A stretch of DNA of 64,000 nt, taken from positions 744,001-808,000 of the forward strand of contig NHBK01000009.1 in NCBI GenBank assembly GCA_002173095.1, read 5' to 3'. This DNA is from Hyphomonadaceae bacterium TMED5 (GTDB lineage: Bacteria; Pseudomonadota; Alphaproteobacteria; Caulobacterales; Hyphomonadaceae). Shown piece after piece: positions 1 to 64,000 of the stretch. The position numbers were made by a program, and so were the translations under genes. Numbering within the stretch: the first letter of the stretch is position 1; the number at the start of each line of letters is the position of its first letter. Under the pieces are notes generated by a model. The model was not told the DNA's origin. It ran no database searches and saw nothing but the letters and a program-made list of their open reading frames with translations.

Positions 1-859
1 GTAAACTCGAGTAAGCGCGCAACCAGTTCCTGCATATCGATGGCGACTGCGCGGATACGTTCCAGCGCCAGATGTTGCTTGTCCGGATTTGTCTCGGCGT
101 TGAGGCCAATGTCTGCAAACATTTTCACCTGTCGGGCGGGCGAATTCAGATCATGAGAAACAATCCCGGCAAACTGTTTGAGGGCGAGGTTGGATTGTTC
201 AAGCTTGGTCGCTTGTTGTCCCAGTGCCTGGTTTAAGGCGAGTAGCTGTCCATTATACTTCCGAATTCGGCGGGCGGCCCGTTCCTGATGGATGAGATAA
301 ATGGGTATGAATGCAATAACGATCAGACTGAACAGAACCAGAAGACCGAGCCGGCGGACATAGGCCGATTTTGCCAAAAGTGTGCGTGTAAGCGAGGTTT
401 CGAAACGTGTAAGTTCTGCGAGTGCAGGTGTGTCGTCATATCTGACGACATTGTCGATTTCACGAGCGCTGGACCCTTCGGCAATCATATTTCGAATTGT
501 TTCGGTTCGTGACTGATAGGCCGAGATCATTTGCCGTGTCAGGGGCAGGCGCTCTTCCATACCCAGCTCTTCGGCAATGTCTTCGACCTGTAGCGCCAGA
601 TTGCGTGCTGTGACCGCATTTTCGTGAGCATTTTCGATGTATTGAGGCTCATCGGGTCGAAGAATGGCGTTTTTGAGGTTATGAATCATCCCCCATAGCC
701 AATTTCGATTTCAAGCTGAGACACGCCATGGGACAGGTTCTCCTGCGCATCTGCCAGATCGGACAGAATGGTCTCACGAACCCAGCTTGTTATCGTAAAT
801 CCCATTAAAAACAGGGCTATAACGATAGGCGGTAGCAGTTGAAGCGTGCGGTCGGTCAT
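1..859 (-). pseudogene. Membrane sensor histidine kinase, truncated by the window edge and frameshifted
   Basis: Reading the minus strand from the ATG at 859 gives a short cytoplasmic start, one membrane segment and the beginning of a periplasmic sensor region. After about 57 codons the frame hits TGA just past a run of five C (plus strand 690-694). With one more base in that run the protein continues as GYGG-MIHNLKN, a periplasmic region, a second membrane segment, a coiled linker and a HisKA H-box (FAGIVSHDLNSP, His in SHDL). It then leaves the window before the ATPase domain. The continuous homology on both sides argues for a single-base deletion or a sequencing error, not two genes. The TGA does overlap an ATG (ATGA), so translational restart is possible. 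The gene is divergent from the response regulator at 1069, its likely partner. Confidence 0.72.
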
Positions 860-1068
860 AATCTTACTGATCTATCTTTCCCGCAGTTCGTGTTATCTAC
901 TTTGGTTATAATAAAAATTCCTAGAAAGAATTTTGCGACATTAGGTAGAAATTTGAAAGAAATTTAATACAATAGGTGTTGCTACAAGTCTATCTCAGTG
1001 ACCTTTTGCGCCGGAACTTGCGCCAATGCATGCGGATCACTTCACGGCGCCTAACCAACGGAGCAGAT

Positions 1069-1473
1069 ATGTCGATCCAACAAATCATGGTCGTCGAAGA
1101 CAATGAGAACGACCGCTTTTTTCTACAAACTGCATTCGAAAAAGAAGACATACAGGCCAATATTATATTCGCGGTGTCAGCTGAAGACGCCATAGAAAAG
1201 TTCGACGAAATTTCGCGTCCTCTTGCCATCATTACGGATTTGAACATGCCCGGAGCGGGTGGGTTCGGCTTACTGGAACATTTACGTTCAGATGCGGCGC
1301 TCAAACATGTCCCGACGATTGTGTTCTCGGGCTCAGCCAACCCGGATGATATCAATAGCTCGTATGAGCATGAGGCGAATGCCTATGTCATGAAGCCCGA
1401 CAGCGTTGAGGGCTATAAGGGCTTTGTGTCTTCGTTCAGCTCTTTCTGGGTTGAACAGAACCGCGTGGCTTAA
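1069..1473 (+). CDS. Single-domain response regulator (Rcp1-like)
   Basis: This is a 134-residue receiver domain with no output domain. It has the acidic pair (VVEDNEND), the phosphoacceptor Asp in ITDLNMP, the Ser of VFSGS and the conserved Lys-Pro in VMKPD. Stand-alone receivers of this kind usually take phosphate from phytochrome-like or PAS/GAF kinases. The start is set at 1069 because a GGAG motif sits just upstream at 1060-1063; the frame is open further upstream but shows no homology there. It is transcribed away from the broken kinase at 1-859, and a hairpin at 1504-1522 follows. Confidence 0.85.
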   Translation: MSIQQIMVVEDNENDRFFLQTAFEKEDIQANIIFAVSAEDAIEKFDEISRPLAIITDLNMPGAGGFGLLEHLRSDAALKHVPTIVFSGSANPDDINSSYEHEANAYVMKPDSVEGYKGFVSSFSSFWVEQNRVA

Positions 1474-1503
1474 ATCTGCCAAAAAGGGCGACGCCGAATG
1501 GCG

Positions 1504-1522
1504 CCGCCAGTTTGGCGGTTTT
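1504..1522 (+). terminator. Putative terminator after the response regulator
   Basis: A 6-bp stem (CCGCCA/TGGCGG) with a 3-base loop is followed by TTTT. It lies between two convergent genes. The stem is short and the U tract brief, so the call is moderate. Confidence 0.5.
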
Positions 1523-1536
1523 GATTGCGATTCCTT

Positions 1537-1998
1537 CTAAAGGCCCAGTTCGCTGAGTCCGGGGTGATTGTCCGGGCGACGTCCCTGCGGCCAGTGGAAC
1601 AGGCGCTCATGCTCTGAAATCGGCAGGTCATTTATACTGGCATGACGTTCCTTCATCAGGCCCGTATCGTCGAACACCCAGTTCTCATTACCATAGGATC
1701 TGAACCATTGTCCGGCGTCAGATCGCCATTCATAAGCGTAGCGAACAGCAATGCGATTGGACTGGAAGGCAAATAGTTCTTTGATCAGCCGATATTCGGT
1801 TTCGGCCTGCCATTTCGTTGTGAGGAAGCTGATGATTTCAGCGCGACCTCTGATGAATTGGTCCCGGTTTCGCCAGACACTGTCTAGTGTGTAGGCCAGT
1901 GACACTTTTTCCGCGTCGCGGCCATTCCAGCCATCTTCTGCGAGCCGGACTTTCCGGGCGGCGGTTGCCGCTGTGAAAGGCGGGAGTGGTGGTCGCAT
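1537..1998 (-). CDS. DUF1348 family protein (SnoaL/NTF2-like fold)
   Basis: A protein of 153 residues beginning MRPPLPPFT. The sequence is rich in Trp and Tyr ([27 protein letters not shown]) and ends [14 protein letters not shown], which I recognise as the DUF1348 family of small alpha+beta-barrel proteins. The function is unknown; members are often annotated as nuclear transport factor 2 family. The start is placed at 1998 because the codons just before it form a strong Shine-Dalgarno (AAGGAGGT) six bases from the ATG. The upstream in-frame ATG at 2016 lies before that signal and is unlikely to be used. Confidence 0.8.
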
Positions 1999-2091
1999 CT
2001 GCGATACCTCCTTCATTGTTCGAGCTTCAGGATTAGGGGATCAAACGCCTGTCACGCGCTCAAATCCGGAGGTATCGCTCCCACCAATATC

Positions 2092-2640
2092 CTAGATGGA
2101 AAGTTCTTCGACGACTGGGAAATCAACTTCAGTCAGAAGAACGTTATTGGCGTAGTTCGTGAAAACATTCAGTGCGACAAGGCCGATGATTTCGATGATA
2201 GCGGCGTCGCTATATCCGGCTGCGCGGATTTCTTCGAAATCGTCCTGGCTGACATTGCCCTTGGTTTTGGAGATCGCGAGAGCGAAACGAATGGCCGCGT
2301 CAGCTTTCGCGTCAGACGAATGACCATTGCGGTTGGACAGGATCTCAGAATCCGTGAGTTTGACGAGGTTCTGACCAATATAGGTGTGTGCGGCGAGGCA
2401 GTACTCACAGCCATTGAACTCAGAGATCGCCAGAGCAATACGCTCACGGGTTGCGGCTGTCAGCGAGCTGCGGCCGAGTGCGCCGCCAAGTCCCAGCAGG
2501 CCTTCAAGTGCGACCGGGCTGGTGGCAACCAGACGGTAAAGGTTTGGTACAGAGCCGAGGTTCTTCTCCACGTTTGTCAGAAGCTCCTGAGACTTTTCCG
2601 GTGCTTCAGAAATGGATTGTGGAATTTGAATTCGGGACAT
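2092..2640 (-). CDS. AhpD-like carboxymuconolactone decarboxylase family protein
   Basis: A 182-residue all-helical protein of the CMD/AhpD family. The redox motif CEYCLAAHT is intact: the CxxC cysteines and the downstream His match the peroxidase/thiol-disulfide members rather than the true decarboxylases. The likely role is reduction of peroxides or disulfides; the substrate is not evident. GGAG lies eight bases before the ATG. It is divergent from a LysR regulator, and the 32-bp dyad between them makes it the probable regulated target. Confidence 0.85.
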   Translation of the reverse strand: MSRIQIPQSISEAPEKSQELLTNVEKNLGSVPNLYRLVATSPVALEGLLGLGGALGRSSLTAATRERIALAISEFNGCEYCLAAHTYIGQNLVKLTDSEILSNRNGHSSDAKADAAIRFALAISKTKGNVSQDDFEEIRAAGYSDAAIIEIIGLVALNVFTNYANNVLLTEVDFPVVEELSI

Positions 2641-2723
2641 TTGTATTCTCCATCATATTAGCTGAGCGGTGTGCGTTTCAGCGATGGATTGAAAATGGCC
2701 GTTGCGCTCAGAAAAATAATAAT

Positions 2724-2755
2724 CCAAAAATGGAAATTATAATTTCATTATTTGG
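2724..2755. promoter_or_regulatory. Palindromic operator between the AhpD-like and LysR genes
   Basis: A perfect 14-bp palindrome, GAAATTATAATTTC (2733-2746), sits inside outer arms CCAAA...TTTGG, giving a 32-bp dyad centred at 2739.5. The right arm reaches the weak GGAA ribosome site of the lysR gene, so binding here could repress lysR as well as control the divergent gene. LysR regulators commonly bind such sites (T-N11-A type dyads) in the shared promoter of a divergent pair. The function is inferred. Confidence 0.6.
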
Positions 2756-2764
2756 AACAATGTT

Positions 2765-3658
2765 TTGGATGATCTGAAGCCCCTACGCGTCTTCGTCGCT
2801 ATTGCAGAAGCTGGAAGCCTGGTGGGGGCCGGTCGCGCGCTGCAGCTTAGTCCGCCAACGGTGACGCGCATTCTCAGCGATCTGGAGACAGATCTCGGTG
2901 TGGCGCTTTTTCATCGGACAACCCGCGCCGTGCGGCTGACGGATACGGGGCAGAGCTTTCTCGTAGATGCACAGCGTCTGATTGCTGATTTTGAACGGGC
3001 GGTCGAAAATGCCCGGGGCGCGCGCGAAACGCCAAAAGGGGTTTTGCGTGTCACGTCATCAGTGCTGTTTGGTGAGCATTATATTCTGCCCGTCATTCAG
3101 CAATTCATGTCGGCCTATCCGGATGTACGCGTCGAGGCGACATTTGTGGACCGGATGGTGAATTTGGTGGAGGAAGGGTTTGATGTCGCGATCCGGATTG
3201 GAGAGCTGTCAGACTCCAATCTTCTGGCGAGGCGCGTCGGTGCTGTGCGAAGGGTTGTGTGCTCTTGTGAGACGTATCTGGGTAAGAATGGTATTCCTCA
3301 GCATCCATCTGAGCTGAAAGGCCATCGCATTATCTCAGCGCGCGCTGTGACACCTGTTGATGAATGGAAGTTCCGGGACGGCATTAGGGTGAAGCTTAAG
3401 CCTCATCTCAACGTCAATCATGCGTCTACGGCCATACGGGCCGCACAGTCCGACTGCGGACTGACGCGCGTTCTGTCCTATCAGATCGGGCCAGAGCTTT
3501 TTGACGGGAAGCTGAAAACGGTACTGGAAGATTATGAGCCAGATGAGCTGCCGATCAATATTGTGCACGCTGAAGGGCGTTCGGCATCGGCAAAAATTCG
3601 GAGCTTCACCGAAATGGCAGCTGAGCGGTTAAGGAAGAATCCCTTCCTCAACCGCTAA
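2765..3658 (+). CDS. LysR family transcriptional regulator
   Basis: A 297-residue LysR-type regulator. The N-terminal winged helix-turn-helix is clear (AEAGSLVGAGRALQLSPPTV, then LETDLGVALFHRTTR), followed by an effector-binding domain with the usual GEHYILP and FDVAIRIG segments. The start is a TTG; no ATG lies in frame nearby and the LysR homology begins at residue 3. It is divergent from the AhpD-like gene, and the shared dyad suggests autoregulation plus control of that neighbour, perhaps in response to an oxidant or electrophile. The gene ends 8 bp from the convergent mutB. Confidence 0.88.
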   Translation: MDDLKPLRVFVAIAEAGSLVGAGRALQLSPPTVTRILSDLETDLGVALFHRTTRAVRLTDTGQSFLVDAQRLIADFERAVENARGARETPKGVLRVTSSVLFGEHYILPVIQQFMSAYPDVRVEATFVDRMVNLVEEGFDVAIRIGELSDSNLLARRVGAVRRVVCSCETYLGKNGIPQHPSELKGHRIISARAVTPVDEWKFRDGIRVKLKPHLNVNHASTAIRAAQSDCGLTRVLSYQIGPELFDGKLKTVLEDYEPDELPINIVHAEGRSASAKIRSFTEMAAERLRKNPFLNR

Positions 3659-3666
3659 GTCTGGAT

Positions 3667-5835
3667 TTATTCCGCCGCTGCGGCGTGGCCGAGTTTCGGT
3701 CCGAGCTTTTTGAGGAGCTCCATCGCTGAATCCGCGATCACCGTGCCCGGTGCGAAAATGGCTTCGGCGCCCGCTTCATAAAGGGCGTCATAATCCTGTG
3801 GAGGCACAACGCCGCCCACAACGATCATGATTTCAGGTGCGCCAAGGTCAGCCAGAGCCTTTTTTAGCTCAGGCACGAGGGTGAGGTGACCGGCCGCCAG
3901 TGAGGACGCCGCGACAATGTGGACGTCGTTTTCAACGGCTTGTTTCGCAGCTTCTTCAGGGGTTTGGAACAGCGGACCGATATCCACATCCCAGCCAAGG
4001 TCTGCCATGCCGGACGCCACAACTTTTTGGCCGCGGTCATGCCCGTCCTGTCCCATCTTCGCGATGAGAATGCGTGGACGACGGCCTTCAGCGACTTCAA
4101 AGTCGTCAGCCATTTTGCGGGCGGTTTCAACCGTGTCGGATTTTGCGCTCATACCGGAAGCATAAACCCCCTGAATGGATTTGATAACGGCCTGGTGACG
4201 GCCAACCACTTTCTCGACGGCTTCTGAAATCTCGCCAACAGTCGCTTTCACGCGGGCTGCCTTGATGGCGAGGTCCAGAAGATTGCCTTCGCCGCTTTCT
4301 GTTGCACGGGTGATGGCATGCAGCGTTGCTTCCACTTCCGTCTGATTTCGCTCTGAACGCAGGCGCGTTAGCTTGTCGATCTGCATGCGGCGCACGTTTG
4401 CATTGTCGACTTTGAGGACTGGCACATCTTCCGGCTCATCGAGGCGGAATTTGTTGACGCCAACTACGGTCTGTACGCCGCTATCAATGCGAGCTTGTGT
4501 CTTGGCCGCTGCTTCTTCAATGCGAAGCTTAGGCAGGCCTTCCTCAATGGCTTTCGCCATGCCGCCCATTTCCTCAACCTCAGCGATGTGCGTCATAGCG
4601 CGGTTCGCAAGGTCATGAGTGAGGCGCTCGACATAGTATGAGCCGCCCCATGGGTCGATCAGGTTTGCCGCGCCAGCTTCCTGCTGCAGGAAGAGCTGAG
4701 TGTTACGCGCGATACGGGCTGAGAAGTCGGTTGGCAGAGCCAGCGCTTCGTCAAATGCGTTGGTGTGCAGAGACTGGGTCTGACCGCCAGCGGCGGCCAT
4801 TGCTTCAAGGCAGGTGCGTACGACATTGTTGTAAACGTCCTGCGCGGTGAGGGACCAGCCAGAGGTTTGCGAGTGGGTGCGCAGGGAAATCGACTTGTCA
4901 TTCTTCGGGCTGAATTCCTTGGACACAAGGTTGGCCCAGAGAAGACGCGCAGCACGCATTTTTGCGACTTCCATGAAGGTGTTCATACCAATCGCCCAGA
5001 AGAAGGACAGACGCGGCGCGAACGCATCCACATCAAGACCAGCAGCAACACCTGCGCGGATATACTCAATACCGTCAGCGATGGTGTAAGCCAGCTCCAG
5101 GTCGGCTGACGCACCTGCTTCCTGCATGTGATAGCCGGAAATCGAGATGGAGTTGTATTTCGGCATATTCTCAGAGGTGTAGCCGAAAATGTCAGAGATG
5201 ATCCGCATGCTCGGGCGCGGCGGATAGATATAGGTGTTGCGCACCATGAACTCTTTCAGAATGTCATTCTGAATGGTGCCGGACAGTTTGGACTGGTCCA
5301 CACCCTGTTCTTCAGCGGCAACGATATAAAGCGCCAGAACCGGAAGCACCGCGCCGTTCATTGTCATGGAGACAGACATCTGGTCGAGCGGAATGCCGGC
5401 AAACAGCGTGCGCATATCGTAGATTGAGTCGATTGCCACGCCGGCCATGCCGACATCGCCCATTACGCGCGGATGATCTGAGTCATAGCCGCGGTGGGTT
5501 GCCAGGTCGAATGCGACCGAGAGGCCTTTCTGACCGGCCGCAAGGTTGCGGCGATAGAAAGCGTTTGAATCCTCAGCCGTGGAGAAGCCCGCATACTGAC
5601 GGATCGTCCATGGGCGCTGCGGATACATGGTCGGGTAGGGACCGCGCGCAAACGGAGCAAGGCCCGGATAATCATCAAGGAAGTCGAGGCCAGCTGTGTC
5701 AGCTGCGGTATAAACCGGCTTCACGCCAACTTCTTCTGGCGTCTGCCAGATATCTTCTTCAGTGAAAGAGGGGCTCGTGACGGCCTTTGCAGACGCAGAA
5801 CCGAGATCGATTTTTGTGAAATCTGGATAAGTCAT
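3667..5835 (-). CDS. mutB: Methylmalonyl-CoA mutase large (catalytic) subunit
   Basis: This 722-residue protein catalyses the adenosylcobalamin-dependent interconversion of methylmalonyl-CoA and succinyl-CoA, the last step of propionyl-CoA breakdown. The N-terminal TIM barrel carries [20 protein letters not shown] and [12 protein letters not shown]; the C-terminal cobalamin domain has the base-off motif [11 protein letters not shown], whose His ligates cobalt, followed by a flavodoxin-like region ([10 protein letters not shown]). AGGAG precedes the start. It lies 9 bp downstream of the small subunit and is almost certainly co-transcribed with it. No MeaB/ArgK chaperone or epimerase is present in the window. 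Confidence 0.97.
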
Positions 5836-5844
5836 CGGTTTCTC

Positions 5845-7872
5845 CTATGCGTCTGTGCCAAGGCCGAGTTCGGCATGGGCAATTTCGAGTTTATCGAGCA
5901 CGTTCACGCCGACAAAGATGAAGTCATCAATGCCGCCAGCGCGATAACCCTCTTCGGCATCACCCGGCTTACCTGCCAGATAAATGCGGGCATCTTCACG
6001 AATGCCGCGAATAGCGCTGGCGGCGTCGCCAGCCAGCTCTGCGTATTGGCCGTCGGTTCCGCAAATGCAGACCAGAAGAGCGCCGCTCTCTTTAAAGTCA
6101 GCAGCCATGGCATCCAGGCTGTCATATGGCGCGGAAGATGGAGCCGCTGCGACGCCGCCTGCTGCGAAGAAGTTCGCTGCGAAGCTGGCGCGTGCATTGT
6201 GTTCAGCGATTGAGCCGAGGCAGGCGAGGAAGATTTCCGGACGCTTGCCTGTCTTTTCCATTTGCGCATCTGCAAAGTCACGGAGGTGTTCAAATGGTTC
6301 AGCAAGTCGGATCGGGAAGAGCGGATCACACTGCGCGTGGTCTTCAGCTTCATGGGCCAGAAGCGCCGTCAGGCTTGCGCCTGCTGCTGCGGACTTCACC
6401 AGGTCGGAAAAGGCGCGGGAGTCCGTGGTTGGGCCGGTCATCACCGTGGTGATTTTCGGCAGATCGTCCGGGTTGACCACTGGCGGGACTTCTTCGTCCA
6501 GAAGCGCAAATTCGCTAATGCCGGTGAGGGGCTGTTTGCGACGTGCAATGTCGGTCATCAGGGCGTTGCGCGTATCGGCAAGCCCAGCACGGAAGGTGCC
6601 GCTTTCAAGCGTTTTCAGAATGCCGCCTTCGCCTTCAATCTGCTGGAAGAGTGTCCATGCAGCCTGTGCAATATCGTCAGCCAGCTTCTCAATCGCCCAT
6701 GTGCCGCCAGCAGGGTCGACGACCTTACCAAGCGAGCTTTCTTCCTGCGCCATGATCTGCGTGTTGCGACCGATACGGCGCGCAAGGCCAGAGGCCAGAC
6801 CGATAGCGTCTGTGAATGGGCGTAGGGTTACAATGTCTGCGCCGCCAACGCCTGCCGCAAAGCAGGATGCGGTGTTACGCAGCATGTTCACCCAAGGATC
6901 GCGCTGGGTCAGCATACGACGGGAGGAGACAGCCTGAAGTGTCATGGCCAGCGGCTCGCCGCCAAAGCTTTCCGTCACGCGGGACCAGAGACGACGCATG
7001 GCGCGCAGCTTTGCGATTTCCAGCGAGTAATCCGGGCCAACTGCGAGGCAGAAGAGAAGCGCATTATTCGCCTCTTCCAGCGACAGGCCTGCATCCATCA
7101 GCGTGCGCAGATAGGTGACGCCGCTTGCCAGCGCAAAGGCCAGTTCCTGAGCTTCAGATCCGCCAGTCTCATGTGCCGGGCGGCCATCTACGCGGATAAA
7201 GGTGGATGAAGCGAAGTCAGACGAAGCTGATTTCACGAACTCTGCGGTTTCAGCGAGCGCCGTATCGCAGGACACAGCCAGAGCGCCAGCGCGCGCGAGT
7301 TCGCCGATCGGGTCGATATTGAAGGCAATTTTCTGAGCGGCTTTGTCTTTGCCGTGCGCATCGCACCAGGCAACCATAAGCGCTGTACCTTCAAGGCCAA
7401 AACCTTCCTGGGCGGAATTGGAAAGTGCAAGCGGAGCAAGGTCCGTCATCACGCCATCCAGAAGGGTGGTGAGGTCGGCAACGGATTGCACAGCGGCACC
7501 ATTCTGGCCGCTGGCATCAATACGCAATTCAATCGAGCTGACGCCGCGCTCCAGATCTTTCATCAGATCATCATGGGCTGCTTTCAGGTCCGGGTGAGCG
7601 ACAACCTGACGGATATCCCATGGCAGATATGGGTCTTTGCGCGTGACAGGGCCGCGTACAAATGGGGTGTCGCCCGGAAGGCCGTTCGGGTCTTCTGCAG
7701 AGGCCCAATCGCTTTCACGGTAGAGCGGTTTAACAGTGATGCCATCACGGGTTTTGCGCTGAAGTGCTTCCGGCCCTTTTCCTTTGAGAGCCTTTTCCAC
7801 GAGCGCCCGCCATTGGGCTTCCTCGGCCTGCGGAAATGCGGCGCTGAAACTGCTCAAAGTGTCATCAGCCAT
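5845..7872 (-). CDS. mutA: Methylmalonyl-CoA mutase small subunit
   Basis: A 675-residue subunit paralogous to MutB that pairs with it as a heterodimer. The barrel region is recognisable (RGPVTRKDPYLPWDIRQV, NTQIMAQEESSLGKVVDPAGG). The C-terminal cobalamin-type domain is degenerate: where MutB has DGHDRG this chain reads AEHNARA, so it does not bind B12, as usual for small subunits. The start is taken at 7872 (MADDTLSSF), preceded by GAGAGGGA; the frame extends upstream to 7947 without homology. It is the first gene of the mutA-mutB operon. Confidence 0.93.
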   Translation of the reverse strand: MADDTLSSFSAAFPQAEEAQWRALVEKALKGKGPEALQRKTRDGITVKPLYRESDWASAEDPNGLPGDTPFVRGPVTRKDPYLPWDIRQVVAHPDLKAAHDDLMKDLERGVSSIELRIDASGQNGAAVQSVADLTTLLDGVMTDLAPLALSNSAQEGFGLEGTALMVAWCDAHGKDKAAQKIAFNIDPIGELARAGALAVSCDTALAETAEFVKSASSDFASSTFIRVDGRPAHETGGSEAQELAFALASGVTYLRTLMDAGLSLEEANNALLFCLAVGPDYSLEIAKLRAMRRLWSRVTESFGGEPLAMTLQAVSSRRMLTQRDPWVNMLRNTASCFAAGVGGADIVTLRPFTDAIGLASGLARRIGRNTQIMAQEESSLGKVVDPAGGTWAIEKLADDIAQAAWTLFQQIEGEGGILKTLESGTFRAGLADTRNALMTDIARRKQPLTGISEFALLDEEVPPVVNPDDLPKITTVMTGPTTDSRAFSDLVKSAAAGASLTALLAHEAEDHAQCDPLFPIRLAEPFEHLRDFADAQMEKTGKRPEIFLACLGSIAEHNARASFAANFFAAGGVAAAPSSAPYDSLDAMAADFKESGALLVCICGTDGQYAELAGDAASAIRGIREDARIYLAGKPGDAEEGYRAGGIDDFIFVGVNVLDKLEIAHAELGLGTDA

Positions 7873-8005
7873 GAATGTCCCTCTCACGCTGCTGTATATG
7901 TTTTTTATGTGTGCAGGAGAAAGAGAGCGGAATGATGCAGGCGTCAAGTGTCAGCACGCCACACTTATACCAATGACGTAGCGGAAATCTGCTTTTAGCT
8001 CGGCT

Positions 8006-8677
8006 TTAACTTGTCGTGCTGGCCGCAATCGCCGGGGTTATTGCAGCAACGATAAGCGCTGTTTGTACCGCATCTATTGATTTCACAGCCGCCTTTGTTG
8101 GCAGGAAGTCTCCTTTTGCCAGACCTTTGATGCGCCGTGAGTTTGCCTTCAGTTCTTCTTTGTCGAAATTCTTTGAAAGTAGTTCTGTTCGCTGTGCGAG
8201 TGCGATAATCGCGCAATCGGCCACTTCAGGCTCGGCGCGATCAAACATGACCGCAGCGAGTCGCTCTTTCATCGCCGTTTCGGCGGTGGAATCGACCTCA
8301 GGAAAATTCGTCCAGCTGAAGATCAGAAATGATTTTTCTTCGGCGCGCAAAATACCCCGATCAACCAGAGTGTGGGCGAGCGTCGCTGCGAGATAGGACT
8401 TACCTGCAAGGAGAGTGACATAGGCTTCACCAGATTTGCCGCTGCCCTTTTTTACGATTTCAGCAAGGCAGTCATCCAGATAGGCATCACCCAACGGAGC
8501 TTCACTAATGATATTGATGCGCTTTGGTTTGTCGGGATGAACATCCAGCCTCTCAGCCAGGAAAAGCTCGGCCAGTGCGCCGCCCGCCAAAGCATACTCA
8601 ACAAAATTGCCCTGCTGAGCGCCTGTATCATCTTTGCGGGACAGGAGCAGTAGGCTTTCAGGAATGTTGAGTGTCAT
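8006..8677 (-). CDS. GPP34 (GOLPH3/Vps74-like) family protein
   Basis: A 223-residue protein with the typical beginning of bacterial GPP34 proteins: SLLLLSRKDDTG, then YALAGGALAELFLAERL. The family is named for a eukaryotic Golgi phosphoinositide-binding protein; bacterial members are of unknown function and may associate with membranes. No signal peptide or membrane segment is visible. It is transcribed alone, with about 200 bp to the divergent small ORF at 8876. The family call is firm; no function is claimed. Confidence 0.82.
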   Translation of the reverse strand: MTLNIPESLLLLSRKDDTGAQQGNFVEYALAGGALAELFLAERLDVHPDKPKRINIISEAPLGDAYLDDCLAEIVKKGSGKSGEAYVTLLAGKSYLAATLAHTLVDRGILRAEEKSFLIFSWTNFPEVDSTAETAMKERLAAVMFDRAEPEVADCAIIALAQRTELLSKNFDKEELKANSRRIKGLAKGDFLPTKAAVKSIDAVQTALIVAAITPAIAASTTS

Positions 8678-8819
8678 GCGGTGCGGTTCCTTATGTTGAA
8701 TTGTGTAGCTTCATTATAAAGCAAAATTATCGAAAAGCAATAAATATCAACCTGAGGCGGAAACGTCCTCGTGTGGGCGCGATGTTTCAACGCAGGTGCA
8801 TATGGGTGCTTGACTGAGA

Positions 8820-8836
8820 TTGAGAATTATTCTCAA
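8820..8836. promoter_or_regulatory. Fur-like iron box
   Basis: The 17-bp perfect inverted repeat TTGAGAATTATTCTCAA contains a 7-1-7 core (TGAGAAT-T-ATTCTCA), which matches the Fur-box pattern TGATAATnATTATCA at all but one position per arm. It lies 40 bp before the small ORF at 8876, a position suited to repression. It also lies about 143 bp upstream of the divergent GPP34 gene, so it could act on either. Confidence 0.6.
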
Positions 8837-8875
8837 CTAAAGTTCTGACGGACTTCGGCTCTGAAAGGATACATC

Positions 8876-9064
8876 ATGGAAAGCGATTGGAATGCCCGCG
8901 GAGATATGGCTCAGACAGAGCGCCTAAGGGAATGGCTTGAAAGCCAGAATTCAGTGCTGAGTTTCTGGATGGACAGACTGGTGGAAGACGGAAATGCCGA
9001 CATGCTGACACGCCTTGAGGGCCATCAACGTGAGCTGGAAGGCTTGCTCGGCCAGCTTAGCTGA
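8876..9064 (+). CDS. Small acidic protein, 62 residues, function unknown
   Basis: A 62-codon ORF with a good ribosome site (GAAAGGA, eight bases before ATG). The peptide is charged and predicted helical (QTERLREWLESQ, then LTRLEGHQRELEGLLGQL), with several aromatic residues in the first half and no cysteines or membrane segment. It matches no family I recognise. A Fur-like box 40 bp upstream suggests expression under iron limitation. The end overlaps the convergent response regulator by 8 bp. It may be non-coding, but the ribosome site and operator favour a real gene. Confidence 0.55.
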   Translation: MESDWNARGDMAQTERLREWLESQNSVLSFWMDRLVEDGNADMLTRLEGHQRELEGLLGQLS

Positions 9065-9476
9065 CATCAATTTTCCCGGAAATTCGGATAAGCGCCTCGG
9101 TAAAGTGAGGCTTTGGCAAATCATCTTTCGAAATGGCGCCGCTGAAGAGATGATACTCCTCTGACGTATCAAAATCGGCTGGGATCATCCCTGAGAAGAG
9201 GATGATTGGGCCTTTGTATATTTCGCTTACAAGCTCTGCGTTCCGGGTCGGCGATCTGTCGTCTGAAAGGCGTCCGTCCAGCAGAAGAAGGTCGAAATCG
9301 CGAGTTTTCAGAATGTCCGCGGCTTCGTCTATGGATTGCACGGTCAACACGTCGAACAGTGCTTTGCCTGATCGGTTTGCATAGAGTGTGACGAGTTTCG
9401 AAAACGCCACATGATCATCAATCAGAAGCACCCGTAATTCAGGTAAGCTATCCTCAGATAAACTTTCTGCCTCCAT
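9057..9476 (-). CDS. Response regulator receiver protein, partner of the upstream kinase
   Basis: A 139-residue protein with a short N-terminal extension and one receiver domain: acidic pair in LLIDDH, phosphoacceptor Asp in LLLLDGRLSDD, Ser in LFSGM, Lys in ISKDD. There is no output domain. It begins 11 bp after the soluble histidine kinase at 9488-11929 and shares its strand, so the two should form a two-component operon. The sequence is divergent from CheY and its downstream target cannot be inferred. Confidence 0.83.
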   Translation of the reverse strand: MEAESLSEDSLPELRVLLIDDHVAFSKLVTLYANRSGKALFDVLTVQSIDEAADILKTRDFDLLLLDGRLSDDRSPTRNAELVSEIYKGPIILFSGMIPADFDTSEEYHLFSGAISKDDLPKPHFTEALIRISGKIDVS

Positions 9477-9487
9477 CTGAGCGTCCC

Positions 9488-11929
9488 TTAAAAGTCGAAT
9501 GCCATTGCGAAACGTGCTCCATCTTCATAGCTGGAATCCACGTACAGTTCGGCTCCGTGTATATTGCTAATCTTTCTACACAGTGAAAGTCCGACGCCCG
9601 CGCCAGGAATATCTGTATTTTGGTGCAGGCGTTTGAATGGTTCGAAAACCGTGCGCATAGCGTGGCGCGGAATGCCTTGTCCGTTATCGTCGACGAAGAC
9701 GCGAACCTTGCGTTCAGCAATATCGGTTTCGGCGTGCACTCTTATGACCAGATTTTCGACTTCTGCGTACTTGCAGGCATTTGAGAGCAGGTTCTGGAAA
9801 AGCTGGATTAACAGGCTGGAATTGCCATTCACGATAGGCAGTTTTTCTATGGTCAGCTTCGCATCCAGCTCTGTGAGTGCGCTTGTAACCTGATCGGCAG
9901 CAGCCAACGCAACATCTGTCAGATCAACTGGCTTCAGTTCGATCGTCTGACTGTCCAGACGGAACAGATCGTAAAGGTCAGAGACCATTTCGCGCATACG
10001 CGCCAGACCTTTTTCCACTTCTTCCAGATGGGAATTGGCCTCTTCATTCAGAGTGATGTCCTGAACGTCCAATTCGCTGCGTAGCAATTCTGCAAACAGA
10101 GCTGAATTGCGCAGCGGTGCTTGCAGGTCGTGTGCAGCGACGAATGCAAATTCGGAAAGGCTCTGGTTGAGCCGGGCGAGTTCTGCTTCCGTCTGCTTCT
10201 GTTCGGTGATGTCACTTACAAACACCAGAAGGCGTGGATTTTCGGGGTCCGAAAGAATGGGAATGCGGTCAGATGACTTCCAGCGCGTTTCGCCGAGCGG
10301 CCCGGTGAAGGAGGCGACAATATTGCGCTCTGCCACGCCATTGGCAAATGTCAGATTATCGGCAGCCTGCATGTTCTCCGCATCCTCCGGGAAGTATCGG
10401 GCGAGCGGCTGGCCTTCAATTTCGCGGGTATTGGATGCTTTGACATAGCTGGCAGCGGCAGCATTGGCGCGGATGACATGGTTCTGATTGTCCTTGAACC
10501 AGATACGGGCAGGCAGATGGTCCAGAACGGCGCGCAGGTCCTCACTCTGTTCGCGTTCACGCTTGAACGCAGCTTCCAGATCCAGAGCGTTGCCGATTTT
10601 TAGCGCGATCATGGAGATCAGGTTTTTCTGCCATGACTGGAACTGCTGCGGCATCGTCTGCCCGCTGGCAAAACTCACTGCACCATCCAGATGACCGCCA
10701 CGATAGACCGGTGCACCGATGAAGGATTTGAACATGGTGTTCGGGCTTGTCGCGCAGACGGAAATATCCGGTGCGTTGAGGTCGGGAATGGCGACCACGT
10801 TTTTGCTCTCGACGACGAGCGCGCACATCATGTTGTTCAGCGGTACAGTTACGCCCGGCTGCAGCATATCAGTGTCGCCGAACACTTCGCGCGGCGTGTA
10901 ATTTTCACCGTCAATCTGGGCGCAGAAGCCGTGAGACATGCCCAGAGCTTTGGTACCGATTTCCAGCGATTCTCTGATATATGAAGATGGGTTGGTTGCG
11001 GCGACGGGGGCCAGGCTCGCAATTTGTTCCAGCGTCCGCTGAAACGTGACCCTGTCGGTGATCGGATAAAAGCTGACCGTAAGCGTGTTGTCGTCAAACC
11101 GCACGAAAGTGCCGTCGAACCAGTCATTCAGCCCATCTTTGGTGTAATGGATTTCCCGGTGAATGGATTCACCGGTCTCCATCACGGTGAGATAGTCATC
11201 GAAATGTGGGTCATCTCTGAGGCCGGGGAAGCATTGCAAAATGGTGGAACCAACCAGATCGGCGGGCGTGTAACCGTTTATCCGTTCGTTGGCCCGGTTC
11301 GCGGCAGTGATCATGAAATCCACGATCTCGCCGTCTTTGTGGACAGGAGAGAAGCTCATAAAGCCAACGTCGGTCGAATCCAGAATAACCTGGTGCAGCT
11401 TGGCGGCGCGTCGTTGTTCAGCTCTGTGCTTTTTGGCTCTGCTTTCGGCGACCTGGCTTTCGAACATGCCCTGAACAATGCTGGCCATGCTTTGCAGTCG
11501 CTGGCGGTCACGCGATGTGAATTCGCGAGGTTCGTTGTCCATGACACAGAGAGCGCCAAAGGCATGGCCTTCTGAAGTGATTATAGGAGCGCCGGCATAA
11601 AACCTGATGTGCGTTTCGCCTGTCACCAGAGGATTTTTCTGAAATCGGGGATCCTTCAGAGTGTCTTCAACAACCAGAACGCGGGTCTGCAGAATGGAAT
11701 GATCGCAAAAGGCGGATTCGCGCGGAATTGCGTGGATATGTTCCAAGCCAATATTTGCTTTGAATATCTGTTCTTTGTGGTCGACCAGAGTGACCAGTGC
11801 GATCGGCGTTTCGAAGATGCCTCGGGCCAGAGCGGCAATGTTTTCAAAACGCGCATCCGGCGTCGGATCCAGCAATCCTGAATCCTGCAGTGCGTTCAAC
11901 CTGACGGGCTCTGGAGACAGTCCGGTCAC
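9488..11929 (-). CDS. Soluble GAF/PAS multi-sensor histidine kinase
   Basis: An 813-residue kinase without membrane segments. Order: GAF (about residues 20-165, with PIALVTLVDHKEQIF and GAPIITSEGHAFGALCVMD), PAS (about 175-300), a second GAF (about 320-450), another PAS (about 465-575, with DHLPARIWFKDNQNH and an ITEQKQTE linker), HisKA (FVAAHDLQAPLRN, phosphoacceptor His) and HATPase (NLLSNACKYAE, VDDNGQGIP, GAGVGLSLCRKI). The H-box resembles phytochrome-type kinases, but the GAF domains show no obvious bilin cysteine that I can identify. It is followed by a cognate single-domain receiver. The signal is unknown; a cytoplasmic redox or small-molecule ligand is plausible. Confidence 0.9.
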   Translation of the reverse strand: MTGLSPEPVRLNALQDSGLLDPTPDARFENIAALARGIFETPIALVTLVDHKEQIFKANIGLEHIHAIPRESAFCDHSILQTRVLVVEDTLKDPRFQKNPLVTGETHIRFYAGAPIITSEGHAFGALCVMDNEPREFTSRDRQRLQSMASIVQGMFESQVAESRAKKHRAEQRRAAKLHQVILDSTDVGFMSFSPVHKDGEIVDFMITAANRANERINGYTPADLVGSTILQCFPGLRDDPHFDDYLTVMETGESIHREIHYTKDGLNDWFDGTFVRFDDNTLTVSFYPITDRVTFQRTLEQIASLAPVAATNPSSYIRESLEIGTKALGMSHGFCAQIDGENYTPREVFGDTDMLQPGVTVPLNNMMCALVVESKNVVAIPDLNAPDISVCATSPNTMFKSFIGAPVYRGGHLDGAVSFASGQTMPQQFQSWQKNLISMIALKIGNALDLEAAFKREREQSEDLRAVLDHLPARIWFKDNQNHVIRANAAAASYVKASNTREIEGQPLARYFPEDAENMQAADNLTFANGVAERNIVASFTGPLGETRWKSSDRIPILSDPENPRLLVFVSDITEQKQTEAELARLNQSLSEFAFVAAHDLQAPLRNSALFAELLRSELDVQDITLNEEANSHLEEVEKGLARMREMVSDLYDLFRLDSQTIELKPVDLTDVALAAADQVTSALTELDAKLTIEKLPIVNGNSSLLIQLFQNLLSNACKYAEVENLVIRVHAETDIAERKVRVFVDDNGQGIPRHAMRTVFEPFKRLHQNTDIPGAGVGLSLCRKISNIHGAELYVDSSYEDGARFAMAFDF

Positions 11930-12185
11930 AACACTAAACTCCGACGCAAACCTGTTCTGCGCATACTATCCGATCACACTCACCGTTTGACCGGAATGTG
12001 ACATACAGGTCTGTAACTATCGTCAGAGCCGATTGGCAAAACTAGCCGTTAAAATTTTCCATTCTGAAACTTTTGGTATGGGGTGTTTTTTCTAGACCTG
12101 CCGCGACGTCAGCCTTGCGAAGACCATCGAGCGAGTTAGTTTCAGGTAAAGACAGTCTAAAACAGACATCCCGAAGGAAACGCCC

Positions 12186-13187
12186 ATGACAGTGCCTGCT
12201 ATTTTCAAGAATATGCGTCTGCCGATTATCGGTTCACCGCTTTTCATTGTTTCGCAGCCAGAACTGGTGATCGCGCAATGTAAGGCAGGAATTGTTGGAT
12301 CTTTCCCGGCGCTGAATGCGCGCCCGACAAGCCTTCTGGATGAATGGCTGGATCAGATCACTTCGGAGCTGGACAGCTATAATCGCGCAAATCCGGATCG
12401 CCCGGCTGCGCCGTTCGCCGTGAACCAGATTGTCCATAAATCCAACGACCGTCTCGATCATGATGTGGAAATGTGCGTGAAGTACAAAGTGCCATTCGTG
12501 ATCACCTCTCTCGGTGCGCGTGAGGAGGTCAATCAGGCCATTCACTCTTATGGCGGCATTGTCATGCACGACATCATCAATGTCGTATTTGCACATAAGG
12601 CGCTGGAAAAAGGCGCTGACGGTCTGATCGCCGTATGCGCGGGCGCAGGCGGACACGCTGGTAAGCTGTCACCCTTTGCGCTTATTCAGGAAATCCGCGA
12701 ATTCTTCGATGGCCCGCTGGCGCTTTCTGGTTCCATCGCCAATGGCGGCGCAGTTGCGGCGGCGCAGGCTATGGGCGCTGACTTTGCCTATATGGGCTCT
12801 GCCTTCATCGCATGTGACGAGGCCGTCGCGGACGATGGCTATAAGAATATGATCGTCGACAGCGCGGCTAAAGACATTGTTTATTCCAACCTGTTTACCG
12901 GTGTTCACGGCAACTATCTGGCACCATCCATCGCCAAGGCTGGCATGGACCCGAATGACCTGCCGGAAAGTGATCCGTCCAAGATGAATTTCGGGTCTGG
13001 CGGCAATCAGAAATCCAAAGCCTGGAAAGATATCTGGGGCTGCGGTCAGGGCATTGGCGCGATTAAATCCCGTGGTCCGGTATCTGTTTATGTTGATAAG
13101 CTGGAAGCTGAATATCGTGGCGCGATTGCGGCGCTGTCTCGCGGTGAAGCCTTCGATCTCAAGGCGCTCATGCGGGCTGCTGAATAA
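12186..13187 (+). CDS. Nitronate monooxygenase (2-nitropropane dioxygenase-like)
   Basis: A 333-residue FMN-dependent TIM-barrel oxidoreductase that oxidises alkyl nitronates or related toxins. Visible features are LPIIGSPLFIVSQPELV at the N-terminus, GADGLIAVCAGAGGHAG and SIANGGAVAAAQAMGADFAYMGS, the family's flavin-phosphate segments. GAAGGA precedes the ATG. It is a stand-alone gene: the kinase at 9488-11929 is divergent, and the downstream phage-like cassette is separated from it by a terminator-like hairpin. The physiological substrate is unknown. Confidence 0.9.
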   Translation: MTVPAIFKNMRLPIIGSPLFIVSQPELVIAQCKAGIVGSFPALNARPTSLLDEWLDQITSELDSYNRANPDRPAAPFAVNQIVHKSNDRLDHDVEMCVKYKVPFVITSLGAREEVNQAIHSYGGIVMHDIINVVFAHKALEKGADGLIAVCAGAGGHAGKLSPFALIQEIREFFDGPLALSGSIANGGAVAAAQAMGADFAYMGSAFIACDEAVADDGYKNMIVDSAAKDIVYSNLFTGVHGNYLAPSIAKAGMDPNDLPESDPSKMNFGSGGNQKSKAWKDIWGCGQGIGAIKSRGPVSVYVDKLEAEYRGAIAALSRGEAFDLKALMRAAE

Positions 13188-13222
13188 ACTTATCCAACCT
13201 TGAATAACTGACCACAAGACTG

Positions 13223-13250
13223 CCGCTCTTCAAAACTGAGGAGCGGTTTT
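13223..13250 (+). terminator. Hairpin ending eight bases before the DUF2793 start codon
   Basis: A 9-bp stem (CCGCTCTTC/GAGGAGCGG, one G-U pair) with a 6-base loop is followed by TTTT. It looks like an intrinsic terminator for the nitronate monooxygenase gene. The 3' arm also contains GAGGAG, the only good Shine-Dalgarno for the gene starting at 13254, so a folded transcript would hide that site. Confidence 0.6.
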
Positions 13251-13253
13251 CTA

Positions 13254-15029
13254 ATGGCGGTCAGTGATTTTACGCCCAATCTCGAACTACCTTATCTGCT
13301 ATCCAATCAGGCGCAGAAACACGTCACGCTGAATGAAAGTCTGCGGGCTCTGGATGGGCTATTGCAGCTCTCAGTGCAGGACCGTGATCTGGCCGCGCCG
13401 CCTTCAGATCCGCAGGAAGGCCGGCGATATCTCGTCGCCAGTGGTGCGACCGGTGACTGGACCGGGCACTCAGGCGAAATTGCGCTCTTCTCTGATACTG
13501 AATGGCTGTTCTTTGCGCCGCTCACAGGCTGGCGCGTCTGGGTGGAGGATGAAGCACTCCTTCTCGTCTTTGACGGAACGGTATGGATATCTTCCACCCC
13601 AAAAGCACTTCAGGACCTGACGCACATAGGTCTTGGCGCGACGGCCGATGAGGCTAATCCATTGCTGGCCAGATTGAATGCGACGCTATTCACCGCGAAG
13701 GACGTATCCAGCGGCGGAAGCGGAGATTTGCGGTTCAAGCTGAACAAAGAGGCGAGCGGAAATGTCCTCTCTCTTCTGTTCCAGACCGGCTATGCTTCGC
13801 GCGCTGAAGTGGGGCTTGTCGGGGATGATGACTTCGTCATTCGAACCTCAGCCGATGGAAGCGTTTTCACAGAAGCGCTCCGCCTTTCGCAAACCGATGG
13901 TATGGCCGAGTTTCCAGCTGGTCTGGCCTATGACAATGCGCTTTCAGGGCGGTTGGAGGCATCTAGTGTGCAGGGCGCGTTGGACGAGCTGGCGCTCATA
14001 CCTGCCGCGCACAGCCAATATATCCGTGACCGAATTGGGCTTTCCTCGCCAAACGTTGTGCTTCGCAAGTATGTCGCTGGTGAGGACTGGCTCTCCAGCA
14101 CGAGCGGGGCCAACAATAACTGGTATGCGGTCTGCTGGGCCGCCGAGTTGGGCTTGTTCTGCGCTGTCGCCGCGACCGGCACTGGCAATCGGGTCATGAC
14201 GTCTGCAGATGGGATCAACTGGACGGCGCAGACCAGCGCATCGGATAATAGCTGGCGAACAATATGCTGGTCGCCAGAGCTGGGGCTTTTCTGTGCGCTT
14301 GCCAATTCCGGTACGGGCGACCGGGTGATGACCTCGCCTGATGGTGTGAACTGGACCAGCCGCACCAGTGCATCGGACAATAACTGGCTTGGCATATGCT
14401 GGTCCCCTGATCTTGGTCTTTTTTGCGGTGTTGCCGGGTCTGGTTCTGGCGATCGCGTGATGACGTCTCCTGATGGGATCAACTGGACGAGCCGGACAAG
14501 TGCCGCAGACAATAGCTGGCGATCTGTGTGCTGGTCAGCTGAGCTTGGTTTTTTCTGCGCCGTCGCCGCGACGGGCAGCGGAGATGGGGTGATGACCTCG
14601 CCTGACGGTATCGTCTGGACAACGCGTGCCAGCGCGTCCGATGAAAGCTGGCTTGGCGTGTGTTGGGCACCTGAACTCGGCCTGTTTTGCGCCGTGGCGA
14701 CCTCTGGAACGGGCAGCCGCGTCATGACCTCACCTGATGGGGTGACATGGACGGCTCGCACGAGCGCGGCAGATAATGAATGGAGTTCTGTCTGCTGGTC
14801 TCCGGAATTGGGGCTCTTCTGTGCCGTGTCAGCGACCGGGAGTTCAGACAGGGTGATGAGCTCAGCTGATGGCGTGACCTGGTCGTTGGGTGTCAGTGCC
14901 TCTGATCGAAATTGGTGGGGTGTCAGCTGGTCACCAGAACTGGGTTTGTTCGCCGCGGTCGCGACGAACGGCTCAGGTGATCGCGCCATGACCTCTGTGT
15001 CCTCTCACAGTTACACCTATAGGAGCTGA
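13254..15029 (+). CDS. DUF2793 protein with seven-repeat propeller-like C-terminus
   Basis: A 591-residue protein. Residues 1-115 form a DUF2793 domain (LELPYLLSNQAQKHVTLNE, GRRYLVASG, FDGTVWISS), a domain seen in gene-transfer-agent and prophage tail or fibre proteins. A linker (116-287) has a fibre-like segment ending in LEASSVQGALDEL. Residues 288-591 hold seven tandem repeats of 44 residues, each with WSPELGLFCAV, GDRVMTS and DGVNWT. DGxxW resembles the Asp-box of BNR propellers, and seven units would close a seven-bladed propeller. The product is probably a receptor- or surface-binding protein. It is followed within 2 bp by a small ORF and a holin, forming a phage-like cassette. Its ribosome site lies in a hairpin. 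Confidence 0.82.
   Translation: MAVSDFTPNLELPYLLSNQAQKHVTLNESLRALDGLLQLSVQDRDLAAPPSDPQEGRRYLVASGATGDWTGHSGEIALFSDTEWLFFAPLTGWRVWVEDEALLLVFDGTVWISSTPKALQDLTHIGLGATADEANPLLARLNATLFTAKDVSSGGSGDLRFKLNKEASGNVLSLLFQTGYASRAEVGLVGDDDFVIRTSADGSVFTEALRLSQTDGMAEFPAGLAYDNALSGRLEASSVQGALDELALIPAAHSQYIRDRIGLSSPNVVLRKYVAGEDWLSSTSGANNNWYAVCWAAELGLFCAVAATGTGNRVMTSADGINWTAQTSASDNSWRTICWSPELGLFCALANSGTGDRVMTSPDGVNWTSRTSASDNNWLGICWSPDLGLFCGVAGSGSGDRVMTSPDGINWTSRTSAADNSWRSVCWSAELGFFCAVAATGSGDGVMTSPDGIVWTTRASASDESWLGVCWAPELGLFCAVATSGTGSRVMTSPDGVTWTARTSAADNEWSSVCWSPELGLFCAVSATGSSDRVMSSADGVTWSLGVSASDRNWWGVSWSPELGLFAAVATNGSGDRAMTSVSSHSYTYRS
14115..15026 (+). repeat. Seven in-frame tandem repeats of about 132 bp
   Basis: The repeats are coding and diverged at DNA level but keep a strict 44-codon period; the last copy is 40 codons with a degenerate end (SVSSHSYTYRS). 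Conserved positions are Trp3, Cys7-Trp8, the ELGLF core, RVMTS and DGxxW. Repeats 1-6 keep the Cys in CWS, while repeat 7 has SWS. Confidence 0.88.
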
Positions 15030-15031
15030 GC

Positions 15032-15217
15032 ATGTTTGCACTGAATGATCGTGTCGTGCGCGATGAACTGCGCGCGACAAGGGGCGCCGCTATTGTGGAG
15101 CTCGACCTTTCGAATGAGGAACCGCTCTACCGGCTCACCTATGATGAAGGCGGGCAGGGCTGGTGGCCGCAAAGCGCGTTGAGCGCTGAAATCGATGGGG
15201 GCGATGATGGAGAGTGA
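15032..15217 (+). CDS. Small protein in the phage/GTA-like cassette
   Basis: A 61-residue acidic protein, starting 2 bp after the DUF2793 gene with GGAG six bases before the ATG. It contains ALNDRVVRDELRATRGAAIVELDLS and GGQGWWPQSAL. It looks like a single small beta domain with no membrane segment and resembles no family I can name. The end overlaps the start of the holin gene, so the three are translationally linked. A structural or fibre-accessory role is inferred only from position. Confidence 0.6.
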   Translation: MFALNDRVVRDELRATRGAAIVELDLSNEEPLYRLTYDEGGQGWWPQSALSAEIDGGDDGE

Positions 15218-15686
15218 GTGGTTTGGCATGGCTGCCAGCGCAGCCGGTGGCGGTCTGTTCGGCGTAGTCGGAACCGTGCTTGGCCGTGTGGCCGGCTATT
15301 TCGAGACGCGTCAGCAAAATGAATTTGAGCAGGCGCGTTGGGTTTATGAAGCCGATATGGCGCGACTAACCATGCAGGCGCGTCAGGCTGAGGCCGAGAT
15401 GGATATCCAGAAGGCGGACACAGAAGGGTCCTGGGAGGGACTACGAGCGAGCGTGGAAGCGGATGCCGCTTTGAATTCTGCCTATCCCTTTGTGGATGCG
15501 ATCCGCGCACTGACGCGTCCGGCACTGACTCTGCTTTTATGGCTCATCACTGCGCTGGTATTCTTCAACGTTGGCGAAGCCCTGAAAGCCCGGATTGTCG
15601 AAACAGCGGTTTTTGCAGCCACGGCAGCAACGCTCTGGTGGTTCGGAGATCGCACAAGCCCGAGTGTTCGTGTCGGCGCACTTTAG
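15204..15686 (+). CDS. Holin-like protein of the GTA 3-TM holin type
   Basis: A 160-residue protein with a short Gly/Ala-rich hydrophobic N-terminus (AASAAGGGLFGVVGTVLG), a charged helical middle (RQAEAEMDIQKADTEGSW) and two C-terminal membrane segments (LTLLLWLITALVFFNV and TAVFAATAATLWW) ending FGDRTSPSV. The ALTRPALT...WWFGDRT pattern fits the family named for three-TM holins in gene transfer agents. Holins permeabilise the inner membrane so endolysin or particles can leave. No endolysin or capsid genes are nearby. Start at 15204 is chosen over 15195 and 15207 because of the GGGGG just upstream; this is uncertain. Confidence 0.68.
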   Translation: MMESEWFGMAASAAGGGLFGVVGTVLGRVAGYFETRQQNEFEQARWVYEADMARLTMQARQAEAEMDIQKADTEGSWEGLRASVEADAALNSAYPFVDAIRALTRPALTLLLWLITALVFFNVGEALKARIVETAVFAATAATLWWFGDRTSPSVRVGAL

Positions 15687-16204
15687 CTGGCGTAGATTGC
15701 CCCTGTAAGAAGACAGGCTATCGCGACCAAAGAGGCGAAAATGCGAAGGCGCACATAGAGGATCGGGTAGGTGGTGTGAACATCAAAGGCGAGCAGGATG
15801 AGATATCCGGCTGCGAGAATGTACAGTGCAATTGGAAGCGTGACGCCTACACCGCCATTCAGCGGGTCACCGAATAATAGCCCGCTCACGCCCATTATGC
15901 TGCACACAGTCGCGATAAAGGCAGGTAGAATTGCCATAAACATGGTGAAGGAGGGCGCTTTTTCGCCCTCGTCTGCGAGGGCGGTGCCCCAGCGTGCGCC
16001 GCCGAGGAATGAGAAAATCACCCCGCCATAGATGAGCAGCACAAGAAGCGTCATTTGCCAAAGTGCGATAATGTTTTCTGACTCATCAATAAATAGAACG
16101 CCTGCCAGCTGCCATGGGCGAAGTGCGCCCCAGGCTGCGACGATAAACGGGATCAGGCCCGCAATGATCAGCAGTGAAACAAACTTGCCTGTGCGTTCAA
16201 CCAT
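15683..16204 (-). CDS. DUF3429 family membrane protein
   Basis: A 173-residue integral membrane protein with five hydrophobic segments (for example LLIIAGLIPFIVAAWGAL and TLLVLLIYGGVIFSFLGG). The LIYGGVIFSFLGGARWG motif is typical of DUF3429, a family of unknown function related to eukaryotic TMEM69. The start at ATG 16204 has AGGG upstream; an alternative TTG lies at 16222. The 3' end overlaps the convergent holin gene by 4 bp. Confidence 0.78.
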   Translation of the reverse strand: MVERTGKFVSLLIIAGLIPFIVAAWGALRPWQLAGVLFIDESENIIALWQMTLLVLLIYGGVIFSFLGGARWGTALADEGEKAPSFTMFMAILPAFIATVCSIMGVSGLLFGDPLNGGVGVTLPIALYILAAGYLILLAFDVHTTYPILYVRLRIFASLVAIACLLTGAIYAS

Positions 16205-16228
16205 GACAGTGCCCTGTTGCAAAAAACC

Positions 16229-17704
16229 TTAGTGTTTTATTGCACTGGCAAGGGCCTGGTTCCACCCTTCAACGTTGTGGTCGCGAAGTGTTGAAGACAT
16301 TTTGGGTTCAAAACGAGCAGCGATCTGGCGTGCATCATGCCAGTCATCGAGGCTCATCCATCCAAGTTCGCCTGCCGCGAGAACGCCAGCGCCCAAAGCC
16401 GTCATTTCCGGATAGGCCGGCTTTTCAATCGGGCAGTCTGTGATGTCGGCGAGGAATTGCAGGAACCAGTCGTTTTCAGCCATGCCGCCATCGGCGCGCA
16501 GCACGTCTACGCTACACCCATCGCTTTCAAAGGCTTTGAGCAGATCGAGCGTCTGATAGGCCGCGGCTTCAAGCCCTGCGCGAACGATATGCGCGGCACG
16601 GCTACCGCGGCTGAGGCCTGAAATCTGGCCGCGCGCATCCGGCGCCCAATGCGGCGCGCCAAGCCCGGTAAAGGCCGGTACGAAATAAACCCCGCCATTG
16701 TCTTCCAGCTCTGCCGCCATGGCTTCGGTGTCTGCGGCGTGAGAGACTAGCCCCAGTTCGTCACGCAGCCATTTGACGACCGTGCCTGCATTGAAGATGG
16801 ACCCTTCCAGCGCGAAATTCATACGGCCCTGAGCCTGAAATGCGCTAGTGGCCAGAAGTCTGTTCTGAGAGACAGGCAGTTCAGTGCCGGTATTGGCGAC
16901 AAGAAATGCGCCCGTCCCATATGTGATTTTCGCTTCGCCCGGATTGATACACGCCTGGCCCACAAGCGCGGCCTGTTGGTCGCCAACCATGGACAAAACG
17001 GGAAGCGATTTTCCGAATACACTTTTGTCGGTTTCACCGAATTCGCCGCCTGTCGATGCAATGCTCGGCAGGACGGACCACGGCACGTTGAAAACTTTGC
17101 ACAAATGCGTGGACCATGAGGATGCCGCCAGATCCATCAGCGCCGTGCGGCTGGCATTTGTCACATCGGTGGAGTGTTCGCGGCCAGAGGTCAGGCGCGA
17201 AAGCAGAAAACTATCGACTGTGCCGAATGCGGCGCGGTCTTCATCGGCTGCTTTTTGCGCTTCGGGATAGGTGTCGAGAATCCAGCGGATTTTCGTGGCG
17301 GAAAAGTATGGGTCGAGCAAAAGTCCGGAAAGCGCCTGAACTTCCTTTTCCTTACCTGCATCACGAAGCGGCTGACAGGCGGCTGCGGTACGCCGGTCCT
17401 GCCAGATGATGGCCGGGCCGAAAGTTTTGCCGGTTTTCTTATCCCAGACGAGTGTCGTCTCGCGTTGGTTTGCAATGCCGATGGCTGCGAAATTATCTAC
17501 GCCGCCACATTCGGCGATCACGGCCTTGCAGACATTGAGTGTGGTGGACCAGATTTCCTCCGGATCCTGTTCGACCCATCCATCTTTGGGGAAGGTAAGC
17601 GGAATTTCGGCTTGTGCGCTGCCTCTGGGGTTTAGCTCGCGGTCAAACGCAATAGCGCGGGTTGAGGTGGTTCCCTCATCAATGACCAGAATAAATTCAC
17701 TCAA
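16229..17704 (-). CDS. glpK: Glycerol kinase
   Basis: A 491-residue FGGY-family sugar kinase that phosphorylates glycerol to sn-glycerol-3-phosphate in the cytoplasm. Signatures: VIDEGTTSTRAIAFD (phosphate-binding start), GWVEQDPEEIW, GIANQRETTLVWD, WQDRRTA, the ATP-site YGTGAFL, and GVYFVPAFTGLGAPHW. Length is close to E. coli GlpK (502). The start is taken as TTG at 17704, seven bases after GGAG; the frame extends to 17794 without homology and a GTG at 17707 is also possible. No glpF or glpD lies adjacent, so glycerol uptake must be encoded elsewhere. Confidence 0.95.
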   Translation of the reverse strand: MSEFILVIDEGTTSTRAIAFDRELNPRGSAQAEIPLTFPKDGWVEQDPEEIWSTTLNVCKAVIAECGGVDNFAAIGIANQRETTLVWDKKTGKTFGPAIIWQDRRTAAACQPLRDAGKEKEVQALSGLLLDPYFSATKIRWILDTYPEAQKAADEDRAAFGTVDSFLLSRLTSGREHSTDVTNASRTALMDLAASSWSTHLCKVFNVPWSVLPSIASTGGEFGETDKSVFGKSLPVLSMVGDQQAALVGQACINPGEAKITYGTGAFLVANTGTELPVSQNRLLATSAFQAQGRMNFALEGSIFNAGTVVKWLRDELGLVSHAADTEAMAAELEDNGGVYFVPAFTGLGAPHWAPDARGQISGLSRGSRAAHIVRAGLEAAAYQTLDLLKAFESDGCSVDVLRADGGMAENDWFLQFLADITDCPIEKPAYPEMTALGAGVLAAGELGWMSLDDWHDARQIAARFEPKMSSTLRDHNVEGWNQALASAIKH

Positions 17705-17786
17705 CACTTCTCTCCCGGATTGGGCGCCATAATCACGGGGAGAGTCGGATTCGGCAAGCCGCGCTTTCCGTTTCTGTGTCGGAAAC

Positions 17787-17813
17787 AAAAACACCCGCCA
17801 TTGGCGGGTGTTT
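17787..17813 (-). terminator. Terminator after the split porin gene
   Basis: A 12-base inverted repeat (AAACACCCGCCA / TGGCGGGTGTTT) around a single central base lies 23 bp past the porin stop. The A/T flanks make it potentially bidirectional. Confidence 0.8.
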
Positions 17814-17835
17814 CAGGTTTAATGGGTTAGTCTGT

Positions 17836-19311
17836 TTAGAAGGCGGCCTGCGCGCCCAGCATGAACACGTCTGTCGTCGCGTCACGGTCAGACCATGTGC
17901 TGCCATCGGGGAAGTTGCCGCCGGACACGAAGTTCAGAGGCGCGAACCCATCGACATGGATGTATTCGCCGAACAGGTTGAGGTTTTCACCCAGATAACG
18001 TGCATAGCCGAGAACGAGCTGGTTCTGGCGTTCCCATGGCGCGCCATCATCGCCTGCGATGAAGTTAGAGAATTCTGCAGAGACTGCAGAAATTCGGCGT
18101 CCGTTCGGCAGGTACTCGCCAAAGCCATAACGACCACCAACCGTGAATGCGCTGGTGCGTTGCGCTTCATACACGCTGAGTGGGTTAGTCGGGTCTGGAA
18201 CGGCAGAGCCCGGCCATTCTTCCGTGGTGGAGGCAAACTCACCCAGAAATTCGATGTCGCCGAAATTCAGACGGCTATATACCGAGTATGCCGGGTTGTT
18301 TTCCGTGCACGGATTGAAGTGGAAAACCGGATAGGCCTGACAGTAAGCTGAACCATGCGTGTAGCTCGCGCCGAACATGCCCTGGCTGTTTTCACCGAAC
18401 GGCATTGTATAGCGGGCATCTACAGCGAAGTTGTTCACGCGGGATGGAACGTTTGTGTCATTGACTGGCGTGTTGTGAGCGCGGAACTGAGCGCCGCCCT
18501 GAATAGCCATAGCTCGCAGCATGAGACCATCACGAATATATCCAAACTCAGCGCCGTAAGCGAGGCCAGAGAAGGCGTGCCAGTTGGTGGAGTTGGTGAA
18601 TGGGCTGACGGTGTCATTGAGGCCGAATGGCGTATCGAGTTTACCGATCGCCGCAAAGAATGGTGAACGATCAAGGTCGCCAAAGAGCAGATATGCACGG
18701 CGGCCCACGAACTAGTTGCGGGTTGTCGCGACGATTGTGCCTGATCCGAAATTCTGTTCCGGCGCATACAGCATTTCGATATATGCGGTGATCCAGTCAT
18801 TCACCTGTGCGGTGACGGCAATATTGGCGGAATGGATGAGCGCTTCAGACACGTCGCCGCCAATCTGGTTGGCAGATGTCGGGTTACGCATCAGATAGCC
18901 AAATTTGTCGTCGGTATTGCTGTTCTGATAGTTTGCGATCGCAATAACCTGACCAGACAGGGTGAGCGAACTTGTCAGCTCATCGTCCTGGCGCGCCTGC
19001 AATTGCAGGACGGGCTTCGTGTTCACGTCTTCAGCGTGGTCGAGCACACGGAAGGAATAGTCTACATTGGTAGAGACAAAGCCCGTTTCGTTTGTCGCCG
19101 CCGCTTCGACGGATGTTTCCGGAACGCGGATAAGATCCGTTTCTGCACGGAGTTCTTCGACTTCCTGACGCAGTTCGCGGTTCTGTTGTTCCAGCCGTTC
19201 AAGGCGTTCCAGCAATTCTTCATTGGAAATGCTCTGAGCGAGAGCAGGAGTGGTGCTGAGCGCAAGACAAGATACACCTGCGGCCAACACGAAAGCTCGT
19301 GTAAGATTCAT
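17836..19311 (-). pseudogene. Outer-membrane porin (LbtU-like) interrupted by an in-frame amber codon
   Basis: Read through, this is a 491-residue outer-membrane protein: signal peptide (LAAGVSCLALSTTPALAQ), a coiled-coil (EELLERLERLEQQNRELRQE), then a beta-rich barrel ending in LGAQAAF with the C-terminal Phe typical of porins. Residue 200 is a TAG stop (plus strand 18712-18714). The reading frame after it continues the homology without any shift (FVGRRAYLLFGDLDRSP), so one base change has split the gene. The first part alone (199 residues) would be exported but lack most of the barrel; the GTG at 18708 has no signal peptide. It resembles siderophore/carbohydrate porins of the LbtU type; the exact substrate is unknown. 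It is either a recent pseudogene, a strain polymorphism or a sequencing error. Confidence 0.75.
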
Positions 19312-19432
19312 GATTTTCAATCCCCGTTCTTTTCAAAGCATGCTTCTTCTGACCGTCGCGCGCGCCTGCGATTCCGGTCGGCATGACTGAACGAGTACAG
19401 GTTTCAGGAATTTCTGAATCAAGTGTTTACAG

Positions 19433-19456
19433 AAAAGCCCCGAATTTGGGGCTTTT
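19433..19456 (-). terminator. Terminator after the first DUF885 gene
   Basis: Stem AAAAGCCCC/GGGGCTTTT with a 6-base loop, 35 bp beyond the DUF885 stop; A/T tails on both sides. Confidence 0.82.
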
Positions 19457-19490
19457 CACAATAAACAGGGCCTTAAGCGCTGAAAGACGT

Positions 19491-21365
19491 TTACGTTTGC
19501 TGCTTTTCCGCGACCCATTCTTCGACGAGTTCTTCCAGAATGGCCATCGGAACTGCGCCATTTCTGAGCACCACATCGTGGAATTCCGCGATCTCAAAGG
19601 CCTCGCCAAGTTCTGCGCGGGCATATTCGCGAAGCTCCAGAATTTTCAGCATTCCGATCTTATAAGCAGTCGCCTGACCCGGCATGACGATATAGCGCTC
19701 AATGGCTTTGCGGCAGTCACCTTCCGGGTTTGGCGTGTTGGTCAGCAGATAGTCAATCGCTTCCTCACGGGTCCAGCCAAGATCATGAATGCCTGTGTCC
19801 ACAACCAGACGCGCAGCACGCCAGAGCTCCATAGCCAGGCGTCCAAAGTCAGAATACGGGTCCTCATAAAAGCCGAACTCCACCGGGAAGTATTCTGAAT
19901 ACAGGCCCCAGCCCTCTGAATAGGCCGTATAGCCGCTAAAGCGACGGAAGCTTGGAAGCTGGGTCATCTCCTGTTGGATGGCGATCTGCATATGGTGGCC
20001 CGGAATGCCTTCATGATAGGCGAGCGCTTCCATCTGATAGATCGGCATATCCCCCATATTATAGAGGTTCGCATAATAAGTGCCGGGGCGTGACCCATCT
20101 GGTGCAGGGCGGGAATAGAATGCTTTACCTGCAGATTGTTCGCGGAACGGTTCGACCGCTTTCACAATCATGCTCGCTTCGGGGAAGGTGTGGAACATGG
20201 CCGGCAGGGCTTCGCGCATCGTATCGATCATCGCCGTCGCTTCAGACAGATAACGTTCCCGTCCTTCGGCTGTATTCGGATAGAAGAATTGTGGGTCTGT
20301 GCGCGTGAAGTCGAAAAATTCCTGCAGGCTGCCCTCAAAGCCGACTTCGGTCATGATGGCTTCCATCTCACCGTGAATGCGTTCCATTTCGCTGAGGCCC
20401 AGTGCGTGAATGTCCGCCGCTGAAAGCTGAGTGGTGGTCATGCGCTCCAGTCGGGAGGCGTAATACCCCTCCGGATCCGGGAAGCGCCACACACCGTCAT
20501 CCGTCGTGGCATTTTGCTGGTCCGCCTCAATAAAGCTGATCAGTTCCATATAGGCCGGGCCAACGGAATCGATCAGTGCGGCTTCGGCGCCAAGAAGCAG
20601 CGCGTCGCGCTGTTCTTCTGTAATTTCGCCATCTTCCAGCAGCGCGGTGACCTTGCTTCGGAAGTCACCCATGAGCGGGCTGTCGGTCATGGTTTCGGTT
20701 TCGCCAAATGGGTAGCCGGTCAGCACATTCATCGCATCGTTCAGGACGTAGGGATAAACAAAGGCCGGTGGACGAATGCCGAGTTCTGCCGACGCCTGCG
20801 CATTCGCGATTTGCTGGCTCATATAGGCATGAACACCATTGAGTCGACCAATATAGGCCTCAGCCGCTTCAAGTGAGCGGATCTGGTGCTGGTTGATGAG
20901 GAAGGCTGGTACTTCGCTCTGAGCGCCATTCATCTGGTCGAACGTATAGCCGTAATTCCGATAAGGCAGACCATTGCGAGACTGTTCATAGCGGTATTCA
21001 AACAGGCGGTAGGAGAGCTGTGTGTCTGCATCCAACAGGTCAAAATCAAACTCGGCGACCATTTCCTCATAGGCGGCTTCTGTGAGCGCGAAGGTTTCCA
21101 GCGCGTTCTCGTCTGAAACGTCATTCCACTCATCCATGCGTTCCGAACGTCCCATCCGGGTCAGGGATTGAGGCGACCGGAGCAGCATTGCCTCATACTG
21201 GTCTTCAAACCATGCGTTCAGGCGAGCGCTTTCTGCTGCGATGCTGGCTTCGTCGGCGGCGGTGATCGCGGCGGTTTCAACGGCTGGAGCCGTTTCGACT
21301 GCGCTTTGAGTAGAGCAGGCGGTTAGCGGTAGAATGATCGCAAGTGCGGTAAGTGTCTTTTTCAT
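19491..21365 (-). CDS. DUF885 lipoprotein, putative zinc metallopeptidase (copy 1)
   Basis: A 624-residue protein with a lipoprotein signal (LAIILPLTACSTQS; lipobox Cys 17), so it should be anchored in the envelope. The DUF885 domain fills the rest. The metal-binding motif HEGIPGHH with a following TAYSEGWGLYSE (Glu ligand) is intact, as in family members thought to be peptidases. The C-terminus has RYIVMPGQATAYKIG, a conserved DUF885 block. A paralog of nearly identical length and domain layout lies at 22480-24360. No specific substrate is known; dipeptidase or oligopeptidase activity in the periplasm is the likely role. Confidence 0.88.
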   Translation of the reverse strand: MKKTLTALAIILPLTACSTQSAVETAPAVETAAITAADEASIAAESARLNAWFEDQYEAMLLRSPQSLTRMGRSERMDEWNDVSDENALETFALTEAAYEEMVAEFDFDLLDADTQLSYRLFEYRYEQSRNGLPYRNYGYTFDQMNGAQSEVPAFLINQHQIRSLEAAEAYIGRLNGVHAYMSQQIANAQASAELGIRPPAFVYPYVLNDAMNVLTGYPFGETETMTDSPLMGDFRSKVTALLEDGEITEEQRDALLLGAEAALIDSVGPAYMELISFIEADQQNATTDDGVWRFPDPEGYYASRLERMTTTQLSAADIHALGLSEMERIHGEMEAIMTEVGFEGSLQEFFDFTRTDPQFFYPNTAEGRERYLSEATAMIDTMREALPAMFHTFPEASMIVKAVEPFREQSAGKAFYSRPAPDGSRPGTYYANLYNMGDMPIYQMEALAYHEGIPGHHMQIAIQQEMTQLPSFRRFSGYTAYSEGWGLYSEYFPVEFGFYEDPYSDFGRLAMELWRAARLVVDTGIHDLGWTREEAIDYLLTNTPNPEGDCRKAIERYIVMPGQATAYKIGMLKILELREYARAELGEAFEIAEFHDVVLRNGAVPMAILEELVEEWVAEKQQT

Positions 21366-21462
21366 AAGCCCCCCAATTGGACTGAATCAGATTTAACAGC
21401 ATAAAGTTGGCACATTCCGGGGGCTTTCCGCCAGTCCGGATGATCTGAACAGGGAGGCTGAT

Positions 21463-21990
21463 ATGCGGGCCGCATTTTTTCTGACAGCAATTCTGGCAAG
21501 TTCATCATTGATGATGGCGTCAGCCGGGCCAGACGATTTTCATCCGGGCACGGTGATTGAGGGCTATGGCAATATTGCGAGCGTAGAAGACCCACGGCTG
21601 TCGAGTGAGACTGAATTTCACATTGCATATGATGTCGCCAGCGCGGCTGAAGAGGGGGCGGTCAGTCGCAGCTTTGTGACGCCTGCGCGTTTCCTGAATA
21701 TGCATGTGGACGCAGGCGTTCCGGCAGAAAATATCCACCTTGCGGTGGTCGTTCATGGTGGCGCTTTTAAAGACCTTTTGAATGACGAGGCCTATGGCGC
21801 TGAGAACCCGAACGGGCCTTTAATAGCACAGCTGATTGATGCCGGCGTGACCTTTGAACTGTGCGGTCAGACGGCCGCCTATCGCGATGTGAGTGCGGAA
21901 GACCTGTTGCCTAGGGTAACGATTTCGCTCTCAGCGATGACGTCACACGCGCTTTTGCAGCAGCAGGGCTACACACTTAACCCGTTCTGA
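21463..21990 (+). CDS. Secreted DsrE/DsrF-like family protein
   Basis: A 175-residue protein with a cleavable signal peptide (AAFFLTAILASSSLMMASAG). The body shows the DsrE-like core: FLNMHVDAGVPAENIHLAVVVHGGAF, then LIDAGVTFELCGQTAAYRDV, with one Cys in the position of the family's reactive cysteine. Periplasmic DsrE homologs are found near sulfur or redox genes, but the role of this type is not known. A GGGAGG motif precedes the ATG. It lies between the two DUF885 genes on the opposite strand. Confidence 0.8.
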   Translation: MRAAFFLTAILASSSLMMASAGPDDFHPGTVIEGYGNIASVEDPRLSSETEFHIAYDVASAAEEGAVSRSFVTPARFLNMHVDAGVPAENIHLAVVVHGGAFKDLLNDEAYGAENPNGPLIAQLIDAGVTFELCGQTAAYRDVSAEDLLPRVTISLSAMTSHALLQQQGYTLNPF

Positions 21991-22075
21991 TAGGGGCTTC
22001 TTCCGGGCGGATATGTTTTTATGTGCTTAATTTAAAGGCGCATATATATGCTAAAGTTCGCATAAGACCGACAGG

Positions 22076-22188
22076 AAAAAGGGAAGCCTTGGCCTCCCTT
22101 AAGTGTATTGTTTTTATGTGATTTTAGTAGGCACCGAAGTCGCGGCCAAGTGTGGGGGACAGGATGACGGGGCGCGAACCTCGGTGCC
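22076..22188 (-). ncRNA. Candidate small regulatory RNA
   Basis: The minus strand from about 22188 has no coding potential but strong RNA features. The first 59 bases fold on themselves: GGCACCGA (22188-22181) pairs with TCGGTGCC (22137-22130), extended by GGT and CGCG pairs, leaving a C-rich loop with CAUCCU and CCCCC. A linker follows, then an intrinsic terminator at 22100-22076: a 9-bp stem with a 4-base loop (one G-U pair) and TTTTT. On the plus strand the same stem has an A/C mismatch and no U tract, so the minus strand is the transcribed one. A promoter fits upstream. I do not recognise it as 4.5S, 6S, tmRNA or RNase P. The C-rich loop could pair with ribosome sites. Confidence 0.62.
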
Positions 22189-22198
22189 ATTTGATATA

Positions 22199-22227
22199 TA
22201 TTTAGCATTTTGCCCAAAAAATATCAA
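22199..22227 (-). promoter_or_regulatory. Housekeeping promoter of the small RNA
   Basis: Minus-strand TTGATA (22227-22222) and GCTAAATA (22206-22199) match the Caulobacter housekeeping pattern TTGACGS-N10-14-GCTANAWC with 14 bases between the elements and 7 of 8 matches in the -10 block. Transcription would begin near 22188, the first base of the long hairpin. Confidence 0.55.
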
Positions 22228-22420
22228 GCTTCGCATAAAAATATTGCACAATTTAAGGATGATTTTTTCGAGGTGTGTAACTAGCGACCTGAAATTGTTC
22301 AGAATATTCTGAATCCGGACAAAAATTAATTTCTATTCTTCTGGGGAATTAACAATATTCCAATGGGGAATTCCCTCTCTGCGTGTGGAATCAGCATGCG
22401 ATTTTCGACTCACTGATGCA
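22228..22420. other. AT-rich spacer with no recognised feature
   Basis: I see no ORF with a ribosome site and no strong hairpin between the small RNA promoter and the terminator of the second DUF885 gene. The stretch is distinctly AT-rich compared with its neighbours. Confidence 0.6.
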
Positions 22421-22454
22421 AAAAAACGCCCGAATCTTTCGATCGGGCGTTTTG
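22421..22454 (-). terminator. Terminator after the second DUF885 gene
   Basis: Arms AAAACGCCCGA and TCGGGCGTTTT, with A/T tracts on each side; 26 bp past the stop at 22480. Confidence 0.85.
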
Positions 22455-22479
22455 AAAACCGTCTCGTTAAGGTGAGAGC

Positions 22480-24360
22480 TTATTCCGCTTCGGCCTTCAC
22501 GCTTGCGATCCAGTTATCAACTCGAACTTCGAGCAGGTGGAGTGGAAGGCTGCCGCCGCCGAGAAGGGCATCGTGGAATCCACGAATGTCGAAATCCTCG
22601 CCGAGTTCTTCCTCCGCATTCTTACGCAAATCCTGAATGAAGATCATGCCGACCTTATAGCCGGTCGCCTGGCCTGGCATGACCAGATAGCGTTGGATTT
22701 CAGACAGTGCCTGAGCTGAGGTGATGGCCGAGTTCGCTTCGAAATATTCAACACCTTGTTCGCGGGTCCAGCCGCGCGCGTGCATGCCCGTATCTACAAC
22801 GAGGCGTATGGCGCGCCACATTTCAGAGCCAAGGCGACCAAACTCAGAGAGCGGATCTTCATAGGTGCCCGGTATCTCTGTAGCCAGCCATTCTGAATAG
22901 AGCGCCCAGCCCTCAGTATAGGCACCAAAGAATTGCTGTGTACGGAATTGAGGAATGTCCGTCAGCTCCTGTGAAATCGCGATCTGCATATGGTGGCCCG
23001 GAATGGCCTCGTGATACGCAATCACCTCGATTTCACGCTTCGGCATAGCCGTCATGTCAGAAAGGTGAGCGTAATACGTGCCCGGACGGGAGCCATCCAG
23101 AGATGGCGGGAAATAGTGCTGAGCCGCACCATCCTGCTCGCGGAAGGATTCAACCCGGCGCACAACCACGTCTGCTTCTGGCAGAATGCCGAAGAATTCC
23201 GGGATGTGCGTGCGGATATTGTCGATGTCTGCTGTGGCCGCATCGATATAGCCCTGACGACCTTCATCGGTGTTCGGGAAGTAGAGGCGTTCATCATCCT
23301 TGGTTTCGCGAAGGAAGACGAAGAACTCCTGAAGGCTGCCTTCAAAACCGAACTCATCTTTGATTGCGATCATATCTTCACGAAGACGTTCAACTTCGGC
23401 GAGACCCAGTTCGTGGATCTCGTCCGCCGTCATGTCGGTGGTGGTGTGATATGAAAGCAGATATTCGTAAAAGGCCTGCCCATTTGGAATGGCGGTCAGG
23501 CTGAAGGAGTCTTCAGTGTTCGCAATGTCCTCATCGAACCAGCTGATAAGCGTCTGATAGCTGGTCAGGAAGTCGCCCATGAGCGCGGCTTCGGCCTCTG
23601 CGAGCAGTTCATCGGCGCGCTCCTGTGAGATGGTTTCGGCCTCAACAAGGCCCTGGATTTTGGTTTTCAGGTCAGCCCAGAGCGCTGAATCTTCACCTTC
23701 AGTGAAGGGCGCGCCTGTGATGATGGCTTCAGCCTGGTTCTGGGATTCCTCATAAGCAAATCCCGGTGCGCGAATGCCCATATCGGCGGCCATTTGTGCG
23801 TTGCCGAGCAGTGTGCTGAGCTCGCCAGCAAAGCCATTAATGCGCGAAATATAGTTTGCGACGTCTTCTTCTGTCTCAACATTCTGATAGTTGATCAGGA
23901 ATTGAGCTGGCCAGGCCTGTGCCTCAGACATCTGGTCGAAGACATAGAAATGGTGGCGCCATTCATAGGATTTCTCGCCCATATCCTGAATGTAGAACCA
24001 GAGGTCATAAGACAGCTTAGATTCTTCATCCAGCATGTCGTAATCGAACTCGGCTTCAAGCGCGGCGGTTGCCGCGCGCGCCCATTCCAGCTGTTCCAGC
24101 CATGTTTCAAAAGAGCGGTCGTCAACCTGATCGGCCAGTTCCGGGCGCCCCATAATGGTCAGCGTCTCCGGGCTGAACATAAGCTGTTCTTCATATTTCG
24201 CGTCAAACCATTCGGTCAGGCGCGCAGACTCTGCAGCGATTTGTTCTGGCGTGACTGCAGAAGCTTCGCTCGTGGTTGGGTCTGAAGAGGCGGGCGTGCC
24301 CGACTGGCCGCAGGCGGCGAGCGTCAGCGCAGCGGCTGAAGCAAGAAGAAGATTGCGCAT
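22480..24360 (-). CDS. DUF885 lipoprotein, putative zinc metallopeptidase (copy 2)
   Basis: A 626-residue paralog of the protein at 19491-21365. It has a lipoprotein signal (ASAAALTLAACGQSG, lipobox Cys 17) and an intact metal motif HEAIPGHH followed by GAYTEGWALYSEW. The same C-terminal block RYLVMPGQATGYKVG is present. The two copies share domain order throughout but are clearly diverged, which points to an old duplication with the DsrE gene and small RNA lying between. It is probably an envelope-anchored peptidase with a different substrate range from copy 1. Confidence 0.88.
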   Translation of the reverse strand: MRNLLLASAAALTLAACGQSGTPASSDPTTSEASAVTPEQIAAESARLTEWFDAKYEEQLMFSPETLTIMGRPELADQVDDRSFETWLEQLEWARAATAALEAEFDYDMLDEESKLSYDLWFYIQDMGEKSYEWRHHFYVFDQMSEAQAWPAQFLINYQNVETEEDVANYISRINGFAGELSTLLGNAQMAADMGIRAPGFAYEESQNQAEAIITGAPFTEGEDSALWADLKTKIQGLVEAETISQERADELLAEAEAALMGDFLTSYQTLISWFDEDIANTEDSFSLTAIPNGQAFYEYLLSYHTTTDMTADEIHELGLAEVERLREDMIAIKDEFGFEGSLQEFFVFLRETKDDERLYFPNTDEGRQGYIDAATADIDNIRTHIPEFFGILPEADVVVRRVESFREQDGAAQHYFPPSLDGSRPGTYYAHLSDMTAMPKREIEVIAYHEAIPGHHMQIAISQELTDIPQFRTQQFFGAYTEGWALYSEWLATEIPGTYEDPLSEFGRLGSEMWRAIRLVVDTGMHARGWTREQGVEYFEANSAITSAQALSEIQRYLVMPGQATGYKVGMIFIQDLRKNAEEELGEDFDIRGFHDALLGGGSLPLHLLEVRVDNWIASVKAEAE

Positions 24361-24498
24361 GAGAGATCGTCGCTTTCGCTTGGGTTGAAAAACTATCCCA
24401 TTAAAACGGCGTAATCGGGCACTGGGAAGCCCGAAAATATCGAATTTTGATAAAATCTCTCATTTGCCAAATCGGTTTGACGCGCGCTAACTAGCCCG

Positions 24499-25473
24499 AT
24501 GAAACGCTGTCTCCTGCATGCCAATGTGTATGACCGTCGCCGCGAAACGCTTAAGGCCTTCGCTGATCGTATCCAGTTTATTCTCTTTACCCCTGAGGGT
24601 GAGTTCAAAGACGCGCAGTCTGGTGAGGTTCTGGAAACACCGGCCCCGAATATCGTGTTCGGAAGCATTGAGGCCTGGTTGGGTGGACATGGTCGCACAT
24701 TCCACAAGGCTATCATGGAGGCGGGTGAGCTCGACTGGTTTCAGTCTGCCGCGGCGGGCGTTGATAACCCGGCGCTGAGCGCCATTAGCGCAAAAGCGGG
24801 TGTCTACACTACTAATCACCGACAGTCTGAGCCGATGGCCGAATGGGTTATCTGGCATGCGCTGGATTGGGTAAAACGCGGACCAGAGCATCGCGCCAAT
24901 CAGGCGGCAGGCCAATGGAAAGCGCTCGATCAGCGCGAAATTGCGGGCTCGAAATGGCTGATTGTCGGCTATGGCGCGATTGGTGTCTCTGTCGGCGCGC
25001 GCGTTCAGGCGATGGGTGGTCATGTCACGGGTCTTAAGCGCACGGCAAGACCAGCGGAAAACGCTGATATTATCCGGCCATTGAGCGAGCTGCACGACGC
25101 GTTGGGCGAAGCCGACATCGTTATGCTGTCTATGCCGCATACGCCAGAAACCGAGGATATAGCTAACGACGCGTTCTTCTTGGCCATGAAAGACGGCGCG
25201 CTGTTTATTAACATTGGTCGCGGAAAGCTGGTTGATGAAAACGCGCTGCTCGCGGCGCTCGATTCCGGTAAACCGGGCTATGCTGTGCTGGACGTTGTTC
25301 GCGAAGAACCTTTGCCGGAAGGCAGTCCGCTCTGGCGGCATCCAAAGATCACAATCACCCCGCATGACAGCCCTCAGACGCAGGAAACCGTGTATCGCGG
25401 TGATCTGACATTCATTGAGAATCTGGAGCGGTATATGGCGGGTGAAGAGCTTCTCCACATCTATACGCCCTGA
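24499..25473 (+). CDS. D-2-hydroxyacid dehydrogenase family protein
   Basis: A 324-residue NAD(P)-dependent dehydrogenase of the glyoxylate/phosphoglycerate type. The Rossmann motif is VGYGAIGVSVG, the catalytic Arg lies in FINIGRGKLVDENAL, the acidic partner in VLDVVREEPLP, and the catalytic His in ITPHDSPQT. The N-terminal domain (MKRCLLHANVYDRR...) is less typical, with FQSAAAGVDNPAL in the substrate region. The substrate is not certain; glyoxylate, hydroxypyruvate or another 2-keto acid is plausible. Promoters of this gene and the second DUF885 gene share the gap 24361-24498. Confidence 0.88.
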   Translation: MKRCLLHANVYDRRRETLKAFADRIQFILFTPEGEFKDAQSGEVLETPAPNIVFGSIEAWLGGHGRTFHKAIMEAGELDWFQSAAAGVDNPALSAISAKAGVYTTNHRQSEPMAEWVIWHALDWVKRGPEHRANQAAGQWKALDQREIAGSKWLIVGYGAIGVSVGARVQAMGGHVTGLKRTARPAENADIIRPLSELHDALGEADIVMLSMPHTPETEDIANDAFFLAMKDGALFINIGRGKLVDENALLAALDSGKPGYAVLDVVREEPLPEGSPLWRHPKITITPHDSPQTQETVYRGDLTFIENLERYMAGEELLHIYTP

Positions 25474-25526
25474 GGTCTGCTGAATTCTGCTCCGGCCCGG
25501 CAAATATTGCCGGTTCGCCTCAAATC

Positions 25527-25562
25527 TTAAGCGCTTTGTTAACCTTTTATTCGGATTGGTTA
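25527..25562 (+). promoter_or_regulatory. Putative CtrA-binding region of the fliQ promoter
   Basis: Three TTAA half-sites occur at 25527-25530, 25539-25542 and 25559-25562; the second and third are within GTTAAC. The Caulobacter CtrA box is TTAA-N7-TTAAC; here the first pair is spaced by 8 bases, so the match is imperfect. The Caulobacter fliQ promoter is a known CtrA target, which supports the call. Confidence 0.45.
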
Positions 25563-25590
25563 ACAGTAGAGGATTCCGGAGTAAGATTCC

Positions 25591-25854
25591 ATGACTGGCG
25601 CTGAAGTGCTCGATATCGGCAGGGACGCCCTTTGGACAACAGTGGTGATGGCGGCACCCGCTATGATCATTGGTCTTGTCGTGGGCGTTGGCATTGCGTT
25701 GATTCAGGCGCTGACGCAGGTCCAGGAAATGACGCTCGTTTTCGTCCCTAAAATCATAGCGATCTTCCTCGCGCTTCTCATCTTCTTTCCAATTATGGGC
25801 GGGCTGATTGCGGTGTTCGCGCAGGATGTCTTCGCCCGAATAGCCAGTATGTGA
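25591..25854 (+). CDS. fliQ: Flagellar export apparatus protein FliQ
   Basis: An 87-residue inner-membrane protein with two hydrophobic helices (ALWTTVVMAAPAMIIGLVVG and ALLIFFPIMGGLIAVF) and the conserved ALTQVQEMTLVFVPKI turn between them. FliQ is a subunit of the flagellar type III export gate with FliP and FliR. GGAG lies nine bases before the ATG. First gene of fliQ-fliR-flhB; the TGA stop overlaps the GTG start of fliR. Confidence 0.96.
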   Translation: MTGAEVLDIGRDALWTTVVMAAPAMIIGLVVGVGIALIQALTQVQEMTLVFVPKIIAIFLALLIFFPIMGGLIAVFAQDVFARIASM

Positions 25855-26618
25855 GGGGGCGTTTGGAACAACTCCTCCCATATGTCTGGTCTGGCGCGCT
25901 TCTATTCGCCCGTTTAGGTTCAGTTCTGATGCTGGCGCCCGGATGGGGAGAAACGGCTGTACCGGCGCGTTTCCGGCTATCGGCTGCGCTTCTGGCCGTT
26001 TTTGCGCTGGCGCCCGGACTAATGGGCGAATTGCCGTCACAGCCCGCGGGCTTTGGTGAGGCTCTGTTTCTGGTGATCGGCGAGATCATGATCGGCCTAA
26101 TGCTTGGCGCGGCCGCGCGTATGTTCATGGCCGCTGCAGCAATTGCCGGGCAGGTTACAGCTATGCATACCGGTCTTGGCTTTGCCATGCAGATGGACCC
26201 GGGCCAGCAGGCGCAGGGCAACGTGCTTGGTGCGTTCTTCTCTATGATGGCGATTGTGCTGGTCTTTGCCGCAGGCGTTCATCGCTGGATGCTGGAGGGC
26301 GCGGTGCAGAGCTATACGCTTTTCCCGCCGGGGGAGTATCCAAGTTGGGCAGATGTCGCTGAGTATGGGGTGACCGCTTTCACTGAAACCTTCCGTCTGG
26401 GCCTGCAGATCGCAGCGCCAGCCATTGCCTTCGGCCTGATCTTCAATCTGGCGCTGGGCCTTGCTGCGCGCCTTATTCCGCAGATCCAGATTTTCTTCAT
26501 CGCCCTGCCAAGCTCCATCATGCTTGGCATGGTCGTCGTTATGATTGGAATGGGCGCAGGCTTTACCGCCTGGCTGAATGGCTTTGACCATTTCCTTGTC
26601 ACGGGGAGACCCGGCTAA
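25851..26618 (+). CDS. fliR: Flagellar export apparatus protein FliR
   Basis: A 255-residue polytopic protein of the FliR/SpaR family (ARLGSVLMLAPGWGETAVPARFR, GLGFAMQMDPGQQAQ, GLAARLIPQIQIFFIALP). It completes the export gate with FliQ. The start is GTG at 25851, overlapping the fliQ stop by four bases, which implies coupled translation. The stop TAA shares its last base with the flhB start. Confidence 0.95.
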   Translation: MRGRLEQLLPYVWSGALLFARLGSVLMLAPGWGETAVPARFRLSAALLAVFALAPGLMGELPSQPAGFGEALFLVIGEIMIGLMLGAAARMFMAAAAIAGQVTAMHTGLGFAMQMDPGQQAQGNVLGAFFSMMAIVLVFAAGVHRWMLEGAVQSYTLFPPGEYPSWADVAEYGVTAFTETFRLGLQIAAPAIAFGLIFNLALGLAARLIPQIQIFFIALPSSIMLGMVVVMIGMGAGFTAWLNGFDHFLVTGRPG

Positions 26619-27682
26619 TGGCAGAGGAGCAGGATAAGAGTCAGAAGACAGAAGAACCCACACAGAAACGGTTAGACGATGCCCGAAAGAAAGGTGACGC
26701 CGTTCGAAGCCAGGATGTGCCGATCTGGTTTATGATGCTGGCCATCGCGCTGCTTATCGCTGCGTCCGGGCCGATCATGCGCATGATTGCGCGCCCTCTG
26801 GTCAGTCTTCTGGATCACCCACACGCTTTCCGTCTTGAAGATGGCGGCGCCATGCAGCTGACCGAAGCGCTTGTCTGGTCCATCGCGCCGCCCGCTGCGA
26901 TTGTTTTCAGTATCCTCACCTTTGCCGCCCTGACAGGACACCTCATCCAGAACCGTCCGGCCTGGACGTTCGAGAAGATGAAGCCCAAGCTTTCCAAGCT
27001 CAGCCCGATGGAAGGGTTGAAGCGTATTCTGGGCCCGCAAGGCTGGATGAACCTTTTCAAATCCATTCTGAAGCTCGGGGCGATTGCGGGCGCGCTGCTA
27101 TATGCCGTCTGGCCGGATATCTCTCTCATTGAACGTGCTGGCGCGATGGAACTCGCCATGCTGGCCGGGGCGCTTCAAAGCATCGCTGGCCGGTTGCTGA
27201 TCGCGACCCTGTTCGTTGTCGGCATTATCGCGGCGATCGATTATCTGTTTCAGAAACAGCAATTCGACGAGCGCATGAAAATGTCCCGTCAGGAAATCAA
27301 GGACGAGCACAAACAGTCTGAAGGTGACCCGCAGGTCAAAGCGAAAATCCGTCAGTTGCGCATGGAGAAATCCCGTCGCCGCATGATGGCGGCAGTGCCT
27401 GAAGCCAGTGTGATCGTCACCAACCCGACCCATTACTCCGTCGCTCTGAAATATGATGATGACACGCCTGCGCCGAAGGTTATCGCCAAAGGTGTAGACG
27501 ACCTTGCCCTGCGTATTCGCGAGATCGCCGAGGAGCACGATATTCCTCTGGTCGAGAACCCGCCGCTCGCGCGCGCGCTCTATGCGCGTGTTGAGGTGGA
27601 TGAGACTATTCCGCGTGAACACTATGAAGCCGTGGCGAAGATTATCAGCTTCGTTATGCGCGCCAAGAAATCCAGATGGTGA
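26618..27682 (+). CDS. flhB: Flagellar export switch protein FlhB
   Basis: A 354-residue export protein with a charged N-terminus (KTEEPTQKRLDDARKKGD), four membrane segments and a cytoplasmic domain. The autocleavage motif NPTH is intact at about residue 269 (VIVTNPTHYSVALKY), so it can switch substrate specificity from hook to filament. It overlaps fliR by one base (TAATG). cckA follows after 73 bp, the gene order I recall from Caulobacter. Confidence 0.97.
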   Translation: MAEEQDKSQKTEEPTQKRLDDARKKGDAVRSQDVPIWFMMLAIALLIAASGPIMRMIARPLVSLLDHPHAFRLEDGGAMQLTEALVWSIAPPAAIVFSILTFAALTGHLIQNRPAWTFEKMKPKLSKLSPMEGLKRILGPQGWMNLFKSILKLGAIAGALLYAVWPDISLIERAGAMELAMLAGALQSIAGRLLIATLFVVGIIAAIDYLFQKQQFDERMKMSRQEIKDEHKQSEGDPQVKAKIRQLRMEKSRRRMMAAVPEASVIVTNPTHYSVALKYDDDTPAPKVIAKGVDDLALRIREIAEEHDIPLVENPPLARALYARVEVDETIPREHYEAVAKIISFVMRAKKSRW

Positions 27683-27755
27683 GCCAGACGCCCGCCATGA
27701 CGTGCCGAACCCCGAATCGTGACACTATAGGTGTCTATCTAGAAGAGTATCCGCA

Positions 27756-30326
27756 ATGACAAACGCCGTAGATGCTAAAGCCGATATGAAGACCACATCG
27801 GACCTGCCGGATGATACCACAGAGCCAACATCAGGTGGCCTGGACCTCTTTCAGGGGCTGTTCTGGCTCTCACTCATGATTGCAGTCGTGGCCGCCTGTG
27901 TCGCGATCATCATTCCAGATGCCGTCGGTCAGACAGGGCCAGTCCTGCTGATTGCGCTGGCCTCTGGTGGTATGGTGTTCCTCGTTTGGGTGCTGCGCGG
28001 TGCCGGGCGTCGACTGGGACTTTTCCCGGCGCGCGGTGTGACTGAGGCCGCGGCTTCGGTGAAAAAACAGCCTTATGCGTGGATCAATGCGCTCGATGAA
28101 GCCGTCATCATCACGGAAAAGGGCGGCGGGGCTGTATCTGCGAATGCGGCTTATCTTGAGATTATGCGCGATGTGGGCGTTTCAAATGAGGCCGAACGCG
28201 CGCTGACGGTTGACCGTCTGCTTGGGGCTAATCCGGGCCTTAGTGCGCCTATTTATCGTCTGTCACGTGCGGCCAATGCTGGCGAGGCGCGTCATGAAAT
28301 TCTTCCAGCCATCGCTTTTGGCTCTGAAAATGTGCCGGTCCAGTTTGAAGCGACTGTTTCGCCACTTGAGCATGGACGTACACTCTGGCGTCTGCGCCGC
28401 CTTGCCGGCATGAGCGAAGCGCTTGGCGCGGCAGATGCCCGTGCGCTCTTTATTGAGGAAGCGCCGCTCGGCTTTTATGTCGCCCGCGCTAATGGTCAGG
28501 TCACCTATATGAATAGCTGGCTGCGCAATTTCCTCGGCCTGCCAGACCAGCTGGGCGATTTGAAAGTCGAAGATATTCTGCGTCCGGAATCTGTGAAGAT
28601 TTTCCGCCGCGACAAGAAATCCAGCCAGCCGCTCTGGCTCGACATGTTCTTCCGCGCCCGCGACGGTGTGGAAACGCAGATGCAAACGGTCACCACATGG
28701 AGCAGCAAGGGTGTGGATTCTGTATCCCGCTCAATCGTGCTTGTGCCATCTATCGCAAAGACGAGCGCGAAAGACCGGCTCACGGCCATGTCTTCATCGC
28801 GGCCACCGCGTGATGAACATGATCCGTTGTTCGAAGATGCGCCTTTCGGTGTGGCGCGTCTTGAGGGGGACAGCATTTCGTCAGCCTGCATTATTGATGC
28901 GAACCGCGCGCTGGTGGAGATTACCGACGGTAAGGCCTTTCCGGGCGGTAAGTTTTCTGACCTGTTCACCACACAGGATGAAGGCGTCAGCCTGAATGAC
29001 CTTCTCCTTTCAGCAGTGGATGGTTCCGTTCAGCTGCAGACCAACAGCGATAAAAAACATGCTGTGAATGTCTTCATTACGCTGGATGCCTCCGGGCGCC
29101 CGGCTATGGCATATGCCATCGATACGTCTGAGGAATCGCAGCTGAAGGATCGTCTGGCGCATTCTGAGAAGATGCAGGCGGTCGGCACGCTTGCGGGCGG
29201 TGTCGCGCATGACTTCAACAACATGCTGACGGCCGTGATGGGCTATACAGACAATTTGCTCGCGCGACATCCGGTAGGCGACCCAAGCTTTGATGACCTG
29301 CAGCAGATTTCGGAACTGTCCCAGCGCTCTGCTGAGCTTGTGAAAATGCTGCTGGCCTTCTCCCGCCAGCAAACCTTCAAGCGTGAGATGCTGAACGTTT
29401 CGAACGTTCTGAACGAGCTGAATTACCTCATTCGTCCGCTGCTGGATGAGCGCGTCACGCTGAAACTACGTCATGGCCGTGATCTGCCAATGATCCGCGC
29501 GGATAAAGGCCAGCTTGAGAACGCGATCATCAATCTGGCTGTAAATGCACGTGATGCCATGGTTGAAAAGGGCGGTGGTGTACTGACCATTTCCACCAGC
29601 AAGGCGACAGAAGAGAACGCCCATGAGAAGGGCTTCCAATTCGTTCAGGACGGCGATTATCTCTGCATCGAAATTGCAGATAACGGTACGGGCATGCCGC
29701 CAGAAGTGATGGAGAATATCTTCGAACCATTCTTCACCACAAAAGAGCAGGGCAAGGGAACGGGCCTTGGCCTCGCGACCGTTTACGGCATTGTGAAACA
29801 GTCCGGCGGCTATATCTGCCCGGCGAGTAAGGTTGGAGAAGGCACCAGCTTCTTTATCTATCTTCCAGCGCTCTCTGCCGAAGAAGTTGAGAAAGAGCAG
29901 GAGAGCCAGGAGCCAGAACAGGCGCAGGGCAATAAAGCGCCGCGCGATCTGGCTGGCCGTGGTCTGATCATGCTGGTTGAGGATGAAGACGGCGTGCGCA
30001 ATATCGCGGTCTCTACGCTTCAGGCCCGCGGCTATGAGGTGATTTCAGCGGCCGATGGCGAGGAAGCCCTTGAGCTGATTATCGAACATCAGGGCGAAAT
30101 TGATCTTCTGATCTCTGACGTCATCCTGCCGGGTATTGATGGGCCGAACCTTCTGAAAATGGCACGTGAGTATCTGGGCGATGCGCGGGTTATGTTTATC
30201 TCTGGCTATTCTGAGGGGGACCTCACCAAAACGCTGGATGAAGAACGGTCCATCTCCTTCCTGCCAAAGCCGTTCCGTATGGCGAAACTCGCAGAACGGG
30301 TGAAAGAAGAACTCGAAGCCGCGTGA
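27756..30326 (+). CDS. cckA: Cell-cycle hybrid histidine kinase CckA
   Basis: An 856-residue hybrid kinase. Two membrane segments lie near the N-terminus (about residues 35-90), then PAS-like domains (about 105-460), HisKA with [17 protein letters not shown] (phosphoacceptor His about residue 487), HATPase ([34 protein letters not shown]) and a C-terminal receiver (LVEDEDGVR, phosphoacceptor Asp in [12 protein letters not shown], Lys in FLPKPF). In Caulobacter CckA sends phosphate through ChpT to CtrA and CpdR, controlling replication, motility and polarity. ChpT is in the same window at 57495. The position downstream of flhB and upstream of recA supports the name. Confidence 0.95.
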
Positions 30327-30347
30327 TCTAGTAGTAATCCGCCAGGA

Positions 30348-30377
30348 GAGCCCCCAGATATGGTGGGCTCTTTTTTT
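30348..30377 (+). terminator. Terminator between cckA and recA
   Basis: Stem GAGCCC/GGGCTC with further weak pairing inside and seven T residues after it; 21 bp past the cckA stop. Confidence 0.85.
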
Positions 30378-30382
30378 GTTCT

Positions 30383-30409
30383 GTTTCCCGTTTGTTCTCA
30401 TGGAACAAA
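30383..30409 (+). promoter_or_regulatory. Putative LexA/SOS operator of recA
   Basis: GTTT-N7-GTTC at 30383-30397 matches the alphaproteobacterial SOS box GTTC-N7-GTTC at seven of eight positions. Overlapping it is a perfect inverted repeat TTTGTTC-N5-GAACAAA (30391-30409). Either could be the LexA site; both lie 78 or more bases before the recA start, in the promoter region. Confidence 0.55.
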
Positions 30410-30486
30410 TGTGGTACAAAATTCTCCAGAATAACTCGACTCGGGCTTTTGGCTGACCAGAGACTCGGTTACACAGGAGATTACAA

Positions 30487-31569
30487 ATGGCACAAGCGGC
30501 ACTGCGACTCGTGGAAGGTAACGGCGTGGATAAGCAAAAAGCACTCCAGACTGCGCTCACTCAGATTGAGCGTAATTTCGGTAAAGGTTCAGTCATGCGA
30601 CTGGGCGACAATCAGGCAATGGATATTGAGGCCGTTTCAACTGGCTCACTCGGCCTTGATATTGCGCTCGGCATTGGCGGCCTTCCAAAAGGCCGGATCA
30701 TCGAAGTCTACGGGCCTGAAAGCTCCGGTAAAACGACGCTGGCACTTCACGTTGTTGCCGAAGCGCAGAAAAATGGCGGCGTTTGCGCCTTCGTTGACGC
30801 TGAGCACGCGCTCGACCCTGTGTATGCCGGCAAGCTGGGCGTTGATCTGGATGACCTTCTGGTGTCACAGCCGGATACAGGTGAGCAGGCGCTTGAGATT
30901 ACCGATACTCTGGTCCGCTCCGGTGCGATTGACGTGCTCGTTATCGACTCCGTTGCGGCGCTGACGCCACGTGCGGAGCTTGAGGGTGAGATGGGTGACT
31001 CTCTACCGGGCCTTCAGGCACGTCTGATGAGCCAGGCTCTTCGTAAACTGACCGGCTCAATCTCCAAGTCACACTGTATGGTGATCTTCATCAACCAGAT
31101 CCGTATGAAGATCGGTGTGATGTTTGGTAGCCCGGAAACCACATCTGGCGGTAATGCGCTGAAATTCTACGCATCTGTTCGTCTGGATATCCGCCGAGTT
31201 GGTCAGATCAAAGACCGTGATGAGGTCGTCGGTAACCAGACCCGCGTGAAGGTGGTGAAGAACAAGACCGCGCCTCCATTCCGACAGGTGGACTTCGATA
31301 TTATCTATGGCGAAGGCGTCTCGAAAATGGGCGAGCTTCTGGACCTCGGTGTTAAAGCTGAAGTCGTTGATAAGTCCGGCTCATGGTTCTCTTATGGCGC
31401 AGAGCGTCTTGGGCAGGGCCGCGAGAATGCGAAGCGCTTCCTGCGTGAGAACCCAATCATTGCAAACGAGATCGAAGATAAGATCCGTGCCCATGCCGGT
31501 CTTATCGCAGATGTCATGCTGACGGGTGAACAGGAAGAAGATGACGGCGATATCGCGGTCAACGAGTAA
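30487..31569 (+). CDS. recA: Recombinase RecA
   Basis: A 360-residue RecA. Walker [10 protein letters not shown] (about residues 76-84), Walker [10 protein letters not shown], the L2 region [18 protein letters not shown], and DNA-binding RMKIGVMF are all intact, and the C-terminus is acidic ([14 protein letters not shown]). It catalyses homologous strand exchange and activates LexA self-cleavage. ACAGGAGA lies just before the ATG. A likely SOS operator is upstream. Confidence 0.98.
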
Positions 31570-31627
31570 GCTTCTCTGATCTGCCGGTTGGCGAATGCCC
31601 CGCGCATCTATATATCCGATTCACAGA

Positions 31628-31653
31628 GCTGCACCTGCCATGGCGGGTGCAGC
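31628..31653 (+). other. Strong hairpin between recA and alaS
   Basis: GCTGCACC/GGTGCAGC (8 bp) encloses a second short dyad (GCC-AT-GGC). No U tract follows, so it is a poor Rho-independent terminator. It may be a leader structure for alaS or a transcript-end stabiliser for recA. Confidence 0.5.
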
Positions 31654-31681
31654 ATGCATTTGAACTGTCAGGACGTTATTT

Positions 31682-34333
31682 ATGACGAGCGTATCGGATA
31701 TTCGATCAGGGTTTCTTTCCTATTTTGAGAAGCAGGGCCACGTTGTGCAGCCGTCTGCGCCTCTCGTTCCGGATAACGACCCAACGCTTCTTTTTGTGAA
31801 TGCGGGCATGGTGCCATTTAAGAACATCTTCACCGGTGTTCAGAAGCCTTTCGCGCCGCGTGCTACAACGTCTCAGAAATGCGTGCGTGCTGGCGGTAAG
31901 CATAACGACCTCGACAATGTTGGCTACACGGCGCGTCACCACACCTTCTTTGAAATGCTCGGCAACTTCTCCTTTGGGGACTATTTCAAAGAAGAAGCCA
32001 TCAAATACGCTTACGACCTGATCACCGGCGATTTCGGGCTTCCAAAAGAAAAGCTCCTCGTCACAGTGTATGCTGAAGACGATGAAGCCTTTGATCTCTG
32101 GAAGAAAATCGGCGGCTTCTCTGAAGACAAGATTATCCGTATCGCGACCTCAGATAATTTCTGGTCCATGGGCGATAGCGGTCCGTGTGGCCCATGTTCT
32201 GAAATCTTCTATGACCATGGCGACCACATCTGGGGCGGCCCTCCCGGTAGCCCGGAAGAAGATGGCGACCGGTTTATCGAGATCTGGAACCTCGTCTTCA
32301 TGCAGTTCAACCAGCATGGCGACGGTACGCGTGAAGACCTGCCAACGCCGAGCATCGATACCGGCATGGGTCTGGAGCGGATTTCGACCATTCTTCAGGG
32401 CGTCCACAACAATTACGACATCGACCTTTTCAAATCGCTGATCGCAGCGGAAGAAGACGTTTATAAGTGCAAAGCGGCGGGCGACGAGCTGGCCTCCTTC
32501 CGCGTCATCGCAGACCATTTGCGCTCGTCCGCCTTCCTTTTGGCAGATGGCGTTCTGCCGTCCAATGAAGGTCGCGGTTATGTGCTGCGCCGCATTATGC
32601 GACGCGCTATGCGTCACTCCCACATTCTGGGTGCGCAAGAGCCGAAAATGCACGAACTGACAGGCGCGCTCATCAAAGAGATGGGTGAGGCTTATCCTGA
32701 ACTCATCCGTGCTGAAGCGCTTATTCGTAATCAGCTTGAGCAGGAAGAAGGCCGCTTCCAGCGTACGCTGGGTCGTGGTCTGGCGCTTCTGGATGAAGCG
32801 ACGGGTGCGATGGGCGAGGGCGACGCGCTTCCTGGCGAGACCGCATTTAAACTCTACGACACTTATGGCTTCCCGCTTGATCTGACGCAGGATGTTCTGC
32901 GCGGTCGCGGGCTGTCTGTTGATACAGATGGTTTTGAAGACGCTATGGCGACACAGCGCGCTACCGGTAAAGCCAATTGGAAAGGCTCTGGAGATTCAGT
33001 CAATTCAGAGGTCTGGACTGATCTGATCGACCGTCTCGGCCAGACGCGTTTCACAGGTTACGAAACAACGTCAGGTGAAGGCGAACTCCTCGCAATTTTG
33101 AAGGGCGGCGAATTGCTGGATGCGTCTGGAGAGGACGAGCTGGAGCTTCTGTTCGACGCGACACCTTTTTACGCAGAATCCGGTGGCCAGTCTGGCGACC
33201 ATGGTTCCATTACGTTCAAATCTGGCGCTGAGTTCACGGTCACCGATGTTCAAAAGCGCGGTGGTGGTCTCCACGTCCATATCGGCAAGCTGACATCTGG
33301 CTCAGTCACTGTTGGTGACCATGCAACGCTGTCCATTGATGTGGAGCGTCGCAACGCCATTCGTGCAAACCACTCTGCCACGCACCTCCTGCACGCGGCA
33401 CTTCGCAATGTTCTGGGTACGCACGTTACGCAGAAAGGCTCTCTTGTTGAGGCTGATCGTCTTCGCTTCGACTTCAGCCATGGCCAGCCGGTTGCACGCG
33501 AAGAACTGAAAGCTGTTGAAGATCAGGTCAATGCAGTCATCCGCCAGAATACCGCGGTTTCTACGGCTGAAATGGCACCTGAAAAAGCCATTGAGAATGG
33601 CGCACTGGCGCTCTTCGGTGAAAAATATGGCGAGATCGTTCGCGTTCTCACCATGGGTGAAGCACTCGAGACGCCGTCTCACTATTCCATGGAGTTCTGC
33701 GGCGGTACGCACGTTGCTCGTACAGGTGATATTGCATTGTTCACTGTCCTCACTGAAGGCGGCGTGTCTGCAGGTATTCGACGTATTGAGGCGACAACGG
33801 CGAAAGCGGCGTTTGAGCATATGCGTGGCCAGATCGAGCTTGGGCAGGCGGCAGCAGACAAACTGAAATCACCTCTGTCGGAGCTGGTGACCCGTGTCAC
33901 AGCGCTTCATGATCAGCGTAAAGAACTTGAGCGTGACCTCTCTGATGCGAAGCGCCAGCTGGCTATGGCTGGTCCTGCGACTGGCCCGGCTCAGGGCCCT
34001 GAAGAGATCAATGGCGTGAAGCTGATGGCGCGCGTGCTCGATGGCGTTCCAGCCAAGGAACTGCGCACGCTGATGGACGAAGCAAAAAGCAGCCTTGGCT
34101 CCGGCGTAGCGGTCTTCGTGGCCGTGAATGACGGCAAAGCGGCAGTCGCAACCGGCGTGACGAAAGACCTGATGGATAAAATCTCTGCGGTCGAACTCGT
34201 TCGAGTGGCTGCGGCAGCTGTTGGCGGTAAGGGCGGCGGTGGCCGTCCTGATATGGCGCAGGCGGGTGGTCCGGATGGTGATAAAGCTGAAGACGCACTT
34301 CAGGCCGTACGGGACGCGCTTAAAGCCGTATGA
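31682..34333 (+). CDS. alaS: Alanyl-tRNA synthetase
   Basis: An 883-residue class II synthetase that charges tRNA-Ala in the cytoplasm. Motif-rich catalytic N-terminus ([18 protein letters not shown]-like [15 protein letters not shown]), an editing domain with the zinc/His motif HSATH (about residue 565) and CGGTH (about 673), and a C-terminal domain ending [16 protein letters not shown]. Full length. The stop overlaps the ATG of the GNAT gene by four bases. Confidence 0.98.
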
Positions 34334-34821
34334 AGATCCGGCTCTTTGTTGAATCCGATTTAGAGACGCTGCATGCAATCAATGCGGCGTCCACGCCGGG
34401 TGTGAGCGAAGAAACGCTGGAAGACCTGAAACAGATCATCTCCATCTCAACCTGCCTGGTCGCTGAGAACGAAAGCGGAAGTCCGCAGGGCTTTATTACG
34501 CTCATCCCGCCGGGTGAGCTTGCCTATAAAAGCGCAAATCTTCGCTGGTTCGAAACCTGGCTGGAAGGCAAGAGCCTGACGCTCAATTATGTCGATCGCA
34601 TTGCGCTTGCCCCGGAGGCGCGCGGCAAACGTCTCGGTGAAGCGCTTTATGATGCGGCTATGCAATGGTCAGACAGTTTCGAAGCGCTGGGCTGTGAAGT
34701 GAATACCATGCCAGACAATCCGGGCTCACACCGGTTTCACCAGCGCCTCAATTTTAAAGAGGTGGGCAGGCAGGCTTTCTCGCCTGAAAAAGCCGTTGCC
34801 TATTATGTGCGCCAGCTCTGA
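34330..34821 (+). CDS. GNAT family N-acetyltransferase
   Basis: A 163-residue acetyltransferase. The acetyl-CoA motif is [19 protein letters not shown], followed by a C-terminal strand region ([26 protein letters not shown]). The conserved [13 protein letters not shown]-like segment suggests a RimI/YhhY-type enzyme; the substrate cannot be named. It overlaps alaS by four bases (ATGA), so it is translated in the same operon. It is convergent with lipB. Confidence 0.85.
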
Positions 34822-34824
34822 GCT

Positions 34825-35517
34825 TTAAATCGGCGCTTTGGTTGGCTCCAATGGCCCGAACTGCGTTTCAAACGCTTCGCGCATGGCAATATCGGCATCA
34901 TCCATGCTGACGGGGTAGCCAAGATCAACAAGACTGGTCACGCCATAACGTGGGTCGCTTACCCCACATGGCGTAATGCCTGAGAAATGGGTGAGGTCCG
35001 GTTCGACGTTAAAACTCAGCCCATGCATGCTGACCCATTTTTTCAGGCGAATACCAAGCGCCGCAATCTTGTCTTCGCGTTCCATGCCGCCGGGCACACT
35101 GCGGTCCACCCAGACGCCGATCCGGTCGCCATCGCGCGCTTCACCCTTAATGTTGAAGCTGGCGAGCGTGTCGATAATGACCCGCTCCAGCGCGCATACG
35201 AATTTGCGTACATCGCGTTCGCGCTTTTTCAGGTCCAGCATGACATAGGCAATGCGTTGGCCGGGGCCGTGATAGGTAAATTGTCCGCCGCGACCGGTTT
35301 CATAAACCGGCAGCATGTCTGGCATCAGCAAATCACCCGGTTTGGCACTCGTGCCGGCCGTAAAAAGGGGAGGGTGTTGCAGGAACCAGATCAGTTCACC
35401 GGCTTCGCCCGCATTTATAGCCTGTACGCGTGCTTCCATAGCCGCGACAGCGTCTTCATAAGGAATGAGTTCGTCTGAAACAGCCCATTCAATCGGATCA
35501 TTTAATTTCAGAGACAC
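34825..35517 (-). CDS. lipB: Octanoyltransferase (lipoyl synthesis)
   Basis: A 230-residue LipB, which transfers octanoyl groups from acyl carrier protein to lipoyl domains. The conserved [29 protein letters not shown] (active-site Lys/His region) and the catalytic Cys in GITPCGVSD (about residue 183) are present. It is divergent from the FliN-like gene with a 67-bp gap. Confidence 0.95.
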
Positions 35518-35584
35518 CGCTCTATTAACTCCTTACTTACCCTGACAACCGACAATCAGGTCTCACAGAAAATGGTGTTCGCAC

Positions 35585-35842
35585 ATGTCGCGTCAACTGG
35601 ATGCAGTCAAAGTCGAGATAGCGGTGATTCTCGGCCGTACCCAGCTTCCCGTTTCTCAATTGCTTAGAATGGGTCGTGGTGCGGTGATTCCGCTGGATGT
35701 GCGCGAAACCGATGAAGTGTGGATTCTCGCCAATGATCACCCCATTGCCAAAGGCGACATCGAAATCGAAGGCGAGCGCATGTCTGTGCGTGTCACCGGG
35801 CCTGCCAGTGCGCAGGACTGGAAAGCGGGAACAGGCGCGTAA
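35585..35842 (+). CDS. fliN: FliN-like SpoA domain protein
   Basis: An 85-residue protein consisting almost only of a SpoA (FliN/FliM C-terminal) domain: VEIAVILGRTQLPVSQLLRMGRGAVIPLD, then VWILANDHPIAKGDIEIE. FliN forms the lower C-ring of the flagellar switch. The usual variable N-terminal extension is absent, so it is short for FliN (about 100-140 residues), and the nearest flagellar genes are about 8 kb away. The symbol is tentative. The start is ATG at 35585; no upstream in-frame start was found. Confidence 0.78.
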   Translation: MSRQLDAVKVEIAVILGRTQLPVSQLLRMGRGAVIPLDVRETDEVWILANDHPIAKGDIEIEGERMSVRVTGPASAQDWKAGTGA

Positions 35843-35933
35843 AGCGCTCTGAAAACACTAATGTGAAAATTGTCAAAAAAAGGCCTTCACAAAGGGTCTC
35901 GTTTCGGGTTAATAGCGCCGCTCACCTCGGCGT

Positions 35934-36018
35934 GCGGTCGTGGCGGAATTGGTAGACGCGCAGCGTTGAGGTCGCTGTGGGGCAACCCGTGGAAGTTCGA
36001 GTCTTCTCGACCGCACCA
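35934..36018 (+). tRNA. tRNA-Leu(GAG)
   Basis: An 85-base class II tRNA, including encoded CCA. Acceptor arms GCGGTCG (35934-35940) and CGACCGC (36008-36014) pair fully. The anticodon stem CAGCG/CGCTG encloses loop TTGAGGT with anticodon GAG at 35968-35970, and a variable arm follows (TGTGGGGCAACCCGT region). The T arm is AAGTTCGAGTCTT. It reads CUC and CUU codons. Confidence 0.95.
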
Positions 36019-36044
36019 AACATTCCCATAAAACTTGGTTTTAA

Positions 36045-36067
36045 AAATCGTTCCAGTGGAACGATTT
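36045..36067. repeat. 23-bp perfect inverted repeat downstream of tRNA-Leu
   Basis: Eleven-base arms AAATCGTTCCA and TGGAACGATTT flank one central G. It begins 27 bp after the tRNA. It may be the tRNA transcript end or a site for a DNA-binding protein; the U content after it is modest (TTTC). Confidence 0.6.
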
Positions 36068-36260
36068 CAGGAATGTTTTGTGTTGCATTCGCCTCACGCC
36101 GCGCAGCGGCTCCGGCCGGGCGGGCAAAGCCCGGCGGCAGGTCTGCCGCTGTATGGTTTTAAGCTCAAATTATGTTTGATCTCCGCTTCGCCGTCGCTTC
36201 GCGATAGATCGCGCTCAAGGCTGCGATCTGAGCGGTGGCATATTTCAGAAAAGAATCACC
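36068..36260. repeat. Compact cluster of GC-rich dyads, possible dispersed repeat
   Basis: Several short perfect dyads lie close together, including GCCGC/GCGGC (about 36099), CCGGGC/GCCCGG (36117-36134), GCGGCAG/CTGCCGC (36134-36149) and GCGAT/ATCGC (36200-36211). Short frames here (35977-36162, 36035-36316) begin inside or just after the tRNA and show no family. The dense folding and tRNA-flanking position suggest a dispersed intergenic repeat or the remnant of an integrated element. Confidence 0.45.
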
Positions 36261-36440
36261 TTTTTCCAGCGTGCGCAAAAAAGTCCTTTCTCTTGAGCCT
36301 GACGGCGCGAAAATAGTCTCAATTCCAACGCAATCTTACATGATAAGCCAGGATTAGGGTGTTCGGGCGAAATGTTATTGACCCGCCGCCAAGTCTTTGA
36401 GACTAAACGTCCTACGACGGGACGTTCTGCGGAGGCTGCC

Positions 36441-37835
36441 ATGGAACCTGATAAAGAGCTTGAGCAGCCCGTAGAGCCGGAGCTGACAGAAGACCAGATC
36501 GAGGCCGAACAGGTCGCAGAGCTTGAGGCCGCGATCGAAACGGGCCGTCCGGGTGAAATCCTCGACGTACTTGAACAGCACCACCCGGCGGATGCCGCAG
36601 ACCTGTTGGAAGTCCTGCCGCGTACCATGATTGGCAATGCGACGGACATGCTGGCCGATCGCTTTCCAACCGAGATCCTGCTTGAGCTTCGTGATGAGTA
36701 TCGCGAACTTGTCGTGGATCGCTTGCCTGATGAGTTCCTTGCCGAAACGCTGAATAATCTGGATTCAGATGACGCGGCCGTTCTTTTGGACGATCTCGAG
36801 GAGGAGCGTCAGGCTGATATTCTGAAAGGCCTTGATCGCAGCGAACGCGAAGAGCTCGAACGCGTTCTGGCCTTTGATGAAGAAACCGCTGGTCGTCTGA
36901 TGCAGCGCGATTTTCTGGCGGCACCAGAATTCTGGACCGTCGGCCAGACAGTTGATCACGCACGTGACCATGCCGACGATTTGCCAGAATCCTTCTTCGA
37001 AATTTATGTCATCGACCCAGCCTTCCGTGTGCTGGGAGCGGTATCGCTGCACACTATTCTGCGTAATCAGCGGTCTGTGCCGCTGGGCGAGATCATGCAT
37101 CCGATCGAGATCGAGATCAGCCCGGATATGGACCAGGAGGAAGTCGCCTACGCCTTCCAGAAATACGATTTGACGTCTGCGCCGGTTGTCGATGAATCTG
37201 GTCGGCTGACAGGTATGGTTACGATTGATGACGTTGTTGACGTTATTCAGGAAGAAAACCGCGAAGACCTTCTGGCGCTGTCAGGTGTCTCCTCATCGGA
37301 AGCGCTGGATACGGTTTTGTCGACCTTCCGGTCACGTGCGCCATGGTTGGCGGTCAACGTTTTCACGGCGTTCATCGCATCCATGGTGATATCCATCTTT
37401 GATGCTACGATTGAGCGTATCGTCGCTCTGGCCGTTCTGATGCCTGTGGTCGTCGCACTTGGTGGTAATGCCGGGTCTCAGACGTTGGCCGTTTCAGTGC
37501 GTGCTCTTGCAGAGCGAGAGCTTTCAGGCACCACGACCCGGCGAACCATTGTGAGAGAAGCGCTGAACGCTTTGATCAATGGTATCGTCTTCTCTCTCGC
37601 TGTGGCTGTTATTGCCTGTTTCTGGTTCCAGGATATTCGGCTGTCCGTGGTCATTGCGCTCGCAATGCTGGCGACTTTTATGTGGGCTGGTCTGTCTGGA
37701 ATTATCATTCCGCTGACCCTGAAACGCCTTGGAGCTGACCCTGCCGTAGCGTCGTCAGTCTTTTTGCTGACCACAGTCGATATTATAGGCTTTTTAAGCT
37801 TTTTAGGCCTTGCCACCGTCTTCCTGATACCGTGA
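36441..37835 (+). CDS. mgtE: Magnesium transporter MgtE
   Basis: A 464-residue transporter. The cytoplasmic N domain (about residues 30-150, DVLEQHHPADAADLL), paired CBS domains (about 150-280) that sense Mg2+, and five C-terminal membrane helices including the pore motif PVVVALGGNAGSQ (about residue 340) are all present. It takes up Mg2+ down the membrane potential. The start at 36441 has GGAGG six bases upstream; the frame is open to 36372 without homology. I saw no obvious Mg riboswitch in the preceding 180 bp. Confidence 0.95.
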   Translation: MEPDKELEQPVEPELTEDQIEAEQVAELEAAIETGRPGEILDVLEQHHPADAADLLEVLPRTMIGNATDMLADRFPTEILLELRDEYRELVVDRLPDEFLAETLNNLDSDDAAVLLDDLEEERQADILKGLDRSEREELERVLAFDEETAGRLMQRDFLAAPEFWTVGQTVDHARDHADDLPESFFEIYVIDPAFRVLGAVSLHTILRNQRSVPLGEIMHPIEIEISPDMDQEEVAYAFQKYDLTSAPVVDESGRLTGMVTIDDVVDVIQEENREDLLALSGVSSSEALDTVLSTFRSRAPWLAVNVFTAFIASMVISIFDATIERIVALAVLMPVVVALGGNAGSQTLAVSVRALAERELSGTTTRRTIVREALNALINGIVFSLAVAVIACFWFQDIRLSVVIALAMLATFMWAGLSGIIIPLTLKRLGADPAVASSVFLLTTVDIIGFLSFLGLATVFLIP

Positions 37836-37910
37836 ATACTTAGGCGGTAGGTTTCGAACTTGCATGTCTTAGGTCAGAAAGCGCCACACTGTGCCAGAAA
37901 GAAGCAATTC

Positions 37911-40151
37911 ATGGGTCAGGTAAACCGAATTTCACAGACCGGTCTTGAGCTAATCAAGAATTTCGAAGGTCTTCACCGTCGTTCCGAACGTCTTCCTGAT
38001 GGGGGGTGGATCGTAGGATATGGACACACACGTTCAGCCCGTGAGGGCGTGGAGGTTACAGAACGCGAGGCAGAATATCTGCTGCGTTATGACCTTCAGG
38101 AAACCGAACGTCTTGTCTCCAATTCTGTCCTCGCGCCGCTGAACCAGAATGAGTTCGATGCACTCGTTTCCTTCGCATGGAATATTGGCAAGGATGCTTA
38201 CCTCGCCAGCGATGTGCTGAAATATGTCAATTCCGGTGAGATGCTGGCCGCAGCCGAAAGCTTTGGCGCCTGGCGTAAGGCAGAGATTGATGGTCGCCTT
38301 ATTGTTCTGGATGCGCTTGTCCGCCGTCGTGCGGCTGAGAAGAATATGTTCCTCAGCCACCCGTCAGGTTCCCCTGCAGCACCAAGCCTGATCATCAAGC
38401 CAAAGCTCGATACGGCTGCGTCTGTATTGGCGCTGGCCGATGGCGCGCTTTCCATCGAAAACCGTTTGACCGAAGAAGCTCGCGAAAGTGCGGCTAATGC
38501 CAGCCTGCCTTATGTGCAGCAGGCCGCGAACAGCAATGGTGAGACGACTGAAGAGGTTGGCGACACTGAGCCTGAAGCCGAAGCGGCAGCTGACCCAGCT
38601 GAAGACCTTATCGAAGATGAAGCTGACGAAGCAGAATCCATCGACTCGCTGATCGCTGACGCGGTTTCTCAGGATGCTGAAGCTGAACCGGTGGAAGACG
38701 AAGCGATCGAAGAAGCTGCGGAAGACGCAGAAGCCGAGATTGCTGAGGCTTCAGATGCAGACCCTGCTGACGACGCTGATACCGAAGACGCAGTAGAAAC
38801 TGTCGAGACTGCAATTGTCGAAGACGCTGAGGCGACTGACGCGACTGAGGAAGACGATAGCGAAACGACTGAAACAGAAGAGCCATCTACTGCTGAACCA
38901 TCCATCTGGGATGCGTCAGACGACATGGCGTTTGACGAAGCCGATGAGGATGATGAGGAAGACAGCGAGAGCCTGGTAGATGATACTCTTCTCGCGGCGG
39001 CGATCGCTGCATCTAACCTCTCTCGCCGCGATGACGAACCTGAAGACGCTGATACAGAAGCGGAAGTAGAAACAGACACGGATACGGCAGAGTCTGAAGA
39101 CGAAACCGAAGAAACTGATGAAGCGGCCGAGGGGGTGCTGCTTTCCCCCGCTGGCTTTCGCCAGCCAGCAGGAACCTTCGACGAGCCCGCCAGATCAGTT
39201 GAGTCAGATGAGGACACGGCTGAGACGTCCGAAAGTGGCGAAGACACGTCTGAAGAAGCAACGGACGACGCCATCACGCCTGAGGAGATCGAGGTCTCCG
39301 AGGAGCTAGATGAGGACGAAGACGATTGCGTTGTTGAAGAAGTAGAGTCTGAAAGTGATGACGCTGCTTCCGACGCTGATGTTGAGCTGGAAGACGCCGT
39401 CATTGCTGACGCTGATGTCGACGAAGCAAAATCTGAAGACGCAGAAGCGGAAGAATCTGAGGCGGTTTCAGAAGACGGCAGCGCAGATGACGTGGAAGCT
39501 GAAACGGAAGAAGCTGAAGACCTTCCTGAGCTGACTGAAGCTGAGGATGAGGCTGATGCTGAGGCTGATGCTGAGGCCGAGGAAGATTCGGAAGCGGCTG
39601 GCGAAGTTGTAGGAGAATTGCCGGAACTCACCGAAGCTGAAGCGACAGAGGAAGACATCGCCCAGGCAGATGCGGTCGAGGAAGAGGTCGCCCTGGCTCT
39701 GGTCGAGGATGCTGAAGATTCTGGCGCTGAAAAAGATGGCGAAGGTGGCATCTGGCAAGTGCCGGCAGAAGATGCGCTCGACGAAGACCATGAGCTGACC
39801 GAAGAAGAAGCTGAAGCTCGCCGCGTGACCATTGTTGACCCGCTGGTTTCAGACCACTTCCCGGGCGAAGACAATGGTGTCGACTATGTCGAGCCAGTTG
39901 AAGATATCTCTGGTGGTCGACCAACGGCTGCTGGCTTCTGGTTTGGTGTCTTCCCATTCATCCTGCTCGCTTTACTTGGCGGTGCGATGTGTGTGTTCGG
40001 CGCGATGGATTGGGCTGGGCTCATTCAGTCTGAAACGCCAGTGGATGAGAGCCAGCTTTATGCCGGTCCATTCCTGACGCTGATCGGCGGCTTTGGTCTG
40101 ATCTTTGGCCTGTACTTCATGTTCCGAAAGCTTTCGGGCGCTGAAGACTGA
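37911..40151 (+). CDS. spmX: SpmX-like polarity protein: muramidase-fold domain, giant acidic domain, two C-terminal TM helices
   Basis: A 746-residue protein. Residues 1-150 are a GH24 (T4 lysozyme-like) fold with the catalytic-type Glu19 (LIKNFEGL) and the VGYGHT turn; where the active Thr is expected (WTIGYGH in hydrolytic relatives) it reads WIVGYGH. Residues about 200-660 are a very acidic, low-complexity stretch of Asp, Glu, Ala and Ser. Two membrane segments follow (about 676-700 and 717-736). This order is that of Caulobacter SpmX, a stalked-pole marker that binds PopZ and recruits the kinase DivJ. No signal peptide is visible, consistent with a cytoplasmic N-terminus. The acidic domain is much longer than I recall for Caulobacter (whole protein about 430). 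The start is chosen at the family-like MGQVNRISQTG. Confidence 0.82.
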   Translation: MGQVNRISQTGLELIKNFEGLHRRSERLPDGGWIVGYGHTRSAREGVEVTEREAEYLLRYDLQETERLVSNSVLAPLNQNEFDALVSFAWNIGKDAYLASDVLKYVNSGEMLAAAESFGAWRKAEIDGRLIVLDALVRRRAAEKNMFLSHPSGSPAAPSLIIKPKLDTAASVLALADGALSIENRLTEEARESAANASLPYVQQAANSNGETTEEVGDTEPEAEAAADPAEDLIEDEADEAESIDSLIADAVSQDAEAEPVEDEAIEEAAEDAEAEIAEASDADPADDADTEDAVETVETAIVEDAEATDATEEDDSETTETEEPSTAEPSIWDASDDMAFDEADEDDEEDSESLVDDTLLAAAIAASNLSRRDDEPEDADTEAEVETDTDTAESEDETEETDEAAEGVLLSPAGFRQPAGTFDEPARSVESDEDTAETSESGEDTSEEATDDAITPEEIEVSEELDEDEDDCVVEEVESESDDAASDADVELEDAVIADADVDEAKSEDAEAEESEAVSEDGSADDVEAETEEAEDLPELTEAEDEADAEADAEAEEDSEAAGEVVGELPELTEAEATEEDIAQADAVEEEVALALVEDAEDSGAEKDGEGGIWQVPAEDALDEDHELTEEEAEARRVTIVDPLVSDHFPGEDNGVDYVEPVEDISGGRPTAAGFWFGVFPFILLALLGGAMCVFGAMDWAGLIQSETPVDESQLYAGPFLTLIGGFGLIFGLYFMFRKLSGAED

Positions 40152-40178
40152 TCAGACATACTTTGAAAATTAGAAGAG

Positions 40179-40203
40179 GGCGGCTTTCGGGCCGCCTTTT
40201 TTT
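40179..40203. terminator. Terminator between the spmX-like gene and the histidine kinase
   Basis: Stem GGCGGC/GCCGCC, loop TTTCGG, followed by seven T on the plus strand. It overlaps the 3' end of the convergent kinase gene by two bases. Confidence 0.85.
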
Positions 40204-41548
40204 ATTGCGGCATTTCCAGTATCTGAATGGGCAGCAGGAATTCCGCGCGAAGGCCTCCGAGGCCCGCCCGGCTGAGGTGGATATCTCCGCCATGGCTGCG
40301 CGCAACATCGCGTGCCAGAGCAAGACCAAGTCCCACGCCCTTTATGTTTTGATTGCGTGAACTATCCAGACGCACAAAAGGTTTGAACGCATGCTGCATC
40401 CGGTCCTCGGGAATCCCCGGGCCGTCGTCTTCAACGATCACCATGGCCATATTGTTTTCTGCTTTGACGGTGATCAGCACGACATTGCCATAACTCGTTG
40501 CGTTATTGATGAGGTTAGATAGCGCACGTTTCACGGCCAGAGGACGCAGGCGCACTTTCATATCCGGAACTGACGTGATCGACATTTCGGCCTGTTCGCC
40601 TAACACCAGTGCGGCTTCTTCTGTAAGTGCGGTCAGGTCGACTTCCTCATAGGCTTCGCCTTCTTCGCCGCGGGCAAAAGCGAGATATTCATCAAGCATG
40701 GCCGCCATTTCATCAAGGTCGCGCTTGGCTGCTGTACGGTCTTCTGAAGGTGGCAACAGTGCCAGCTGAAGCTTTAGCCGGGTCAGCGGTGTACGCAGAT
40801 CATGGCTTACGCCTGCGAGCATGGCGGTACGCTGGTCAACGTGAGCGGTGATGCGATCGCGCATTTGCTGAATGGCAAGCGCCGCCTGACGCACTTCGGT
40901 TGCGCCAGAAGGCTTCAGTTCGACGACATCCTCACCGCGCCCCCAGGCTTCCGCTGCGGCGGCCAGCTTCAGGACAGAGCGCACCTGATTTCTCAGGAAG
41001 CCAATCGCAATGATGATGAGAAGCACAGAAAACAAAATGACCCAGAAAATGAAATTATGCCCGGTGGTGGCGAAGGCGCGTTTCTGGTCGACGAGGAATT
41101 GAAGCACAGGCTGGTTCGGGCCTTCGGGGCTCACCAGAATTTGAATCTGCGAGTCCGAATAGCCGGTATTTATCCAGAACGGTGTGTCCTCGAGGCTGAT
41201 CTCCAGCTCATGGCGCAAAATCGTATCCCGACTTTCGCGCCAGAATGGGGGGTGCAACCGTGGAGGAAGCTGGCCATTGGGCTGTAGGTCGACACTCATG
41301 CGCAGGGTGCGCTCCACATCGGTCATGCGCTGTTCAATTGGGCGCAAATCCGTCGCGGAGGTCATGATGCGGGTCACTTCTGCCACTTCACCGGAGACCG
41401 ACTGAGACATTTTCCGGCTGACCTGTTCGATATGGGAATCATAAAACAGCCAGGTCATGCCGGTGAGTAGCAGGACAAGCGGCAGGAGCACGATCAGAAG
41501 ACTGCGCGCGTAAAAGCCCCTAGGTGTGAAATCCCTTAGTCTCAGCAT
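40202..41548 (-). CDS. EnvZ-type sensor histidine kinase
   Basis: A 448-residue inner-membrane kinase. TM1 (LLIVLLPLVLLLTGMTWLF), a periplasmic sensor, TM2 (FIFWVILFSVLLIIIAIGFL), HAMP (about residues 200-255), HisKA with GVSHDLRTPLTRLKLQL and HATPase with LINNATSY, VEDDGPGIPEDR and GVGLGLALARD. It is the last gene of the MarR-regulator-kinase operon, 3 bp after the response regulator. The overall form is EnvZ-like; the signal is unknown. Confidence 0.92.
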   Translation of the reverse strand: MLRLRDFTPRGFYARSLLIVLLPLVLLLTGMTWLFYDSHIEQVSRKMSQSVSGEVAEVTRIMTSATDLRPIEQRMTDVERTLRMSVDLQPNGQLPPRLHPPFWRESRDTILRHELEISLEDTPFWINTGYSDSQIQILVSPEGPNQPVLQFLVDQKRAFATTGHNFIFWVILFSVLLIIIAIGFLRNQVRSVLKLAAAAEAWGRGEDVVELKPSGATEVRQAALAIQQMRDRITAHVDQRTAMLAGVSHDLRTPLTRLKLQLALLPPSEDRTAAKRDLDEMAAMLDEYLAFARGEEGEAYEEVDLTALTEEAALVLGEQAEMSITSVPDMKVRLRPLAVKRALSNLINNATSYGNVVLITVKAENNMAMVIVEDDGPGIPEDRMQHAFKPFVRLDSSRNQNIKGVGLGLALARDVARSHGGDIHLSRAGLGGLRAEFLLPIQILEMPQ

Positions 41549-41551
41549 GGA

Positions 41552-42235
41552 TCAGGCATCCGGCATCAGGCGGTAGCCAATGCTGCGCACGGTCTGAATG
41601 TGGATTGGCTCTTTCGGGTCAGGTTCGATCTTGCGGCGAAGCCGGGTGATTTGAACATCGACAGAGCGATCGGCGCCGGCGCTGGTGCCATTGGCGAGGG
41701 CTTCACGGCTCACAGGTTCACCCGCATTCTGGGCTAGGATTTTCAAAAGCTGCGTTTCACCATCAGTCAGGCGCACCAGTTTTGCGCCATCTTTCAACTC
41801 TTCGCGTGCAATGTTGAAAACAAGGCCCGACATTTCGACTTCTTCGATCGGCTCTTCAACGACCACACGGCGCAGAATGGCCGCAATCCGTAGCGCCAGT
41901 TCCTCTGGTTCGAAGGGTTTGGGAATGTAATCGTCAGCGCCGAGTTTCAGCCCTTCAATGCGATCACCGCTTTCGCCGCGCGCCGTGAGCATGATGACCG
42001 GCGTTGTCGGGTCCGTCTGGCGCAAATGCTTTAACAGCTCAAATCCGTCCATGCCCGGCATCATCACATCCAGCACGATCAGGTCAAAGACGAGTTGCTT
42101 CAATAGCTTCTGCGCAGACAATCCGCTATCTGCGGCGGTGACGTGATAGCCAAGATTGCTTAGAAACCGGCGCGTCAGATCGCGGATACGGTCATCATCG
42201 TCGACAACGAGAATATGGCTGGGCGTACGGTTCAT
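41552..42235 (-). CDS. OmpR-family response regulator (PetR-like)
   Basis: A 227-residue regulator with a receiver (VVDDDDRIRD, phosphoacceptor Asp in VLDVMMPGMDG, Lys in IPKPFEPEEL) and a C-terminal winged helix (LVRLTDGETQLLKILAQN, DVQITRLRRKIEPDP). It overlaps the MarR gene start region by four bases and precedes the kinase, so it is the kinase's likely partner. A MarR-plus-OmpR arrangement is known as petP-petR in Rhodobacter; the name is only suggestive here. Confidence 0.93.
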   Translation of the reverse strand: MNRTPSHILVVDDDDRIRDLTRRFLSNLGYHVTAADSGLSAQKLLKQLVFDLIVLDVMMPGMDGFELLKHLRQTDPTTPVIMLTARGESGDRIEGLKLGADDYIPKPFEPEELALRIAAILRRVVVEEPIEEVEMSGLVFNIAREELKDGAKLVRLTDGETQLLKILAQNAGEPVSREALANGTSAGADRSVDVQITRLRRKIEPDPKEPIHIQTVRSIGYRLMPDA

Positions 42236-42732
42236 TCCTGCTCAGGAGCCTCCGGAATTTCTGTGATGGTTTGCAAGAGTTCAATCGCGCCGGAAACGGA
42301 GGGCTCACCGGACTGGCGATAAACATGCGTCATGTCTTTGCGAATGGCCGCGAGTGCATTGCCGATCAATGTTTCACCTTCAGGGCTCAGCCGCAGGGCC
42401 TTGCGGCGCCCGTCGCTATGGGCTTTGGGGCGTTCAAGCAGATCTCTCTTCTCCAGCCCTGCAAGCAGGCGAGCAATTGTGGGCGTCGTGCCGCCCACGC
42501 GTTGGCGCAGACTGGCAACGTCGAGACCCGGCGCATTGGCGATTTCCATCAAGATTGCGACTTCTGTGTCCGACAGGCGAGCAGATGAAATCGCGTGTCT
42601 AAGGCGCACTTCAATACGTCTCGCGGCCGCCAGAAGGGTGAGAGTTCCCCTGTCCAGGTTTTCCTCTGTGAGGAATAACCGGCCATCCAGACGTTCGGCG
42701 CGTGACTTGTTTGATAACGGATTGACGCTCAT
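42232..42732 (-). CDS. MarR family transcriptional regulator (PetP-like)
   Basis: A 166-residue MarR-type protein. The winged helix is visible (SDTEVAILMEIANAPGLDVASLRQRVGGTTPTIARLL with LLERPKAHSDGRRKALRLSPEG). It heads a three-gene operon with the OmpR-type regulator and kinase; stop and start overlap. A control role over that operon is likely. The ilvE gene is divergent, separated by 124 bp. Confidence 0.88.
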   Translation of the reverse strand: MSVNPLSNKSRAERLDGRLFLTEENLDRGTLTLLAAARRIEVRLRHAISSARLSDTEVAILMEIANAPGLDVASLRQRVGGTTPTIARLLAGLEKRDLLERPKAHSDGRRKALRLSPEGETLIGNALAAIRKDMTHVYRQSGEPSVSGAIELLQTITEIPEAPEQE

Positions 42733-42856
42733 TGTGGCAGTTTGACACGAGTTTATGACTTTCTGCCAGTGCGATTTCCATTGCCAAGCGCGCTCATCGG
42801 TCTATTCAGTAGGTTCACTGAAGTCTCTGTTTTATTGAGTGGTTGAAAGAAGGAAA

Positions 42857-43732
42857 ATGGCATTGGTCCCGTACGACGATCGCGATGGCTATATCTGGAT
42901 GGATGGAGAATTCGTGCCGTGGCGGGATACGAAGGTCCACCTGCTGACGCACGCACTCCATTATGGTTCTGCGGTATTTGAAGGTGAACGCGCCTATAAC
43001 GGTGTGATCTTCAAATCCCGTATGCACACAGAACGCCTCCACAACTCTGCAAAAATTCTTGGATTCGAGATCCCGTTCACGGTCGATCAGATCGAAGATG
43101 CAAAGAAAGAAGCGCTGGCAAAGTCCGGTCTGGAGAACGCGTATATCCGTGCGATTGCATGGCGCGGTTCAGAAATGATGGGCGTTTCTGCGCAGAATAA
43201 CACCATTCACCTGGCGATCGCTGTCTGGCATTGGGGCGATTACTTCGCCGATAAGATGAAGGGCATTCGTCTGACCCACGCGCAATGGCGTCGCCCGGCA
43301 CCGGATACTGCGCCAAGCCATGCCAAGGCTGCCGGCCTCTATATGATCTGCACGCTGTCCAAGCACGCGGCGGAGCGCGAAGGCTATGCCGATGCTTTGA
43401 TGCTGGATTTTCGCGGTCAGGTCGCGGAAGCGACGGGGGCGAACATCTTCTTCATCCGTGATGGCGCAATTCACACGCCAACGCCGGATTGCTTCCTCAA
43501 TGGTCTGACCCGTCAGACTGTGATCGGTCTTGCAAAAGAACGTCAGATCGAAGTGATTGAGCGCGCGATCATGCCGGAAGAGCTGTCGACATTCTCAGAA
43601 TGCTTCATCACCGGTTCCGCAGCAGAGGTGACCCCGGTTTCTGAGATTGGCGAGCACATTTACAAGCCGTCTGATATTTCTGAGTACATGGTGAATGACT
43701 ATTCTAACCTTGTTCGGGGTATCAAAGTCTGA
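42857..43732 (+). CDS. ilvE: Branched-chain amino acid aminotransferase
   Basis: A 291-residue class IV PLP aminotransferase for the last step of Leu, Ile and Val synthesis. The N-terminus DGYIWMDGEFVPWRDTKVH and HALHYGSAVFEGERAY are typical; the PLP Lys lies in SHAKAAGLYM; GQVAEATGANIFF and LNGLTRQTVI complete the active site. The ATG at 42857 follows AAGGA closely; a GTG at 42839 is an alternative. Confidence 0.95.
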   Translation: MALVPYDDRDGYIWMDGEFVPWRDTKVHLLTHALHYGSAVFEGERAYNGVIFKSRMHTERLHNSAKILGFEIPFTVDQIEDAKKEALAKSGLENAYIRAIAWRGSEMMGVSAQNNTIHLAIAVWHWGDYFADKMKGIRLTHAQWRRPAPDTAPSHAKAAGLYMICTLSKHAAEREGYADALMLDFRGQVAEATGANIFFIRDGAIHTPTPDCFLNGLTRQTVIGLAKERQIEVIERAIMPEELSTFSECFITGSAAEVTPVSEIGEHIYKPSDISEYMVNDYSNLVRGIKV

Positions 43733-43758
43733 GTCGTCGCTGAAAAAAGCATTTGAAG

Positions 43759-43788
43759 AACGGGCCTCACACGGGCCCGTTTTTTTTT
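43759..43788 (+). terminator. Terminator after ilvE
   Basis: Stem AACGGGCC/GGCCCGTT with a 7-base loop and a run of T, 26 bp past the stop. Confidence 0.88.
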
Positions 43789-44238
43789 GCCCTTGTGCGG
43801 AATGCCGTGCAGCGACTAGCTCGGGCGGACGAGGTCTTCCCTAGTGACTGACCGGACAGGACAGCTGGATTATTGTTTTTATTGAATTTCCGGGCGGAAG
43901 TGGGGGCGACCAGCAAGCCAGCCGCCCAACCGTGGCGTCATCCACCCCCGAATGAACAAAACCATAAGATACGTAAATTGTTAATATCTGACCAATTTGC
44001 TCAGTAAAATCGAGGCAGGTATTCCTGTTTTCATTACGAAATTCAGTCTTTGGTTTAAAAGCATAAACTATACGGCGTTAACTCAGGTCCTGGTGAAATG
44101 AATTTGTTGCTGAGTCATGCCCTGCGACAATAATGTTCATAATTTAAATGTGGTCACCTCTTGTGTGGTAAAAAAGACACACCACTTGTTTCGGGTACCC
44201 AGCGCAGCCCGCGCATGATCCAGTTCAAGAGTTAAGCC
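43789..44238. other. 450-bp intergenic region before clpB
   Basis: No convincing ORF. It is AT-rich from about 43960. A weak dyad (GGGCGG/CCGCCC, about 43902-43930) and TTAA elements near 43980 and 44078 are visible but not in a clear arrangement. A heat-shock-type promoter for clpB would be expected in the last 100 bp; CTTG elements occur near 44160 and 44187 but I cannot assign a matching -10. Confidence 0.5.
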
Positions 44239-46866
44239 ATGAACCCAGAAACCTATACTGAGCGCACACGTGCAATCATTCAGGCAGCTCAATCTTCCGC
44301 GCTTGCAGCGCGGCATCAGCAGTTCACGCCTGAACACATTCTCAAGGCCATGCTGGAAGATAAAGACCAGCTGGCAGCTAACTTGATCACCGCATCAAGT
44401 GGCCGTCCGGATCTTGTCCGTTCAGGCCTTGATGATGCGCTCGCAAAGCTTCCGGCTGTGTCCGGCGGCAATGGCCAGCTCTATATGGCCAGTGAGACTG
44501 CTCAACTGTTCCAGACAGCCGAAAAAGACGCCAAAGATGCAGGCGACAGCTTCGTCACGGTAGAGCGTCTTCTTATTGCCATTGCGAAAGCAAAGGGCAC
44601 GAAAGCGGCCGATGTGTTGCGCGCATCCGGCGTAACACCGGAAGCCCTCGCAACAGCGGTTGATAAGCTGCGTCAGGGCCGCACGGCAGATTCTGAGAAC
44701 GCCGAAGAAGGCTATGAAGCCCTGAAGAAATATGCGCGCGATCTCACCCAGGATGCGCGCTCCGGCAAGCTCGACCCGGTGATTGGTCGGGATGAAGAAA
44801 TTCGCCGTACCATTCAGGTTCTGTCTCGCCGGACGAAGAACAACCCTGTGCTCATTGGTGAGCCGGGCGTTGGTAAGACGGCAATTGCAGAAGGCCTGGC
44901 GCTGCGCATCATCAATGCGGATGTGCCGGAAAGCCTTCAGAACAAACGTCTTCTCGCGCTAGATATGGGCGCGCTGATTGCGGGTGCTAAATTCCGTGGC
45001 GAGTTCGAAGAGCGCCTGAAAGCGGTCCTGAACGAGGTTCAGGCCGCCGAAGGTGAGATCGTCCTTTTTATCGATGAAATGCACACCCTGGTCGGTGCAG
45101 GTAAATCTGATGGCGCCATGGATGCGTCCAATCTGCTCAAGCCTGCGCTTGCGCGCGGTGAGCTTCATTGTGTCGGCGCAACCACGCTGGAAGAGTATCG
45201 CAAATACGTTGAGAAAGACGCTGCGCTGGCACGTCGTTTCCAGCCTGTCTTTGTGGACGAGCCGACGGTTGAAGACACGATCTCTATTCTGCGTGGTCTG
45301 AAGGAACGTTATGAAGTGCACCATGGTGTGCGCATTTCCGACGGTGCGATTGTGGCCGCAGCAACGCTGTCCAATCGCTATATCACGGACCGTTTTCTGC
45401 CAGATAAAGCCATCGACCTGATGGATGAGGCCGCATCGCGTCTGCGCATGCAGGTCGATTCCAAACCAGAAGAGCTGGATGAGATTGACCGCCGCCTGAT
45501 GCAGCTACGTATTGAAGCCGAAGCCCTGAAGAAAGAGAAAGACGATGCCTCTCAGGATCGTCTCTCTAAACTCGGTGGTGAGATTTCTGAACTCGAAACC
45601 AAGTCCGCTGAACTTACGACCGCCTGGCAGGCTGAAAAGCAGAAGCTTGCGGGCTCAACGGAGGCCAAGAAGACGCTCGATAAGCTCCGCGCTGAACTGG
45701 CGGAAGCCGAGCGTCGTCAGGATTGGGAGCGCGCAGGCGCACTCAAATATGGTGAGATTCCAAAGCTTGAGCAGATGGTGAAAGACGCAGAAGCGCGCGA
45801 TAGCGAGGGTGAGCCGGAAGATGGTCTCGTCTCGGAGGTCGTGCGGTCTGAAAACATCGCAGCTGTTGTCTCTAAATGGACGGGCGTGCCTGTCGACAAA
45901 ATGATGGAAGGCGAGCGTGAAAAACTGCTCCGTATGGAAGATGATTTGCGTAAGCGTGTTGTCGGTCAGGAAGAAGCGCTTGAAGCGGTGTCCAATGCTG
46001 TCCGCCGGTCGCGTGCGGGTCTTCAGGACCCGAACCGTCCAATTGGGTCTTTCCTCTTCGTCGGTCCAACCGGCGTGGGTAAGACCGAGCTGACCAAAGC
46101 GCTGGCTGAGTTCCTGTTTGATGATGATCAGGCGGTTCTGCGTCTCGATATGTCCGAATATATGGAGAAGCATGCGGTGAGCCGTCTTATCGGTGCGCCT
46201 CCGGGCTATGTCGGCTATGATCAGGGCGGCGCTCTGACCGAAGCGGTTCGCCGTCGCCCATATCAGGTTGTCCTGTTTGATGAGGTCGAAAAGGCGCATC
46301 CGGATCTGTTCAACGTGCTTTTGCAGGTTCTGGATGATGGCCGCCTGACAGACGGGCAGGGCCGGACAGTGGATTTCAAGAACACGCTCATCATCATGAC
46401 ATCGAACCTCGGTGCAGATGCACTGGCGAATGATGTCGGCGAGGATGAAATCTCTGAAGCTGCACGCGAGGCGGTCTCAGGAGCGATCCGGGCTCACTTC
46501 CGTCCGGAATTCCTGAACCGGATTGATGAGACCGTCTTCTTCAAACGGCTGGGCCGCAATGAGATTGACCGTATCGTTGATATTCAGGTCGACCGGCTTT
46601 CTAAATTGCTGGCAGACCGGAACATCACGATCGATCTGGATGCTGAGGCTAAAACCTGGCTCGCAAATCGCGGGTATGATCCGATCTATGGTGCGCGTCC
46701 GCTCAAACGCCTCATTCAGCGTGAGCTGCAAGACCCGCTTGCACGGCTCATTCTTGAGGGCCGCGTGAAAGACGGTGAAACGGTGAAGGTCTCCGCTGAG
46801 GCTGGCGCGTTGATCATGGATGGCATGCCAACGGGCATTGTGAAGGGTGCTCAGGCCGTAAACTGA
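44239..46866 (+). CDS. clpB: ATP-dependent disaggregase ClpB
   Basis: An 875-residue Hsp100 chaperone that rescues aggregated proteins with DnaK. Order: N domain ([15 protein letters not shown]...), first AAA+ with [13 protein letters not shown] (about residues 206-218), a coiled-coil middle domain (about 400-520) and second AAA+ with [12 protein letters not shown]. The middle domain distinguishes it from ClpA/ClpC. The terminator at 46877 follows. Confidence 0.97.
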
Positions 46867-46876
46867 AGAAGATCAG

Positions 46877-46904
46877 AAGGGAGCTGGAAACAGCTCCCTT
46901 TTTT
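46877..46904 (+). terminator. Terminator after clpB
   Basis: Stem GGGAGCTG/CAGCTCCC, loop GAAA, six T. Confidence 0.92.
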
Positions 46905-46914
46905 CTTTGCGCTC

Positions 46915-47442
46915 TTACAGCGCGCAGGCGAGGCCGGAGCCTGGGTTCTCGCTGATCTGACGGATGGTCAGGCGGGTTTCAGCTGAAAAGTCAGGCCCGC
47001 GTTGTCCTTCGGGAAGGGTTTCATTGCCGAACATATAGGCCCGCGCAAATTCAGTTGGCTCCAGTTCAGAGATGCAGACCAGCATGTCTCGACCAAACGC
47101 CTTCTCAATGACGCGGGTCATTTCCGCGCCCACTGTGTGAATAGTCCCCTCCTGGCCAATGCCTTGAACGGTCTCAAAGCTGGTTTCATCGTCATGCTCT
47201 GACAGCCAGCTGAGCAGAATTTCGAACAGGTGAAATCCGCTCTTCACTTTGTCCGGATCGCTATGGGGTGCGTGATGGCCATGTGAAAAATGATGTGACG
47301 TGTCAGACGTTGCCTCGAAATAGAGGGTCATGCCTTCCTGCTTGATGTCATCAAGCAGCTGTAAGGTGTACGGCGCACGATCAGCATGGGCTGGCGCGCA
47401 TACCATAAGTGACAGCAGCAGAGCTGTAGCTCTCTTTTTCAT
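46915..47442 (-). CDS. Secreted His-rich protein of unknown function
   Basis: A 175-residue protein with a signal peptide (ATALLLSLMVCAPAHA). A His cluster (SHHFSHGHHAPHSD, about residues 50-63) could bind metal. Two Cys lie in the C-terminal half (MLVCISE, GLACAL). I do not recognise a family. It is convergent with clpB and stands alone. Confidence 0.65.
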   Translation of the reverse strand: MKKRATALLLSLMVCAPAHADRAPYTLQLLDDIKQEGMTLYFEATSDTSHHFSHGHHAPHSDPDKVKSGFHLFEILLSWLSEHDDETSFETVQGIGQEGTIHTVGAEMTRVIEKAFGRDMLVCISELEPTEFARAYMFGNETLPEGQRGPDFSAETRLTIRQISENPGSGLACAL

Positions 47443-47594
47443 AGTCGTTCATCACACCCCGAATTGCGTGAGGATTTAGAGTTTTCAGCTTTTTGATGCA
47501 GCTGCAACTTACAGCTTTGTTAGGATAAGAGCCAGAAGACCGGCAGCTGTGTTTCCAAACTGAATCAACTTTACTGAGTTATCCGACCGGTTTC

Positions 47595-47602
47595 TTAACC
47601 AT
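47595..47602 (+). promoter_or_regulatory. TTAACCAT motif upstream of the chemoreceptor
   Basis: An exact match to the 8-mer CtrA half-motif described for Caulobacter, 53 bp before the chemoreceptor start. Another TTAA lies at 47609-47612 but the spacing (10) is not canonical. Confidence 0.35.
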
Positions 47603-47654
47603 GTTTGTTTAAACCAGAGATACGAGTTTTGGCCGTTCAGGGGTAATTTGTGCG

Positions 47655-48962
47655 ATGAGCATGGCATTTCGTATCGAAGATAAGAATAAGAATTTCTCAG
47701 CAGAAGAATCCAGAATGGGGCGTGAAACGCTCGAAATTCTGATGCCGCATTTTGAAGCTATGCTTCTGCACACGCACAATAACGCTGTTGGAATGAACTG
47801 GACCCAGCTTCCGCCGGAAGTCGATGCGCTGGAACGCTTCAAGATTGAGCGCATCCTGACGGGCAATTTCGATGTCGAGTATCTGGCCAAGCAGGATGCG
47901 ATCACACAGCAAGTGGCGAGCCAGATCGACTTTTTCGAGTATATGGTTGGCTATCACGAATATTGTTTTGCGCTGGTGAACACCTTCCTGGACAATCTTC
48001 CAAAGCGTCTGGAAAATCAGCGTCCGCAATATATGCGTCTGCTTATGCGCTCCATTTTTACCGATGCGGCGAATGTGATGTATTACTTCTTCAAAGGCGC
48101 CAACGAGAAATCGGCTGCTGAGCGTGAAGAACTGGCAAATGCCTTTACCTCCACCGTGCAGGCGACCTTCACTGAAATTCAGAAATCCATCGCATCTATT
48201 GGTGATATGTCCGATGCATTGGGTAATGAAACCCGCCGCGTTCAGGACGCTGTGCACAATAGCGGTGCTGGCCCGGAACAGGTGCGTTCAAACGTTGAAG
48301 CTGTTGCTGCGGCGGCTGAAGAGCTGTCAGCGACCATTGGCGATATTTCGCAGCGCGTGTCTGAGAATAATACCCATGTCGATGCTATTGCGGGCAATGT
48401 GGACCAGGTGATGAGCACCAATGCGCAACTGCTCGATGTGACGAACCAGATCTCTCAGATCACGGGCCTCATCAATGGTATTGCGAACCAGACAAACCTT
48501 TTGGCGCTGAATGCAACCATTGAAGCGGCGCGTGCTGGTGAAGCTGGCCGTGGCTTTGCGATTGTTGCTGCTGAAGTGAAAAAGCTCGCTCAGGATACCA
48601 GCAATGCAACAGATGGTATCGCGACCAATGTTGATACGCTTCAGAAGACCGTGGCGGCTATTTCCGAAGCTCTGACACAGGTCCGCACGGGTGTTGATAG
48701 CGTCTCTGATGGCGCAGGCCACATTGCGGCGGCTGTCTCTCAGCAGGAAGCGGCATCTTCAGAAATCGCGCGAAGCGCAGAACAGTCCAGCACGGCCGTT
48801 CGTGAAATGAGTGAGAACACTGAAATGACCATGCGGGTCGCCGGTGAAAGCGCTCGTATGGCGGATGAAACCGCGAATAGTGCGCGCTCCACATCTCAGC
48901 GGATCACTGAAGTCGACTCTGCCATGCAGGCTTTTGTCGCCTCTCTTAAAACAGCGTCCTGA
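47655..48962 (+). CDS. Soluble methyl-accepting chemotaxis protein, possible globin-like sensor
   Basis: A 435-residue receptor without membrane segments. The C-terminal signalling domain is complete, with the hairpin tip [28 protein letters not shown]. The N-terminal 160 residues are helical ([35 protein letters not shown]) and resemble the helices of protoglobin-type sensor domains, but the heme-ligating His cannot be assigned with certainty; His at GYHEY is one candidate. The role would be cytoplasmic oxygen or energy taxis. A terminator follows at 48982. Confidence 0.82.
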
Positions 48963-48981
48963 TTTCAGGAAATGGATAAAG

Positions 48982-49009
48982 AAAAGCCGGGTGAGCCACC
49001 CGGCTTTTT
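48982..49009. terminator. Terminator between the chemoreceptor and the SDR
   Basis: Stem AAAGCCGGGT/ACCCGGCTTT with a 5-base loop and T tail on the plus strand. Confidence 0.87.
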
Positions 49010-49014
49010 GCATT

Positions 49015-49776
49015 TTAGCCTCCAGCAAGGAAGCCGCCATCTACCGGCAGGCTGACGCCAGTGATGAACTTGGCTTTGTCTGACAGCAGGAAAGCAACAG
49101 CCGCGCCGACTTCTTCGGGTTCCCCAAGACGTTTGATCGCTTGCGGGTCCAGAATAGATTCCATGACGTCTTTGGGCGTGCCTTCCATCAGTTTTGAACG
49201 AATGCCGTTCGGAAGGATGGCGTTCACCCGGATATTCTTGTCGCCGTTTTCGATTGCGGCAGCTTTGGTTAGCCCGATCACGCCATGTTTCGTTGCTGCG
49301 TAAATGCCGATCTGCGGTAGTGGGTCGAGGCCGGCCACAGAAGAGATGTTTACAATCGCGCCGCCCTTATCCTGATCACGCAGAACATTCAGCGTTTCGC
49401 GCAGCGAGATAAAAACAGATTTCAGATTAATGGCATTGGTTTTGTCCCAGACGTCATTATCGCTTTCGGTAAGCAGACCTTTTGGGCCAATACCGGCATT
49501 GTTAACCGCAAAATCGAGCGTACCGGAAAGTTCCGTCGTGGCTTTGACCAGCGCTTTGATATCTTCTTCCTTGCTGACGTCGCAGGTCATAAATTCAGCG
49601 CTGCCGCCCGCCTTACGGATCTCCTCGACCACTGCCAGGCCTTCCTCATTTGCAGGTTCAATGTCACTGACCATTACTTGCGCGCCTTCTGACGCGAGGG
49701 TCAGGGCAATACCTTTGCCAATGCCGTTGGCGGCGCCTGTGACGAACCCGGTTTTGCCTTCGAGACTACCAGACAT
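49015..49776 (-). CDS. Short-chain dehydrogenase/reductase
   Basis: A 253-residue SDR. NAD-binding TGAANGIGKGIA, the NNAG motif (NNAGIGPKG), catalytic Ser in NISSVAGLD and the YAATKHG Tyr-Lys pair are all intact, with a C-terminal SLPVDGGFLAGG. It resembles the classical hydroxysteroid/glucose dehydrogenase group; the substrate is unknown. The gene stands alone. Confidence 0.92.
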   Translation of the reverse strand: MSGSLEGKTGFVTGAANGIGKGIALTLASEGAQVMVSDIEPANEEGLAVVEEIRKAGGSAEFMTCDVSKEEDIKALVKATTELSGTLDFAVNNAGIGPKGLLTESDNDVWDKTNAINLKSVFISLRETLNVLRDQDKGGAIVNISSVAGLDPLPQIGIYAATKHGVIGLTKAAAIENGDKNIRVNAILPNGIRSKLMEGTPKDVMESILDPQAIKRLGEPEEVGAAVAFLLSDKAKFITGVSLPVDGGFLAGG

Positions 49777-49978
49777 GAGAATACTCCTTTACGATGTAAG
49801 TATCTGAAAAATATAGAAATATATTTCTTTATGTAGGTAGCGTTTGTGTGGGGTGCCGGTTCCGCGTCTCACTTTCACAGCTATGTGATTACTTTGGCCG
49901 GTTAGGCCGCCATGGCGCGTATCCAAGGCAATTGGGTGCTCTGACGATCAGAAGCGCCTGTCAGTCGGAGGGCCCGAA

Positions 49979-50929
49979 ATGCAAAAATCCATTAAAACAG
50001 TGTCAGCTACAGTTGCTGTCGCCGCCGCAGCATCAACGCTGGCAATGACTGCGCCAGCTGTCAGCGCGCAAACCTATCCGCCAACATTGTCCATGCGATC
50101 CATGCTGGAGCTCAGCATCAACCAAAATGGACATATCGGGCTGGAGGACCAGAATGTCATATTTTCACCAAGCGGCATGATCGGTGGAACGATCAACATG
50201 ATGCGAGACTGCGAGACGGTTCGTGATTGGGTGTTCTTCGAACGAAATAATTCAAATGGTGCGGTGTTTACGCAGCTTCGTCCGGAAAACCTCTCATTCA
50301 TCGATGGTGCTGCGCCGGGCGCTTACACTATTTTGTATTCAGTGGCGGGGCAGCCAGCATCTGAGTTTTCCTTCGATGTATCGGTTGCCGCAAATGATGA
50401 CCCGTTTTCAAATACACGCTCAGAGACGCATTTCAGCGGTCCGTGGCAGCAATGGGCCTATTTTGATTTTGACGGTGCGAACGACAATGTGCAGCTCACC
50501 TTCTGGGCGGGTGGAAATGACGTAATGGGTCAGGCTGACAGAACGCCCGTCATTATTCAGATCCTGCGCGATGGAGAGCTTATTGGCGGTACAAACCGGT
50601 ATCAGACCTTCACGCTGAGTGGCAATAACTGGATGGATCGTCATCGCGCGCCGATGACGCAGGTATGGGATGGACGATCGCCGTCTGAGCCGAACCTCAC
50701 CCGCGCGGACCTGAATGTTCCGGGGCAATATGAAGTCCGCATGGCCAATAAAGATACCGATGACGTGCTGCGAACCTACCGGTTCCAGTCAAACGGCAGC
50801 GGTATAGTTCCGCATCCCCGGACTGAATTGGGCTATCAACCGTCGACCCAATACATTGCGCCGCGTGTTTACCGTGTGGGATCTCAGAACTTTGAGTTTG
50901 AAGAAGCGGTCCGGATCGAGGCTGAATAA
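49979..50929 (+). CDS. Secreted protein of unknown function
   Basis: A 316-residue protein with a signal peptide (ATVAVAAAASTLAMTAPAVSAQ) and no membrane anchor. The body looks beta-rich (WQQWAYFDFDGANDNVQLTFWAG, YEVRMANKDTDDVLRTYRF) with a pattern suggesting two Ig-like or jelly-roll domains. I know no family. GGAGG precedes the ATG. It is monocistronic with a strong terminator. Confidence 0.68.
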   Translation: MQKSIKTVSATVAVAAAASTLAMTAPAVSAQTYPPTLSMRSMLELSINQNGHIGLEDQNVIFSPSGMIGGTINMMRDCETVRDWVFFERNNSNGAVFTQLRPENLSFIDGAAPGAYTILYSVAGQPASEFSFDVSVAANDDPFSNTRSETHFSGPWQQWAYFDFDGANDNVQLTFWAGGNDVMGQADRTPVIIQILRDGELIGGTNRYQTFTLSGNNWMDRHRAPMTQVWDGRSPSEPNLTRADLNVPGQYEVRMANKDTDDVLRTYRFQSNGSGIVPHPRTELGYQPSTQYIAPRVYRVGSQNFEFEEAVRIEAE

Positions 50930-50950
50930 GCTTGAATGCCTCAAAACAAA

Positions 50951-50977
50951 AAAAGGCGAGCCATCGGCTCGCCTTTT
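50951..50977. terminator. Bidirectional terminator
   Basis: AAAAGGCGAGCC/GGCTCGCCTTTT with a 3-base loop, serving the secreted protein and the convergent FKBP gene. Confidence 0.9.
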
Positions 50978-50998
50978 CTAATTCGTTAAATCGGTGAT

Positions 50999-51427
50999 TT
51001 AGCCGATGGAAACGAGTTCCAGATCGAATGTCAGGTCTTCGCCTGCCAGACGGTGGTTCGCGTCCAGAGTGACTTCCTCTTCGCCGATCTCTTTGACCGT
51101 AACGACCATAACCTGACCAGCTGGGCCGCTCGCCTGAAGCTGAAGACCAACTTCCAGCGGAATGTCAGCCGGGATGTTGTCGCGCGGGATAACCTGAACA
51201 GCGCGCGGGTCTGGCTGGCCATAAGCCTGATCTGCAGGAATGGTCACAGTTTTCTTCTCGCCGACTGTCATGCCCGTTACGGCAGTGTCAAAGCCTGGAA
51301 TGACCTGACCGGAACCGACCGTAAACTGGAGTGGTTCACGACCTGCACTTGAATCGAACTGAGTGCCGTCCTGAAGCGAGCCAGTGTAGTGAATGTTTAC
51401 GGTGTCACCGCTTTTGACTTCGGTCAT
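50999..51427 (-). CDS. FKBP-type peptidyl-prolyl isomerase (SlyD-like)
   Basis: A 142-residue PPIase of the SlyD subgroup: VNIHYTGSLQDGTQFDSS, VIPGFDTAVTGMTVGEKK, then an inserted flap domain (about residues 68-120) and a C-terminal return strand (LTFDLELVSIG). No His-rich tail. It catalyses prolyl isomerisation and acts as a chaperone. The start is set at MTEVKSGD (51427); the frame is open to 51517 without homology. Confidence 0.9.
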   Translation of the reverse strand: MTEVKSGDTVNIHYTGSLQDGTQFDSSAGREPLQFTVGSGQVIPGFDTAVTGMTVGEKKTVTIPADQAYGQPDPRAVQVIPRDNIPADIPLEVGLQLQASGPAGQVMVVTVKEIGEEEVTLDANHRLAGEDLTFDLELVSIG

Positions 51428-51541
51428 AAAGTATCCATTTCTTTCGGAAGTGAGTTTGCAAGGCCGCATCCAAGGCGGGTGCTTGAGTTCAGTTGCGGAA
51501 CCTAACGCACGCGGCACCGGGATGCAAATTCAGCGGGCAAT

Positions 51542-51570
51542 AAAAAACCCGCTCCGAAGAGCGGGCTTTT
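51542..51570 (-). terminator. Terminator after the M23 peptidase gene
   Basis: Minus-strand stem CCCGCTC/GAGCGGG with TTCG loop and six T. Confidence 0.88.
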
Positions 51571-51591
51571 GATGATCTCTTTGAATGCGCT

Positions 51592-53028
51592 TTAGAGAGA
51601 GCCTTCGCCACCTGTTTCAACAGCTTCCGTAGAAGATGCGAACACGGTTGGTGTCTCGTTTACGCCCCGCAGACGGTCGATGTCTTCACGCACCAGCTGG
51701 AATTCTTCAAGGACCGGGCCTTCAAGCTGGCGACCTGTTGGAAGGTCCAGAGACATAGCGTTGATATGCTCGCCATTCTGGATGACTTCATAGTGAAGGT
51801 GAGGGCCGGTGGAGGCGCCGGTTGAGCCGACATAACCGATAATGTCACCCTGTTGGACGCGAACGCCGGAGCGGATGCCTGGCGCATATCCGGAAAGGTG
51901 CGCGTAAGCCGTCTGATAGCCGTTCGGGTGACCAATGCGGATATAGTTGCCATAGGTGCTGAACATAGATGCACGTTCGATTGTGCCATTGCCCGCAGCC
52001 ATGATTGGCGTGCCTGTAGGCGCCGCAAAGTCAGTGCCTTTGTGCAGGCGGCTATAGCCCGAAATCGGGTGACGGCGATAACCAAAGTTCGAAGACAGGC
52101 GCGCACCGTTAATAGGTGTCTTCATCAGGAATTTACGGGCGCTTTCGCCATTTGAGTCGTAATAGTCCGTAATGCCGTCATCAGAGGCCGTGAACTGATA
52201 GAATTCACGATTGGTGGCGTATCCATTCAGTGCTGCGAAGACGATATCGCCGCTGCGAACATAATTGCCGCGCTCATCGACATATTCTTCGAAAATGATT
52301 TCGAACTGGTCGCCTACGCGCATTTCGCGCTGGAAGTCGACGTCATAAGCGTAGATCTGAGCGAAGTCATAAACCTGCGTGTCATGCGCGCCGGCATCGA
52401 GCGCTGCTTCGTAGAGGCTGGTTTCTACTGTGCCTGCAACACGGCGGGTAACGGGCGCCAGACGTGTGTGGAGCTCATGGGCTGCAAAGCCGCCATCGTG
52501 AGATCGGGAGACAACCAGGCTTGCTTCGGACTCATGGCGGAGTGTCAGGCCAATGAGACGCGTTGCTTCCGGGTCTTCTGCGGTTGGAGCCGCTTCAAGG
52601 TGAGCTGTAACTTCCAGGCCCGCGCGTACACGGCGTGGGTCGATATAGTCATTGTCGTAGAGGGAATAGAGCGCTGCGTTTGCTTCACCGCGATCTACGC
52701 CAAGGCGGTCCATCAGATCAGTAAGCGTGTCGCGCGGCTGAAGTGCGTCTGTACGTTCGAATGTCAGCGGCTGCGGCTCAAGCTCCTGAAAGGATGTCAG
52801 AATGACTTGCGGTTCTGCGGTGAGTGCAGGTGCTGCAATTTCGCTTGCGCTCAGCGACGCCAGCTGGACGTCTGGAGTTTCCGAAGTCGGGGAGGGGGAA
52901 GACGTCGCTTGCCAGCTCAGAAGACCCATGCCGCCAACGGCGAGGGCAACAACACCGATTGATAATTTTAGCCGCCCGATTTTCCCGGAATTGGTAGTTT
53001 CCGACTTTGGATCAAATACTCCGACCAC
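51592..53028 (-). CDS. M23 family metallopeptidase (murein endopeptidase-like)
   Basis: A 478-residue inner-membrane-anchored peptidase. One TM near the N-terminus (about residues 24-42), a LysM/OapA-like central region (about 90-280), and a C-terminal M23 domain with the zinc motifs LHKGTDFAAP and HLHYEVIQNG. It probably cleaves peptidoglycan cross-links in cell wall growth or division. Divergent from ydbH. Confidence 0.92.
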   Translation of the reverse strand: MVGVFDPKSETTNSGKIGRLKLSIGVVALAVGGMGLLSWQATSSPSPTSETPDVQLASLSASEIAAPALTAEPQVILTSFQELEPQPLTFERTDALQPRDTLTDLMDRLGVDRGEANAALYSLYDNDYIDPRRVRAGLEVTAHLEAAPTAEDPEATRLIGLTLRHESEASLVVSRSHDGGFAAHELHTRLAPVTRRVAGTVETSLYEAALDAGAHDTQVYDFAQIYAYDVDFQREMRVGDQFEIIFEEYVDERGNYVRSGDIVFAALNGYATNREFYQFTASDDGITDYYDSNGESARKFLMKTPINGARLSSNFGYRRHPISGYSRLHKGTDFAAPTGTPIMAAGNGTIERASMFSTYGNYIRIGHPNGYQTAYAHLSGYAPGIRSGVRVQQGDIIGYVGSTGASTGPHLHYEVIQNGEHINAMSLDLPTGRQLEGPVLEEFQLVREDIDRLRGVNETPTVFASSTEAVETGGEGSL

Positions 53029-53162
53029 TGAGACACTCCATTTTTGTGTACAGAAAACACACTGATTGATAAAAATTCACCCGAAACGTTAACAAGCAAC
53101 CAATTTATTCACGAATTGTGCCATTATTCCCTGCGCGATGTTTAACGTTTAAGCGATTTTGT

Positions 53163-56100
53163 ATGGCAACTGAAAATCCGACACACGGGCGACGTGTAAA
53201 ACATCGCAGTTTGCTCCTAGGAGCTTGTGGCGTCGGTATAATTGCCGTCGCTCTTTCTTTGTGGTTCGCACGCATTTCCATTGCAGAATTCGCCGTTCGT
53301 CAAGTGTGCAATAGCAGAGGTCTGAATTGTTTACTGACAATTGATCGGCTGACGTTAAGTGAAATTGAACTCTCGCAAATCGAGCTATCGGCAGAAAGTG
53401 CCGATTCTGTGACGGTCGATGGAATGGATCTGTCATTGACCTGGCCGGCCTTTCTGTCCCCTGAGATCACTTATATTCGTGCTGATCGTCCTGCGCTGAC
53501 GATTGACGCGCGTGGCGGCGAGGTTCGGGTCAGCCTTCTGGAGGCTTTGGAAGCTGATGATAGCGCGTCGTCATCGGATTCGTCCTCAGGCATGGAAATA
53601 CCACCCTTCGCGCTGGTCGATGGCCACGTGCGCGTGTTGACCGATGCCGGGCCGGTCAATGGCGTGGTGTCATCGTCAGGCTCGCTTCAGCGTGAAATCC
53701 GTACCAGCATTGCGCTTCAGCCTGCCTCGCTGGAGCTTGATGACAATTCTCTCGAACTGACAGCCGGACAGGCAGACCTTGTGCTGGCGCAAGGACGTAT
53801 ATCGGGGAATATCGAGGTCGACCTGGACCGCGCGGCGCTCGAAACGCTGGATATTTCAGATGTCAGCCTGAATGCGACGATCACGCCTCGCAGTGATAAT
53901 GCGTATGAGGCGAGCTGGGTATTTGCGGCAGACCGGCTGGTGAGCCCGTCGCAAAGTGTGACCGGCTTCGACACGCGCGGCGATGTCAGTTTTGAACTTG
54001 ATGGCGGTGAGATCAGCATTGACGCGCTCATCATGAATGCGGTGCAGGCGAGCCTGCAGTTTGTGACGCTGCGATCTGGAAATATCTCTGCCTCAGACGG
54101 CGAAGTACAGTTTACGCTCGATACATTGGATGACGACCTGCAGGGAGAGTTCTCCGTTATTAGCGGGCTGAACCTTGAAGGGCTGGCGGCGTCAGAGCGC
54201 GTGGTGCTGACCGGACAATTGGCCACGGCGCGAAGGGATTTCCTGCAGTCTTCAGCTGAAGCGCATGGCGTTCTGAGTGTGACAGGCGCAAAGCTGGATG
54301 AAGCGTTTCAGGATGTGCTTCTGGCAAGTCTCAGTTTGCCCGATCCACTTTCTACGCATGCCGATGCGCTTGATCGCAGTTTGAGGCACTTGCTCGGAGA
54401 TTTTTCCACCGGGCTGGAATTCAATACCACGCTGGACATGCTGCCTCTGGATTTTGAACTCACCTCCATTCGCCCCGCCAGTATTCAGAGCGAAAATCGC
54501 AATGAGATTTTCAGAGTGCAGGCGCTGGGAGATGCAAACTGGCTCGAACTCACGCCTGAAGGACTGACCTTGCGCGGGCTTGCGCGGTATTCAGACTCCC
54601 GGCGCGGAATAGATCTGCAGATGGATGATTTCTATCTGAGTCAGAACGCGGCAGACGGTGTTTTGAGTATGCGCGCTGGCAGAACTCACCTGACAGAAAT
54701 GCAGGTGGATGACCGAGCTTTGGAAATTGACTTCAGCCAGCTGACCTATGAGGCAAATTCCGCGCAGAACACACTCACGGCGATTGGCGGTTTGCGCTAT
54801 AGCGGCCCGGCTTTTGGTGCCGATTTTTCTGCAGCGCAGGTCCAGATGGAGCTGCAGGGGTTGAACTCCGGGGCAGGGTGGAGCTTTCGCTTTCTGCGAG
54901 ACACGTGTCTTGATCTGTCATTCATGGCGCTTGAGTCCGCAAGCATCGTTTTTGGCCCTGCCAATGTAGAACTCTGCGGCGCGGATGATCAGGTCTTCTC
55001 TCAGGCAGAAGGCATAACGCGCGGCGAATTCTTTGCCGAAGAACTGGTTCTGCCATTCGAAGCTGATTTTGGTCGCGGCGAGATCGCGCTTGTCGCGCCT
55101 GCGATTGAGTGGGCCGTTCGCAATAGCTTTGTAGCCAGCGTTTCGAGCGAACAGTTTGCGCTGCCGTTTGAGATCCTCGGAAATGGCACCACGCGTCAGT
55201 TCGATTTTGCCTCTGAAACCTTCACCGGTTCGCTTGAGAGCCTGGATGATGGTGTCGCGCTGGACTTCGCCTTAATTGATGGCGCTGTCGTTCTTGAAGA
55301 TTTGCCGGTTGCCATAGCAATCGCTGAACTTCGCGGTGATGGGCTTTCCGGATCTCAGGGCATAGCTATCGATTATTCATTGCTCGGGGCTCAGTTCTCT
55401 GACTCTGAGAACTCACCTGAAAACGCTCTGTATCAGCCTTTAATGCTGTCTGGGACGGGCCACCTGACCGGCACGGATGTTGATCTGCAGGGGCGGCTGC
55501 GCCTTGCAGAACGCAACGCCTTTATCGGTGATGTCGTTGTTCAACACCGGATTGCCGAGAATGCAGGTGAGTTATCTCTCTCGGGCGGGCAGCTGGACTT
55601 TGAGCGCGGCGCCCTGCAGCTGCATCATCTGTCGGAACAATTGCGTGGCATAGCGGTGAACGCGACTGGGGCCATTATTCCTGAAGCTCAGGTCAATTGG
55701 CGCGGAGATGAGATGAACTCCACGGGTGTGATCGATATTCAGGGTTTGTCTTTTGATACCTTCCGGCTCGGTTCTCTGCAGGGATTGTCAGGGCAGTTGG
55801 CGTTTACTGATCTCATTGGTCTCAAAACCGAAGAGGGACAGCGCCTGGAACTGGAGGCGTTTCAGTTCACGCCTACCATTGTCCTTGAGAATGGCGTGGC
55901 GGAAATTGCGCTTCTGGGGCCGAGTGCTTTTCAGCTGGAATCGGCAACCTTTCCTTTCATTGGCGGTGAGATTGGCATTGAGCCGACCATCTGGCGGTTC
56001 GATAGCGACTCCCAATTGCTCACTATTGATGCGCGCAACTGGGATCTGAGCCGTCTTCTCAATCTGTTCGAGCTTTCCGATCTGGATATCTCAGGCGTCG

Positions 56101-56510
56101 CGTCGGGCTCGTTTCCCATTGAGATTGTCGGACCGGATGCCTTCTTCCGGGATGCGTATCTGAACTCCATTGAGGGAGGGCGTATTCGCTATCGCGGCGA
56201 TGTGGGTGAGTCTGCGGGCAGCGCGAATGAATATGCTGAAATGGCGTTTCAGGCGCTGCGAAACTTCCAATATGAAGTGCTGGCGCTCGGCGCAAATGGC
56301 AATCTGGCGGGCAATATCGTGCTCGACCTGCGTATGTCCGGGCAAAGTCCTGAAGTTCTTGATGGACAGGAGTTCGTTTTCAATATCTCCATAGACTCAG
56401 AGCTCGCAGAACTTGTTCATGCTGGGTCAATCTCGACTTCGGTACAGTCGACGCAAGATATGATTATCGATTTGCTCCAGGAGCAGCGGGAAACGGAACA
56501 GAATGATTGA
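53163..56510 (+). CDS. ydbH: YdbH-like intermembrane lipid transport protein
   Basis: A 1115-residue protein with one N-terminal TM (about residues 15-35, LLLGACGVGIIAVALSLWF) and a long beta-rich periplasmic body of AsmA-type repeats, fitting the YdbH/TamB/YhdP group that bridges the two membranes and moves phospholipids. Near the C-terminus LNSIEGGRIRYRGDVG and FNISIDSELAELVHAG are typical of YdbH. The operon continues with ynbE and ydbL, the standard partners. The start is chosen at ATG 53163; a GTG at 53118 is also in frame. Confidence 0.88.
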   Translation: MATENPTHGRRVKHRSLLLGACGVGIIAVALSLWFARISIAEFAVRQVCNSRGLNCLLTIDRLTLSEIELSQIELSAESADSVTVDGMDLSLTWPAFLSPEITYIRADRPALTIDARGGEVRVSLLEALEADDSASSSDSSSGMEIPPFALVDGHVRVLTDAGPVNGVVSSSGSLQREIRTSIALQPASLELDDNSLELTAGQADLVLAQGRISGNIEVDLDRAALETLDISDVSLNATITPRSDNAYEASWVFAADRLVSPSQSVTGFDTRGDVSFELDGGEISIDALIMNAVQASLQFVTLRSGNISASDGEVQFTLDTLDDDLQGEFSVISGLNLEGLAASERVVLTGQLATARRDFLQSSAEAHGVLSVTGAKLDEAFQDVLLASLSLPDPLSTHADALDRSLRHLLGDFSTGLEFNTTLDMLPLDFELTSIRPASIQSENRNEIFRVQALGDANWLELTPEGLTLRGLARYSDSRRGIDLQMDDFYLSQNAADGVLSMRAGRTHLTEMQVDDRALEIDFSQLTYEANSAQNTLTAIGGLRYSGPAFGADFSAAQVQMELQGLNSGAGWSFRFLRDTCLDLSFMALESASIVFGPANVELCGADDQVFSQAEGITRGEFFAEELVLPFEADFGRGEIALVAPAIEWAVRNSFVASVSSEQFALPFEILGNGTTRQFDFASETFTGSLESLDDGVALDFALIDGAVVLEDLPVAIAIAELRGDGLSGSQGIAIDYSLLGAQFSDSENSPENALYQPLMLSGTGHLTGTDVDLQGRLRLAERNAFIGDVVVQHRIAENAGELSLSGGQLDFERGALQLHHLSEQLRGIAVNATGAIIPEAQVNWRGDEMNSTGVIDIQGLSFDTFRLGSLQGLSGQLAFTDLIGLKTEEGQRLELEAFQFTPTIVLENGVAEIALLGPSAFQLESATFPFIGGEIGIEPTIWRFDSDSQLLTIDARNWDLSRLLNLFELSDLDISGVASGSFPIEIVGPDAFFRDAYLNSIEGGRIRYRGDVGESAGSANEYAEMAFQALRNFQYEVLALGANGNLAGNIVLDLRMSGQSPEVLDGQEFVFNISIDSELAELVHAGSISTSVQSTQDMIIDLLQEQRETEQND

Positions 56511-56558
56511 CCCGACCGACGCAAGGAAGGAAGGTCAGCGAGTTACAGGAGATTAGAT

Positions 56559-56738
56559 TTGAGAGTTATCTTCGGAATTCTACCTGTTCTGGTTTGTGCG
56601 TGTACGCCGACCGTAAGGGTCGCTGCGCCGACAGAGCCGATTACAATCAATCTGAATGTGAGGATTGATCAGGAAGTACGGGTACGTCTGGATAGAGAGG
56701 TTGAAGACCTTATCGCCGACAATCCGGATCTGTTCTGA
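56559..56738 (+). CDS. ynbE: YnbE family lipoprotein (59 residues)
   Basis: A short lipoprotein with TTG start (AGGAG seven bases upstream). Lipobox region VLVCACTP, then RVAAPTEPITINLNVRID and a C-terminal VEDLIADNPDLF, matching E. coli YnbE in nearly all its conserved blocks. It is the outer-membrane partner of YdbH. It is 48 bp after ydbH and 11 bp before ydbL. Confidence 0.92.
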   Translation: MRVIFGILPVLVCACTPTVRVAAPTEPITINLNVRIDQEVRVRLDREVEDLIADNPDLF

Positions 56739-56749
56739 CGGGAGTGAAT

Positions 56750-57109
56750 ATGATGAAATGGTTTAAAACGGCGTTTGCGGCAGTCATTGCCGGTGCCGCT
56801 CTACTAATGTCACCTTTCGTCGCGCCAGCTATGGCGCTCGATCCGATTATCGAGCGTGCCATGGATCAGGGCGTCGTCGGTGAGCGCATTGACGGTTATC
56901 TTGGGATCATCTCAGGCGCGGATGCAGCTGTGTCCCGCAAGGTTGATGAGATCAATGCCGGCCGCCGTGCAGCCTATGCAAATATGGCCTCACGTGAGGG
57001 TGTGAACCTGACGGACGTTGCGCGTCTCACGGGTGAGCGTCTGGTCGCGGCTCAGCCGTCTGGTCATTATGTATATGATGACACGGGCCGTTGGGTCATT
57101 GTTCCCTGA
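56750..57109 (+). CDS. ydbL: YdbL family (DUF1318) protein
   Basis: A 119-residue secreted protein with a signal peptide (AVIAGAALLMSPFVAPAMA) and the DUF1318 body (GVVGERIDGYLGI, VDEINAGRRAAYANMA, HYVYDDTGRW). In E. coli YdbL works as a chaperone-like partner for YdbH-YnbE. ATG at 56750 has GGAG five bases upstream. Confidence 0.92.
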   Translation: MMKWFKTAFAAVIAGAALLMSPFVAPAMALDPIIERAMDQGVVGERIDGYLGIISGADAAVSRKVDEINAGRRAAYANMASREGVNLTDVARLTGERLVAAQPSGHYVYDDTGRWVIVP

Positions 57110-57112
57110 TTA

Positions 57113-57364
57113 ATGCTTAAACGTATTCTGATCATCTCCGGTCTCGGGTTTGGAGTTTTCCTGCTCGGGGTCGGAGTGGTTCATTTTTCTGGCTTTGCTG
57201 GCCCGTCCTTCATGACGGGGCATGGGTGGTTTGCATTTCCTACCGCCAGTTTCCTTTGCGTGCTTCTTTCATCAGGACTGTTTGCACTGGCTTTTTTCAG
57301 CGCGCGCACAGGTCGGGATGAAATTTCTGACCTGAGTGAAGATTCCTCTTCCGTAAATCGTTGA
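57113..57364 (+). CDS. Small membrane protein of unknown function
   Basis: An 83-residue protein with two hydrophobic segments (ILIISGLGFGVFLLGVGVV and ASFLCVLLSSGLFALAFF) and a short acidic tail. It starts 3 bp after ydbL and is probably the fourth gene of that operon. I recognise no family. Confidence 0.65.
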   Translation: MLKRILIISGLGFGVFLLGVGVVHFSGFAGPSFMTGHGWFAFPTASFLCVLLSSGLFALAFFSARTGRDEISDLSEDSSSVNR

Positions 57365-57494
57365 CGAATCGGTTAGTTTCTCTGTCGTAAACGAACAGGC
57401 GCGCTCGCGCGCTATTTCTGAAAACACGTTTTGTCATCCGCCCGCCATTCGCCTTCGTGCCGACGGACGGAGCAAATGAGAGGATACTCAGCTC

Positions 57495-58124
57495 ATGCTG
57501 CTCGAACCAAACCGGCTCGCATCTTATCTGGCATCTAAAATCTGCCATGACCTTGTATCGCCTGTCGGCGCGGCGTCATCGGCGCTGGAATTCATGCAGG
57601 ACAGTTCTGCGCAGGATATGCGCGAGCAGGCTGAACAATTGCTGGAACAGAGCACATCACGTTCGCTCGCACGTCTCCAGTTTCTTCGCTACGCTTTCGG
57701 CTCTATGGGCATGTCTCACGGCAATGCAGAGCTTCACGAAGCCAAGTCCATTGCAGAAGGTTATGTCGCATCCCACAAAGGTGAGATCGAATGGAACATC
57801 AATAATGCCAGCCTGTCCTTTGCACAGGTTCGCGTGATGATGAATCTGATCATGCTTGGCCTGGCATCTTTGTCGCGTGATGGGACGATTAAAGTCACCA
57901 TGGATCAGACCGACACTCTGGCAATTGAAGTCGTGGCAACCGGCCGTCGGGCGCGTCTTGGTCCGGATGTGCGCGCTGCACTTGAAAACAAAGAACCAGA
58001 AGATGGCTGGGACCCACGCACCATTCAGCCATACTTCACAACGATGATTATTGACGAGCTTGGTGGCAAGTTCAGCTTTGACGTCGCTGAAGAAGAAATC
58101 ACCTTCATTGCATCTGGACTGTAA
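57495..58124 (+). CDS. chpT: Histidine phosphotransferase ChpT
   Basis: A 209-residue protein with a kinase-like dimer fold but no ATP-binding site. The phosphoacceptor His lies in ASKICHDLVSPVGA (His 19). In Caulobacter ChpT transfers phosphate from CckA to CtrA and CpdR. Here it sits directly before the chemotaxis operon. The second half (AQVRVMMNLIML... RARLGPDV) is the degenerate ATPase-like domain typical of ChpT. Confidence 0.92.
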   Translation: MLLEPNRLASYLASKICHDLVSPVGAASSALEFMQDSSAQDMREQAEQLLEQSTSRSLARLQFLRYAFGSMGMSHGNAELHEAKSIAEGYVASHKGEIEWNINNASLSFAQVRVMMNLIMLGLASLSRDGTIKVTMDQTDTLAIEVVATGRRARLGPDVRAALENKEPEDGWDPRTIQPYFTTMIIDELGGKFSFDVAEEEITFIASGL

Positions 58125-58143
58125 CTGTCCTTGATCTGCTTTT

Positions 58144-58177
58144 GCAGGGGACTTGCCTCAAAAGGTGACTCCCCTGC
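58144..58177 (+). other. Hairpin between chpT and cheA
   Basis: GCAGGGGA/TCCCCTGC (8 bp), with an inner CCT/AGG pair and a 4x4 internal loop. No U tract, so it is a weak terminator or a processed-end structure. Confidence 0.5.
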
Positions 58178-58288
58178 TCGGTTTAAGAGATACCGAAATT
58201 ATATTGCTGCGTGAAAGCTTTTTTTTAACGTAGTTCGTGCATGCTCCATCCCAACTGAACAACAACAATAATTGATCAGGTGGGCTGC

Positions 58289-61069
58289 ATGGACGACCTA
58301 TTAAGTGAATTTCTCACGGAAACCGCCGAATCCCTGGAGGTGATCGACTCCGAACTGGTTCGCTTCGAAGCTGAACCGAACGATCAGGGTATTCTGAATA
58401 ACGTTTTCCGTCTTGTGCACACGATCAAAGGCACGTGCGGCTTTCTGGGGCTTCCGCGCCTTGAAGCTGTCGCACACGCTGGCGAAACACTGCTCGGAAA
58501 GTTCCGGGATGGCACGATTGAGGTTACGCCTCCGCTGGTGACACTGGTCCTTGAATCCATCGACCAGATTAAAGCTCTGCTGGCACATCTGGAAAATCAC
58601 GAAACTGAACCAGAGGGCAGCGACGCCGACCTGATCGGTCGTCTTGAAGACGCGTCTGAAGGTAAGCTTTCCGGGGCTGCTCCTGCTAAGGATGAGACTA
58701 AAGTCGAAGCTAAAGCTGAAGCTGCTGATTCACCAAAAGCAGACGAGAGCGCTAAGAAACCGCGCCCGGATAATCTTGCTGAGGATGTGCGCTGGGATGA
58801 AGATCTTGGCCGCGAACTGCGTCCGGGTGAAGTGTCTCTTGCCGAGCTGGAAGCTGCTTTCGCGTCTGTTGAAGTTGAAGACTTCTCCAATCCGCCAGAT
58901 CACGACGAACAAGCTGCTGTTGAAGCTGAGCCTGTCGAAGAGGCCAAGCCTGCTGCTGCGGCTGCGACCTCTGCAATTGATGCAGTTGCAGACATTGCTG
59001 CTGACCTCGCTGCAAATGATACAGATGCGCATCCGGGTGCGCCGCGTGTCAGCCAGTCCATCCGCGTGAATGTAGATGTGCTCGAGCACCTTATGAACAT
59101 GGTGTCTGAGCTCGTTCTGACCCGCAACCAACTGCTGCAGATGGTTCGCACAATGGACGATTCAGAGTTCAAAACGCCGCTGCAACGCCTGTCTAATGTA
59201 ACAGGTGAGCTTCAGGATGCTGTCATGCAGACCCGCATGCAGCCAATCGGCAATGCGTGGAAGAAAATTCCTCGTATTGTTCGTGATGCGTCTCACGACC
59301 TGAACAAGAAAATCAAACTGGTTATGGAAGGTGATCAGACCGAGCTTGACCGTCAGGTCCTCGAGCTGATCCGCGATCCGCTGACCCATATGATCCGCAA
59401 TTCCTGCGACCACGCAATTGAGCTGCCGTCTGACCGTCTGGCCGTCGGTAAGCCGGAAGAGGGCACAATCACTCTGCGTGCGTTCCATGAAGGTGGTCAC
59501 ATCATTATCGAGCTGAACGATGATGGTGCCGGTCTTCGCACCGCACGCATTCGTCAGAAAGCGATCGAAAACGGCGTCATTTCTGCAGATGAAGCAGACA
59601 GCATGACGGAACAGCAGATCCATCGCCTGATCTTCGCGCCTGGCTTCTCTACAGCTGAGAAAGTCACGAACCTCTCCGGTCGCGGCGTAGGTATGGACGT
59701 TGTTCGCACGAACATCGAACTCATCGGTGGCGCAGTTGATCTGGTGTCTCGTGAAGGTGAAGGCACAACGTTTGCCATCAAAATTCCACTCACACTGGCG
59801 ATTGTTTCTGCGCTTATCGTCGGAGCACGCGGCCAGCGCTTTGCTGTGCCTCAGCTCTCTGTTGTTGAGCTGGTTCGCACCGGCTCTAACAGCGATAACC
59901 GCATCGAATCCATCAACGGTACGAAAGTGCTTCGTCTGCGTGATCGTCTTCTGCCGGTCATGCCATTGTCTTCCGCGCTCAAACTGGACGCTGAAGAGGA
60001 CGAAAAGTCCAACCGTTTCGTCATTGTTATGCAGGTTGCGTCTCAGCGCTTCGGTCTGGTGGTCGACGAAGTCTTCGATACCGAAGAAATCGTGGTCAAA
60101 CCAATCTCCAGCGTTCTGCGCGATGTGACTGAGTATTCCGGCTCCACCATTCTGGGTGATGGCTCCGTGATCATGATCCTTGATCCGAATGGCATCTCCA
60201 AACTGGCAGCCTTCGACAAATCAACAGCAGGTGCCAAGCCAGTGGTTGAACAAGCTAAGAAATCCGTTGCGCGCGGTGAGAAGAAAACGAGCCTGCTCGT
60301 CTTCTCTGCGGGTGCGGCTGAACCGAAAGCCTGCCCACTGTCTCTCGTCACACGTCTTGAAGAGATCGAAGTCGATCGCTTCGAAATGACGAATAAAGGA
60401 CCTGTGGTTCAGTATCGTGGCCAGCTCATGCCGGTTATCCCGATGTCTGGCAGCCTGATGGCGAACGAGGAAGGCCGTCAGCCGGTTCTCGTGGTCAATA
60501 ATGGTGACAGCGTTGTCGGTATCGGTGTGGATCGCGTCCTCGACATCACTGAAGACGTGCTTCGCATCTCTATCGGCGATGAATCTCCGGGCGTTCTCGG
60601 CACGGCGGTTATCGACGGCAAGGCGACAGAAGTTATCGATATCGGTCACTTCCTCAGCCAGGTTGACTTTGACTGGGCTGAAGCAATGTCTGAAGGCCCG
60701 AAAGAGCCGAAATCTCTTCTGCTCTTCGAAAGCCATGACTTCTTCCGCAATATGCTGGCACCGCTTCTTGAAGCCTCCGGCTATCGCGTGACGACTGTGT
60801 CTTCTGCTGAAGAAGCGATCGCATCTGACATCGAACCAAGCGACTTTGATGTTGTCCTTGCGGACATCGACAATGACGCCGAAGCACGCCGCTTCATGGA
60901 AAAACTGTCTACGGATGCAGATTGGGGCGACGTTCCACGCATCGCAATGTCAAACAATCAGAGCAAGCTCGCTGCGCCAGACTTTGCCGGATGTGTCCGC
61001 AAATCTGACCGTCACGGACTTCTCGCAGTACTCGATCAAACTGCTAGCCTTAAAGGACAAGCCGCATGA
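58289..61069 (+). CDS. cheA: Chemotaxis kinase CheA with second CheW-like domain and degenerate receiver
   Basis: A 926-residue CheA. Order: Hpt P1 (phosphoacceptor His in LVHTIKGTCGFLGL, about residue 46), a long acidic linker (about 120-245), dimerisation P3, the ATPase P4 (IRNSCDHAIE, LNDDGAGL, FSTAEKVTNLSGRGVGMDVVR), the CheW-like P5 (about 510-650), a second CheW-like domain (about 665-780), and a C-terminal receiver (about 805-926) in which the usual acidic pair is replaced (LLFESHDFFR) while the Asp in VLADIDND remains. The receiver is likely a non-phosphorylated interaction domain. It overlaps cheW by four bases. Confidence 0.95.
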   Translation: MDDLLSEFLTETAESLEVIDSELVRFEAEPNDQGILNNVFRLVHTIKGTCGFLGLPRLEAVAHAGETLLGKFRDGTIEVTPPLVTLVLESIDQIKALLAHLENHETEPEGSDADLIGRLEDASEGKLSGAAPAKDETKVEAKAEAADSPKADESAKKPRPDNLAEDVRWDEDLGRELRPGEVSLAELEAAFASVEVEDFSNPPDHDEQAAVEAEPVEEAKPAAAAATSAIDAVADIAADLAANDTDAHPGAPRVSQSIRVNVDVLEHLMNMVSELVLTRNQLLQMVRTMDDSEFKTPLQRLSNVTGELQDAVMQTRMQPIGNAWKKIPRIVRDASHDLNKKIKLVMEGDQTELDRQVLELIRDPLTHMIRNSCDHAIELPSDRLAVGKPEEGTITLRAFHEGGHIIIELNDDGAGLRTARIRQKAIENGVISADEADSMTEQQIHRLIFAPGFSTAEKVTNLSGRGVGMDVVRTNIELIGGAVDLVSREGEGTTFAIKIPLTLAIVSALIVGARGQRFAVPQLSVVELVRTGSNSDNRIESINGTKVLRLRDRLLPVMPLSSALKLDAEEDEKSNRFVIVMQVASQRFGLVVDEVFDTEEIVVKPISSVLRDVTEYSGSTILGDGSVIMILDPNGISKLAAFDKSTAGAKPVVEQAKKSVARGEKKTSLLVFSAGAAEPKACPLSLVTRLEEIEVDRFEMTNKGPVVQYRGQLMPVIPMSGSLMANEEGRQPVLVVNNGDSVVGIGVDRVLDITEDVLRISIGDESPGVLGTAVIDGKATEVIDIGHFLSQVDFDWAEAMSEGPKEPKSLLLFESHDFFRNMLAPLLEASGYRVTTVSSAEEAIASDIEPSDFDVVLADIDNDAEARRFMEKLSTDADWGDVPRIAMSNNQSKLAAPDFAGCVRKSDRHGLLAVLDQTASLKGQAA

Positions 61070-61527
61070 GCAGCACAGAATATATCACGCTCTGGATTGG
61101 TGGACAGCTTTTCGGCGCTTCGGTAGCGCGCATTCACGACGTGTTCGCGCCAACATCCATCACGCCGGTTCCACTGGGTCCAAAAGAAGTTGCAGGTCTT
61201 CTCAATCTGCGTGGCCGTATCGTAACCGCGATCGACTCCCGCTCGCGTCTCGGTCTGCCGCCACGCGATAAAGATGCCAGCATCATGGCCATTGGTATTG
61301 AAAAGGGCGCTGAGTCCTTCGGCCTCATCATTGATGAAGTTGGTGAAGTAATGACGCTTCAGGATGCTGACCGCGAAGATACGCCAGCGAATCTGGAGCC
61401 TGTATGGGCGCAGATCGCATCAGGTGTCTATCGCCTGGAAGACCGCCTTCTGGTCGTCATTGATATTGATAAAATTTTGGCATTTGAAACGGACGCAGAT
61501 TCGGACCGTGGTTCAAAAGCCGCGTAA
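61066..61527 (+). CDS. cheW: Chemotaxis coupling protein CheW
   Basis: A 153-residue CheW with the SH3-like fold (YITLWIGGQLFGASVARIHDV, LLNLRGRIVTAIDSR, GLIIDEVGEVM). It links receptors to CheA. It overlaps cheA by four bases and precedes cheY by 20 bp. Confidence 0.95.
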   Translation: MSSTEYITLWIGGQLFGASVARIHDVFAPTSITPVPLGPKEVAGLLNLRGRIVTAIDSRSRLGLPPRDKDASIMAIGIEKGAESFGLIIDEVGEVMTLQDADREDTPANLEPVWAQIASGVYRLEDRLLVVIDIDKILAFETDADSDRGSKAA

Positions 61528-61547
61528 TGCGCTGAAAGGGAAGAAAA

Positions 61548-61913
61548 ATGAAGCGGTGTTTGATTGTTGATGACTCTCGCGTCGTAAGAAAAGTGGCCCG
61601 CCGCATTGTTGAGGATCTCGACTTCGCTACGGAAGAGGCTGCAGACGGAAACGAAGCTCTGACAGCGTGCCGTAATCACATGCCGGATGCCGTACTTCTC
61701 GACTGGAACATGCCAGTCATGAACGGCATCGACTTCCTTCGCGCTCTGCGTCGTGAGCCGGGCGGCGAGTCTCCGATTGTCGTGTTCTGCACGACCGAGA
61801 ACGATATGGATCACATTGCTGAGGCAATTCGTTCCGGTGCGAACGAATACATTATGAAGCCTTTCGACAGCGAGATTATTCAATCGAAGTTCGCCGAAGT
61901 CGGCCTGGTCTGA
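61548..61913 (+). CDS. cheY: Response regulator CheY
   Basis: A 121-residue receiver: LIVDDSRVV, phosphoacceptor Asp in LLDWNMP, Thr in FCTTEN and Lys in YIMKPF. It carries the signal to the flagellar switch. GGGAAG is just upstream. Confidence 0.95.
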   Translation: MKRCLIVDDSRVVRKVARRIVEDLDFATEEAADGNEALTACRNHMPDAVLLDWNMPVMNGIDFLRALRREPGGESPIVVFCTTENDMDHIAEAIRSGANEYIMKPFDSEIIQSKFAEVGLV

Positions 61914-61923
61914 GGGTCGTTAA

Positions 61924-63066
61924 ATGGCCACAGCCTTCAACATAAAACCCCAGACCGGGGCACCAATCCGCGTACAGCTGATTGATGACAGCGCCGTCGT
62001 GCGCGGTCTCACTCGGCGGTGGCTGACCGGTGTCGATGGTATCGAGCTTATTGTCGTCAGTGCTGACGGCATGGCCGGGGTTGCTGATGCGATCAAGCAT
62101 AAGCCAGACATCATCATTCTTGATGTTGAAATGCCGCGTATGGATGGGCTTGAGGCTCTGCCGCACCTTCGTCGTGCTGCGCCTAAAGCCAAGATCATCA
62201 TGGCTTCAACGCTCACCCATAAGGGCGCGAATGTCACCATTCAGGCGCTTTCCAAGGGTGCAACGGACTATCTGCCGAAACCAGAAGCGAGCCAGCTTGG
62301 CGGCGCAGAAGCGTATCGGGATGGTCTGATCGAGAAAATCCGGCTTTTGGGCCGTCCAGAGGAATCCAAGCGCGCCTTCCCTGCGCCTCAGCCTCTGCGA
62401 CCGGTGTCCATGAAGCCGAACGAAGCGCCGCGCCCGGCTATTCAGATTCCAAAGACGCCAGAGCTTCGTAAAGCGCCAACCCGCTGGAACAAGCCTCAGG
62501 CAATTGTCGTGGCCAGTTCAACAGGTGGTCCGCAAGCGCTTCAGGCGGTTCTTCCGGAGCTTTGTAAGAAAACTGATCTGCCAATTCTGGTCGTACAGCA
62601 TATGCCGCCGACCTTTACGTCTATTCTGGCTGATCACCTTAACGCCACCTGTAGCCACGAGGTTTCCGAGGCCAAACAGGGTGAGCCAGTCGCTCGCAAT
62701 CATGTTTATATTGCGCCGGGCGGCTTCCACATGGTGGTTGAGAAAAAAGGGGCGACCAATACAATTGGTCTTAATCAGGACCCTCAGGTTAATTTCTGCC
62801 GTCCAGCGGCAGATGTGTTGTTCAACTCTGCGGCCCGTGTGTATGGCGGGGCTTTAAGCGCAGTCGTTCTCACGGGGATGGGGGCTGATGGATGTCAGGG
62901 CGTCGCCACGATCGTTGATCAGGGCGGGCGGTCTTTCGTCCAGGACCAGAAATCCAGTGTTGTCTGGGGTATGCCAGGTGCGGTTTACAATGCCGGCCTT
63001 GCACATTCTGTCCATCCGCTGAACGAAATTGCTGACGCAGTCGGCAAATCACTTCATGGAGTATAG
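61924..63066 (+). CDS. cheB: Chemotaxis glutamate methylesterase CheB
   Basis: A 380-residue CheB. Receiver with LIDDSAVVRG and IIILDVEMPRMDG; methylesterase with the triad Ser in ASSTGGPQAL, His in VVQHMPPTF and Asp in GMGADGCQG. It removes receptor methyl groups during adaptation, opposing CheR. Confidence 0.96.
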   Translation: MATAFNIKPQTGAPIRVQLIDDSAVVRGLTRRWLTGVDGIELIVVSADGMAGVADAIKHKPDIIILDVEMPRMDGLEALPHLRRAAPKAKIIMASTLTHKGANVTIQALSKGATDYLPKPEASQLGGAEAYRDGLIEKIRLLGRPEESKRAFPAPQPLRPVSMKPNEAPRPAIQIPKTPELRKAPTRWNKPQAIVVASSTGGPQALQAVLPELCKKTDLPILVVQHMPPTFTSILADHLNATCSHEVSEAKQGEPVARNHVYIAPGGFHMVVEKKGATNTIGLNQDPQVNFCRPAADVLFNSAARVYGGALSAVVLTGMGADGCQGVATIVDQGGRSFVQDQKSSVVWGMPGAVYNAGLAHSVHPLNEIADAVGKSLHGV

Positions 63067-63068
63067 GC

Positions 63069-63926
63069 ATGAACCAGACTGATTTTGATTTTGTGACGTC
63101 TGAGCTGAAACGCCGATCCGGTATCGTGGTGGGGCGCGATAAGCTCTATTTGCTCGAAAGCCGTCTTTCTCCGATCGCCCGTAAGGAAGGTCTGGAATCC
63201 GTCGAGGAGCTGATTGGCATGGCGCGTCGTCGTCGCGACGAAGGTCTGATGAAGACCATCGTTGATGCAATGACGACGAACGAGACCTTCTTCTTCCGCG
63301 ATAGGACACCGTTCGATCACCTCGAACAGGCTGTCCTGCCGCAACTTCGCGAAAAGCGTCCGGGCCAGCGTATCCGTATTCTGTGTGCGGCGTGCTCTAC
63401 AGGTCAGGAGCCTTATTCCATCGCGATGATGCTGGATCAGAACCCGGCCCTTACCGGTGGTGCACAGGTTGAGATCGTAGCGGTCGATATCTCTGATCGC
63501 GTTCTGGAAAAGGCGCGCGCAGGCATTTACAGCCAATTCGAAGTTCAACGTGGTCTGCCGATCCGCACGCTCATGTCTTACTTCACGCAACAGGGAGATG
63601 TCTGGAAGATTTCAGACACGATCCGCTCGAAAGTGTCGTTCAAGAATGTGAACCTGCTCGATCCGATGACCGCGCTGGGCAAGTTCGACATTGTCTTCTG
63701 CCGGAACGTGTTGATCTATTTCGACCTGCCAACCAAGCGAGACATTCTGAACCGCCTGTCTGCGCAGATGAATGATCAGAGCTTCCTCCTGCTCGGCGCT
63801 GCTGAGACAGTTGTGGGCGTGGTTGATACATTCTCTCCAAACAAAGCGCATCGCGGTCTCTATGAAAAAGCGGGCAAAGCCGGTGACGATACAGGCGCGC
63901 GCCGCGCAGGCTTCCGCGCCGCCTGA
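63069..63926 (+). CDS. cheR: Chemotaxis protein methyltransferase CheR
   Basis: A 285-residue SAM-dependent methyltransferase. The N-terminal helical domain (RSGIVVGRDKLYLLESRL) and AdoMet motif AACSTGQEPYSIAM, plus FCRNVLIYFD, are present. It methylates chemoreceptor glutamates. It starts 2 bp after cheB and is the last gene of the operon. Confidence 0.96.
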   Translation: MNQTDFDFVTSELKRRSGIVVGRDKLYLLESRLSPIARKEGLESVEELIGMARRRRDEGLMKTIVDAMTTNETFFFRDRTPFDHLEQAVLPQLREKRPGQRIRILCAACSTGQEPYSIAMMLDQNPALTGGAQVEIVAVDISDRVLEKARAGIYSQFEVQRGLPIRTLMSYFTQQGDVWKISDTIRSKVSFKNVNLLDPMTALGKFDIVFCRNVLIYFDLPTKRDILNRLSAQMNDQSFLLLGAAETVVGVVDTFSPNKAHRGLYEKAGKAGDDTGARRAGFRAA

Positions 63927-63951
63927 TAATAGAAATTCCAACCCATTTAAG

Positions 63952-63985
63952 AGCCCGGTCTTCAGCAATGAGACCGGGCTTTTTT
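63952..63985 (+). terminator. Terminator of the chemotaxis operon
   Basis: AGCCCGGTCT/AGACCGGGCT with a 9-base loop and five or six T. Confidence 0.92.
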
Positions 63986-64000
63986 GTATCAGTCTTTCGT

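Follow-up and report, generated by a model that had tools for sequence, protein, structure and literature searches.

A predicted small RNA gene restricted to Ponticaulis, with a C-rich hairpin loop and a promoter and hairpin shared with urcA mRNA leaders

One example of a bacterial small RNA (sRNA) built around a C-rich loop has been described in Agrobacterium tumefaciens, where PmaR adopts a spoon-like form in which a long stem carries a single-stranded loop that contains several C-rich stretches (PMC6234868). In this system, the C residues do the pairing, the targets include murB and ampC, and the RNA is confined to Agrobacterium and one close relative (PMC6234868). Another example is GsrN of Caulobacter crescentus, in which an exposed C-rich 5' loop is the most conserved part and pairs with the G-rich leader of katG (PMC5869019). 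Transcription of GsrN depends on the stress sigma factor SigT/EcfG, and the gsrN gene lies near the stress-response genes ecfG, nepR and phyR in most Caulobacteraceae (PMC5869019). A further free-standing sRNA of a related lineage is ChvR of Caulobacter, whose transcription is regulated (PMC6237742) and which is compared here by its description only. No small RNA of the marine genus Ponticaulis was described in the literature searched.

The locus considered here lies in a Ponticaulis genome, within a 64-kb stretch of DNA that was analysed as a whole (the window). Direct reading of the sequence places an sRNA gene on the minus strand at 22227-22076, inside a 489-nt gap bordered by a DsrE gene (21463-21990, plus strand) and a DUF885 gene (22480-24360, minus strand), both identified by Pfam. 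A sequence-only reading had proposed a complete minus-strand small RNA gene in this gap, and all the elements that it listed were found where it had placed them. The promoter consists of a -35 element, TTGATA (22222-22227, minus strand), whose TTG is invariant in all seven related units, and, after a 17-nt spacer, a -10 element, TAAATA (22199-22204, minus strand), which lies within TGCTAAATA and whose T-A-n-A pattern is kept in the stand-alone orthologs. The promoter is present where the earlier reading had placed it, and the block spacing given there needs correction, as 15 nt and not 14 separate TTGATA from GCTAAATA. A simple sigma-70 scan leaves this promoter unlisted because it requires a T at the end of the -10 hexamer, which here ends in A. 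Ten bases separate the -10 element from a 59-nt 5' hairpin, GGCACCGAGG...CUUCGGUGCC (22130-22188, minus strand), which is recovered by folding and by compensatory changes and is closed by pairing of GGCACCGA with TCGGTGCC; the predicted start of the transcript is 22188 or a few nt earlier. Its loop holds both CAUCCU and CCCCC, as had been noted, and the C-rich stretch CCCCGUCAUCCUGUCCCCCACAC (22150-22172, minus strand), invariant in four genomes, is the presumed pairing region. An A-rich spacer of variable sequence follows, unpaired in all folds (22101-22129, minus strand), and then an intrinsic terminator, AAGGGAGGC-CAAG-GCUUCCCUU with a U tract (22076-22100, minus strand), found by terminator scan and folding. 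The strong terminator that had been claimed is present, with a GC-rich stem and a U tract that is short (5 U). Hfq-dependent sRNAs usually end in a U-rich tail; here about five U follow the stem, and the A-rich spacer could serve for Hfq.

Folded as a minus-strand RNA of 113 nt, the region reaches -44.3 kcal/mol against -25.1 ± 3.0 kcal/mol in dinucleotide shuffles (z -6.34), in line with the long 5' hairpin first read at 22188-22130, and the plus strand of the same region folds unremarkably (z only -1.49). At gathering cut-offs Rfam 15 holds no family for the sRNA, which agrees with the view that it is not a known housekeeping RNA, and the whole window gives only a tRNA (35934-36015); at a relaxed cut-off, the only match is a spurious microRNA on the strand opposite to the sRNA. 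Nor is the region explained by a conserved ORF, as had been said of it, for indels downstream of the hairpin shift the frame between orthologs. Taken together, promoter, structure, terminator, conservation, compensatory changes, the lack of an Rfam match and the lack of a conserved ORF support a free-standing small RNA gene; it is a real, new, Ponticaulis-restricted predicted sRNA gene, and ordinary in kind.

In a blastn-type search of 61 genomes, the whole unit was found at a related locus in three of the six other Ponticaulis genomes (G001, which is P. koreensis, G004 and G006), at 74-77% identity and E values of 6e-26 to 5e-31, with a similarity that starts some 80 nt upstream of the RNA, extends through the end of the terminator and is lost beyond. 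All orthologs have a DUF885 gene 5' of the sRNA, and in these other three genomes a GST gene intervenes between the two. The loop CGTCATCCTGTCCCCCACA is invariant among the window and the three orthologs, as is GCGCCCCGTCATCCTGTCCCCCACAC of the loop region in an alignment of the four genomes. A scan of 84,980 species genomes for the exact core of the loop found it in P. koreensis DSM 19734, Ponticaulis sp. SP186 and Hyphomonadaceae UBA1849 and in no Agrobacterium record; 14 further single matches, scattered over unrelated lineages, were taken as chance. For the three Ponticaulis genomes with no blast match, the syntenic gaps were extracted and searched without filters. A diverged ortholog was found in G003 (L067:1657-1757), with promoter TTGTCATATTTTGTTCAAAATGCTAACAAT, loop ACCCCCCTGTCCCCACA and a U tract directly after. 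Model R1, in whose building this copy had no part, scores it at 16.2 bits, and model R2, which was trained on five stand-alone copies only, this one among them, at 68.9 bits. The G005 site has undergone rearrangement, and the unfiltered search of the syntenic gap revealed no copy there; since no free-standing copy was found in either G002 or G005, the sRNA is not essential to the genus. Searches with R2 of 40 whole genomes with laxer filters gave nothing in 19 other genera, and order-wide searches (R1, 299 genomes; R2, 398 genomes of 59 genera) gave only Ponticaulis, bar one loop-less look-alike, with the limit that searches of more than 40 genomes use stricter filters, which miss the diverged G003 copies and may miss distant relatives. 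Weak R1 matches in other genera were terminator-plus-hairpin look-alikes without the C-rich loop, and a three-mismatch match in G099 sits in unrelated sequence. Elsewhere in the window, a porin-like gene (17836-19320, minus strand), a single ORF in relatives, is broken by an in-frame stop near 18712, across which a relative's protein aligns in one frame at 70% identity; the gene may be a pseudogene, a case of read-through or a sequencing error.

Across the seven copies it is plain to see that the stems have been rewritten around a preserved C-rich loop core. Compensatory changes in the 22130-22188 stem, which the sequence-only reading had proposed to look for in related genomes and whose lack it would have taken as a refutation, are present: 13 of 19 pairs have changed on both sides, against 4.3 ± 1.6 in shuffles (0 of 500 reach it), and standard pairs fill 91.6% of the stem cells, against 31-44% when the partner is slid by 1-3 bases, figures which flatter the structure in that the alignment had been made to fit the model and consists of related rows. 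One stem pair reads C-G, U-G and U-A across the window and the three orthologs, and A-U/G-U exchanges are seen among orthologs in the stem of the terminator. The pairing register in the middle of the stem differs slightly between the window and the three orthologs, where a one-base bulge shifts and the length of the stem stays equal. The C-run of the loop is kept also in the diverged copies of G003 and in the urcA leaders described below.

The promoters are likewise conserved beyond their hexamers. Between the -35 and -10 elements, all seven share the pattern TTG-N5/6-T4-6-G-NN-CA-NN-RTG; in the window, the spacer contains the inverted repeat TTTTG-GG-CAAAA (22208-22219, minus strand), a candidate regulator site whose T(4-6)G-NN-CA-NN-RTG form is kept in 7/7, and the G003 unit that begins at L067:1657 has the perfect palindrome ATTTTG-TT-CAAAAT in its spacer. 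In the G006 ortholog the spacer motif is repeated 21 bp upstream with 12 of 13 positions identical, and the window has an imperfect copy, TTTTTATGCGAAG, also 21 bp upstream (22229-22241, minus strand; 9/13). Sequence conserved within the spacer points to a regulator that would be bound there. Only one site in the 64-kb window, the sRNA promoter itself, fits with fewer than four mismatches a pattern that was drawn from these very sites, and a motif pattern search of seven genomes gave no other convincing unit. Elsewhere in the genus, matches to the promoter pattern fall inside coding sequence or among it and have no hairpin. The spacer motif was also compared with the ChvI site, and the published binding consensus, TTGC-N3-GCAA (PMC9731502), does not fit.

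What the sequence-only reading had missed is that sister species have the unit of promoter and hairpin at this locus also in the leaders of urcA-family mRNAs. In G003, two units lie on the same strand 1.3 kb apart. One is the stand-alone copy (L067:1657-1757); the other, at L067:329-423, has promoter TTGCCATTTTTTGCACATCATG and a hairpin with loop CCCATCCCCCACAACC and forms the mRNA leader for a small secreted protein of the UrcA family (26.7 bits for TIGR04433, against a cut-off of 25). This leader, which is absent from the training set of R2, is picked up by that model at 41.8 bits (E = 3.2e-5, 40 whole genomes). In G002, a urcA gene of the same subtype as that of G003 (31.3 bits) lies in the gap that follows the GST gene, and the leader of this urcA gene has the shared promoter motif and a hairpin with CTTCCTGTCCCCATC; the score of this leader, 17.5 bits, is weak by itself (E of some 0.01-0.03 over a few kb), and motif and place match. 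The leaders of G003 and G002 are like the sRNA in promoter motif, hairpin layout, C-rich loop and locus, and the window sRNA has the promoter TTG-N5-TTTTG-NN-CA-NN-RTG and the C-rich-loop hairpin that define the unit (R1, R2), whereas the urcA leader runs on into the urcA reading frame and the sRNA stops at its terminator. The urcA subtype with such a leader was found only in G002 and G003 and in none of the window genome, G001, G004, G005 and G006, and other urcA genes, whether of Ponticaulis or of the family at large, have leaders that lack the unit. Because a module of promoter and hairpin is common to the sRNA and to urcA mRNAs at the same locus, the two probably arose from one unit, and they may respond to one signal or have partners in common. 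One possible course, proposed here tentatively, is that the sRNA was born from the urcA leader, the module having been duplicated and one copy having lost the reading frame and gained a terminator, with both forms retained in G003.

Other urcA genes offer leaders of different kinds. In the Ponticaulis genes L070-L075 and L079, a second conserved leader, GTAGGGAGCAGTGATCC...GGCC...GGAAGGACACTG-AAAATG, lies at most about 80 nt before the start codon; pairing of CAGTG with CACTG and of TCC with GGA would hide the Shine-Dalgarno (SD) sequence, and this leader is a candidate riboregulator of urcA. The urcA upstream regions of other Hyphomonadaceae (L113-L140) have blocks that are conserved genus-wide, among them GCTGCA-N4-GCGA repeats and GGTTTCCTCCC-ATG, and long predicted hairpins.

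The relation to urcA also admits readings in which the loop would not act on many mRNAs. The sRNA could imitate the hairpin of the urcA leader and titrate its protein or RNA factor, as urcA leaders at the same locus carry the same promoter and C-rich-loop hairpin and G003 has both forms, about 1.3 kb from each other; such a decoy is unlikely, however, given that the subtype, and with it any leader to mimic, was not found in the window genome and the four others named with it, and that the stems of the sRNA and the urcA leader have no common sequence. Alternatively, the locus could be the remnant of a urcA gene whose coding part was lost, still transcribed and terminated and without function, in keeping with the urcA genes with such a leader that occupy the corresponding gap of G002 and G003 and are missing where the sRNA stands alone. 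This we consider quite improbable, in view of a loop that is invariant across orthologs of 74-77% identity, of the presence of both forms in G003 and of a terminator kept through A-U/G-U exchanges; with loop, stem and terminator all kept, a functionless remnant is unexpected.

In a third reading, the hairpin would belong to a longer mRNA, as its 5' untranslated region or as an attenuator, and that mRNA would run into the DUF885 gene at 21365-19491, the next gene on the minus strand, with whose SD (UUGGGGGG) the loop could pair (-21.2 kcal/mol, rank 0.03). Against this, which makes it very unlikely, a strong terminator follows the hairpin, the convergent DsrE gene lies in between, the next same-strand gene in G001, G004 and G006 is a porin, and the G-run is absent from the start of the DUF885 homologs of G002 and G003. 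That the locus acts as DNA (an operator cluster) or encodes a small protein, with no functional RNA, is scarcely credible: ORFs of 61 aa (minus strand) and 69 aa (plus strand) overlap the region and the promoter motif could be an operator, but the stem has compensatory changes, loop and terminator are conserved, the indels 3' of the hairpin shift any frame between orthologs, and no SD-preceded start codon was seen in the RNA.

The reading preferred here, which we hold to be on balance probable, is that of a gene for a free-standing, trans-acting regulatory RNA of Ponticaulis, about 113-118 nt long, under the control of a regulator, with a loop that pairs with G-rich mRNAs and an origin shared with the urcA leader. 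In such a system, a transcription factor on the T4-6G-NN-CA motif would control the sRNA, whose stable stem would display CAUCCUGUCCCCCACA in the accessible C-rich loop; the loop would pair with G-rich stretches of mRNA, mainly SD regions of the GGGGG(A) type, and this pairing would alter the translation or stability of the bound mRNAs. In its predicted fold, the sRNA is like PmaR in its long stem and C-rich single-stranded loop, and it is like it also in its narrow taxonomic range, but it belongs to another lineage, no link of PmaR to an mRNA leader is known, and the likeness noted here is one of design. With GsrN it shares an exposed, invariant C-rich 5' loop on a hairpin, as judged from the folds, whereas its promoter is of the housekeeping type (TTGATA-17-TAAATA) with no GGAAC motif upstream. 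The best reading by analogy is that it would work like PmaR or GsrN, to be filed as a member of neither.

The sRNA thus conceived probably acts by pairing with G-rich mRNAs; the complement of its loop, UGUGGGGGACAGGAUG, resembles an SD followed by a start codon, and the earlier suggestion that the C-rich loop acts on ribosome-binding sites is plausible. Among 789 start regions of contig C16, taken with no conservation filter, strong loop pairing was not in excess over shuffled loops. In a second test, limited to 191 start regions with a P. koreensis ortholog and to pairing conserved in place, 45 cases were found at -14 kcal/mol against 28.4 ± 6.9 for shuffled loops (0/40 shuffles), an excess that is less clear at -16 to -20 kcal/mol (3-6 of 40 shuffles) and gone at -22. 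This weak, non-specific signal may reflect only C-runs meeting G-rich SDs, and it names no target; taken individually, none of the predicted targets stands above controls, and the neighbours DsrE, GST, porin and urcA have ordinary loop-pairing values. The best single predicted partner of the loop, L157 (G000, contig C16, near 201632; -34.5 kcal/mol; GTGGGGGATGTGTGG-ATG), precedes a phosphate-binding-protein-like gene and is not above the maxima of shuffled loops. On the same contig, near 52827 on the minus strand, a leader (L149, TGTCCCCCATAAATAGTCTGGGGGACATAATG) forms a hairpin that hides the SD GGGGGACA and of which one arm is nearly the same as the sRNA loop.

The Ponticaulis sRNA is a further case of the C-rich-loop design used by PmaR and GsrN, and the module that it shares with an mRNA leader is the added interest of an otherwise ordinary sRNA. 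If the sRNA did arise from the leader, a single C-rich loop would have two outputs, leader and sRNA. Ponticaulis species show the stand-alone form, the mRNA-leader form or both, which makes the birth of an sRNA from a leader, or its passage into one, open to study in one short locus.

Follow-up and report, generated by a model that had tools for sequence, protein, structure and literature searches.

A SpmX ortholog with a long, highly acidic disordered region in a Ponticaulis-like member of the Hyphomonadaceae

SpmX is a textbook example of how a lysozyme of the phage type has become a polarity scaffold. Its disordered region provides a bacterial condensate that is amenable to experiment. A phage-lysin origin and a 'detoxification' of SpmX are reportedly claimed in the title of Randich et al. 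2019, as listed in PMC12364344. Here we ask whether a long reading frame in a 64,000-nucleotide stretch of a Hyphomonadaceae genome (the whole stretch is called the window below) encodes such a scaffold or a lytic enzyme, and how its long acidic middle region compares with that of other SpmX proteins. The main features of the locus are as follows.

36372..37835, forward strand: mgtE-like gene directly upstream of spmX, a syntenic marker found upstream on the same strand at almost every spmX locus examined in the order
37849..37863, forward strand: sigma-54-like -24/-12 site AGGTTTCGAACTTGC (GG-N10-GC), located 62 bp 5' of the ATG and in the same place in six Ponticaulis
37911..40151, forward strand: spmX coding sequence, 746 aa (ORF, Pfam, NCBIfam, ML tree, synteny)
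37911..38360, forward strand: GH24 muramidase-like domain, residues 1-150 (PF00959; AF2 model against 6h9d; catalytic columns)
38361..39941, forward strand: disordered hyper-acidic region, residues 151-677, net charge -187 (composition, AF2)
39927..40148, forward strand: C-terminal transmembrane hairpin, helices 673-701 and 718-741 (hydropathy; AF2 block pLDDT 62-87)

A conserved gene in the spmX neighbourhood

The window's assembly is 3.55 Mb in size and 99% complete; among named organisms, its closest relatives are Ponticaulis. The reading frame runs uninterrupted from the ATG at 37911 to a stop at 40151. The gene was found in 5/6 genus mates; the single genome without it is 87% complete. 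Across five other Ponticaulis genomes the GH24 domain is 81-84% identical to that encoded in the window (82-84% for P. koreensis and other Ponticaulis records), and spmX is under purifying selection in the genus. Conservation in these five genomes together with purifying selection indicates that the frame is not a chance ORF. It is a real gene, the SpmX ortholog of a Ponticaulis-like member of the Hyphomonadaceae.

The neighbours of spmX in the window are lipB, mgtE, a histidine kinase with its response regulator, marR and ilvE. Across the order, an mgtE-like gene is found upstream of spmX in the same orientation, either adjacent or a short distance away, and in most loci (Caulobacter-type, Asticcacaulis and other families) lipB follows beyond it on the opposite strand. 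The window matches this lipB-mgtE-spmX neighbourhood, which is also the gene order in Caulobacter crescentus. The same layout was seen in the relatives examined from the window's own family, to which Hyphomonas neptunium SpmX (HNE_1271) and the other Hyphomonadaceae proteins belong.

The window shares a sigma-54-like site upstream of spmX with C. crescentus. It matches 6/10 consensus positions, and its location is conserved in all six Ponticaulis. Order-wide, an element matching at least 8/10 positions was detected in 81/117 spmX upstream regions, compared with 3.6 expected after shuffling, and in the examples listed the GG-N10-GC element lies 51-69 bp before the GH24 start. TacA works together with sigma-54. 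The upstream site is in line with the published TacA-dependent transcription of C. crescentus spmX (PMC7010744).

Lysozyme-like domain, topology and identity

The sole Pfam match on the 746-aa protein is Phage_lysozyme (GH24, PF00959), at residues 16-143 (E=5.8e-32). Hydropathy gave exactly two hydrophobic segments, about 678-696 and 720-738, both C-terminal, and no signal peptide, SAR helix or earlier hydrophobic segment over the 746 aa. Together with AF2, these results bear out the SpmX-type architecture (GH24, acidic middle, two C-terminal TM helices) read from the sequence in the first-pass annotation. C. crescentus SpmX (NF051871) has the same arrangement of GH24, disordered acidic region and two TM helices.

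Modelling of the GH24 domain had been proposed at first pass as a check; an AF2 model from a deeper alignment reached a block pLDDT of 82-98. The best PDB match of this model was 6h9d, the muramidase domain of Asticcacaulis excentricus SpmX, with 51-52% identity by structure alignment and a TM-score, by target length, of 0.94-0.96; identity to the Caulobacter-type proteins L062-L063 is about 53%. On alignment to two phage lysins, 8app and 6et6, the positions of the Glu-Asp-Thr triad of GH24 endolysins correspond to E19, L28 and I34. The catalytic Glu19 is retained, and the triad is incomplete, with Leu28 at the Asp position and Ile34 at the Thr position, in WIVGYGH. The change at the Asp position had gone unremarked at first pass. 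The Ile had been read correctly from the sequence, but it is not the special sign it was taken for: among 117 aligned Caulobacterales SpmX, Glu is found in 117/117 and Asp in 2/117, and the Thr position holds T in 36, I in 34, V in 32 and other residues in 15. Compared with C. crescentus SpmX the window protein has Ile, not Thr, at this position, and it shares Leu at the Asp position with A. excentricus SpmX and L056-L059. Lineage-specific inactivation through Ile was rejected since the Thr position varies family-wide, as Asp loss is family-wide, and the active-site changes are ancestral or recurrent in SpmX.

The protein could instead be an active muramidase or endolysin, whether the remnant of a prophage or a bacterial lysozyme directed at the cell wall. 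PHROG endolysin profiles also match it and, like the GH24 fold and the retained Glu19, would fit such an enzyme; residual muramidase activity is possible given this Glu. However, neither a signal nor a SAR sequence is present, the catalytic Asp has been replaced, and lysis genes are absent among the neighbours. In an ML tree of 141 GH24 domains, one clade (support 99/91) united the window protein with 6h9d and the proteins encoded at SpmX loci of the order; it left out the phage lysins as well as the second GH24 families present in some Hyphomonadaceae. The deep phage branches of this tree are weakly resolved and we claim no sister group for SpmX. C. crescentus SpmX showed no detected activity in vitro, and its E19R variant abolishes oligomerisation and partner binding (PMC5347347). 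A lytic enzyme is therefore very improbable; a prophage lysin was rejected on the tree, the neighbourhood and the missing export signal, and the earlier preference for SpmX over a phage endolysin is upheld by the tree. The cytoplasmic N-terminus without an export signal and the published work on SpmX are stronger pointers to a non-lytic role than the active site.

The best NCBIfam match was the SpmX equivalog NF051871, at 186 bits, missing the curated cut-off of 700 bits. For comparison, Asticcacaulis L057 scored 214 bits and Caulobacter-type SpmX 816. The GH24 domain of L057 is at zero tree distance from 6h9d, a proven SpmX. As this protein reaches only 214 bits, the cut-off gauges closeness to Caulobacter and is not a biological definition of SpmX; the model is Caulobacter-specific. 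Separately, a second chromosomal GH24 family (L125-L133, in Hyphomonadaceae genus g10) carries the motif WLIGYGH, forms its own clade (100/100) and is not SpmX.

The GH24 fold, the tree clade, the lipB-mgtE-spmX order, the sigma-54-like site and the presence of PopZ in the genome all agree on SpmX orthology. With a probability of nearly 90%, the window protein is SpmX: a polar scaffold that is cytoplasmic, anchored in the membrane and derived from a lysozyme of the phage type.

The acidic middle region and its motifs

Between the end of GH24 and TM1 lie 527 aa with 38% D+E, 4.4% P and a net charge of -187, or -0.35 per residue. The acidic stretch had been put at about 450 residues at first pass, a figure that fits the strongly acidic core and falls short of the full stretch. 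AF2 run on four Ponticaulis sequences gave pLDDT <50 for residues 128-669, a segment in which only short helices were predicted (168-176, 191-194 and 359-368); this is consistent with disorder. The four-sequence model is shallow, and its low pLDDT at 128-150 is due to the thin alignment.

The region is far longer than that of C. crescentus SpmX (about 215-230 aa), as the first-pass annotation had noted. It also exceeds the 360-472 aa of other Ponticaulis and the median of 214.5 aa among 114 SpmX, a non-independent set drawn from few families and weighted to Hyphomonadaceae. A record length was nevertheless rejected, and 'giant' does not hold as a unique trait: four Asticcacaulis proteins, the only ones of the 114 to exceed the window protein, have middle regions of 550-645 aa, and an Asticcacaulis expansion of 'over 370 amino acids' is published and linked to stalk positioning (PMC4460556). 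The net charge per residue of this region is the most negative among the 114 SpmX, with other Ponticaulis at -0.30 to -0.32, Caulobacter-type proteins at about -0.09 and Asticcacaulis at -0.05 to -0.07. The difference from C. crescentus is nearly fourfold, and the region is also proline-poor by comparison. High acidity was found in all six Ponticaulis species despite sequence turnover. Repeat expansion as the DNA origin of the long middle was rejected, as just two small, low-scoring repeat arrays were found. For the SpmX family, changes at the muramidase site and long disordered regions as such are already known; extreme acidity and motif turnover in Ponticaulis SpmX, both derived here purely from comparing sequences, are, as far as we could find, undescribed. 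The earlier reading is thus partly supported, having recognised SpmX correctly and placed its emphasis on the wrong features.

The enlarged region might specialise SpmX for positioning a stalk or some other structure of the envelope, as in Asticcacaulis, where the other large expansion described in the literature goes together with recruitment of SpmX as a stalk-positioning factor (PMC4460556). Both lineages have a lineage-specific long disordered region. Also in favour of this reading, they occupy different parts of the tree with short-linker relatives between them, indicating that the expansions were separate. The compositions, however, differ wholly: the Asticcacaulis regions are near neutral, with charged R/E/L repeats in L057, whereas those of Ponticaulis (-0.30 to -0.35 per residue) are D/E-rich with almost no Arg. 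A literature search also returned nothing on stalk placement in Ponticaulis. We consider stalk placement unlikely.

Three short elements stand out within the middle region.

38379..38459, forward strand: post-GH24 motif APSLIIKPKLDTAASVLAL..., about residues 157-183, with a predicted helix at 168-176 (profile; helix in both AF2 models)
38901..39038, forward strand: Ponticaulis-specific conserved island, SIWDASD (331-337) ... DDTLLAAAIAASNLSRRDDE (357-376) (pN/pS; AF2 helix 359-368)
39828..39863, forward strand: C-terminal motif TIVDPLVSDHFP, about residues 640-651 (recognisable in six Ponticaulis sequences)

The post-GH24 motif APSxxxRPxxDxAA is common to the SpmX family, C. crescentus included (APSxxxRPxxD), and is kept in the window; a profile finds it directly after GH24 in many other SpmX. 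Two further helix-like motifs were seen within the otherwise disordered regions of L012-L055, L063 and others: H1 (xTxEAAARAVxERLTRILGE), for example STEAAARHVKDRLTRILGE, or TATEQSAAAVAARLEAILPE in the Caulobacter-type L063, and H2 (PSxDEITRAVSALA), for example PSVDEITRAVSELA. Both were picked out visually in the 117 SpmX sequences on which they were then scored, so that the counts describe that set. At >8 bits the H1 profile detected 58/117 SpmX (37/46 non-Ponticaulis Hyphomonadaceae and 21/65 others), and the H2 profile detected 38/46 non-Ponticaulis Hyphomonadaceae and none elsewhere in the set. None of 585 shuffled decoys reached the 8-bit threshold for H1 or H2. By contrast, neither motif was detectable at 8 bits in Ponticaulis SpmX (0/6). 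Genera g10 and g4 carry degenerate look-alikes of H1 and H2 below threshold, so absence in Ponticaulis is to be read as 'not detectable'. The idea that H2 mimics the N-terminal helix of PopZ (EPTMEEILASIRRIISED, similar by eye) was rejected on negative profile scores.

In place of H1 and H2, all six Ponticaulis SpmX carry SIWDASD followed about 20 residues later by DDTLLAAAIAASNLSRRDDE. In this island pN was 0.04-0.12, compared with 0.34-0.58 in the flanking disordered region, at a similar and nearly saturated pS of about 0.65-0.8; the island is thus constrained as strongly as the GH24 domain. Its helix at 359-368 is the only one that AF2 predicts in the acidic core. Searches found no significant match to the island among other SpmX and no second copy in the genome. 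Homology of the island to H1 or H2 was rejected (hhalign probabilities 0.4-3%). For the C-terminal motif TIVDPLVSDHFP, strong constraint (pN 0.02) was seen only against the closest group.

The disordered region of C. crescentus SpmX reportedly contains one predicted helical island, proposed to drive tetramerisation (PMC5347347). H1 is a candidate for this island, and H1 and H2 together give testable candidates for it. The Ponticaulis island may in turn replace the lost motif or motifs as a self-association or partner-binding helix. We tentatively suggest, at clearly less than even odds, that the interaction code of Ponticaulis SpmX has been rewritten: H1 and H2 were lost, and a genus-specific helix in a hyper-acidic chain of doubled length took over self-assembly or kinase capture, in an expansion separate from that of Asticcacaulis and of different chemistry. 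Alternatively, length and acidity may be neutral drift of a permissive linker without functional consequence, which would be compatible with SpmX identity. Most of the disordered region is indeed fast-evolving (pN 0.34-0.58), its length ranges from 360 to 527 aa within the genus, and the DNA repeats are short and low-scoring only. The retention of acidity in all six species and the GH24-like constraint on the island argue against drift, which we regard as possible but doubtful. If the rewritten code is true, it gives natural pairs for relating disordered-region length and charge to condensate behaviour at the bacterial pole. A separate, far more acidic expansion with family motifs swapped is a natural experiment on whether length, charge or short helices matter.

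PopZ, DivJ and a possible mechanism

In C. crescentus, PopZ is bound by the lysozyme-like domain of SpmX, and the negatively charged region weakens this contact 5-fold (PMC5347347), contrary to the earlier suggestion that the acidic domain binds PopZ. DivJ binding and oligomerisation there belong to the disordered region, which lengthens the stay of DivJ at the pole, stimulates this kinase and promotes phase separation (PMC8849385). The formation of DivJ foci depends on SpmX in H. neptunium, which belongs to the window organism's family (PMC7200025). By analogy with these two species, the same division of labour would be expected in the window's SpmX, with polar localisation, binding of PopZ and DivJ, and condensation. 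The GH24 domain would serve for protein binding and self-assembly and would dock onto PopZ at the old pole. Multivalent assemblies would be formed by the acidic disordered region, which would also hold the DivJ kinase, and the C-terminal hairpin would anchor SpmX in the inner membrane.

DivJ is divergent in Hyphomonadaceae, and in H. neptunium divJ can be named only by synteny (PMC7200025). In the window's genome, the DivJ model NF050805 gave no match above its cut-off of 1000; the best, at 246 bits, was an 832-aa kinase whose length suggests PleC.

PopZ is encoded in 30/30 genomes tested, including the window's own, where popZ (L123, G000:C7:52965-53162) is flanked by a TolC-like outer membrane efflux gene on one side and a valS-like gene on the other. 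SpmX and PopZ acidity correlated across the 30 genomes (Spearman 0.57), falling to 0.42 (p=0.13) over 14 genus means. Charge co-evolution of the two proteins was dropped, as the relationship was not significant by genus mean and phylogeny may explain the correlation. Three PopZ proteins of Hyphomonadaceae genus g3 (L192, L196 and L197) are 353-357 aa long, roughly double the usual size, compared with 149-261 aa in the other 27, and have an enlarged acidic middle.
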